Program-made: the position numbers and the translations under genes
Part shown: positions 1-29,656 of the stretch, piece after piece
Layout of the letters: each line of letters starts with the position of its first letter
How positions within the stretch are numbered: the first letter of the stretch is position 1
Notes under the pieces: generated by a model
The model's input: the letters and a program-made list of their open reading frames with translations, nothing else
The model's database searches: none
Told to the model about the DNA's origin: nothing
DNA from: a virus
DNA: 29,656 bases
Virus record (IMG/VR): IMGVR_UViG_3300042452_000646
Span: 1-29,656 of that record
Strand: one strand, 5' to 3'

Positions 1-2
1 CC

Positions 3-677
3 ACAACTGACAGTGGTAATAGTTTATTGGGATTTATTAATCAGCATGGATTTTACGATGCCAGATCGACAGAAAATCCAGGAAATTACTTAGCGTTGTT
101 TTGCTCAGAAGCAGTTCTTCCAGGGTCACAAATTCAAACATCACAAGTTGATGGATTAAGACAAGGTGTATCTTCAAACTATGCCATTTTTAGAAGATAT
201 CCTGATATTACATTAACATATTATTCTCAAAAAGATTATTATACAAATGAAGTTTTCAATGCTTGGATGGAATATATTTCACCAACTACATTATCATCTG
301 GTAGGCATGGTGCAAATACTCAACAAAGAAAAAATGATCGTGCTGCATATAAGAAATTAAAATATCCTCTTAGTTACAAGTGTGATATTCAAATCACTGC
401 ATTTAGTGGAGATATTCTTCCTGAGAATAATCGATTAAAATCGACTGATAGTGTTAGAAGTTCTGCTAGAATGTCTAGTAGCATTACATATCATTTAATG
501 GATGCATTTCCTGTCAATATTGTTGCTGCTCCATTGGCATATGGTGATGCTGAATTGATTAAAACTGCAGTAACATTTAAATACGATTATTATTATACTG
601 ATAGAACTTCTAGATCTTTTGATACTGATACTCTTGTAAGATCAGATTTTGGAAAGAACGTTAGAAATCCATTCTAA
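3..677 (+). CDS. Tail-tube-fold baseplate protein (gp19/gp48/gp54-like), 5' partial
   Basis: The frame is open to the left edge, so the N-terminus lies outside the window; the TTG at 27 is probably internal. The visible part is about 225 residues and ends NVRNPF. Its C-terminal half alternates beta strands, with an FPVNIVAAPLAYGDAELIKT segment followed by VTFKYDYYYT. That resembles the final strands of T4 tail-tube-fold proteins. In T4 this fold is shared by gp19 (tube) and by gp54 and gp48 (tube initiator and cap). Its place directly before the gp26/gp27/gp5 block suggests a baseplate tube-initiator or cap role rather than the main tube protein, but I cannot separate these. The family assignment rests on pattern resemblance, not a clear motif. 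Confidence 0.55.
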   Translation, partial: TTDSGNSLLGFINQHGFYDARSTENPGNYLALFCSEAVLPGSQIQTSQVDGLRQGVSSNYAIFRRYPDITLTYYSQKDYYTNEVFNAWMEYISPTTLSSGRHGANTQQRKNDRAAYKKLKYPLSYKCDIQITAFSGDILPENNRLKSTDSVRSSARMSSSITYHLMDAFPVNIVAAPLAYGDAELIKTAVTFKYDYYYTDRTSRSFDTDTLVRSDFGKNVRNPF

Positions 678-680
678 ATA
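673..680 (+). promoter_or_regulatory. Possible late promoter box TCTAAATA
   Basis: TCTAAATA lies over the stop codon of the tail-tube-like gene, 21 bases before the gp26-like start. It differs from the T4 late consensus TATAAATA at one position. The same octamer precedes the gene at 10129. It may start the hub transcript, but an AT-rich octamer alone is weak evidence. Confidence 0.35.
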
Positions 681-701
681 AAGACAATGATGTGAATTTT
701 T

Positions 702-1433
702 ATGCCATTACCTAAGGTTGTAACTCCTACATTTGAACTAGATCTCATTTCAACTGGTAAGACAATTAAATATCGTCCATTTCTCGTTAAGGAAGAAAAA
801 GTTCTTCTGATTGCACTTGAAAGCGGTAATGAAAAGGATATTTTAAACGCTGTAAAGGATGTTTTAAAATCCTGTGTTCTTACTCGTGGTGTAAAAGTAG
901 AAGATCTTCCTAGTTTTGAACTTGAATATCTTTTCTTGAATATTCGTAGCAAGTCTGTTGGTGAAAGTGTAGAACTTCTAGTTACCTGCACTGACGATGG
1001 AGAAACTCAAGTTCCATTGTCAGTTAAAATTAATGAAGTAAAACTTGTTGTTCCTGATGGACATAATGATCTAATTGAACTTGGCGGAGGATTATTCATG
1101 AAATTGAAATATCCTTCAATGCAACAGTTTGTAGAGAATAACTTCTCACTTTCAAAAGCGGGAACTAATTCAGAAAAAATTGATAAAGCGTTTAAGTCTG
1201 TAATCTCATGCATCGAACAACTTTATAATGAAGACGAAGCATGGTCATATTCAGATTATACTGAAAAAGAATGGATTGAATTTCTTGAGGGATTGGATAG
1301 TTTTCAATTCCAAATGATTGAGAAGTTTTTTGAAACAATGCCAAAGTTATCATATTCTACAAAGATAAAAAATCCCAACACTGGTGTTGATACTGATGTC
1401 CTAATTGAGGGATTAACAAATTTTTTCGCATAA
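702..1433 (+). CDS. gp26: Baseplate hub assembly protein, gp26-like
   Basis: This 243-residue protein fits the T4 gp26 baseplate family (T4 gp26 is about 208 aa). It opens MPLPKVVTPTFELDL, followed by a conserved-looking YRPFLVKEEKVLLIALES segment, which is the most recognisable part. It has an alpha/beta N-terminal half and a helical C-terminal half. gp26 takes part in hub assembly and has been proposed to be the counterpart of the tape-measure chaperone G of lambda. The next ORF overlaps the stop codon by one base (TAATG). The last sense codons are AAT TTT TTC GCA, giving a slippery heptamer for a -1 frameshift into that ORF. Translational coupling through TAATG is the alternative. Confidence 0.75.
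   Translation: MPLPKVVTPTFELDLISTGKTIKYRPFLVKEEKVLLIALESGNEKDILNAVKDVLKSCVLTRGVKVEDLPSFELEYLFLNIRSKSVGESVELLVTCTDDGETQVPLSVKINEVKLVVPDGHNDLIELGGGLFMKLKYPSMQQFVENNFSLSKAGTNSEKIDKAFKSVISCIEQLYNEDEAWSYSDYTEKEWIEFLEGLDSFQFQMIEKFFETMPKLSYSTKIKNPNTGVDTDVLIEGLTNFFA
1421..1427 (+). other. Putative -1 ribosomal frameshift site (T TTT TTC)
   Basis: The codons AAT TTT TTC end two codons before the TAA stop of the gp26-like gene, so T TTT TTC is in the correct X XXY YYZ register. After a -1 slip the next codons are CGC, ATA, ATG, CTA, TAT, which is exactly the frame of the 62-residue ORF beginning at 1433. The product would be about 306 residues: 242 from the gp26-like frame plus 64 from the downstream frame. 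Lambda G/GT and phage Mu make tape-measure chaperones this way. I did not identify a clear downstream stem-loop. Confidence 0.5.
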
Positions 1434-1621
1434 TGCTATATCATACAGATATGACTTCATATTTTGAAGATAACTTTGCGTTGATGCATTATCATAAATG
1501 GAGTTTATTTGAAATTGAAAACTTGATGCCTTGGGAAAAGGAAATTTATATCAAATACCTAGAGAATTATTTGGAGAAGAAAAAGTTAGAGGCAGCACAA
1601 GCAGCAAATGCAATTAGTTGA
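1433..1621 (+). CDS. Small gp51-like hub assembly / frameshift-extension ORF
   Basis: The 62-residue product is rich in aromatic and charged residues (HYHKWSLFEIENLMPWEKEI, then a helical LENYLEKKKLEAAQ tail). The W-S-L-x-x-I-E-x-L/M-x-P-W-E pattern resembles the downstream part of gpGT-type tape-measure chaperones. Its start codon overlaps the preceding stop (TAATG), and the -1 frame of the gp26-like gene runs straight into it. It may therefore be made as a free protein by reinitiation, as the C-terminal extension of a fusion, or both. The following gene overlaps its end by 14 bases. Confidence 0.65.
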   Translation: MLYHTDMTSYFEDNFALMHYHKWSLFEIENLMPWEKEIYIKYLENYLEKKKLEAAQAANAIS

Positions 1622-3218
1622 GCCACAAAATCAAATCCTTCCTGGTATTGTTAGCGTAGAGAAGAAGTCTCCATCTCTTACTCCTTTACGTCGTAGGATG
1701 GGTTTGGCTTATGATAAGTTGCTCATGGAAGCGGAAGAAAGAGAAGGATCTCTTTCTCCAAAAACGATTAGAACTTTAGGTAAATTAGTTCTAGAGTTTG
1801 AACAAGTCAATACTAATCTTGCATCAATTCAAGCACAGATTAGACAAGACATTCGTGATAAGAAAAGATATTTTGATGACGAGAAAAAATTATACAAGAA
1901 GGAAGAAGAAAACTTAACCAGTTTACGTGGATCATTCTTTGATCTGAGATCTAAGTTTGCTGGAATATCTGCAGCTCTTGCTGGTAAAGCATTACTAGAA
2001 GGTAGATTTGGTGATGCTGCTGCCAATGCTGGGTTTGCAGTTACTGCAATGCTCCCAGAGATCGTTAATATCGCTTCTGGACTAGTTCTTTCACGAATGG
2101 CACTTGGTGGTATGGGACGTGCTGCGGCAGGTGCTACCATCGCCCGTGGGGGTGGTGTAAGAATGCCTGGTATGGGCGGACTGGGTATGCTTGGACTTGC
2201 AGCAGCAGTTCCTCTTACAATGGGTGCTGCAGATGTAAGAAGACAAGAATTAGTAAGAAGACAAACTGGATCTGCTGGTATTAGTCCAGACGATGTAGAT
2301 AGATTTCAAGCGACAGTAACTCGTTTTGATGCAATTTTATCGCAAAAAGGTGGTGGAGGAAAAGCACAAGAACAACCAAAGGTTGCTGTAGAAGAGGATC
2401 CTCGTGGTAAAGATGATAAAAAACCACCACCACCATTAAAAGCTCCATCTGGAGATGTGTTTGCTGGTGATATTCTTGCAGACACTCCAGAAGAAAAAGC
2501 ATTGATTGCAACTGTTAGAGAAACAGAAGGAACCGCAGGTAAAGATGGATATAGTACGTTTTTCGGTGGTTCTTTATATGGTGGTGATTTACGGAAAAAA
2601 ACCGTCGCTGAAGTTGCTGAGTTGCAAAAAAAATTCCTTAGAGAAGGTAGAGGTAGATTTTATGATGCTGGAACGAAAACATATAGACAATCTGGTGTTG
2701 TTGGTGCTGGACAATTTAAATATCCAGAACAGATTGCTAGATCTATGGGAATGGATCCAGCAAAAACACTATTTGATGAAGCGTTTCAAAATAGTGCAAT
2801 ACTTTATTCTGCAAGAAAAAAAAGAGGTGTAGATCCAAGCAAACCATTAACGCTTCAGGATATTCAGGCATTAAATCCAGAATGGTCTGGTCTTGGTCCT
2901 TACTATGGACAAACAACAAGAACTATCGAACAATCTTTAAAATTATATCAACAAAATTTAAGAGAAGCACAAAAGGTAGAAACTAAACCAAAACCAACAA
3001 GAAAACCTCCATCAGAAGATCCAAGATCTCAGAGTATGCAGTTTATGAAACCTGCAGGTTCTGATATTTCTTTAATTACAATTCCTGGACAACAAAAGGT
3101 TGCTAAACCACAAGGACCAAAAACTGCTCCAGCTTCATCTGAAGTTGCATTCAATACAACTTTTGAAAGTGTTGATAGATTTACTTCTAATCTTATTCTA
3201 GGGGTGTATAGTTCATGA
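1608..3218 (+). CDS. Tape-measure-like tail protein with lysozyme-like domain
   Basis: This 536-residue protein starts inside the previous gene (14-base overlap). In order it has: a charged coiled coil at about residues 50-110; a Gly/Ala/Met-rich hydrophobic stretch at about 115-210, as seen in tape-measure proteins that enter the membrane; a Lys/Pro linker at about 245-285; and a compact domain at about 297-450. That domain has VRETEGTAG (E305 or E307 as possible acid), GVVGAGQF and LNPEWSGLGPYYG, a layout like phage lysozyme/transglycosylase domains. A Pro/Lys-rich tail follows. Its position just after the G/GT-like pair is where tape-measure genes sit, and muralytic domains do occur in such proteins. 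The lysozyme call rests on motif layout only. Confidence 0.55.
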   Translation: MQLVEPQNQILPGIVSVEKKSPSLTPLRRRMGLAYDKLLMEAEEREGSLSPKTIRTLGKLVLEFEQVNTNLASIQAQIRQDIRDKKRYFDDEKKLYKKEEENLTSLRGSFFDLRSKFAGISAALAGKALLEGRFGDAAANAGFAVTAMLPEIVNIASGLVLSRMALGGMGRAAAGATIARGGGVRMPGMGGLGMLGLAAAVPLTMGAADVRRQELVRRQTGSAGISPDDVDRFQATVTRFDAILSQKGGGGKAQEQPKVAVEEDPRGKDDKKPPPPLKAPSGDVFAGDILADTPEEKALIATVRETEGTAGKDGYSTFFGGSLYGGDLRKKTVAEVAELQKKFLREGRGRFYDAGTKTYRQSGVVGAGQFKYPEQIARSMGMDPAKTLFDEAFQNSAILYSARKKRGVDPSKPLTLQDIQALNPEWSGLGPYYGQTTRTIEQSLKLYQQNLREAQKVETKPKPTRKPPSEDPRSQSMQFMKPAGSDISLITIPGQQKVAKPQGPKTAPASSEVAFNTTFESVDRFTSNLILGVYSS

Positions 3219-4753
3219 ACTTAGAACAGGTATTAGCAGTTGCTGCATCCAATAAAACAAATAGTGTCAATCTTGAAAAACTATTTGCAAAGTCTGTTGC
3301 AACAACAAATGAGGTTGAAACTCAACGATTACGTGCTAAAACCCAACTTCTAGAAGTAAGACAGAAAACTTATTCTGCGATCAGACAGTCTCAAGAAGAA
3401 CAAGAAAAGAAAGGTGGTGTCTTAGATAAAATTCTTGGTACTCTTGGTCTTGCAGGATTAGCAAAAGGATTAAAAGGTGCTAAACCACCAACAGGTGGAG
3501 CAGGTGTTGTATCACCTAAACCCAAACCTGGTGGACCTAGAATTGGTCGTGGAGTTGCTGGATTGAATGTATTGTTTGGTGGTATTGATTTTATGCAACG
3601 TCGATCCGCAGGACAATCTAACTTACAGGCAGGAATTGGTGCTGGTGCTGGTGTTGCTGGCGGTATGGCAGGTGCTGCTTTAGGAGCAAAGATCGGTGCT
3701 GGATTGGGTACAATAGTTGCTCCTGGATTAGGAACACTGATTGGTGGAGGATTAGGAACATTAGTTGGTGGTGGTATTGGTGCAATGGCAGCAGGGAATG
3801 TTGCTGACCGAGCAACTGGTGTTGATGCTGGTGAGCAGGAAGTTGAAAGAAGAGTTCAAGAAGAAGAAAAGAAAACAAGTTTATTGATCACAAAAACACC
3901 ATTCTCAGGTGCTTTAGATGCTTTCGATTCTGCATTAGATAAACTTTCATCTTTCCCTGGTGGCATTTGTGCTTGTGCAGGAAGAGAAGCACCACCAGAA
4001 ATGATGCCTACACAGAGAAGAAAAGATCAAATTCAAAAGGCATATGAAGAGGGTTATAATAAAGGTGTTGGAGAAGGTAGAACACAGGGTGGTGCAGCAG
4101 GTTTTGTTGCAGGTATTGCTGTTGTTGGTGGTGCTCTATTTTTAACTAGAGGCAAAGGTGGTGCGTTATTACAAAGACTTGGATTGGTTTCGGATATCAT
4201 TCCAAAAACTCCAACAAGAACACCCGTAGATCCTGGAAAAGTTCGTGTTCTTCCAAAAGAAGAAGTATTGCCACCAGCACCAGCACCAACAACAAGACCG
4301 ACTACTCAAAGGATCATGGAATCTGTTTTTGGTGAAACTCCTGCTCCTAGGCATTCTCCAAGGATGCCTAGAAATCCTAAAACAGGAAAACCACAAGAAC
4401 TGGTTGAAGAAGTTATTGATACTCCAGAAGGACAAGTTATTATTAGAAGACCTGCAACAAAGGTAGAACAATCAACACCTGAAGAATTTTTCCAAAAACA
4501 AGAATTGAAAGGAATAAAAAAGCAGATAAAACAGTTAAAGAAAATTAGAGGTACATTAGATCCAGAAGAAGTTTCTCCTGTAGGTCCTCAAAGTAGTGTA
4601 GGTGGATCTAATATCATTGCATTAGCAGAACCAAATACCACAATTGTTCCTGTTCCTGTAGGTGGTGGAACACAAATCATAAGTGGTGGTGGAGCAACGC
4701 CATATCAGGCTGCTGCTAAATATGCTCAGATGATGTCACAGATAACTGCGTAA
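3215..4753 (+). CDS. Glycine-zipper-rich structural protein, possible second tape-measure segment
   Basis: The start overlaps the previous stop as ATGA. The 512-residue product has an N-terminal coiled coil (about residues 20-70), then a long run of Gly/Ala zipper repeats (about 115-200, for example GAALGAKIGAGLG and GTLVGGGIGAMAAGN). A second Gly/Ala segment lies at about 285-310. Pro-rich and Lys-rich linkers follow, ending in a Gly/Ala tail. The order of coiled coil, hydrophobic glycine segment and Pro/Lys linker repeats that of the preceding 536-residue protein, so the two may be paralogues or two parts of a tape-measure system. No catalytic motif was seen. Confidence 0.5.
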   Translation: MNLEQVLAVAASNKTNSVNLEKLFAKSVATTNEVETQRLRAKTQLLEVRQKTYSAIRQSQEEQEKKGGVLDKILGTLGLAGLAKGLKGAKPPTGGAGVVSPKPKPGGPRIGRGVAGLNVLFGGIDFMQRRSAGQSNLQAGIGAGAGVAGGMAGAALGAKIGAGLGTIVAPGLGTLIGGGLGTLVGGGIGAMAAGNVADRATGVDAGEQEVERRVQEEEKKTSLLITKTPFSGALDAFDSALDKLSSFPGGICACAGREAPPEMMPTQRRKDQIQKAYEEGYNKGVGEGRTQGGAAGFVAGIAVVGGALFLTRGKGGALLQRLGLVSDIIPKTPTRTPVDPGKVRVLPKEEVLPPAPAPTTRPTTQRIMESVFGETPAPRHSPRMPRNPKTGKPQELVEEVIDTPEGQVIIRRPATKVEQSTPEEFFQKQELKGIKKQIKQLKKIRGTLDPEEVSPVGPQSSVGGSNIIALAEPNTTIVPVPVGGGTQIISGGGATPYQAAAKYAQMMSQITA

Positions 4754-6015
4754 TGTCCAATTTTCTAAAAGGACATAAAGTAACAGAGCTTCTTATTGCT
4801 TCTCCAAAGGGAGATAGGTTTGAGGATGTTCGTTTACAGTCTGGTCTCATCAGTTACTATGAAGATGTTACAGATAGTTCAATTCACTTTGAGATTGATA
4901 TATTAGATACCAGTGGCAAATTAGCAAAACTACCTGTAAGAAGTGGTGCAGTTGTATATCTTACAATTACGCATCCTTCAGGAGAAATAAGATTTGATCA
5001 AAACAATCCATTAGTTATTAGCAATATTAAAACAGGAACAGCAACAGCAAAACGAGAAGTTTATACTTTAATTCTAGAAACACAAGGATCATTCAGCAAT
5101 CATACGACAAGATTGTATCGAAAATACACAGGTAAACTCGATACAATTATAAGAAAAATATTAGAAAAAGATCTTAATATCAGTTCATCAAGAATAAGAA
5201 GGCTTGAAGAAACTTCAAACACTTATAGTTTCATGGGAAATTATAAGAAACCTTTATTTACTTGTACTTGGTTATGTCCTAAATCTATTCCATTAGTTAA
5301 TAATGGAAAGAATTCTGGAACTGCTGGATATTTTTTCTATGAAGCACTTGATGGATATTACTTCAGAAGTATTGACAATATCTTTAACGAAGCAAAGAAA
5401 AATAAAGACAAAATTTTAAAATACGATTATCACGAAACAGTCGATGCATTAAGTCCAAATAATAATTACAAACTTGTTTCGCCTCCAGTTTGGAGAGAAA
5501 GTCATGATATCCTAGAAAAACTCAGACTAGGGATGTACAGATCTTCTAATTGGTTTTATAATATCATCACAAGATCGCCAGACTTTCAAGATTACTACTT
5601 TGGACAAAGTATCAACAAACAACTAACGTTATCAAACGAAGTTGAGAATATTCCTAACAATATTGATGCTTATCCATCAAGAATTATAATGGGAGTAATC
5701 GACACAGGAACGTTATCTGCAAAGGGTGATTTAACTACACCACAATATCAACCATTATTCCAATCACAAGGAATTGCAAGATACGCATCACTGTTTTCTC
5801 AAACTTTATCGATAACAGTGCCAATGAATATGACTTTAAGAGTTGGGGAAGTAATATTCTGCAACTTTTCTAAGATAAATAAGCAAGAATCAGATTTTGG
5901 TTCCGATCCTAGTTCAGGATACTATATGATCAAGTCGTTGGCACATAAATTTTCTTCAAGAGGCGATTTTACTGGATTGACTTTAGTAAGAGATTCCTAC
6001 GCACAACTAACATGA
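4753..6015 (+). CDS. gp27: Baseplate hub protein, gp27-like
   Basis: The 420-residue product (T4 gp27 is 391 aa) fits the gp27 hub family, which forms the trimeric ring between tail tube and gp5 spike complex. The N-terminal region shows alternating strands (GLISYYEDVTDSSIHFEIDI, then an SGAVVYLTITHPSG segment). Next comes the typical hub-family stretch EVYTLILETQGSFSNHTTRL, followed by a helical KLDTIIRKIL. The C-terminus, with MNMTLRVGEVIFCNF, resembles the second barrel. It overlaps the preceding gene by one base (TAATG) and lies just upstream of the gp5-like gene, as expected for direct partners. Confidence 0.75.
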   Translation: MSNFLKGHKVTELLIASPKGDRFEDVRLQSGLISYYEDVTDSSIHFEIDILDTSGKLAKLPVRSGAVVYLTITHPSGEIRFDQNNPLVISNIKTGTATAKREVYTLILETQGSFSNHTTRLYRKYTGKLDTIIRKILEKDLNISSSRIRRLEETSNTYSFMGNYKKPLFTCTWLCPKSIPLVNNGKNSGTAGYFFYEALDGYYFRSIDNIFNEAKKNKDKILKYDYHETVDALSPNNNYKLVSPPVWRESHDILEKLRLGMYRSSNWFYNIITRSPDFQDYYFGQSINKQLTLSNEVENIPNNIDAYPSRIIMGVIDTGTLSAKGDLTTPQYQPLFQSQGIARYASLFSQTLSITVPMNMTLRVGEVIFCNFSKINKQESDFGSDPSSGYYMIKSLAHKFSSRGDFTGLTLVRDSYAQLT

Positions 6016-6224
6016 GAACCATCGAAGACCACATAGAAAAGGATACCACAGATCTTTATGATCCTGGTATTTCTTCACAACGACGCCGTTTTCTAGAACA
6101 AGAACTAGAAGACTTGAAAATATATCAGGCAAATCATCCTGGTGAAGATCACGATCCAACTCCTTTTGAGGTTTATTGTGATCTAAATCCAAATGCACTT
6201 GAGTGTAGAATTTACGAAAACTGA
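6012..6224 (+). CDS. Conserved-looking small baseplate-operon protein
   Basis: This 70-residue acidic protein is inserted between the gp27-like and gp5-like genes. It overlaps the first by four bases (ATGA) and the second by one (TGATG). It has a central helix (RRRFLEQELEDLKIYQANHP), a Cys near residue 57 and another near 65. I do not recognise a family. The tight coupling suggests it is made in step with the hub proteins, perhaps as an assembly factor or minor component. Confidence 0.6.
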   Translation: MRTIEDHIEKDTTDLYDPGISSQRRRFLEQELEDLKIYQANHPGEDHDPTPFEVYCDLNPNALECRIYEN

Positions 6225-8182
6225 TGCTGGAGCAACGCCTATCTAAGATCAACTTTATCGGAGAAGATGGATTTCACTGGTTCATCGGACAGGTAACAGC
6301 TGATCCTAGTTGGCGAGAATTTAGCACAAAATATGGTTATCGAGCAAAAGTTAGGATCTTAGGTCGTCATCCAGCATCTAATGAAGTTCCTGATAGTGAA
6401 TTACCTTGGGCACATTTTCTAGTACCACCAAATCTTGGTGCTGGTAAAAACTTTGGTGGTACTAGTTTTGGTTTGCAAGGTGGAGAAACTGTTCTAGGAT
6501 TTTTCCTAGACGGTGATGATATGCAGCAACCCATCATTTTGGGTGCATTGTTTAGTGGTGAGGCAGAAAAGAACCTTGTTGCTTGGCAGAAATCTGTAGA
6601 TAAAGGCACAAGTGGATTTCTACCAATTGATTTTAACAGACAATTAAAATATTCAACTGCAGTAAGACCTGCTACTGGAGGATCTCCAACAGGGAATGGA
6701 GTTCCTGGTGGTGGTAAAACTGCAGACGGTAAAGAAAGTCTTCAAGGAAAGCAAAATAACGAAGTAAAGAAAAAGATTGTAGGACGCGCTAAAAAATGTA
6801 AAGGTGGTAAGGGATTTTTGTGGGAAGTTTCAAGAGCCCTAGCATCTTTTATTGAAGTAACTAGAGATCTGATCAATTATCAACAAGGATATATTGATCC
6901 TATTTTAGGACAAATTGCTGACATTGGATCTTTAATTGGACAAACATCAGACTTGATTGCAGGAGCATTTTCTCAGTTAATTCGATTGGCGAGAAAGTAT
7001 ATGTTCCAAAAAATTTATAATGGTGTAAAAGATTTATTGAATTTCCTTGTTCCAGACAGTCTTTTGAAAGATATTGCAATTAAAAAATCGATGGATACCA
7101 TCTTTTGTTTAATTGAAAATATTATAAAGGGACTTAAAAAATTCATTAGTGATTTCTTGCTACAGATGCTCGGGAAAATTATCAATATTCCACTTTGTGC
7201 TGCGGAACAATTCATCGGTGGACTTATTTCATCCATTGGTAATGAAATTCAAGAAGCAATCGGACCAGCAATGGATGCTATCCAGCAAGTCATTGGATCT
7301 ATTGGTTCGTTTACGGGATATATGGCTCAAGCAATTAATTATGCTCAAATTGGATTGAATTTCTTAAAGTGTGAAGGTGAAATTTGTGAACCAACACCAT
7401 ACAACTGGGCAATAAATTTTGGACCAACACCACAAGAAGTTGCAGATTTTAGAAGAACAATAAGTCTTTCTGGTAGAATTAATAATCTTAAAAAAGATGT
7501 TTCAAATACTCTTGAAGGATGGTTTCCTAAAGATGAAGTTGGTGATGAAGTTGTTGATGGTTTGGTTAAAGAATGTGATCCATATAGTCTTGTTTGTGGT
7601 CCACCAGGAGTTCTTATCTTCGGTGGCGGTGGTGCTGGTGCTGCAGCAAGAGCAGTTGTTAATAGTCTAGGACAGGTTGTTGGCGTGAATATGCTTGATG
7701 TTGGATTTGCTTATTCTGGAAGACCATTTGTTCAGTTTGTTGATGCTTGTGATAATGGATATGGTGCTACTGGACAGGCAATCGTAGAAAATGGTCAAAT
7801 AACCAATATTGTCATGCTTGAAACTGGTGGTGGATACATTCCAACATCAGAAATTACTCCAGACAATCAGGGTGAAGATGTTGTTGGACAACTCAATAGT
7901 GTTCAAATCGTTAACACTGGTATCGGTTATTCGGAAGATGATATGATTGAAAGCGAATGTGGTGTGCTTAAACCAGTTTTAGATGGTGAGGGTAGAATTA
8001 TTGGTGCTAATATTATTTCATCTGAACTTGGATGTACAACTCTTCCAGACTTGTCAATAAATAGTGCCACTGGTGTAGGAGCGATTATTAGACCTGTTAT
8101 GAAGTATGTTAGAAGAAGTGAAGTTAACGTAAGTGTTCCACCAGAAAAAGTTATTCGTGTTGTAGATTGTGTAAGTAAATGA
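6224..8182 (+). CDS. gp5: Baseplate hub OB-fold protein, gp5-like, lacking the lysozyme domain
   Basis: Residues about 12-118 match the gp5 OB-fold: GFHWFIGQVTADPSWREFST, then YRAKVRILGRHP, ELPWAHFLVPP, GGETVLGFFLDG and QQPIILGALF. This domain joins the gp27 ring to the spike. T4 gp5 then has a lysozyme and a beta-helix. Here residues about 195-390 are instead long hydrophobic/amphipathic helices. Residues about 467-610 hold Gly-rich repeats with G-x-G-Y or G-x-x-Y signatures (LDVGFAYSGRPFVQF, ETGGGYIPTSEI, NTGIGYSEDD). The spike seems to be the next gene. At 652 residues it is longer than T4 gp5 (575) but of different make-up. Confidence 0.8.
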   Translation: MLEQRLSKINFIGEDGFHWFIGQVTADPSWREFSTKYGYRAKVRILGRHPASNEVPDSELPWAHFLVPPNLGAGKNFGGTSFGLQGGETVLGFFLDGDDMQQPIILGALFSGEAEKNLVAWQKSVDKGTSGFLPIDFNRQLKYSTAVRPATGGSPTGNGVPGGGKTADGKESLQGKQNNEVKKKIVGRAKKCKGGKGFLWEVSRALASFIEVTRDLINYQQGYIDPILGQIADIGSLIGQTSDLIAGAFSQLIRLARKYMFQKIYNGVKDLLNFLVPDSLLKDIAIKKSMDTIFCLIENIIKGLKKFISDFLLQMLGKIINIPLCAAEQFIGGLISSIGNEIQEAIGPAMDAIQQVIGSIGSFTGYMAQAINYAQIGLNFLKCEGEICEPTPYNWAINFGPTPQEVADFRRTISLSGRINNLKKDVSNTLEGWFPKDEVGDEVVDGLVKECDPYSLVCGPPGVLIFGGGGAGAAARAVVNSLGQVVGVNMLDVGFAYSGRPFVQFVDACDNGYGATGQAIVENGQITNIVMLETGGGYIPTSEITPDNQGEDVVGQLNSVQIVNTGIGYSEDDMIESECGVLKPVLDGEGRIIGANIISSELGCTTLPDLSINSATGVGAIIRPVMKYVRRSEVNVSVPPEKVIRVVDCVSK

Positions 8183-8721
8183 CATCACCACCAATTATAA
8201 TTAATAATCCAGAACACGGATTTCTGGAAATTGGCGAAGAAACCGATGATAAATGTCTAAGAAAACATCATGTTCAACTTGGTGGTGGATCTGGAGCAGC
8301 ACTGCACATTTATAAGGATGGTGGGTGGTGTTTATGGGCTAAATCTAACGATAAAGGATCTACTTTAATTCAAGAAGGAACTGGTCCTATCAATATTGTT
8401 TCTGATGGAGATATCAATATTGAAGCGAAAGGTGATATATCAATGCGAGGAAAAAACATCATCATGGAAACAACAGGATCTGACGGTGATGTTGTTGTAA
8501 ACTCAAAACACAATATAAGACTTGATGCTGATAATAATGTCACTGTTATCGGAACAAATATAACTACTAGAGCATCTCACAATATGTTAAGTCATTGCGA
8601 TGGTTGGAACATTATATCTGGCAATCCAATATTTTTCTTAGAAAGAAAAACCAAACTCATTCCAACTTCAGTTTCAGATCTTGTAAATACATTATTAGGA
8701 GAATTGGTCTTCGGAGGATAG
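8179..8721 (+). CDS. Beta-helical tail spike protein (gp5 C-terminal / VgrG-like)
   Basis: This 180-residue protein overlaps the gp5-like stop as ATGA. From about residue 70 to 140 it has short regular strands (INIVSDGDINIEAKGDISMR, GDVVVNSKHNIRLDADNNVT), the pattern of the triangular beta-helix in gp5 C-termini and VgrG spikes. The N-terminal part (HGFLEIGEETDDKC, HVQLGGGSGAALHIY) may attach it to the hub. It probably supplies the membrane-piercing needle that is fused to gp5 in T4. A GGAGG at its 3' end is the ribosome binding site for the next gene. Confidence 0.7.
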   Translation: MTSPPIIINNPEHGFLEIGEETDDKCLRKHHVQLGGGSGAALHIYKDGGWCLWAKSNDKGSTLIQEGTGPINIVSDGDINIEAKGDISMRGKNIIMETTGSDGDVVVNSKHNIRLDADNNVTVIGTNITTRASHNMLSHCDGWNIISGNPIFFLERKTKLIPTSVSDLVNTLLGELVFGG

Positions 8722-8722
8722 T

Positions 8723-9559
8723 ATGGCATTAGCAGGAGAACTTTCAGCAGGTAAATTATACGTTGGACCAGAAATACCAACCAGATTAGACCAATCTGCG
8801 TTAACATTAGATGACGATGCAAATCCATTTGCAGGTACTTTAGCTGTTGCTGGACCTGCATTTTTTGGTGCTCCAACTAATATTGGATTTGCTCGTGCTG
8901 CAGTAAACATTGGTCCTGCGATTGCTCCATTTACCCCAGGAATTCCTACTTTAGGATTAGATGTTACTGCAGGAACTCAACATACAGGTTACATGAATAA
9001 CCTTGGTTTGAGTAATTTCTTTGGTATGTCCAACAAACTTGGTATCTTAAACAAAATTGGTATCAACAACGCACTTGGCTTATCGAACAGAACAGGGTAT
9101 AATGTAGCAGTAGGTGGCGAAACAAACACCCAACCAGTCCAAGAAGACACTTGTGTTGCTAAAACTTCAGCAGCACCACTTTATACACATTATGGGAATA
9201 TGCATGTGAACGGAGCATTTTCAGCAAATAGCAAATCCTTTGAAATCGATCATCCTTCAAAACCAGGTAAAAAGTTGTACCACGGTTCGTTAGAGGGTCC
9301 AGAACATGGTGTTTATGTTCGTGGTCGAGTAACTACAGATGGTATCATTGAACTTCCAGAATACTGGAAAGATCTTGTAAATCCTGAAACGATTACTGTT
9401 CAACTAACTCCACATCGTTTTTATCAGGAACTTTTTGTTGATCGTATTGAATGGGGAACTAGAGTTATTGTTCGTAACTCTAGTGGTGGTGCTATTGATG
9501 CTTATTATTTTGTTCAGGCAGAACGTAAAGATATTGAAAAACTTCAAGTCGAAGCTTGA
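8723..9559 (+). CDS. Structural protein with fibre-type C-terminal domain
   Basis: The 278-residue product starts one base after the spike stop and is preceded by GGAGG. The N-terminal half is low in charge and rich in Gly, Ala and Pro. A middle section repeats an N-x-L-G/IG theme (MNNLGLSNFFGMSNKLGILN, KIGINNALGLSN). The C-terminal 95 residues contain KKLYHGSLEGPEHGVYVRGR, followed by IIELPEYWKDLV, ITVQLTPH and VIVRNSSGGAIDAYYFVQAE. This resembles a conserved domain found at the end of various phage tail proteins. It may be a spike-tip or hub-associated protein; its exact role is unknown. Confidence 0.55.
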   Translation: MALAGELSAGKLYVGPEIPTRLDQSALTLDDDANPFAGTLAVAGPAFFGAPTNIGFARAAVNIGPAIAPFTPGIPTLGLDVTAGTQHTGYMNNLGLSNFFGMSNKLGILNKIGINNALGLSNRTGYNVAVGGETNTQPVQEDTCVAKTSAAPLYTHYGNMHVNGAFSANSKSFEIDHPSKPGKKLYHGSLEGPEHGVYVRGRVTTDGIIELPEYWKDLVNPETITVQLTPHRFYQELFVDRIEWGTRVIVRNSSGGAIDAYYFVQAERKDIEKLQVEA

Positions 9560-9568
9560 CATGCCAAG

Positions 9569-9590
9569 GGTTCCATGCTATGATGGAACC
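9569..9590 (+). other. Intercistronic hairpin without a T-tract
   Basis: GGTTCCAT and ATGGAACC pair perfectly (8 bp) around a six-base loop, 10 bases after the stop of the 278-residue gene. No run of T follows, so it is not a typical intrinsic terminator. It may be an RNA processing or stability element at the end of the hub operon. Confidence 0.4.
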
Positions 9591-9605
9591 TGATGAGCAA
9601 TCACC

Positions 9606-9797
9606 ATGGATCTTCACCTGACTGACGAATACATCGAATGTGTCAAGATAAATATTAGTAACAGGACGTTTTATCTTCACGGAACTGACGGGTCCTATGA
9701 AGAAGTGCGTTGCGAAACACCAGATCAATTCTTGAGTGTGCTTGAATTTACAAAGTCACATTCAAACGGAGTACGTATCGAGTATGTCGCAGATTAG
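9606..9797 (+). CDS. Small hypothetical protein
   Basis: The 63-residue product (MDLHLTDEYIECVKINISNR at the start) is mixed alpha/beta with three or four short strands and no recognised motif. Its last 14 bases overlap the start of the zinc-finger gene. No strong ribosome binding site is visible. It may be translated from the upstream hub message. Confidence 0.6.
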   Translation: MDLHLTDEYIECVKINISNRTFYLHGTDGSYEEVRCETPDQFLSVLEFTKSHSNGVRIEYVAD

Positions 9798-9927
9798 ATG
9801 CCCCATGTGTGGTCATCTATGTAATGATAAAATTGATTTTGGGTCACACATCAAAAGATGTCAACAAGCAGACACCAAATTCAAATTCAATCCAAAGAAA
9901 AATTCTAAACCAAAACCAAAGCATTGA
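9784..9927 (+). CDS. Small C2HC zinc-finger protein
   Basis: The ATG at 9784 is chosen over longer upstream extensions because the zinc-binding motif starts at once. The result is 47 residues with C6, C9, H22 and C26 spaced C-x2-C-x12-H-x3-C. A very basic tail follows (KFKFNPKKNSKPKPK). A zinc ribbon/finger plus a Lys-rich tail suggests a nucleic-acid-binding or protein-docking role, but no function is known. The start overlaps the previous gene, and a tRNA begins seven bases after the stop codon. Confidence 0.6.
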   Translation: MSQIRCPMCGHLCNDKIDFGSHIKRCQQADTKFKFNPKKNSKPKPKH

Positions 9928-9933
9928 GTACGT

Positions 9934-10008
9934 GGGACCGTTGCTTATTGGTTAAAGCCGTCGCCTTATAAGCGGCAGAACCGAGTTCAATTCTCGGCGG
10001 TCCTACCA
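9934..10008 (+). tRNA. tRNA-Ile(UAU)
   Basis: Full cloverleaf: acceptor GGGACCG/CGGTCCT (first pair G-U), D-stem GCTT/AAGC with a GG-containing loop, anticodon stem GTCGC/GCGGC with loop CTTATAA (anticodon TAT), T-stem CCGAG/CTCGG with loop TTCAATT, discriminator A and encoded CCA. It reads AUA codons, which are common in this AT-rich phage. Most bacteria read AUA with a lysidine-modified CAU tRNA, so a true UAU anticodon is less usual. Confidence 0.93.
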
Positions 10009-10009
10009 T

Positions 10010-10094
10010 GGGAGCGTGGTGAAACTGGTAAACACAGCAGACTTAAAATCTGCTGGGCATAACGCCCTTGTCGGTTCGATTCCGACCGTTCCTA
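10010..10094 (+). tRNA. tRNA-Leu(UAA)
   Basis: One base after the tRNA-Ile. Acceptor GGGAGCG/CGTTCCT with two G-U pairs, D-stem GTG/CAC, anticodon stem GCAGA/TCTGC with loop CTTAAAA (anticodon TAA), long class II variable arm with stem GGGC/GCCC, T-stem GTCGG/CCGAC with loop TTCGATT, discriminator A. The CCA end is not encoded, unlike its neighbour. It reads UUA. Confidence 0.93.
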
Positions 10095-10097
10095 CTT

Positions 10098-10105
10098 TCT
10101 AAATA
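10098..10105 (+). promoter_or_regulatory. Possible late promoter box TCTAAATA
   Basis: One mismatch to TATAAATA, directly after the tRNA-Leu and 23 bases before the start at 10129. The same octamer occurs before the gp26-like gene. Weak as a single AT-rich word. Confidence 0.35.
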
Positions 10106-10128
10106 ATACAGAAATCGATAATATTAAA

Positions 10129-10674
10129 ATGTTATATAGAATTGTTATTAAAACAACTGTTGGAGGAAAACTGTATTACCTTTCTTCTGATAATGATTGC
10201 CCAGAAACTGATTCTTCCCCAAATCTAGATACAATTCAGTTTCTTTCAAATTTAAATACAACTCATGCTCATACTTTTAGTAGTGAAGAAAAAGCTCAAG
10301 AAATTATAAATTCTTTACCCTATCCATATAATGAAAAAGCCATCCTTTTAGCGGTAAAATCTGTTAATACTGTAATAGTATCAAGGCTTTATTATAGAGT
10401 TGCTAAAAAACAATTTAATAGTAACACTATTCTTTGGGCTAATTCTGATAAGTCATTTACTGAACATATGACTCCTGAAACTTTATTATTTGAAACGCAA
10501 GAAGAATCTGAAGAATTTATTCAATCTCTTGTTGGGTTGAAAAAAAGATATAGTTTTGTAGTTAAAATTAAAGATTATGGAGAGCCTGATTATAAATTTG
10601 ATGCAGAATTTCTTATTAGAGGAAAAACTATATACAATAAATCTGAAGTTCCAGGAATAATTAAATTAAAATAA
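10129..10674 (+). CDS. Hypothetical protein
   Basis: The 181-residue product is not recognised. It appears to hold two similar alpha/beta halves: MLYRIVIKTTVGGKLYYLSS with FSSEEKAQEIINSLPYPYNE, and RLYYRVAKKQFNSNTILWAN with FETQEESEEFIQSL. The repeated pattern of a strand hairpin followed by an EE-x-A/S-x-E/Q-x-I/F helix suggests an internal duplication. It stands alone between the tRNAs and a convergent gene, and its transcript probably ends at the hairpin at 10712-10739, inside that convergent gene. Confidence 0.65.
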   Translation: MLYRIVIKTTVGGKLYYLSSDNDCPETDSSPNLDTIQFLSNLNTTHAHTFSSEEKAQEIINSLPYPYNEKAILLAVKSVNTVIVSRLYYRVAKKQFNSNTILWANSDKSFTEHMTPETLLFETQEESEEFIQSLVGLKKRYSFVVKIKDYGEPDYKFDAEFLIRGKTIYNKSEVPGIIKLK

Positions 10675-11397
10675 TTATTCTTCAAAATATCTTTGATTAT
10701 CAGGATTTTCAAGAGCATTTATCAAAATGCTCTTTTTTTGTACCTGAGCATCTAATTGAGACTTAGCAGTTTCATATCCATATTTTTGTAATTCATAAGA
10801 TGCTCTTGCTTCTTTAATCACATTAATTTGAACAATAACAGTATCTCTTTCTGCTCGATAAGTAGTCAAACTGTTTGTAAGTGTTGTAATAGAATTAGAA
10901 TATCCAACACAAGCACCAACAATCGGTGTTGCAAATCCAACATAAGTTCCAATAGAAACTTGTGTTACTGCATTATAAGTTCCTACACCAGCATTACTTG
11001 TAGAAAGTTCTTGAGTGCTTTTTGAGAATGGATTTGGTGAAGTAAATGACCAGGAATGAAGAATAACACGATCCTCAACAACGTCTACAACTGCAGCAGA
11101 AGTTGTTCCACATCCGATAACGTTTGCCTGTTGTCCTAAGACTAGGATTTGGTTTTGAATAGTTTTAATTTGATTATTGATTTCTAAAATTCTAGTATCC
11201 AATCCTTTTGTTGCTGGATCAAATCTATTGATCTGTTCGTTTATTCCTTCAATAACATATTCTGGATCTTCATCGTCTGCAGTTCTTATTTCAATACCAG
11301 AAATAACCTGATCAAGTTGTTCTTTTTGCTTGTTATCTTGAGCAACTGATTTTTTATATGATGAAATCAAATATTCTGTCTTTGGACCACTTGACAT
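10675..11397 (-). CDS. Coiled-coil late protein, function unknown
   Basis: The 240-residue product has coiled-coil helices at both ends (about residues 12-85 and 185-230) around a beta-rich, Ser/Thr/Gly-rich centre (about 95-175). This helix-head-helix layout would suit a fibrous or whisker-like virion part, but no family is recognised. It is the only minus-strand gene in the structural region. An exact TATAAATA on the minus strand at 11436-11429 lies about 30 bases before its ATG, so it is probably a late gene. Its stop meets the stop of the convergent gene directly. Confidence 0.65.
   Translation of the reverse strand: MSSGPKTEYLISSYKKSVAQDNKQKEQLDQVISGIEIRTADDEDPEYVIEGINEQINRFDPATKGLDTRILEINNQIKTIQNQILVLGQQANVIGCGTTSAAVVDVVEDRVILHSWSFTSPNPFSKSTQELSTSNAGVGTYNAVTQVSIGTYVGFATPIVGACVGYSNSITTLTNSLTTYRAERDTVIVQINVIKEARASYELQKYGYETAKSQLDAQVQKKSILINALENPDNQRYFEE
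10712..10739 (+). terminator. Intrinsic terminator inside the convergent gene
   Basis: AGAGCATTT (10712-10720), loop ATCA, AAATGCTCT (10725-10733), then six more T. It is a perfect 9-bp stem in the plus direction, about 38 bases after the stop of the 181-residue gene. It lies within the last codons of the minus-strand coiled-coil gene. Confidence 0.8.
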
Positions 11398-11399
11398 AG

Positions 11400-11407
11400 T
11401 ATAAATA
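11400..11407 (+). promoter_or_regulatory. T4-type late promoter TATAAATA
   Basis: Exact match to the T4 late promoter -10 consensus, 33 bases before the start of the 1747-residue fibre gene. It faces an identical minus-strand box at 11429-11436. Confidence 0.7.
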
Positions 11408-11428
11408 CAATGAAGAACGGTGTCTCAG

Positions 11429-11436
11429 TATTTATA
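11429..11436 (-). promoter_or_regulatory. T4-type late promoter TATAAATA (minus strand)
   Basis: TATTTATA on the plus strand reads TATAAATA on the minus strand, 31 bases before the ATG of the coiled-coil gene. The two late promoters point toward each other, so their transcripts should overlap by a few bases at the 5' ends. Confidence 0.7.
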
Positions 11437-11440
11437 GGTA

Positions 11441-14400
11441 ATGCCACTAAGTAGACTGGAAAATTTTCTCAAAAACGTTCAGGGAAGTGTAATATACGTC
11501 AATCCCGAAGAACTTGATGCAACGGATGATATCAGTAATACTGGTAATTCAAGAGCACGTCCTTTTAAGACTATTCAACGTGCTCTTTTAGAAAGTGCTA
11601 GGTTCTCCTATCAAGTAGGACAAAATAATGATCGTTTTGACAAAACCACGATCATGGTTTCGCCTGGTGTTCATTATATTGATAATAGACCAGGACTTGC
11701 AATTGATACTAGCGGTAACCTAACAGATGCAAATGGTTCTGCAGCATCAATCAATCAGTTTTCTGTAGGCACCAACTTTGATATTCAAGACCCAGATAAC
11801 GTATTATATCTTTTTAACTCGATCCATGGTGGTGTAATTTTACCTCGCGGAACTTCTATTATTGGATCAGATCTTAGAAAGACAAAGATCAGACCAAAAT
11901 ATGTTCCCCAACCAACTAATGATAATATTCCAAGATCTGCAGTTTTTAGAGTAACTGGTGGTTGTTTCTTCTTTGGATTTAGTTTATTTGATGCAGATCC
12001 TGGCGATAGAATTTATAGGGACTTTACAAAATCTGTTTATTCTCCAAACTATTCTCACCATAAACTAACTTGCTTTGAGTATGCTGATGGCGTAAACACT
12101 GTAGCAGGTAAAGGTGGTACAGATCTTGACATGTATTATCGTAAGCTTACTCTAGCTTATGGTGTAAACTCAGGCAGAGCAATTCCAGATTATCCTGCAA
12201 ACAACGATTTCCAAGCAACTGTTGATGAATCAAGAATTGTCGGTGCAATTTCTCAAATCGGTGATATTGAGATTGAAGATATTTACTCTGGTGCCAATCC
12301 ATCAGCATCTGTAGCAACACCTGTTGTTACTGTTGTTACAAGAACAAACCATGAGTTTTCTGTAGGAACTCCAGTTCTTGTTTTTGGTGTAGATAATGCT
12401 GAGTATGATGGTAGTTATGTTGTATCTCAAATTATCAACGATACAACGTTTACATATTCTTTAGCATCTACTCCAACTTCGACTGCAAATCCTAGTTTAG
12501 TCGGAAAAAATCCGATTGTGACAGTTGAAAGTGATACAGTAACATCATGTTCTCCTTACATTTTCAACTGCTCAGTTAGATCAACATTTGGTCTAAACGG
12601 AGTACACGCAGATGGTGACAAAGCCACTGGTTTCAAATCAATGGTTATTGCACAATTCACTGGAATTGGACTAAACAAAGATGATAATGCTTATGTTAAA
12701 TATAATACAACTTCTGGTATTTGGCAAGATCAAGCAACTCTAGGAACTTCTGTTTCATTACATACGGATAGTAGAGCAAGGCATAAACCAACCTGGCAAA
12801 ATTTCCACGTCAAAACATCAAATAACTCGTACATTCAGAACGTTTCGATCTTTGCCATTGGTTATGCACAGCATTTTATCGCTGAAAGTGGTGGAGATCA
12901 ATCAATCACAAACTCTAACTCAAACTTTGGTGCAAAATCATTAGAGGCAGATAATTTTAGAAAAGACGCATTCTTGAAGGACGATCAAGGATATATCACA
13001 GAAATTATACCAGCACAGAAAAACTTTGCAAAACAAGTTGAAGTTAATTATCTTCCTCTTGATGTAGAAGTTACTGCTGGATTATCAACTGATATCAAAT
13101 TATATTTCTACGGATATAATCAAAGAGATACTGTTCCACTAAAGAGCACTGGTGGTTATATCATTGGTAATAAGGTTGGTGAAACTATTCAATGTAATAT
13201 TGACAACGTTGTCTATGGTGCTACCGTTCTAATGCCTGTTCCTGGATCTAATCCAGATAATAGAATTTCTGCAAGAAAAGAATATCTAGTTGGTAGATCT
13301 GCAGGTATCAACTCAATCACTGGGAACACATTTACTCTACAAGAAAATCACAGACTTCTTCCTGGTGAATCAATCAGAGTTTATTCTGAAACTGGATCAC
13401 TTCCAGATGGACTAGAGCATAAAACAGTTTATTATGCAATCACTGGTGGGGTGAATGCGAATCAAATTCAAATCGCAACAACTTTTAATAATGCATTATC
13501 TGGTGATGAACTAACTGGTATTAATAATCTTGGCGGACAACTAAGAATTGTTTCTGAGGTTGCTGATAAAACCCCAGGAGATCCTGGACATCCAATTCAA
13601 TATGATAATAGTGGATGGCACATCAATGTTGGTGCAGGAAATAGTTTACGTGCTGCACTCGTAACCAATCAAGCAAAGGTTACGCCAAAGACAGGTAATG
13701 CTTTCATCTATAGAGCACCTGATAATAGAACCGATAATGAGAAAATTTATCGTTTAAGATATGTTATCCCAGATAATGCTACAATTGCATCACCACCACA
13801 AAATGGGTTCTCAATCGAGGAAAGTAGTTCTGTAATTGATGATACAAACTATAAGAATGATAATACTACACTTACATCAGTAACAAATCTGAGAACAAAG
13901 ACTAACATTATCAATGCTTCTTGGTCTTCAAATATTGGTGTTGTTACTACACAGTACCCACATGGATTAAAGGCAGGACACTTAATTGAAATCAATAGAT
14001 TAAAAAGTACAAATAATAGCAGCGGTTCTGCAAATTCTGGATTTAATGGATTGTTTGAAGTTCTTTCAATCACTGATAGTAAAACATTTACTATTGGTTT
14101 AAACACAAACCCAGGTTCAATTTCTACTGTATCAAATGGTATTCCATATACCGCATTTGATCAAAGTGTTGTAGGGTCTGGTAGAACATTTAGTCCATAC
14201 TTTGTCAAGAAAGATTTTGGACCATCTTATCAGATCTACAATAATGCTGCAGTACAAAAGTATAAAAAAGATATACAAGATGGTGTCTATGATCTAACCA
14301 TTCTTGGATATTTAAAAACACCAGATGTAACACCATTCTCAACAGCATCAAATAGGTTTTCACAGAATATCAATGATCTTGTTCCTGCAGTTGGTAAAGA

Positions 14401-16684
14401 TACTCAAAAAGATGATCCAAATGCAACAACAAGTTATGCATTGCGTGATCTTGTTGGACAAGTAGAAAGTAGTGATCCTTCTGATAGTGTTTCAAAAGAA
14501 GCAGTATTCTCATTATTTGAACAAACTGGCATTGGTATTGGTATTACTGGGGCATCAGTTTCTGGATCTACCTTAACAATCAATACTGCTGTAGAACATA
14601 ATTTAAATGGTATTTCTAGTGTAACATCAATCACTGGTGGATCTAACTACGGAACAAATAGTGGCAGTACTGAAAATTATTTCAATGTAAGATTAGAAAA
14701 TGGTAGCGGCAGAGGTGCAACAGCTAATGTAACGGTTTCTGCTGCTGGTACAATTAGTTCTGTTACTCTTGTAGATAATGGTTCTGGATATGCTGTAGGT
14801 AATGTTCTTACTGTAAGAGGAGTTCCATTCTTTGCTGCTGGTACAAATTCTACAGTCACTGTTGCATCAATTGATAATAGAGTTGGTGATGCAATTCAAG
14901 TTGTTGGTGTAGGAAGCACTGCATATAATGGATTGTTTAGAATTGCTTCTGTTCCTAATTCTAAGACAATTACTTATAGTGGAACTGCATCTGGTGTTTC
15001 GACTGGTGGTTTCTTCTATCATGTTGGTATTGCAACAAATGTTGTTAATATCACTCATGACGCACTAAGTGGTATTGCAACTGTTCTTCTTACTTCTGAT
15101 ATTGGATTAAGAAGTGGAGATCAAATTGTTATCGCAGGATGTACAGGGTTCTCTACAATTTACAATGGAACACATTTTGTTAGTGAAAGAGTAGGATATG
15201 GTTCTTCTCTACGTGTTAATATTGGTGTAACAAGCAATGCTCCCGCATACGCTGGCGTTGCTACTGCACATGGAACAGGCATTTCTATTCGTGGAAGAGG
15301 AAGAGGAATTCCAATCTATGATGGTGTAACTACAAGACTAACTTCTGGTATTACAACTACAACAACATCTATTTCTCTTGCGAACACAAATCTACTCAAG
15401 AGAGGTGATTATCTCTTAATTGAAGATGAAATTGTAAGAATTTCTAATAGTAGTGCAACAACTGCTATTCGTGGCGTATTAGGATCTAATGCTGTTTCAC
15501 ATGATGCTAATGTTGCAGTCAGAAGGATTAATGTTCTTCCAGTAGAAAATAGAAGATATTCTATTCTTCGTGCTTCTGGACACACATTTGAATATCTTGG
15601 ATATGGTCCTGGAAACTATTCTACTGCGATGCCACAAGCTCAAGATAGAGTTCTTGATGATAACGCAGTGCTTCTTGCACAGTCGGTTCAAACCAGAGGT
15701 GGACTAGTTGTTTACACTGGTATGAATGATACTGGAGATTTCTATATCGGTAAGAATAAAATCAATGCTGTTACTGGTCTTTCTGGTGCTAGTGGTGGTA
15801 TTGGTGATGCTGCAAGCACGGAAAAGACAACTTATGCAACACTTACTGTCGATGATTTAACTGTAAATAATAATCTATACAGTAAGGGTAATACTGAAGT
15901 TGTTGATCTTGCGTTAAAGGGTAATCGTGCAGGTGATATCGCACAAACAGTTTATGTTGGTATTCGTGCTGGTGATACTTGCCCATCAAGTGCAACAGAT
16001 AATATTCTGTTCAGAACTACATTTACTCGTGGTGGATACATTGGTTGGGTAAGAACAAATGAAGCAAATGCTGGTGTAAGATGGAAACGTTGGGGTAAAA
16101 TCTCACATGAATGCACTAGTGATCATTATGTCTTTGATAAAATTGGTATTGGCGTAACCTATTGTGCTGATCAATATCAATTCCAAACTGTTGGTATCAG
16201 TACATTTAATGGCAATGTATTTGTTACTGGAATTACAACTCATGTTGGTAATGTTCAAGTAGCAGCAGGATCTTCATTCATTGGTGCAGGTACAATTCCT
16301 GTTGGTGGTATTATCATGTGGTCTGGATCTATTGCATCCATTCCAACTGGATGGGCACTATGTAATGGATCTAGTGGAACACCAGACTTGAGAGATAGAT
16401 TTATCGTTGGTGCTGGAAACAACTATTCTGTTGCTGGTGTTGGTGGTACAGCGGATTCTCAACTTCCTGCTCACACACACAATGTAACAAATGGTTCTGC
16501 GAATAGTTTCACTGCTGTTACTTCTGTTTCAGATGAACCTGTAAACCAAGGTGGCGGTGGTTCTGTAAACGTCGCTGACCAAGAATCTTCAACCACATTT
16601 ACAATTCAATCTGCTGGTATTTCTTCAACAAACCAAAATCTACCACCATATTATGCTTTAGCGTTCATTATGAGAACTGTTTAA
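11441..16684 (+). CDS. Giant tail fibre/baseplate protein with beta-helix and tail-collar domains
   Basis: This 1747-residue protein is the largest in the window. Near the N-terminus, RARPFKTIQRALLESARFSY, TIMVSPGVHYID and ILPRGTSIIGSDLRKTKI look like a pectate-lyase-type right-handed beta-helix, which continues around residues 370-500. Residues about 1060-1130 carry Gly-rich G-x-G-Y modules. About 1380-1440 hold an HTFEYLGYGPGNY segment shared with the next gene. The last 140 residues are a phage tail-collar domain: GGIIMWSGSIASIPTGWALC, PDLRDRFIVG, LPAHTHNV (likely metal-binding histidines) and LPPYYALAFIMR. It probably acts in host binding on the baseplate or as a long fibre. A late promoter precedes it. 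Confidence 0.75.
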   Translation: MPLSRLENFLKNVQGSVIYVNPEELDATDDISNTGNSRARPFKTIQRALLESARFSYQVGQNNDRFDKTTIMVSPGVHYIDNRPGLAIDTSGNLTDANGSAASINQFSVGTNFDIQDPDNVLYLFNSIHGGVILPRGTSIIGSDLRKTKIRPKYVPQPTNDNIPRSAVFRVTGGCFFFGFSLFDADPGDRIYRDFTKSVYSPNYSHHKLTCFEYADGVNTVAGKGGTDLDMYYRKLTLAYGVNSGRAIPDYPANNDFQATVDESRIVGAISQIGDIEIEDIYSGANPSASVATPVVTVVTRTNHEFSVGTPVLVFGVDNAEYDGSYVVSQIINDTTFTYSLASTPTSTANPSLVGKNPIVTVESDTVTSCSPYIFNCSVRSTFGLNGVHADGDKATGFKSMVIAQFTGIGLNKDDNAYVKYNTTSGIWQDQATLGTSVSLHTDSRARHKPTWQNFHVKTSNNSYIQNVSIFAIGYAQHFIAESGGDQSITNSNSNFGAKSLEADNFRKDAFLKDDQGYITEIIPAQKNFAKQVEVNYLPLDVEVTAGLSTDIKLYFYGYNQRDTVPLKSTGGYIIGNKVGETIQCNIDNVVYGATVLMPVPGSNPDNRISARKEYLVGRSAGINSITGNTFTLQENHRLLPGESIRVYSETGSLPDGLEHKTVYYAITGGVNANQIQIATTFNNALSGDELTGINNLGGQLRIVSEVADKTPGDPGHPIQYDNSGWHINVGAGNSLRAALVTNQAKVTPKTGNAFIYRAPDNRTDNEKIYRLRYVIPDNATIASPPQNGFSIEESSSVIDDTNYKNDNTTLTSVTNLRTKTNIINASWSSNIGVVTTQYPHGLKAGHLIEINRLKSTNNSSGSANSGFNGLFEVLSITDSKTFTIGLNTNPGSISTVSNGIPYTAFDQSVVGSGRTFSPYFVKKDFGPSYQIYNNAAVQKYKKDIQDGVYDLTILGYLKTPDVTPFSTASNRFSQNINDLVPAVGKDTQKDDPNATTSYALRDLVGQVESSDPSDSVSKEAVFSLFEQTGIGIGITGASVSGSTLTINTAVEHNLNGISSVTSITGGSNYGTNSGSTENYFNVRLENGSGRGATANVTVSAAGTISSVTLVDNGSGYAVGNVLTVRGVPFFAAGTNSTVTVASIDNRVGDAIQVVGVGSTAYNGLFRIASVPNSKTITYSGTASGVSTGGFFYHVGIATNVVNITHDALSGIATVLLTSDIGLRSGDQIVIAGCTGFSTIYNGTHFVSERVGYGSSLRVNIGVTSNAPAYAGVATAHGTGISIRGRGRGIPIYDGVTTRLTSGITTTTTSISLANTNLLKRGDYLLIEDEIVRISNSSATTAIRGVLGSNAVSHDANVAVRRINVLPVENRRYSILRASGHTFEYLGYGPGNYSTAMPQAQDRVLDDNAVLLAQSVQTRGGLVVYTGMNDTGDFYIGKNKINAVTGLSGASGGIGDAASTEKTTYATLTVDDLTVNNNLYSKGNTEVVDLALKGNRAGDIAQTVYVGIRAGDTCPSSATDNILFRTTFTRGGYIGWVRTNEANAGVRWKRWGKISHECTSDHYVFDKIGIGVTYCADQYQFQTVGISTFNGNVFVTGITTHVGNVQVAAGSSFIGAGTIPVGGIIMWSGSIASIPTGWALCNGSSGTPDLRDRFIVGAGNNYSVAGVGGTADSQLPAHTHNVTNGSANSFTAVTSVSDEPVNQGGGGSVNVADQESSTTFTIQSAGISSTNQNLPPYYALAFIMRTV

Positions 16685-16690
16685 TAAATA
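16683..16690 (+). promoter_or_regulatory. Late promoter-like box AATAAATA
   Basis: One mismatch to TATAAATA, overlapping the stop region of the 1747-residue gene. It is followed by AAGGAG at 16699-16704, an ideal ribosome binding site for the ATG at 16716. Confidence 0.45.
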
Positions 16691-16715
16691 CTGTTAACAA
16701 GGAGTGTAGTAGTAG

Positions 16716-18749
16716 ATGGCATCTGTCAATAAGAAGTTTTCTATTGAAAAAGGTCTTGAGGTTGGAGATCAGGCTCTTTTTGTAGATGCTGATACTAATA
16801 AAACTGGTATTGGTAAAACTGATGCCAGATATGGATTAGACGTTGCTACCACTGCAAATTTTGATGGTATTGTTGCTGCTGGGCAAATTGGTATCGGCAG
16901 TACACAACCAGTAAGAGATGCTGATTTTCGTGGTGATGTTCAATTTTATGAAAAAATTTATGATGTAAACAATACTGCTGGTACAAATGGTCAAGTTCTA
17001 CAAACTGTAGGAACTGCTGTTTCTTGGACAAGTCTTGCAGAAATTCAAGTTAATGCTGCTGGTACAACTTTCCAAGTACAATATAGAAAATCTGATGGTA
17101 AGTTTGGTGGTGCTAATCAGTTATATTATAATGATGTAACCAATAGAGTTGGTGTTGGTACATCAGTTCCAGAGTATCTCTTTCAAGTAAAGCGTCCAAG
17201 TACTGATAGTGGTAATGGATATGTTCAGATTGGAGGAACATTCCTAGATGCTGCTGGTTCTGTTGGTGGTGCTAGTTCTGTTCTTGGTGCTAACGCTGCT
17301 GGTGAACTTGTTTGGACTGGAGTAGGATCTAGTGAATTTAATGTTATCTTTGTTACTCAAGATGGTAATGATGGTAATACTGGAAGATCTCCAACATCAG
17401 CAAAAAGAACAATTAAAGCTGCTTGTGGCATTGCAACAGCAGGACAAGTTATTCGTGTAACAGGTGGAGTTTATCCTGAAAACAATCCAATTGTTGTTCC
17501 AAAAAACGTTACTATTGATGGTGATGATTTAAGAAACACTCAAGTTATCCCAACAAATCTTGGGCAAGATTTGTTCTATGTTGATAATGGTGATTTGCTC
17601 CAAAATATGTCATTCGTTGGTTCAGCAAATACTGGATCGATGATTGCATTTAATCCTGCATCAAATACTGGAATTATTACGCAATCTCCTTATGTAAGGA
17701 ACTGTACAAACTTCGTTCCGAATAGCATCGGCATGAAGATTAATGGTAACCATGCAGAAGGAACAAAATCTATGGTTGTTGATAGTTACACTCAATACAA
17801 TCAAGGTGGTATTGGTGTTTCTATTACAAATGATGGATATGCTCAGTTAGTTTCTATCTTTACAATCTGCACAGATAAAGCAATTACCTGCTATTCTGGT
17901 GGTACTTGTGATCTCAATAATTCAAATGCATCGTTTGGTAACTATGGATTGATTGCTTCTGGTGTTGGTACAGTTCATTATACAGGCATTTTAACTGCCG
18001 CTGCAGTAGCAGAAGATAACGTTATTGTTGTATCTGGGTTAGGAACAAGAAGACCATTTACAGGACAAGCACTTTACATTGGAGAACTCTTCAATGAAGT
18101 CATTCGTGTTAATATAACATCCTCTGGTGCTGGATATACTTCAGCAAATCCACCAAGAGTTACCCTTAGTGCCCCTACTGGTCCCAATGGAATTACTGCA
18201 GAAGCTGTTGCTAACGTTAGTGGATTTGGATCAGTTACTTCTATTGATCTTATCTCATCTGGTACACAATATAGATCTGCTCCTACAATCACGATTGGCG
18301 CTCCAATTACAGGTATTGCTACAGCAACTGCTACTGCGGTAATTGGACCATCATACTTTACTATAAATAGTGCTACAACGCCTACCGCAGGCGTATCTAC
18401 GATCACTCTTGATCAAAATCTACCATCAAATATTGGTGTTGGATCTACAGTTCCATTTGCAAAACAATCATTAATTCTTGCTTCGTCATATACTTTTGAA
18501 TATATTGGTACTGGTACAACAATCACGACTGCATTCCCTGCAAATGGTGGTGTATCAATTCCAGAAAATATGGTTGTATCTGAGTTTGGTGGTAAAGTCG
18601 TTTATACATCAACTGATGAAAAAGGAAACTTTAGAATTGGTGATGGATTTACAATTAATCAACAAACTGGAACCATCACTGGAGATGCATTCAATAAGAG
18701 TATTCAGGCAACTCTAACACCACTCATCATTGCATTAGGACAAGTATAA
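16716..18749 (+). CDS. Tail fibre with beta-helix domain, paralogue of the 1747-aa fibre
   Basis: The 677-residue product begins with beta repeats of the GIGK/GVGTS type. A pectin-lyase-like region spans about residues 210-430 (VFVTQDGNDGNTGRSPTSAK; VIRVTGGVYPENNPIVVP; NVTIDGDDLRNTQVIP). Counterparts for these phrases occur in the 1747-residue fibre. Residues about 463-545 have two G-x-x-Y modules (ITSSGAGYTSANPPRVTL and LISSGTQYRSAPTITI). The end (YTFEYIGTG, then KVVYTSTDEKGNFRIGDGF) matches a segment near residue 1380 of the larger fibre but lacks the collar domain. A strong AAGGAG and a late-like box precede it. Confidence 0.7.
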   Translation: MASVNKKFSIEKGLEVGDQALFVDADTNKTGIGKTDARYGLDVATTANFDGIVAAGQIGIGSTQPVRDADFRGDVQFYEKIYDVNNTAGTNGQVLQTVGTAVSWTSLAEIQVNAAGTTFQVQYRKSDGKFGGANQLYYNDVTNRVGVGTSVPEYLFQVKRPSTDSGNGYVQIGGTFLDAAGSVGGASSVLGANAAGELVWTGVGSSEFNVIFVTQDGNDGNTGRSPTSAKRTIKAACGIATAGQVIRVTGGVYPENNPIVVPKNVTIDGDDLRNTQVIPTNLGQDLFYVDNGDLLQNMSFVGSANTGSMIAFNPASNTGIITQSPYVRNCTNFVPNSIGMKINGNHAEGTKSMVVDSYTQYNQGGIGVSITNDGYAQLVSIFTICTDKAITCYSGGTCDLNNSNASFGNYGLIASGVGTVHYTGILTAAAVAEDNVIVVSGLGTRRPFTGQALYIGELFNEVIRVNITSSGAGYTSANPPRVTLSAPTGPNGITAEAVANVSGFGSVTSIDLISSGTQYRSAPTITIGAPITGIATATATAVIGPSYFTINSATTPTAGVSTITLDQNLPSNIGVGSTVPFAKQSLILASSYTFEYIGTGTTITTAFPANGGVSIPENMVVSEFGGKVVYTSTDEKGNFRIGDGFTINQQTGTITGDAFNKSIQATLTPLIIALGQV

Positions 18750-18752
18750 ACC

Positions 18753-19091
18753 ATGGCTGCTATTCCTTTAAACAAATTTAAAACAATTACTCATACACTT
18801 TCAACAAGTGCTGTTGGAATTTATACCTGTCCACCAGGTGTTTCAGCACTTTTGATTTATGGTAATGTCGCTAACGTTGGTTCAGGAACATCAGTAACAT
18901 CATTCACTGCATATCATAGCAGAAATGGTTCTGATACTGAAATTATTAATCTTGGTAGAATTCCATCACAGGATTCTATGTCATTTATTGATGGTAGATT
19001 AGTTTTAGAAACTGGTGATATTCTAAAAATTAAAGGCGATTTTTCTAATACTATGAAATGTATTATTAGTGTACTGGAGAACGCTAAGTAA
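18753..19091 (+). CDS. Small beta-rich fibre-associated protein
   Basis: The 112-residue product reads as a single beta-sandwich: ITHTLSTSAVGIYTCPPGVS, ALLIYGNVANVGSG, TSFTAYHSRNGSDTEIINLG, RLVLETGDILKIKG and CIISVLENAK. That layout resembles small head- or tail-decorating domains. It starts three bases after the 677-residue fibre stop and overlaps the next start (TAATG), so it is co-translated with the fibre genes. Exact role unknown. Confidence 0.6.
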   Translation: MAAIPLNKFKTITHTLSTSAVGIYTCPPGVSALLIYGNVANVGSGTSVTSFTAYHSRNGSDTEIINLGRIPSQDSMSFIDGRLVLETGDILKIKGDFSNTMKCIISVLENAK

Positions 19092-19672
19092 TGGGAAGAC
19101 TTCTTTCTGGTAGAGTAGGACTAACTAGTGCTTCAGGTCTAACAACAGATCGATATTCTTTTATTGGGTTAGAACAAGTAGAACCCAATTTAGGAAGTCC
19201 TGCTAATAATAATTTTGTTCTTTTTAGTGATACGAATGGAAACCGATTTTGGGGTCCAATTACACCAGCGGGAACAGTTGATGGTATTACAGTAGAAGAT
19301 GAAGGAGTAACACCAGTAGGATTTGCTGGTTCAATCACCATCATGAACTTTGTTGGTTCTGGTGTAACAGTTGCTCAAACAGTAAGAGTAGTAGCTGGAC
19401 AAAATATTGGAGTTGCAACGGTTACTGTTCAACTGCCACCAGAACAAATTGGTATTGGTTCTGTTGTTGTTGGGTCAAGTCCTGGAATTGTTGAATATCT
19501 TAATAATGAAATTGGTCTAGGAGGATCTGTAACCATTGATGCCACGACTATGCCCAATGCAGAACGAGCATGGTCAATTTATGAAACTTTAGTTCTTAAT
19601 GAAGGCAATGAATTGGTTATTGGTGATGGTAGAATTTTTACCATCGATATTCTAAATCTAGGTAGTCTCTAA
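19091..19672 (+). CDS. Fibre-operon beta-repeat protein
   Basis: The 193-residue product has the N-terminal phrase LTTDRYSFIGLEQVEPNLGS, followed by NNNFVLFSDTNGNRFWGP. Gly/Val-rich strands then run to a beta-structured end (AWSIYETLVLNEGNELVIGD). The composition (few Cys or Trp, many Gly, Val and Thr) is that of a fibre shaft or adaptor. It overlaps the previous stop by one base. I do not recognise a named family. Confidence 0.6.
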   Translation: MGRLLSGRVGLTSASGLTTDRYSFIGLEQVEPNLGSPANNNFVLFSDTNGNRFWGPITPAGTVDGITVEDEGVTPVGFAGSITIMNFVGSGVTVAQTVRVVAGQNIGVATVTVQLPPEQIGIGSVVVGSSPGIVEYLNNEIGLGGSVTIDATTMPNAERAWSIYETLVLNEGNELVIGDGRIFTIDILNLGSL

Positions 19673-19673
19673 T

Positions 19674-19681
19674 CATAAATA
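19674..19681 (+). promoter_or_regulatory. Late promoter-like box CATAAATA
   Basis: One mismatch to TATAAATA, just after the stop of the 193-residue gene and 34 bases before the 447-residue fibre. The identical octamer occurs at 23576-23583. Confidence 0.5.
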
Positions 19682-19715
19682 AAAAAAGCAAAGTAGAACA
19701 CTTTAGGAACTTATA

Positions 19716-21059
19716 ATGTCAAAGCTTCGCGTAAATACGGTTGTAAACAGAACTAATACTGATAAAGTTATTTTCCCGTATGGTATTGGTGTTACAAATG
19801 GTATTGTTGTATCTGGTGTTGTAACCGCAACATCATTTGTAGGAAGTGGAGTTTCTTTGACAGGTGTTCAGGGGACAATATCGGTTCAAGGTCCTTCAGG
19901 AAATGACCTTATAACTGGTGTTACCACAATTAGAGTTGGAACTGGAATGACAGTTACCAGTCCTGCTTCTGGTATTGCATCAATCAGACCAACTGGTGTT
20001 TTAGAAAGTTTACGTGTAACTGGAATTGCAACATTTGGTACTACTGGACTTACAACGTTTAATGCTGCAACTGGACAAATAAGATCTCAAGCAATTGGAA
20101 ATCTTATTCGCCAAAGTGTACTTAATAATTCAGATTTAACTACTCAACTTGCTTTAGACTATCCAGGTTCGCTTGTTAGATCAATTGAGGATGGTCAGTT
20201 ATATTCAGCAACAACTTTAGGGGTTTGGCAACAAGTAGCAAAATCAAATCACACTGGTATTATTACCGCTAGTGGTGGATTTGTTTCTACTGGAAGTAGT
20301 CTTGGATTTACTGGAAACTTAAATTCATCTGGAGTATCAACAGCAGCATTTTTACGCTCTACAACAATTAACGTAAGTGCTGCTGCTACAGTTGGAACTT
20401 CATTAACTGTAACTCAAGATCTTAATGTTGGAAGAAATGTTTTAGTTTCTGGTATTACAACTGCTGCAAGTTTAAATGTTACTAACGGAATTACTGGCAG
20501 AATTAATTCCGTTGGTATTTCTACAATTACTCAATTAATAGCATCAACAATAAATGCTAGTGGTGTTGTTACAGCATCATCTTTTAATGGTCCTCTGGTA
20601 GGACAAGTTAATGGAAACGTGATTGGAGAAATTAATTCTACTGGCATTTCAACACTGGGTAGAATTAGTGTTACTTCCATTAATCAAGCAAGTGGAATTT
20701 CTACTATTCCTCAGTTAAAAGGAAGCACTATTTCTATTACTGGAGTTTGCACAGCTGCTTCATTTGTTGGTGATATTACTGGAGAATCGACTGGATTAAC
20801 TGGTATACCAGATATCAATGTTGGATTTGTAACTTCCAAAACAATTTTACCCGCAACACATAATACTCATGATCTAGGTTCTTCATCTGTACGTTGGGCA
20901 AATATCTATTCTGCAGATATGCACTTCAGTAATGAAGGAAGCAGCAATAGTGTAGATGGAACATGGGGAGATTGGACATTACAAGAAGGTGAAAATGATA
21001 TCTTTATGATCAATAACAGAAGTGGTAAAAAATATAAGATTAACCTGACAGAAGTATAA
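19716..21059 (+). CDS. Tail fibre with GIST-type beta repeats and shared C-terminal cap
   Basis: The 447-residue product is built of repeated units of about 20-30 residues with a G-I/V-S/T-T theme alternating with I-N-A-S-G-V-V-T-A-S-S-F and N-S-T/V-G-I-S-T. Such units typically form trimeric beta-prism or beta-helix shafts. The last 62 residues (from LGSSSVRWANIYS through [10 protein letters not shown] to the RSGKKYKI end) are about 60% identical to the end of the 822-residue fibre. The cap is probably a trimerisation or receptor-binding module. A weak TAGGAA ribosome binding site precedes the ATG. Confidence 0.7.
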   Translation: MSKLRVNTVVNRTNTDKVIFPYGIGVTNGIVVSGVVTATSFVGSGVSLTGVQGTISVQGPSGNDLITGVTTIRVGTGMTVTSPASGIASIRPTGVLESLRVTGIATFGTTGLTTFNAATGQIRSQAIGNLIRQSVLNNSDLTTQLALDYPGSLVRSIEDGQLYSATTLGVWQQVAKSNHTGIITASGGFVSTGSSLGFTGNLNSSGVSTAAFLRSTTINVSAAATVGTSLTVTQDLNVGRNVLVSGITTAASLNVTNGITGRINSVGISTITQLIASTINASGVVTASSFNGPLVGQVNGNVIGEINSTGISTLGRISVTSINQASGISTIPQLKGSTISITGVCTAASFVGDITGESTGLTGIPDINVGFVTSKTILPATHNTHDLGSSSVRWANIYSADMHFSNEGSSNSVDGTWGDWTLQEGENDIFMINNRSGKKYKINLTEV

Positions 21060-21062
21060 TAA

Positions 21063-21070
21063 AATAAATA
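21063..21070 (+). promoter_or_regulatory. Late promoter-like box AATAAATA
   Basis: One mismatch to TATAAATA, 27 bases before the start of the 822-residue fibre. A second similar word, TATAAAATA, lies at 21080-21088. Confidence 0.45.
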
Positions 21071-21097
21071 CTCCTGTAGTATAAAATATACCCTATT

Positions 21098-23566
21098 ATG
21101 TCTAGAGCCAGAGAACTGGCGAAGCTTGGTGGAGCAGGTCAACAAGTTGTTGCTGGTGTATCCAGCTTTGTTGGCATTTCTACTTTCGCCTCAGATGTCT
21201 TCATGCTAGATGACCTAACGGTCAGCGGAAATTTAAATGTTACTGGAGACTTATCTTATGATGAAGTTTCCGCAAGAAATCAAAACGTCACAGGAATTAC
21301 AACAACTGTAGACTTAGTAGTATCCAGAAACGCTTCTGTTGCTGGTATTCTAACCGCTACAAAAGGACTTACTGGCAATATCAATGCTACTGGCGTTTCT
21401 ACAGCAGCATTCTTACAGGCAACAAACGTTAATGCTTCTGGTATTATTTCTGCAACGTCTTTTGTTGGTGACGGTACGAACCTTACAAATACTGGTTCAA
21501 CTTTAAGTGCAGCATCAGGAGTTCAGAGAGTAGTTGTTACCTCACAAACTACTGGCACAATGACTTCATCTTCTACTGATGGAGATCTAACTTTTAATGC
21601 TTCTTCAAATACTTTAAGCATTGCTGGTGGTGTTGTTGCTACTGGCATTTCCACAATTTCAAGCGCACAAATAACAGGTCTTAACGCTACTGGTGTTTCT
21701 ACAGCAGTATTCTTACAGGCAACAAACATCAATACTTCTGGTATTGAAACAGCAACAAGATTTGTATCAACAGTTGCGACAGGAACTGCACCATTAACAG
21801 TTTCATCAACAACTGCAGTTACAAACTTAAACGCAGATTTACTAGATGGTCAACATGCACCATCAGGAACTATTGTTGGTACATCTGATACTCAAACATT
21901 AACCAACAAAACGCTTACAACACCAACCTTAGTAAACCCAACTGTTACTGGTTCGGTTCAAGGTAATATCAATGCTACTGGAGTTTCTACAGAAGCATTC
22001 TTACAGGCAACTACAGTAAACGTATCTGCTGGTGCTACTGTTGGTGGTAACCTAACTGTTACTGGTGATCTAACAGTTAATGGAACTACAACAACTGTTA
22101 ACTCAACAACTGTTACTGTTGATGATAAGAACATTGAACTTGGATCTGTTGCTTCTCCAACAGATGTAACTGCTGATGGTGGTGGTATTACACTCAAGGG
22201 TGCTACTGATAAGACCATTACTTGGAGCAGTTCAGCAGCCGCATGGACTTCTTCGGAAGACTTCAACCTTGTTACTGGCAAGCAGTATGAAATCAATGGC
22301 ACTGCAGTTCTAACTTCTTCGCAAGTTCTAGGTAAAGCAGTTCCTTCAGGAGTAATTGTTGGTACAACTGATACCCAAACACTTACCAACAAAACTTTAA
22401 CATCACCAACGTTAACAACTCCAGCATTAGGTACTCCTGCTTCGGGTACTCTTACTAACTGTACTGGATTACCTGTATCCACTGGTATTTCTGGACTTGG
22501 TGCTAACGTAGCAACCTTCCTTGCAACTCCTTCATCAACAAACTTAATTGCAGCAGTATCTGATGAAACTGGTTCTGGAGCACTTGTATTCGCTACAAGT
22601 CCATCATTAACCACACCAAATATTGGTACTCCTTCAGCTGGTACATTAACCAACTGTACTGCATTACCTATCACAGGTATTACTTCATCAACCACTATTG
22701 GTTTGGGTGTAGGTGCTATTGAACTTGGTCATGCAAGTGATACTTCAATCACAAGATCTGCTGCAGGTACTGTTCAAATTGAAGGTGTTACAGTTGCAAC
22801 AGCAACTAACACATTAACCCTAACCAATAAAACGATTGCTGCTGGATCTAATACTATCTCTGGTCTCACTAACACCAATTTGAGTGGATCTGCTGGCATT
22901 ACTAATGCTAACCTTGCAAACTCCACAATTTCTGGTGTTGCTTTAGGTTCTAACCTGAATGCACTGACAATCAGCACGGGTCTTTCTGGATCTTCTTATA
23001 ATGGTTCTGGTGCAGTTACGATTGCAATTGATAGCACAGTTGCTACGTTAACTGGAACTCAAACACTGACCAATAAGACTTTAACATCACCAACGTTAAC
23101 TTCTCCAGCACTAGGTACTCCTGCTTCTGGTACGTTAACCAACTGTACGGCATTACCTATCACAGGTATTACTTCATCAACCACTATTGGTTTAGGTGTA
23201 GGTACTATTGAACTCGGTCATGCAAGTGATACTTCTATTACAAGATCTGCAGCTGGTACTGTTCAAATTGAAGGTGTTACAGTTGCAACAGCATCTAACA
23301 CATTAACATTAACCAACAAAACGATTGGCGCTGCTACAATTTCAGGTGATCAAGTTCCAAACGCTAACAATACGATCAACCTTGGATCATCCGCGAACCG
23401 TTGGGCGAACGTTTATTCAAACGACTTAGACTTATCTAACGAAGGTAGTGCTAATAGTGTTGACGGTACTTGGGGTTCATACCTAGTACAAGAAGGTGAA
23501 GAGCATCTATATATTATTAACAGAAGAAGTGGTAAGAAATTCCGCTTTGTTCTTGAAGAAGTTTGA
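21098..23566 (+). CDS. Long tail fibre with LTNKT repeats and shared C-terminal cap
   Basis: The 822-residue product begins [20 protein letters not shown], then carries N-A-T-G-V-S-T-A-x-F-L-Q-A-T repeats like the 447-residue fibre. A central block ([20 protein letters not shown] and [15 protein letters not shown]) is typical of phage fibres. From about residue 420 it has several copies of [14 protein letters not shown] with [12 protein letters not shown]. The last 62 residues are the same cap as in the previous fibre ([32 protein letters not shown]). Internal DNA repeats suggest that shaft length changes by recombination. Confidence 0.75.
22651..22838 (+). repeat. Long internal repeat, copy 1, in the 822-aa fibre
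   Basis: About 188 bases recur 489 bases downstream (23140-23327), in frame (163 codons apart), with about a dozen mismatches by eye. Both encode [20 protein letters not shown] through to TLTNKTI. Confidence 0.85.
23140..23327 (+). repeat. Long internal repeat, copy 2, in the 822-aa fibre
   Basis: Second copy of the 188-base unit at 22651-22838. The bases just before it also recur near 22380-22465 ([12 protein letters not shown] and [12 protein letters not shown]), so the periodic block is longer than this pair. Confidence 0.85.
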
Positions 23567-23575
23567 TTTGTAAAA

Positions 23576-23583
23576 CATAAATA
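23576..23583 (+). promoter_or_regulatory. Late promoter-like box CATAAATA
   Basis: Same octamer as at 19674-19681. It is followed by AAGGAG at 23588-23593, before the ATG at 23605. Confidence 0.5.
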
Positions 23584-23604
23584 CACCAAGGAGATTTAAT
23601 TAAA

Positions 23605-24171
23605 ATGGCTTTATTCGGAGACGGAGTAAACATTACAAAAACCACGAGTGCTACTGCAGGCACTTATGGTTCTGCCACAACCTCGGCAACAATTACTGTT
23701 GATGCTAACCAGAGAATTAGTGGCATTACTAATACCACAATTACTGCTGCTGTAAACGCAAACGCTGCTGCTGGTGATGTTGGAACTTATGGTTTCATGC
23801 AACAAGCGACTGGTAATACCACATATAACCCAGGTGATACACTTGCTGGATCATCACTTCGTTATTCTGATGCTACTGGTCGTCTTTATACGACTACTTC
23901 ACCATCAGGAAACTGGAGATGTATGGGATATGATTCAGGTGCTGCGCTAGTTAATACTGGTACAGGTACTGGTACAGGCACTGGATCTGGTACAATTTCA
24001 GGTACTACATCAGTATCTGGTACGGTTACTGTTCCTGGTAAGTCTGCTACTGCTTTTACCGCAACAGGTACAACAAGTGGTACAGCAACAATTAACACAG
24101 TTACCGTAAACAGTGTTACTGTAAACACAACAGTTGCGTATTCGTCAACCCTTTGGTTGCGCTATTCTTGA
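23605..24171 (+). CDS. Low-complexity fibre or decoration protein
   Basis: The 188-residue product is almost entirely Thr, Gly, Ser, Ala and Val. Its middle has TYGFMQQATGNTTYNPGDTL, GSSLRYSDATGRLY and GNWRCMGYDSG, a pattern of small beta domains at phage fibre ends. A Gly-Thr tract follows at about residues 117-125 (GTGTGTGTG), then SGT/VTV repeats and an end motif STLWLRYS. A strong ribosome binding site (AAGGAG) suggests high expression. It may be a fibre tip or a decorating adhesin. Confidence 0.6.
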   Translation: MALFGDGVNITKTTSATAGTYGSATTSATITVDANQRISGITNTTITAAVNANAAAGDVGTYGFMQQATGNTTYNPGDTLAGSSLRYSDATGRLYTTTSPSGNWRCMGYDSGAALVNTGTGTGTGTGSGTISGTTSVSGTVTVPGKSATAFTATGTTSGTATINTVTVNSVTVNTTVAYSSTLWLRYS

Positions 24172-24196
24172 TATATACTAAGGAGAAATAAAAACC

Positions 24197-24598
24197 ATGT
24201 CACAGTACTACACAATTAGAGATGCTCGTAACCCAAGATGGGCTAATCCTGAGCATAATGCAATCGATCTAGAAGTTGATTTTACTGATCTTCCTGAGGA
24301 ATATCTTCCATATACTGCAACACCAACTGATGTTGTAGAGCACTCAAGAGAACTTTATAGCAGAGCTCTTGATGGAGAATTTGGTGAGATCGCTGAATAT
24401 AATGGTCCTCTAATGTGGACACCAGTTAATAAAACAACGATTGAAGTTTCTACTGAAGGTCTAGTTCAACTTCTACTTGAAAAGGGTATCCTTACTGACG
24501 AAGAAGTTGATACAATTCTTGTTGAAGAAACAGTAACTGTTGGTTTCGCAAGAACCACCATTGATGGTTCAAACCCTGTTTATAATGGTGTTTACTGA
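24197..24598 (+). CDS. Hypothetical fibre-cluster protein, possible assembly factor
   Basis: The 133-residue acidic product contrasts with the Thr/Gly-rich fibres around it. An N-terminal SQYYTIRDARNPRWANPEHN leads to FTDLPEEYLPYTATPTDVVE, a helix with ELYSRALDGEFGEIAEY, and an acidic C-terminus. The phrase ATPTDVVEHSRELYSRALDG resembles small proteins that sit after phage fibre genes, some of which act as fibre chaperones; this link is tentative. It has a good ribosome binding site (AAGGAG at 24180-24185) and is the last gene before the terminator. Confidence 0.6.
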   Translation: MSQYYTIRDARNPRWANPEHNAIDLEVDFTDLPEEYLPYTATPTDVVEHSRELYSRALDGEFGEIAEYNGPLMWTPVNKTTIEVSTEGLVQLLLEKGILTDEEVDTILVEETVTVGFARTTIDGSNPVYNGVY

Positions 24599-24648
24599 TT
24601 CATTAAGTGTTCGCTGATCAATCTGATAAGTGGCACCATTCAATCTGT

Positions 24649-24683
24649 AGGTATCTGGGGTTATCCTCAGATACCTCTTTTTT
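24649..24683 (+). terminator. Strong intrinsic terminator closing the fibre operon
   Basis: AGGTATCTGGGG (24649-24660) pairs with CCTCAGATACCT (24665-24676) through 12 bp including one G-T, around the loop TTAT. It is followed by C and six T. It lies 50 bases after the stop of the 133-residue gene. Confidence 0.88.
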
Positions 24684-24735
24684 ATTTGGTGTAATTCCTG
24701 GTGTTTGTCGAGAAGTTATCGGCAGACGTGATTTT

Positions 24736-25593
24736 ATGTACTCACAACCTGAGTGTTTTAACTCAAAGTTGGTGTACTCTTTTAGTGAGCATCATCACAT
24801 CAAAATAAACAAAAGCAAATCAGTTCGTTCATATTATGGTTCTTGCCCATTCTTATGGGACCTTGGTATAAGTGCTACTAAAAAAGAATACAATCCAAAA
24901 GGATCATTGTTCTTCCTTCCAAGAGACGATCAAGTAACAATTCGTAAACCAGAATGGAAATCTGTTCAGGATACAATTGATGCTGCACCCAAACCAATCA
25001 CATTTTTACTACCTTGGAGACAATGTGATATATGGCAACATTGGGATAAATTATCTCTACCAGAAGATTGTAACTTTGTACAAATGTCTGATAGAGAAAC
25101 TAGACAGTTTACTTTATCGGAACTATTTCTTACTCACGAAAACATTTATATTCCTTGGCCAGGCACAGATGTTTATTATGCAGAATTTTTAGAAAAAAAT
25201 ATTATTATCTACGACGATATAAAAAAATATAGAACTAAAACTGTAGAAGAAGGTGGTAAACAAATACAGACAAAGGTTCTTAGATTTTTAAAATGGGGAT
25301 ATGATTACTTAAATGATACTCAAAAAGAATATTTTCACTGGACAGAAAACTGGAATGATATTTCTTTAGAAGATAGAAAATTTCTTACCTCAAAAATGTT
25401 AGGTCTTGATGTACTAAAATCTCCCAAAGAATTATTTGATGATATGAAATCAAATCAATTTTTACAAAATGAACTAGAATTTAAGTATAACGAAGACTAC
25501 CAAAAATCTTATGAATGGTTGAAAACCAAATCAGAAAAATTCGTTAATTCTAGTTGTAGCAATGGATGTGCTACTATATTTGCTAAACTTTAA
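24736..25593 (+). CDS. Glycosyltransferase-like protein, 5' end uncertain
   Basis: From the ATG at 24736 the product is 285 residues. The frame is open upstream to a GTG at 24607, but that would run through the terminator hairpin, so I prefer the ATG or a non-ATG start between 24685 and 24736. Features include VYSFSEHHHIKINKSKSVRS, a YYGSCPFLWDLGI segment, GSLFFLPRDDQ, ITFLLPWRQCDIW and YIPWPGTDVYYAEFLEKNII. The pattern is that of a GT-B-type surface-polysaccharide transferase, where the last phrase would be in the donor-binding half. The N-terminus looks short for that fold. Its stop overlaps the stop of the convergent phosphatase gene, with no terminator between. Confidence 0.5.
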   Translation: MYSQPECFNSKLVYSFSEHHHIKINKSKSVRSYYGSCPFLWDLGISATKKEYNPKGSLFFLPRDDQVTIRKPEWKSVQDTIDAAPKPITFLLPWRQCDIWQHWDKLSLPEDCNFVQMSDRETRQFTLSELFLTHENIYIPWPGTDVYYAEFLEKNIIIYDDIKKYRTKTVEEGGKQIQTKVLRFLKWGYDYLNDTQKEYFHWTENWNDISLEDRKFLTSKMLGLDVLKSPKELFDDMKSNQFLQNELEFKYNEDYQKSYEWLKTKSEKFVNSSCSNGCATIFAKL

Positions 25594-25943
25594 AATTGAC
25601 GAAAAAAGTCTTTATCACTCCACGCCTTATCATCAACATAATATGCAGCACGAGGTTTACCAAAGAATAGATGGTGATATTGAACACCCCATTCTTTTAG
25701 TTGGTTTTCAGTAAATTCTCGCATCGCTTTATCTGCTTCTGCTTGATTGTTGTCATTACCAAGCATACCACGAGCAGTCATCAAATAAATTTTAGCACCT
25801 TTATCGTAGAGACGATTAACAACACTAATTCGTGAAAGAATTGGTTGAGCGTTCTCAAGATTACAATTTTCTTCTGTACACAAAGTACCATCAATATCAA
25901 AGCAGTAAATTTCTGCCTTGTCATCAATATCAGGAACAATCAT
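25590..25943 (-). CDS. HAD-family sugar-phosphate phosphatase
   Basis: This 117-residue small HAD protein has motif I FDIDGT (D16, D18), motif II LMTARG (T56), the conserved lysine in FGKPRA (K96) and motif III VDDKAW (D104, D105). All catalytic positions are present. The size and lack of a large cap resemble capsule-type and KdsC-type phosphatases. Its start overlaps the stop of the SIS gene (ATGA), so the three minus-strand genes form one operon. With KdsB- and isomerase-like partners it could dephosphorylate a sugar intermediate such as an ulosonate phosphate; the exact substrate is unknown. Confidence 0.75.
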   Translation of the reverse strand: MIVPDIDDKAEIYCFDIDGTLCTEENCNLENAQPILSRISVVNRLYDKGAKIYLMTARGMLGNDNNQAEADKAMREFTENQLKEWGVQYHHLFFGKPRAAYYVDDKAWSDKDFFRQF

Positions 25944-26395
25944 GGTAATTTAGGAAGAACAATACCATTATACTCCATCAGAGCATATAATGTCCAGATG
26001 GCGTTGACTTCAAATTCGTGATACTTTTCAACATCAATCACAATAGTCTCAATCACTCTGTGTTTTTGTGGGGCGATCAATAACGTAGGCATAGCATACT
26101 CTACATTTTCTAGAGCAGTTACCAAAGGTGATTGTATCCTGCAACTAATGCCGATGATAAGATCTGCTCCTTGACAAGCATAGTCAATCCATTTCTCATG
26201 CCATCCACCATCAACATCAAATGCTGTGATTGATACACTATCAGGAGCAAAGCAAAATTTACCTGTATGGCGATAAATGTCAGATGCCATATGCTGAGCA
26301 ACTGAAAGATTACCACCATTACCAATCAAAGCAATTTTAGATGCTCTGCTGAACATCTTTGCTGCTTGTTCAAGACTGCTGTTTTGAAAGTTCAT
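25940..26395 (-). CDS. SIS-domain sugar-phosphate isomerase (GmhA/KdsD-like)
   Basis: I chose the ATG at 26395 over a TTG at 26401; the product is 151 residues. Residues 21-29 are IALIGNGGN, followed by SVAQHMASDIYRH, the phosphosugar-binding loop and helix of the GmhA-type SIS family. The usual GNGGS is GNGGN here. The middle (DLIIGISCRIQSPLVTALE) resembles the second SIS motif. GmhA is about 190 residues, so this copy is short and lacks any CBS domain as found in KdsD. It overlaps the kdsB-like gene by 26 bases and the HAD gene by four. Confidence 0.72.
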   Translation of the reverse strand: MNFQNSSLEQAAKMFSRASKIALIGNGGNLSVAQHMASDIYRHTGKFCFAPDSVSITAFDVDGGWHEKWIDYACQGADLIIGISCRIQSPLVTALENVEYAMPTLLIAPQKHRVIETIVIDVEKYHEFEVNAIWTLYALMEYNGIVLPKLP

Positions 26396-27086
26396 GTTCA
26401 ATTTCTTGAATGTGATGTTGTCTATCTACTGCTCTTATTTTACCACATTTTAGATCATATGGCACTACTTCATATTTGCCACAAAAACCAATCGTATCCA
26501 ATCCTTTCCAATACTCAACAAATCCCATATCAAGGTTAGGAAAGTCACAGATTACGTTTTGTCTATAGAAATATAATCCTAACTGCACAGTAATATTTTT
26601 ACACACCACATCAGGTGTTCGTTGCATATGAACAACTCTGCCATTGTTTTCAATCATCTTAACAACATCTTCGTCATCAAGTTCATCAGGTTCTAGTTGT
26701 CTTGATGCTTGAACCATATCGTAATCGTTATCAACACCAAACTCAATGATGCGATCAATCCATGCAGGATCTGTTAACGGTTCGTCTCCTTGCAAATTAA
26801 AAATATAATCACTTTCCAAAGTTTGAGATACTTCTGCCACGCGATGAGTGCAGGTATAGTGTTCACTTGTGAGTTGGGATTGGTATCCATTGATTTCACA
26901 TAATCGTTTGATGATTTCGTCTTCTGTAGCAATGATGATCTGATCGAAATACTTAGATTGTTTTGCAATATCTGCCACACGTATCACCATCTCACGTCCA
27001 AGTATCCTAGCAAGTGGTTTACCAGGAAACCGACTAGATTTCATTCGTGCTGGGATAACACAAGCAATTTTTTTTCTATTATACAT
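26370..27086 (-). CDS. kdsB: KdsB-like CMP-sugar synthetase (3-deoxy-manno-octulosonate cytidylyltransferase family)
   Basis: The 238-residue product (KdsB is about 250) joins a 3-deoxy-ulosonic acid to CMP. The nucleotide-binding loop is VIPARMKSSRFPGKPL at residues 10-25, with IIATED at 51-56, NLQGDEPLTDP at 97-107 and the C-terminal phrase KGLDTIGF. The usual H-x-SGT-[DE]-R motif is altered to HYTCTHR at 76-82, so the sugar may differ from Kdo. It is the first gene of the minus-strand operon. Only 25 bases separate it from the divergent radical SAM gene, and no clear promoter lies between. No Kdo-8-P synthase gene is in the window; the host or another part of the genome would need to supply it. 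Confidence 0.75.
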   Translation of the reverse strand: MYNRKKIACVIPARMKSSRFPGKPLARILGREMVIRVADIAKQSKYFDQIIIATEDEIIKRLCEINGYQSQLTSEHYTCTHRVAEVSQTLESDYIFNLQGDEPLTDPAWIDRIIEFGVDNDYDMVQASRQLEPDELDDEDVVKMIENNGRVVHMQRTPDVVCKNITVQLGLYFYRQNVICDFPNLDMGFVEYWKGLDTIGFCGKYEVVPYDLKCGKIRAVDRQHHIQEIEHELSKQQS

Positions 27087-27111
27087 AATAAATTAGTGAT
27101 CTTCGATATAT

Positions 27112-28143
27112 ATGCCAAATAATAATCTATGGGATATTAAACTTGAAATTGGTAACTATTGCAATTTAAAGTGTCCACATTGTGCAAGAAATTTTGTGGG
27201 TGATTATAATTTAAATAGTAAGCACGTTTCATTAAACACAATTAAAAAATGGTTACCAAAATCATTTATTTTATTAAATACAAATAAATTAATAAGATTT
27301 ACTGGAGTTACTGTAGAACCCTCGTTAAATCCAGACTTTTTAAATATTATTAATTATTTTTTAACACATAAATGTTTAATTGAAGTAGAAACTAATGGTT
27401 CTACAAACAATGAAAACTGGTGGTATGAATTGGGGAAAACTGGCGTAAAATGCTATTTTTCTCCAGATTCATTAAAACCAAATAACAATTTATATCGAAT
27501 TAATTCTAACACAGAAAAGGTGATTACAAATATGAAATCATTTATTTCTGGTGGAGGAACTGCTATATGGAAATATTTGCCCTTTAAACATAATGAAGAT
27601 GAATATGATGTACAAAAAACTTTAGCAAAAAAAATTGGTGCAAAATTTGCTGTTGTTCAACCTGGATGGTTTGATGAAAATCGTGTAGGAGAAGTTATGA
27701 AACCATCTAAACATTTTCCAAATCCCAAAACATTAACTACTTCTAAAACTAATAGTAAAAATCCAGAAAATTATTGTATGGTTGTTGGTAAAGGTGGTAA
27801 GTTACTTGAAATTAGTCCAGATGGAATAATCTATCCCTGTTGTTTTGTTGCAAAACCATTGTTTTCCATCTATGCCCCATTTTTAAATGGTGGAGATCAA
27901 AATCCACATATAGATAATGAAAGAGTAAAAACTGATAATTTATATAAAGTTTTTGTAGAAGACATGCTTCCATTAATTGAAAATCAAGGGGGGATAAAAA
28001 CATTATCATTATATCACAATAATATTAAAGATATATTAAAAACTGATATTTTTGTTTCTTCGTTAAAAAAATCTTGGGAAAAACCAAACAGATTTTGTAC
28101 TGAATTGTGTCGTGCTAGAAAATATATAATAACAGAGACATAA
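27112..28143 (+). CDS. Radical SAM/SPASM-like protein, copy 1
   Basis: The 343-residue product has the radical SAM motif C17-x3-C21-x2-C24 within GNYCNLKCPHCARNF. A partial TIM-barrel pattern follows (IEVETNGSTNNENWWYELGK and CYFSPDSLKPNN). C-terminal cysteines in IIYPCCFVAKP and FCTELCRARK suggest a SPASM-type auxiliary cluster. Such enzymes modify peptides or sugars using an S-adenosylmethionine-derived radical. It starts 25 bases from the divergent kdsB-like gene, lacks a clear ribosome binding site and is followed after five bases by a homologue. The DNA looks more AT-rich than the structural genes. Substrate unknown. Confidence 0.75.
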   Translation: MPNNNLWDIKLEIGNYCNLKCPHCARNFVGDYNLNSKHVSLNTIKKWLPKSFILLNTNKLIRFTGVTVEPSLNPDFLNIINYFLTHKCLIEVETNGSTNNENWWYELGKTGVKCYFSPDSLKPNNNLYRINSNTEKVITNMKSFISGGGTAIWKYLPFKHNEDEYDVQKTLAKKIGAKFAVVQPGWFDENRVGEVMKPSKHFPNPKTLTTSKTNSKNPENYCMVVGKGGKLLEISPDGIIYPCCFVAKPLFSIYAPFLNGGDQNPHIDNERVKTDNLYKVFVEDMLPLIENQGGIKTLSLYHNNIKDILKTDIFVSSLKKSWEKPNRFCTELCRARKYIITET

Positions 28144-28148
28144 TAAAC

Positions 28149-29177
28149 ATGGAAAATCCTAAATGGTTCTTAAAACTTGATATAAGTAATCATTGCAATT
28201 TAAGATGTCCTCATTGTGCAAGAAATTTTATAAAAAATGATTATAAATTAAATTCTAGATATGTTTCATTAGAAAAGATTAAACGTTGGATACCAAAATC
28301 ATTTGTTATTCTTAATACAAGTAAAACTGTATTGTTTAGTGGAGCATTAGCCGAACCTACTTTAAATTCAGAACTTATAGAAATTGTAGAATATTTTTTA
28401 AAATTTAAATGTAAAATTTCTATTGATAGTAATGGATCTACAAATAATGAAGATTGGTGGTATAAGTTAGGAAAAACAAAGGTAAAATGTTATTTTTCAC
28501 CAGATTCTTTAGTGCCAAATAATAACCAATATCGTATTAATTCAAATACAGAAAAAGTAATTTCTAATATGAAAGCATTTATTTCTGGTGGAGGAATAGC
28601 TTCATGGAAATATTTGCCCTTTAAACATAATGAAGATGAATATGATGCACAAAAAACTTTAGCAAAAAAAATTGGTGCCGAATTTGGTGTTGTTCAACCT
28701 TCGTGGTTTGATGCTAATGCTGAAGGAGAAACAATGGTTCCATCAAAATATTTTCCAAATTCAAAAAAGATAGTGAACAGCAATCTAACAAATAATCCAG
28801 AAGATTATTGTGTGCTTATTGGTAAGGCTGGAAGTATTATTGAAGTAACTCCAGACGGTGTTATATATCCCTGTTGTTTTGCTGCAAAACCATTTTTTTC
28901 AGTGTATGCACCATTTTTCAATAATGAAGAAACTAAACCTTTAATTAGAGAAGATTTAATGAAATCTAGCACAAAATATAAGTATTTTGTTGAAGATATA
29001 CTTCCTTTGATTGAAACCCAGGGTGGAATAAAAACATTATCATTAAATTTTTACACAATCACAGATATATTAAATACAGACTTATTTAAAAGAAGTTTAA
29101 AATCATCTTGGGAAAGTGGAAATAATTTTTGCACCAAAGAATGCAGATCTAGAGATCATATTTTATATAAAATTTAA
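28149..29177 (+). CDS. Radical SAM/SPASM-like protein, copy 2
   Basis: The 342-residue product is a tandem paralogue of the preceding gene, with motif C16-x3-C20-x2-C23 (SNHCNLRCPHCARNF). Matching C-terminal cysteines occur in VIYPCCFAAKP and FCTKECRSRD. The two proteins align along their full length with no large gap. The best conserved block is ISGGG, followed by WKYLPFKHNEDEYD and QKTLAKKIGA. That both copies keep all cluster cysteines suggests both are active. They may act as a pair or on different substrates. It ends the accessory island. Confidence 0.75.
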   Translation: MENPKWFLKLDISNHCNLRCPHCARNFIKNDYKLNSRYVSLEKIKRWIPKSFVILNTSKTVLFSGALAEPTLNSELIEIVEYFLKFKCKISIDSNGSTNNEDWWYKLGKTKVKCYFSPDSLVPNNNQYRINSNTEKVISNMKAFISGGGIASWKYLPFKHNEDEYDAQKTLAKKIGAEFGVVQPSWFDANAEGETMVPSKYFPNSKKIVNSNLTNNPEDYCVLIGKAGSIIEVTPDGVIYPCCFAAKPFFSVYAPFFNNEETKPLIREDLMKSSTKYKYFVEDILPLIETQGGIKTLSLNFYTITDILNTDLFKRSLKSSWESGNNFCTKECRSRDHILYKI

Positions 29178-29183
29178 AACATA

Positions 29184-29212
29184 TTGACAAATTTTGAAAA
29201 TGTGAGTAGGAT
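29184..29212 (+). promoter_or_regulatory. Sigma70-type promoter (TTGACA-N17-TAGGAT)
   Basis: A perfect -35 (29184-29189) and a TAGGAT -10 (29207-29212) with 17-base spacing, 23 bases before the ATG at 29236. This looks like a host-RNA-polymerase early promoter, in contrast to the late boxes elsewhere. Confidence 0.7.
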
Positions 29213-29235
29213 AACTCTGCCACCGATGATAAATC

Positions 29236-29412
29236 ATGTTCCAACTAGGTCAAGAAGTTCAGTATAAGGATCAGAAAGGAATTGTAGACTTCGTTGATGC
29301 TAGTTATGTTGGAATATGTGTGAAACAATGTGATAATAGACTGCACTGCATTCGTCTAATTGTATATCCTGATCAATGGGAAGAGGTAATTATAAATACC
29401 GATAGGACATAA
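29236..29412 (+). CDS. Small hypothetical protein
   Basis: The 58-residue product (MFQLGQEVQYKDQKGIVDFV at the start) reads as a small beta-barrel: GQEVQYKDQKGIVDFVDASY, GICVKQC and CIRLIVYPDQWEEV. That is an SH3/KOW-like rhythm without a decisive motif. It sits behind a sigma70-type promoter, so it is probably expressed early. The late promoter of the next gene lies inside its last codons. Confidence 0.65.
   Translation: MFQLGQEVQYKDQKGIVDFVDASYVGICVKQCDNRLHCIRLIVYPDQWEEVIINTDRT
29391..29398 (+). promoter_or_regulatory. T4-type late promoter TATAAATA
   Basis: Exact match to the T4 late consensus, embedded in the 3' end of the 58-residue gene and 26 bases before the ATG at 29425. Confidence 0.7.
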
Positions 29413-29424
29413 TTTCTATCAGTA

Positions 29425-29656
29425 ATGAACCCACAAGAGTTATACGAAGCATATATGTCAGTCTACGAAGATGAAGATCGTAGAGAAATGAGAAGACTTG
29501 CTTCACAAGAAAGACAAGCAGAAAAGAAAGCAGAAAGCGAATTTAGATCAAAGTCTGGTATTGGTGCTAAGAAGAAGGGACCAAAACTTAGTGCTACTAA
29601 GATGTCTAAAGGCGAAGGTGAGCATTTTGCCAAACAGACAATGAAGGATGCTGAGT
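29425..29656 (+). CDS. Charged helical protein, 3' partial
   Basis: The gene runs off the right edge; 77 residues are visible. The N-terminus NPQELYEAYMSVYEDEDRRE is followed by a highly charged helix (RLASQERQAEKKAESEFRSK) and a Lys/Gly-rich stretch. An exact late promoter precedes it, so it is probably a late gene, possibly virion- or assembly-related. No family is recognised. Confidence 0.6.
   Translation, partial: MNPQELYEAYMSVYEDEDRREMRRLASQERQAEKKAESEFRSKSGIGAKKKGPKLSATKMSKGEGEHFAKQTMKDAE

Follow-up and report, generated by a model that had tools for sequence, protein, structure and literature searches.

A conserved predicted −1 frameshift signal at the end of the gp26-like gene in T4-like phages

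Comparative analysis of a DNA sequence of 29,656 nucleotides from a marine T4-like phage (IMG/VR record IMGVR_UViG_3300042452_000646; the whole stretch is termed the window) and of related loci revealed a conserved signal for a predicted −1 frameshift at the end of the gp26-like gene. The sequence comparison makes it very probable that this single gene encodes both a short and a long form of a tail assembly chaperone through a −1 frameshift of the phage lambda G/GT type. We infer the slipping itself and its rate, as well as the tail chaperone role of the gp26-like and gp51-like products, the latter from sequence homology, the order of the genes, and comparison with lambda. According to the proposed mechanism, most ribosomes would terminate at the stop of the gp26-like gene and release the 243-residue short chaperone, while a minority at T TTT TTC would move back one base with two tRNA-Phe re-pairing from TTT TTC to TTT TTT, bypass the stop, and translate a further 64 codons to give a 306-residue (approximately 35 kDa) protein with a gp51-like domain. 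Slipping would be aided by base pairing between 16S rRNA and the GAGGG located 9 nt upstream, as well as by an RNA structure directly downstream. In line with lambda gpG/gpGT, the two forms would coat the tape measure protein and the extension would recruit the tail tube protein.

Table 1. Features at the gp26-like/gp51-like junction of the window.
Feature	Position	Strand	Remarks
gp26-like gene, 0-frame product	702..1433	+	243 aa, predicted short tail assembly chaperone (TAC-N); PF12322 E 2.1e-65, phrog_150 baseplate hub E 6.4e-73
GAGGG, Shine-Dalgarno-like putative stimulator	1407..1411	+	9 nt before heptamer; GAG codon bias, anti-SD energy peak
Slippery heptamer T TTT TTC, predicted −1 shift site	1421..1427	+	in-frame TTTTTT[C/T/G] in 200/200 loci
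−1 frame extension, gp51-like, putative TAC C-terminal domain	1427..1621	+	64 codons, CGC to stop TGA; phrog_634 baseplate hub assembly catalyst E 1.1e-21
0-frame stop TAA, end of short form	1431..1433	+	shares base with ATG at 1433
Free gp51-like ORF from ATG 1433	1433..1621	+	62 aa
Predicted RNA hairpin 3' of shift site	1437..1453	+	smaller flanking hairpins 1428-1436, 1455-1469
Next gene, tape measure position	1608..3218	+	536 aa; named from position only; weak phrog_90 match

The slippery heptamer and its conservation

The gp26-like ORF of the window ends with AAT TTT TTC GCA TAA, in which the T at 1421, TTT (1422-1424), and TTC (1425-1427) form an X XXY YYZ heptamer in the 0-frame register, separated from the stop (1431-1433) by the single codon GCA (1428-1430). 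A −1 slip would re-pair on TTT (1421-1423) and TTT (1424-1426) and proceed via CGC ATA ATG (1433 onward) into the 62-residue gp51-like ORF, generating a predicted 306-residue fusion with the junction F F R I M. The codon positions thus confirmed both the register of the heptamer and the route of the slip given in the preliminary description. The window is AT-rich and TTTTTTC is ordinary in it, with 15 occurrences on both strands compared to 15.4 expected from shuffles, which is the chance level; the heptamer alone was therefore too thin as evidence of frameshifting and the comparison across loci was decisive. A second 0-frame T TTT TTC at positions 5331-5337, inside the gp27-like hub gene (4753-6015), is probably due to chance.

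A viral-contig search with gp26 retrieved a first set of 80 loci, all of which (80/80) contained the in-register T TTT TTC, with gp51 in the −1 frame wherever gp51 could be matched. The wider set, compiled from searches with Aeromonas, Pelagibacter, Pseudomonas, and Ackermannviridae phages plus named phages, comprised 223 loci with a readable stop, including 200 with the heptamer as TTTTTTC (166), TTTTTTT (33), or TTTTTTG (1). The in-frame heptamer and the −1 register were present in 200/200 gp26 loci outside the Ackermannviridae and Tevenvirinae-type phages, a count that includes near-copies and the window itself as one row; clustering by protein identity left 119 clusters at the 80% level and 68 at the 70% level. 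Carriers of the heptamer included the Kyanoviridae, Pelagibacter phage Mosig, Aeromonas phages phiAS5 and Aeh1, Vibrio phage Va3, Stenotrophomonas phage Yut2, Pseudomonas phage Milchi, and Rhizobium phages. The base preceding the two Phe codons was T in all 200 loci and was supplied by varying codons (AGT, GAT, TCT, AAT, GCT, and GGT); given the amino acids and the codon use of the genes themselves, this constant third-base T has a log10 P of about −12.5 over 68 clusters that are not fully independent. Phe-Phe pairs elsewhere in the same genes served as a control and were encoded by TTT TTC in 11 of 111 cases, with the complete heptamer in five. The heptamer site is thus kept beyond the protein requirement, and the comparison proposed in the preliminary description, namely whether heptamer and −1 register are retained more than the amino acids demand, returned a strongly positive answer that establishes a conserved candidate frameshift signal at the end of the gp26-like gene. 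The 0-frame stop was 0, 1, 2, or 8 codons past the heptamer in every one of these loci. The 0 frame continued eight codons beyond the heptamer, overlapping the −1 frame, in 16 pelagiphage-type loci (L083, L102-L106, and others), such that the tail of the short form was longer there than elsewhere.

Stimulatory elements and expression of the gp51-like extension

Two stimulators appear to accompany the shift site with lineage-dependent strength, a Shine-Dalgarno-like GAGGG upstream and an RNA structure downstream. The Glu codon located five codons upstream was GAG in 106/126 cases compared to 29% elsewhere, and the excess was also seen at the cluster level (25/31, p = 2e-8). Anti-SD pairing displayed a single sharp peak in cyanophage-type loci (−7.65 compared to −4.80 kcal/mol in synonymous controls) and was weak in pelagiphage-type loci (−4.45 compared to −3.59 kcal/mol). 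The spacing of GAGGG, 9 nt, agrees with the published range of 9-14 nt for −1 sites of bacteria (PMC5009743). The 42 nt past the shift site folded more stably than synonymous controls, with a mean z of −1.80 across clusters and −2.29 for the cyanophage type, and the excess dropped to z of about −0.4 further downstream; the fold in the window (1428-1472) had an energy of −8.1 kcal/mol (z −1.69). The downstream stems varied between lineages, and one RNA fold common to all loci was rejected as RNAalifold returned no single consensus for 153 gapless loci, leaving stems common to subsets. In one such subset, 12 cyanophage loci retained a 10-bp helix that was 85% paired with a covariation of 0.155 compared to 0.000-0.056 when slid, a result biased by the hand-picking of these loci.

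The −1 frame remained open for 56-69 residues in 195/195 closed loci, compared to medians of 6 codons in the +1 frame and 9 in the 0 frame, and all 195 are accordingly predicted, at the level of sequence, to encode a short form plus a −1 extended form with an extension of that length. The main alternative is that gp51 is made solely as a free protein through translational coupling or reinitiation at TAATG, with the heptamer incidental, as would fit the TAATG with its ATG in the correct frame in the window, an ATG before the conserved gp51 His in 86/197 loci, and the TAATG overlap lacking the heptamer in some Ackermannviridae. This is very improbable, as no ATG, GTG, or TTG separated the shift site from the conserved His in 101/197 loci and none preceded the conserved Asn, ten residues past the His, in 66/197, such that the start is dispensable and the heptamer is not. 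The fusion is therefore the only ordinary route to gp51 in those 101 loci, and TAATG reinitiation cannot be the general mechanism because half of the loci lack a start codon there. Reinitiation would also have no need of the third-base T in the codon before the Phe pair, and the SD-like site lies approximately 21 nt from the ATG, which is too far for ordinary initiation and right for a −1 shift. The reinitiation considered in the preliminary description hence fails as a general explanation, although it may add free gp51 alongside the fusion in the phage represented by the window. Less probable still is RNA polymerase slippage, in which a U added to the mRNA would give the same fusion from a run of mostly T6, with T7 in 33/200 loci, since T6 is short for slippage by bacterial polymerases and the tandem-slip phase, the SD-like spacing, and the structure peak right after the site are features of ribosomal sites.

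The −1 frameshift also accounts for inconsistencies in annotation. Lacking its own start codon, gp51 was unannotated or truncated in several records, being left out in S-CAM1 and Aeh1 and given a late start in phiAS5, Milchi, Mosig, and S-RSM4, and slippage annotation was absent from all phage records examined. Cyanophage gp51 has been described as approximately 20% of the usual length with the first approximately 200 residues missing, and gp51 as "missing only in Aeh1" (Sullivan et al., 2010; PMC3037559). A −1 frameshift would explain both the "shortened" cyanophage gp51 and the "missing" gp51 of Aeh1, and the Aeh1-type locus L100 carried the heptamer and the −1 extension without a start codon.

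Gene family, T4 relationship, and lineages lacking the heptamer

The window pair belongs to the T4 gp26/gp51 family based on the presence of the PF12322 domain, a T4 baseplate protein family of gp26/gp51 type, plus the phrog_634 tail. Tequatrovirus gp26 contained PF12322 only, and Tequatrovirus gp51 combined PF12322 (residues 1-201) with a phrog_634 tail (147-246). The alignment of T4-type gp51 with the predicted fusions ran across the junction (DVFKLLVNPDEI against DFFRLTLVNDSI), and the match of T4-type gp51 with the Aeh1-type fusion had a BLAST E of 5e-8. The predicted fusion is thus matched colinearly by T4-type gp51 and the short form by T4 gp26, so the link to T4 gp26/gp51 proposed in the preliminary description holds and is stronger than claimed. 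T4 gp51 is encoded in one frame, and 1,334 phage records matched at least 80% of its length in one place. In an unrooted tree with long branches, T4-type gp26 and gp51 grouped in one clade (99/95), identifying them as paralogues of each other, and the Ackermannviridae were placed among the frameshifting groups. Klebsiella phage phi1_146002 (L233, 2501-3794) encoded a full-length gp51 directly followed by gp26 in tandem, which is possibly a remnant of the duplication behind T4 genes 51 and 26. The moderately favored history for the T4 superfamily is that the frameshift is older, spanning the cyanophage and pelagiphage groups as well as Aeh1 and KVP40-like phages and taking the form of a dnaX-like cassette of three parts in cyanophages, and that a T-even duplication and in-frame fusion gave rise to genes 26 and 51, with a separate heptamer loss in the Ackermannviridae; as the tree is unrooted, it is no proof of this order.

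The 23/223 loci without the heptamer consisted of 22 Ackermannviridae-type loci and one Tequatrovirus. The Ackermannviridae kept both genes and the −1 register in the absence of the heptamer. Relatives that keep both genes and lose the heptamer had been named in the preliminary description as counter-evidence and do occur in this family. In the Kuttervirus loci (L208-L217 and L091), gp51 was in the −1 frame without a T6 heptamer and without an ATG, GTG, or TTG start at a junction reading ATT TTC ATT TAA (TTTTTGAAATTG), while TAATG was present in their relatives L222-L224. Kuttervirus gp51 would be expressed either from an ATT start or by a weak single-tRNA slip on T TTC.

Regarding function, T4 gp51 is needed for tail assembly and is absent from the virion (PMC3004832). 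A gp26 structure model based on an alignment of the window and IMG/VR loci only (pLDDT 85) retrieved both chains of the HK97 tail assembly chaperone 2OB9 at ranks 1 and 3 of a PDB fold search, with a non-significant E of about 1 and a probability of 0.30. A PDB sequence search with the gp26 profile gave nothing meaningful and NCBIfam had no match for gp26, gp51, or the next gene. A long ORF overlapped or abutted the end of gp51 in most loci. Homology of the next gene in the window with T4 gp29 was not detected by HMM or hhalign, a weaker point of the tape-measure-like character attributed to this gene in the preliminary description.

Other genes were also identified in the window. A 70-residue protein with a CP12 domain (6012-6224; PF02672 E 7.8e-13, phrog_627) was encoded between two baseplate hub genes and could be a photosynthesis-related host gene or a baseplate part resembling CP12. 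At positions 25590-29177, two small ORFs that had no Pfam match and by eye resembled a sugar-phosphate isomerase and a phosphatase lay next to a cytidylyltransferase gene (PF02348, E 6.4e-28) and a tandem pair of related radical-SAM genes (PF04055), and this group is possibly involved in surface-sugar modification.

Comparison with known systems

Vladimirov, Gautam and Davidson (2022), as cited in two later papers (PMC10885494; PMC12846349), identified the T4-like tail assembly chaperones gp26/gp51. The PRFect authors cite that work for the short-plus-fused arrangement in "some T4-like phages" (PMC10885494), and the paper on phage Adele refers to it for polyT signals in the TAC-N genes of T4-like phages (PMC12846349). 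Judging from these citations, priority for the frameshift in the T4-like clade probably belongs to Vladimirov et al. (2022), and the stimulators, the loss of start codons, and the breadth of the survey may go beyond earlier work. Phage Adele (Pakpunavirus/Vandenendeviridae) likewise has a TAC-N gene ending in an invariant polyT motif and an unbroken −1 frame, but the motif is GTTTTT and the phage is from another family, Vandenendeviridae, with the comparison being by motif and frame (PMC12846349).

A heptamer flanked by a Shine-Dalgarno-like element on the 5' side and a stem-loop on the 3' side is also known from Escherichia coli dnaX, which differs in its A AAA AAG site and unrelated gene, whereas the stem described here varies by lineage. 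A 2016 review excepted T4 from the short/long chaperone rule of long-tailed phages (PMC5009743), and the predicted frameshift would bring a very abundant marine myovirus group under that rule. The T4 gp26/gp51 chaperones are of the same protein families, with T4 gp26 corresponding to the short form and T4 gp51 to the full-length form; T4 makes the long form in one frame from a separate paralogue, whereas here one gene with a −1 shift is predicted to give both. Lambda G/GT likewise produces a short and a long tail chaperone from one gene by −1 frameshifting. The present system differs in that the slippery site is U UUU UUC, the proteins belong to the T4 gp26/gp51 family, cyanophage types carry an SD-like element upstream, and the second ORF often lacks a start codon.

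Follow-up and report, generated by a model that had tools for sequence, protein, structure and literature searches.

What does a cyanophage do with a set of sugar genes placed next to its tail genes? Cyanophages shape ocean primary production, and the role of their many sugar genes has mostly been guessed. The viral DNA studied here (the window, 29,656 nucleotides in all) carries an island of six such candidate genes, which a first-pass annotation read as a set able to make, activate, chemically edit and transfer an acidic sugar. The features that bear on this question are as follows.

23577–23583, plus strand: late-promoter-like ATAAATA, the nearest such motif upstream of GTx (motif scan)
24197–24598, plus strand: tail-fibre or tail-fibre-assembly-like gene, directly upstream of the module (phrog_1795, 1.7e-16)
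24607–25593, plus strand: GTx, orphan transferase-like, 328 aa, GTG start (predicted fold)
24649–24686, plus strand: terminator-like hairpin within the GTx coding sequence; 12-bp stem at 24649–24676, then CTTTTTTATT
25590–25943, minus strand: HAD phosphatase-like, 117 aa (phrog_1238, 9e-25; TIGR01689, 3e-8, below cut-off)
25940–26401, minus strand: SIS (GmhA/DiaA type) isomerase-like, 153 aa; likely start ATG 26395
26370–27086, minus strand: KdsB-like cytidylyltransferase, 238 aa (CTP_transf_3, 6e-28; profile against PDB KdsB, 1e-29)
27093–29183, no strand: insertion relative to related contig L006, carrying the radical SAM pair; outside the conserved module
27112–28143, plus strand: radical SAM protein 1 (rSAM1), CxxxCxxC, C-terminal Cys residues (PF04055, 33.3 bits, cut-off 29.5)
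28149–29177, plus strand: radical SAM protein 2 (rSAM2), tandem paralogue of rSAM1 (63%) (PF04055, 41.3 bits)

The overlapping minus-strand frames for the KdsB-like, SIS and HAD proteins and the two plus-strand radical SAM frames first described are all present, as open reading frames with profile matches, and GTx on the plus strand faces the HAD–SIS–KdsB-like operon (25590–27086). The start of the transferase-like gene had been set at 24736 and is corrected here to about 24607 (GTG), the codons upstream of 24736 encoding conserved protein. An Rfam search returned two tRNAs and nothing else, and a scan for sigma-70-like promoters was uninformative (36 matches, 29.7 expected).

A conserved four-gene module

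The conserved unit comprises four of the six island genes: GTx, HAD, SIS and KdsB-like. Among 47 related viral contigs (counts which leave out L081 and L082, 39% over 50 residues), 45 show an unchanged gene order, with tail genes in front, over whatever part of the module the contig covers. GTx and SIS genes are carried by all 42 contigs with a KdsB-like gene and HAD by 41 of these, and in the five contigs that have no KdsB-like gene no more than about 1.1 kb of sequence follows the last module gene. By tblastn, a tail-fibre-like gene lies beside GTx in 47/47 contigs, and the gene names among relatives of the 24197–24598 gene include tail-fibre and 'tail fiber assembly'. The search for the same gene set elsewhere thus finds the homologues linked and not scattered, and the proposal of an accessory set able in principle to build a sugar, activate it and pass it on is supported for a unit conserved in related contigs.

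Purifying selection acts on all four module genes, with dN/dS between 0.06 and 0.20 in those sequence pairs (14/16) that yielded a value. L040 was omitted from one alignment (A6), and L015 from another (A11; codon deletion). The relatives are cyanomyoviruses; Photo_RC (psbA/psbD-type) genes occur in 7/15 related records and, after AG-345-D19, the closest matches of the baseplate gene are Synechococcus phages. Apart from single-cell record MH319720, no isolate is known to bear the module.

Phage glycan cassettes are already known, and the four-gene composition found here appears to be a new version of such a cassette. The T4-like cyanophages S-CAM3, S-SM2 and S-T4 have a homologous phrog_1238 HAD beside sugar genes, in S-CAM3 also close to a tail fibre gene, but where the module has its KdsB-like, SIS and GTx genes they possess a 'cysteine dioxygenase' and another nucleotidyltransferase, annotated either as cytidyltransferase-related or as ADP-heptose synthase. 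No description of the four-gene set or of the GTx hairpin discussed below was found in openly licensed full texts, an absence which carries little weight.

Proposed pathway and acceptor

The SIS protein is short and gives a weak GmhA/DiaA profile match (against PDB, DiaA 3e-5 and GmhA 1e-4), reaching 15.9 bits with the GmhA family TIGR00441, below its cut-off of 209.45. It shares the GNGG...AQH signature with these proteins and has Asp, also an acidic residue, where GmhA has Glu; that Glu is catalytic in GmhA. It differs from them in its shorter N-terminus, in having [TS]CRxxS at the STSGNS-like stretch of GmhA, and in its frequent fusion to HAD, the SIS frame running on into HAD in 16/41 distinct frames (15 such fusions were aligned). 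In the HAD protein, D16, D18, T56, K96, D104 and D105 are invariant in 5/5 aligned sequences; the superfamily motif residues are DxD, Thr, Lys and DD, and all are present. Its score against the EcbF/BcbF phosphatase family TIGR01689 is 33.6 bits, below the cut-off of 162.

What the comparisons show directly is which genes are present, how they are conserved, linked and fused, the selection on them, the fold prediction for GTx and the covariation in the hairpin. The reading that we favour with moderate confidence is that this is a cyanomyovirus glycan module in the tail-fibre region which would place a CMP-activated, probably non-Kdo sugar on a virion or host glycan. The SIS protein would isomerise a sugar phosphate and the HAD protein would then strip the phosphate, two reactions that are probably consecutive because a single polypeptide holds both in many relatives. 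The KdsB-like enzyme would use CTP to attach CMP to the resulting free sugar through the two-metal chemistry of KdsB, and GTx, a GT-B-like enzyme whose sequence family is new, would transfer the sugar to an acceptor. This acceptor may be a virion protein of the same late operon, such as the tail fibre, or else a host surface glycan; we slightly prefer a virion protein, because GTx follows the tail genes in nearly every contig. If true, tail-fibre glycosylation would represent a new layer of host recognition.

An appreciable, though lesser, possibility is that the module remodels the host envelope, altering a surface glycan so as to block superinfection, and that its site by the tail fibre is simply the usual variable region. 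The passages of PMC7029224 on T4-like cyano- and pelagimyophages describe a hypervariable host-recognition cluster holding tail fibres, glycosyltransferases and radical SAM genes, which its authors interpret as O-chain modification. Relatives of our locus add a UDP-glucose dehydrogenase (L070, L076 and L077) or one to five tandem proteins with a sulfotransferase-like fold. However, a surface change would be expected early in infection, whereas GTx sits behind tail genes in 45/47 contigs and the window shows no late-type promoter dedicated to it, the last ATAAATA upstream (a motif that we take to be the cyanophage late promoter) lying at 23577–23583. Before the KdsB-like gene the late-promoter motif is not enriched (2/31, control mean 1.3). 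Whichever acceptor is used, the strictly linked four-enzyme set, with its orphan transferase family and altered KdsB-like enzyme, is open to assay.

The KdsB-like enzyme and its sugar

The KdsB-like protein shares with KdsB its fold family (CTP_transf_3), the QGDEP motif and all the catalytic residues (Lys, two Asp, Arg). K23, D101, D221, R14, R19, R82 and Q99 are invariant in 34 phage KdsB-like sequences and 97–100% conserved in 72 bacterial ones. A passage of PMC3149649 gives D95 and D219 of KdsB as Mg-A ligands and K19 as a further catalytic residue; by our own mapping these correspond to D101, D221 and K23.

The proposed departure of this enzyme from bacterial KdsB at conserved positions is borne out by the same 72 bacterial and 34 phage sequences, with C replacing G79, H replacing D81, Q replacing both T126 and H168, and DTIG replacing EQLR in the phage proteins. 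The bacterial [ST]GTDR, His and LEQLR are thus not retained, with TCTHR and LDTIG standing in the phage proteins, and some of these lost positions presumably line the sugar site. The HYTCTHR motif pointed out in the first-pass annotation is present and conserved in relatives, as is the GNGGN loop of SIS, and TCTHR occurs in 0/82 aligned bacterial KdsB segments, 15 of which have no recognisable motif under the pattern used. Over the best segment, identity to the 80 listed bacterial relatives does not exceed 38%, and the protein falls under the KdsB cut-offs (TIGR00466, 90.8 vs 155.2 bits; PRK13368, 147.8 vs 255 bits).

The sugar may be acidic, as first suggested, but the search for kdsA-like genes found none in related records, whether as DAHP/Kdo8P-synthase-type PF00793 (0/15) or as KdsA (TIGR01362, 0/7). 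NeuB was likewise found in 0/7 records, so neither a Kdo-8-P synthase nor NeuB emerged as a missing partner. Given that no enzyme making a 2-keto acid was found, the KdsB-like enzyme would have to draw on an ulosonic acid made by the host or act on another kind of substrate, and the module probably makes a CMP-activated sugar other than Kdo.

It is improbable that the set merely supplies CMP-Kdo by way of a host Kdo-8-P synthase, with the changes in the KdsB-like protein due to drift. KdsB is indeed the nearest named family, and cyanophage S-SCSM2R has an annotated KdsB homologue (25%) adjoining KdsA, but that phage differs in having KdsA and the stretch shown carries no tail-gene, SIS or HAD annotation. 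Drift would not account for the changes, because the residues that replace the (nearly) invariant bacterial ones are themselves conserved in the phages. The SIS protein is of GmhA type and not KdsD type, going by what we take to be the KdsD motif, and the passage concerned in PMC4515613 reports LPS without Kdo and heptose in marine Synechococcus WH8102 and CC9311, so that some marine hosts lack Kdo.

GTx, its hairpin and the radical SAM insertion

GTx has no Pfam, PHROG or NCBIfam match and none in a sequence search of the PDB; 14 pattern matches to possible bacterial relatives were not confirmed. Its AF2 model (pLDDT 92.6; L001 left out of the folding alignment) has as best VIA match the CMP-bound capsule-synthesis multienzyme 8a0c. 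Z scores to CMP/CDP-dependent polymerases are 10.1, 9.2 and 8.3, the value of 9.2 for TagF modestly exceeding what chance usually gives, while UDP-GlcNAc 2-epimerases also reach about 8 and all Foldseek E-values are above 1e-3. The likeness to TagF, TarL and 8a0c spans 221–242 residues at rmsd 4.2–4.4, but GTx is one small protein with no detectable sequence relation to them: PF04464 gave no Pfam match at E 0.1, hhalign probability was below 1% against six frames from three PF04464 loci, and hhalign found no homology to Capsule_synth (KpsC/S-type) proteins. GTx is an orphan family by sequence, for which a confident model predicts a GT-B-like fold nearest CMP/CDP-using polymerases; the label 'transferase-like' comes from this predicted fold.

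The start of GTx holds a conserved RNA hairpin, resembling a transcription stop signal and kept by synonymous covariation, with the form of an intrinsic terminator (a GC-containing stem-loop followed by a T run). In 36 rows (L070, with no KWHH start, left out; L005 and L072 set apart) the observed pairing was 10.69/12, above all 1000 same-amino-acid column shuffles. In a separate covariation test, both partners vary in 8/14 pairs (43 cells vs 18.2 in shuffles, 0/500). That the hairpin arises incidentally from constraint on the peptide RYLGLSxDTSF plus codon bias is quite improbable. Amino acids do fix several stem columns, and the column shuffle still pairs 10.03/12; the observed value nevertheless exceeds every shuffle, random synonymous recoding gives 7.51 (maximum 8.36), and the two-sided changes also argue against it. 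In fixed columns the low score of L072 is matched by two ordinary rows, which counts against the hairpin; the weakest hairpins are those of the two rearranged loci.

GTx probably comes last on the transcript of the tail genes, and the hairpin in its first codons, acting as a terminator, would probably limit read-through and shield the convergent operon. A bolder reading, which we offer tentatively and consider rather unlikely as a whole, is that a sugar phosphate from central metabolism would pass through SIS, HAD and the KdsB-like enzyme, giving a phage-specific route without aldolase to an undescribed CMP-sugar, which a new glycosyltransferase family would attach to the phage's own tail fibres, GTx being gated by a codon-embedded terminator and expressed only by read-through, perhaps ribosome-aided. 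A terminator-like hairpin embedded in coding sequence illustrates how phages with compact genomes may control expression of a gene that follows a late operon.

The radical SAM pair is a discrete local insertion, separate from the conserved module. Both proteins score above the Pfam cut-off for Radical_SAM and contain CxxxCxxC. The insertion (about 2.1 kb) has flanks at 27092 and 29184 that align to positions of L006 30 bases apart, and close relatives with 93% and 92% identity in the KdsB-like protein lack it; because of this absence the pair is uninformative on the sugar, and its suggested part as chemical editor in the pathway is not supported. That the whole island, as first read, forms one pathway is very improbable: rSAM1 and the KdsB-like gene are divergent neighbours 25 bp apart, but the insertion boundaries are clean and, of the 4/47 contigs with radical SAM-like frames, three have them weak or kilobases distant. 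Only in a near-identical contig does such a match lie next to the KdsB-like gene.

A conserved four-gene unit behind the tail genes

The plus strand of this 29,656-base virus record encodes the tail tube, the baseplate and many tail fibres, followed by the sugar-module region. The baseplate-hub protein is closest to that of Marine virus AG-345-D19 (51%) and next to those of Synechococcus phages (around 30%), and photosystem reaction-centre genes occur in 7 of 15 module-related records, including those of 171,943 and 192,351 bases, so we read the virus and its module relatives, on sequence grounds, as probable cyanomyoviruses. The window also carries two neighbouring tRNA genes (9934-10095, +; Ile, its anticodon called as TAT, and Leu, TAA) and, amid the plus-strand tail genes, a 240-residue minus-strand frame (10675-11397) without a convincing family match.

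Searching related loci with the window proteins (tblastn) gave 47 distinct contigs, the weak loci L081 and L082 being excluded. The KdsB-like gene is present in 42, all of which also carry GTx, the transferase-like gene at 24607-25593 (+), and the SIS isomerase gene, with the HAD phosphatase gene in 41; in the five contigs lacking KdsB the sequence stops no more than about 1.1 kb from the last module gene. Within the available sequence, 45 of the 47 keep one order, tail gene(s) and GTx, then the opposed HAD-SIS-KdsB. The exceptions are L005, in which KdsB-SIS-HAD is flipped onto the GTx strand, and L072, in which GTx is inverted and tblastn found no HAD. The unit is also present in the single-cell record MH319720, and of the 41 distinct SIS frames, 16 run on into HAD as a single open frame (15 of these fusions were aligned). 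When the window was compared pairwise with relatives, dN/dS was 0.06-0.20 for the four genes, with values from 14 of 16 pairs, one of the others having a saturated dS and one failing owing to a codon.

The first-pass annotation had proposed a single accessory sugar island that included two radical SAM genes. A real sugar module is indeed present and the transferase-like gene belongs to it, starting earlier than the island had been drawn, but the radical SAM pair does not, being an insertion relative to L006. In that locus, whose KdsB-like protein is 93% identical, alignment with the window breaks at 27092 and restarts at 29184, at positions just 30 bases apart in L006. The same site in L004 holds about 0.5 kb of different DNA (about 7480-7990), and is likely an insertion hotspot. 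The pair has 27% GC, compared with 37% for the HAD-SIS-KdsB stretch; its copies are 63% identical to one another (dN/dS 0.39), and similar frames were found in 4 of the 47 contigs (one near-identical contig, two holding 43-47% identical frames that lie kilobases off, and one with a weak match of 26%). On these comparisons, the pair is separate from the conserved module.

A hairpin within the GTx coding start

The module adds to known phage glycan cassettes, and what is unusual is its orphan, putative transferase family together with a terminator-like element embedded in coding sequence:

24649-24686, + strand: terminator-like hairpin inside the GTx coding start, kept in relatives by synonymous covariation

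The stem-loop itself (24649-24676) begins 43 bases into GTx and has a 12-bp stem and a 4-base loop, followed by CTTTTTTATT. The hairpin occupies conserved codons (RYLGLSSDTSFLF) and the preceding protein sequence is conserved as well, so the same DNA serves as coding sequence and hairpin. A stem of at least 9 with a T run is found in 35 of 39 distinct GTx starts, whose mean folding z was -3.3 (300 synonymous recodings each). Across 36 rows, a mean of 10.69 of the 12 stem columns were paired, against 7.51 (maximum 8.36) after synonymous recoding and 10.03 (maximum 10.33) when codon swaps were confined to sequences sharing the amino acid, with none of 1000 shuffles reaching the observed value. 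Changes on both sides were seen in 8 of 14 pairs, amounting to 43 such cells where shuffles gave 18.2 (0/500), a control that kinship of the rows can inflate.

The two weakest folding z values of the 39 belong to exactly the two rearranged loci, L005 (-1.06) and L072 (-0.99), although these are two cases only and the fixed-column count for L072 (8/12) equals that of two ordinary rows. In these loci, a stop at the hairpin would either switch off genes lying in the same orientation or no longer be opposed to the tail operon. A ribosome that closely trails RNA polymerase is reported to be able to block terminator hairpins (PMC5021804), which would fit control of GTx read-through by translation, a speculation on our part.

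ATAAATA occurs on the plus strand at 11401, 16684, 19675, 21064, 23577 and 29392, lying 28-41 bases ahead of six genes (11441, 16716, 19716, 21098, 23605 and 29425), five of them tail-type; the minus strand has a single copy. Our scan of the window found none before 24197 or before GTx at 24607, and GTx is therefore probably transcribed from the copy at 23577.

The proposed sugar pathway and its acceptor

GTx has no match in Pfam, PHROGs, NCBIfam or PDB sequences, and a pattern scan of a collection with one genome per species (84,980 species) found no relatives. AF2 modelled it confidently (mean pLDDT 92.6), and VIA-align placed a CMP-bound capsule-synthesis multienzyme first (8a0c; Z 10.1, rmsd 4.2, 239 residues), followed by TagF (Z 9.2), TarL (Z 8.3) and UDP-GlcNAc 2-epimerases (near 8). 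These scores exceed the usual chance range, though by little, and Foldseek gave no match at E 0.001.

The KdsB-like protein matches solved KdsB structures by profile (1e-29) and scores below all curated KdsB cut-offs. In an alignment of 34 phage and 72 bacterial sequences, the catalytic set is kept in all 34; D101, D221 and K23 appear equivalent to Aquifex KdsB D95 and D219, reported to bind the activating Mg, and the conserved K19 (PMC3149649). Other bacterially conserved positions are altered, with the new residues conserved too (G79C, D81H, T126Q, H168Q and LEQLR to LDTIG). The motif [ST]G[TS][DES]R is present in 67 of 82 bacterial KdsB segments, and its phage form in none of the 82. Given these altered residues, the absence of PF00793 from 15 module-related records and of KdsA and NeuB from 7 each, and the LPS of marine Synechococcus WH8102 and CC9311, reported to be without Kdo and heptose (PMC4515613, which describes Kdo in some other cyanobacteria), the earlier doubt that the sugar is plain Kdo was well placed, and a sugar other than Kdo is suggested.

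The SIS profile matches DiaA and GmhA (3e-5 to 2e-4), and GmhA has Glu where the phage protein has Asp. The HAD protein has homologues in other T4-like phages (387 records) that are annotated 'phosphoheptose isomerase'. This label, which many such proteins in the phrog_1238 phage records carry, is misleading for what resembles a HAD phosphatase. Based on family chemistry and the SIS-HAD fusion, we infer the order SIS, HAD, cytidylyltransferase: a phosphosugar would probably be isomerised and then dephosphorylated, the sugar probably joined to CMP, and GTx would probably move it to an acceptor. One candidate acceptor is the host, through a change in its O-chain, which is the published reading of such phage regions (PMC7029224). 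The fixed place of GTx behind tail genes and its lack of a late-type promoter of its own lead us to favour the virion a little.

Some relatives carry further genes. Tandem paralogues of 260-310 residues, one to five per locus (26 aligned; no clear Pfam family), are found in L023, L026, L028, L033, L060, L069, L072-L074, L078 and L079, mostly between SIS and KdsB. Their model is confident, with the sulfotransferase Stf0 as nearest fold (Z 8.7, a weak match), and a UDP-glucose dehydrogenase is inserted in some module relatives; either represents an extra tool for acidic glycans, as far as the weak Stf0 likeness holds for the paralogues.
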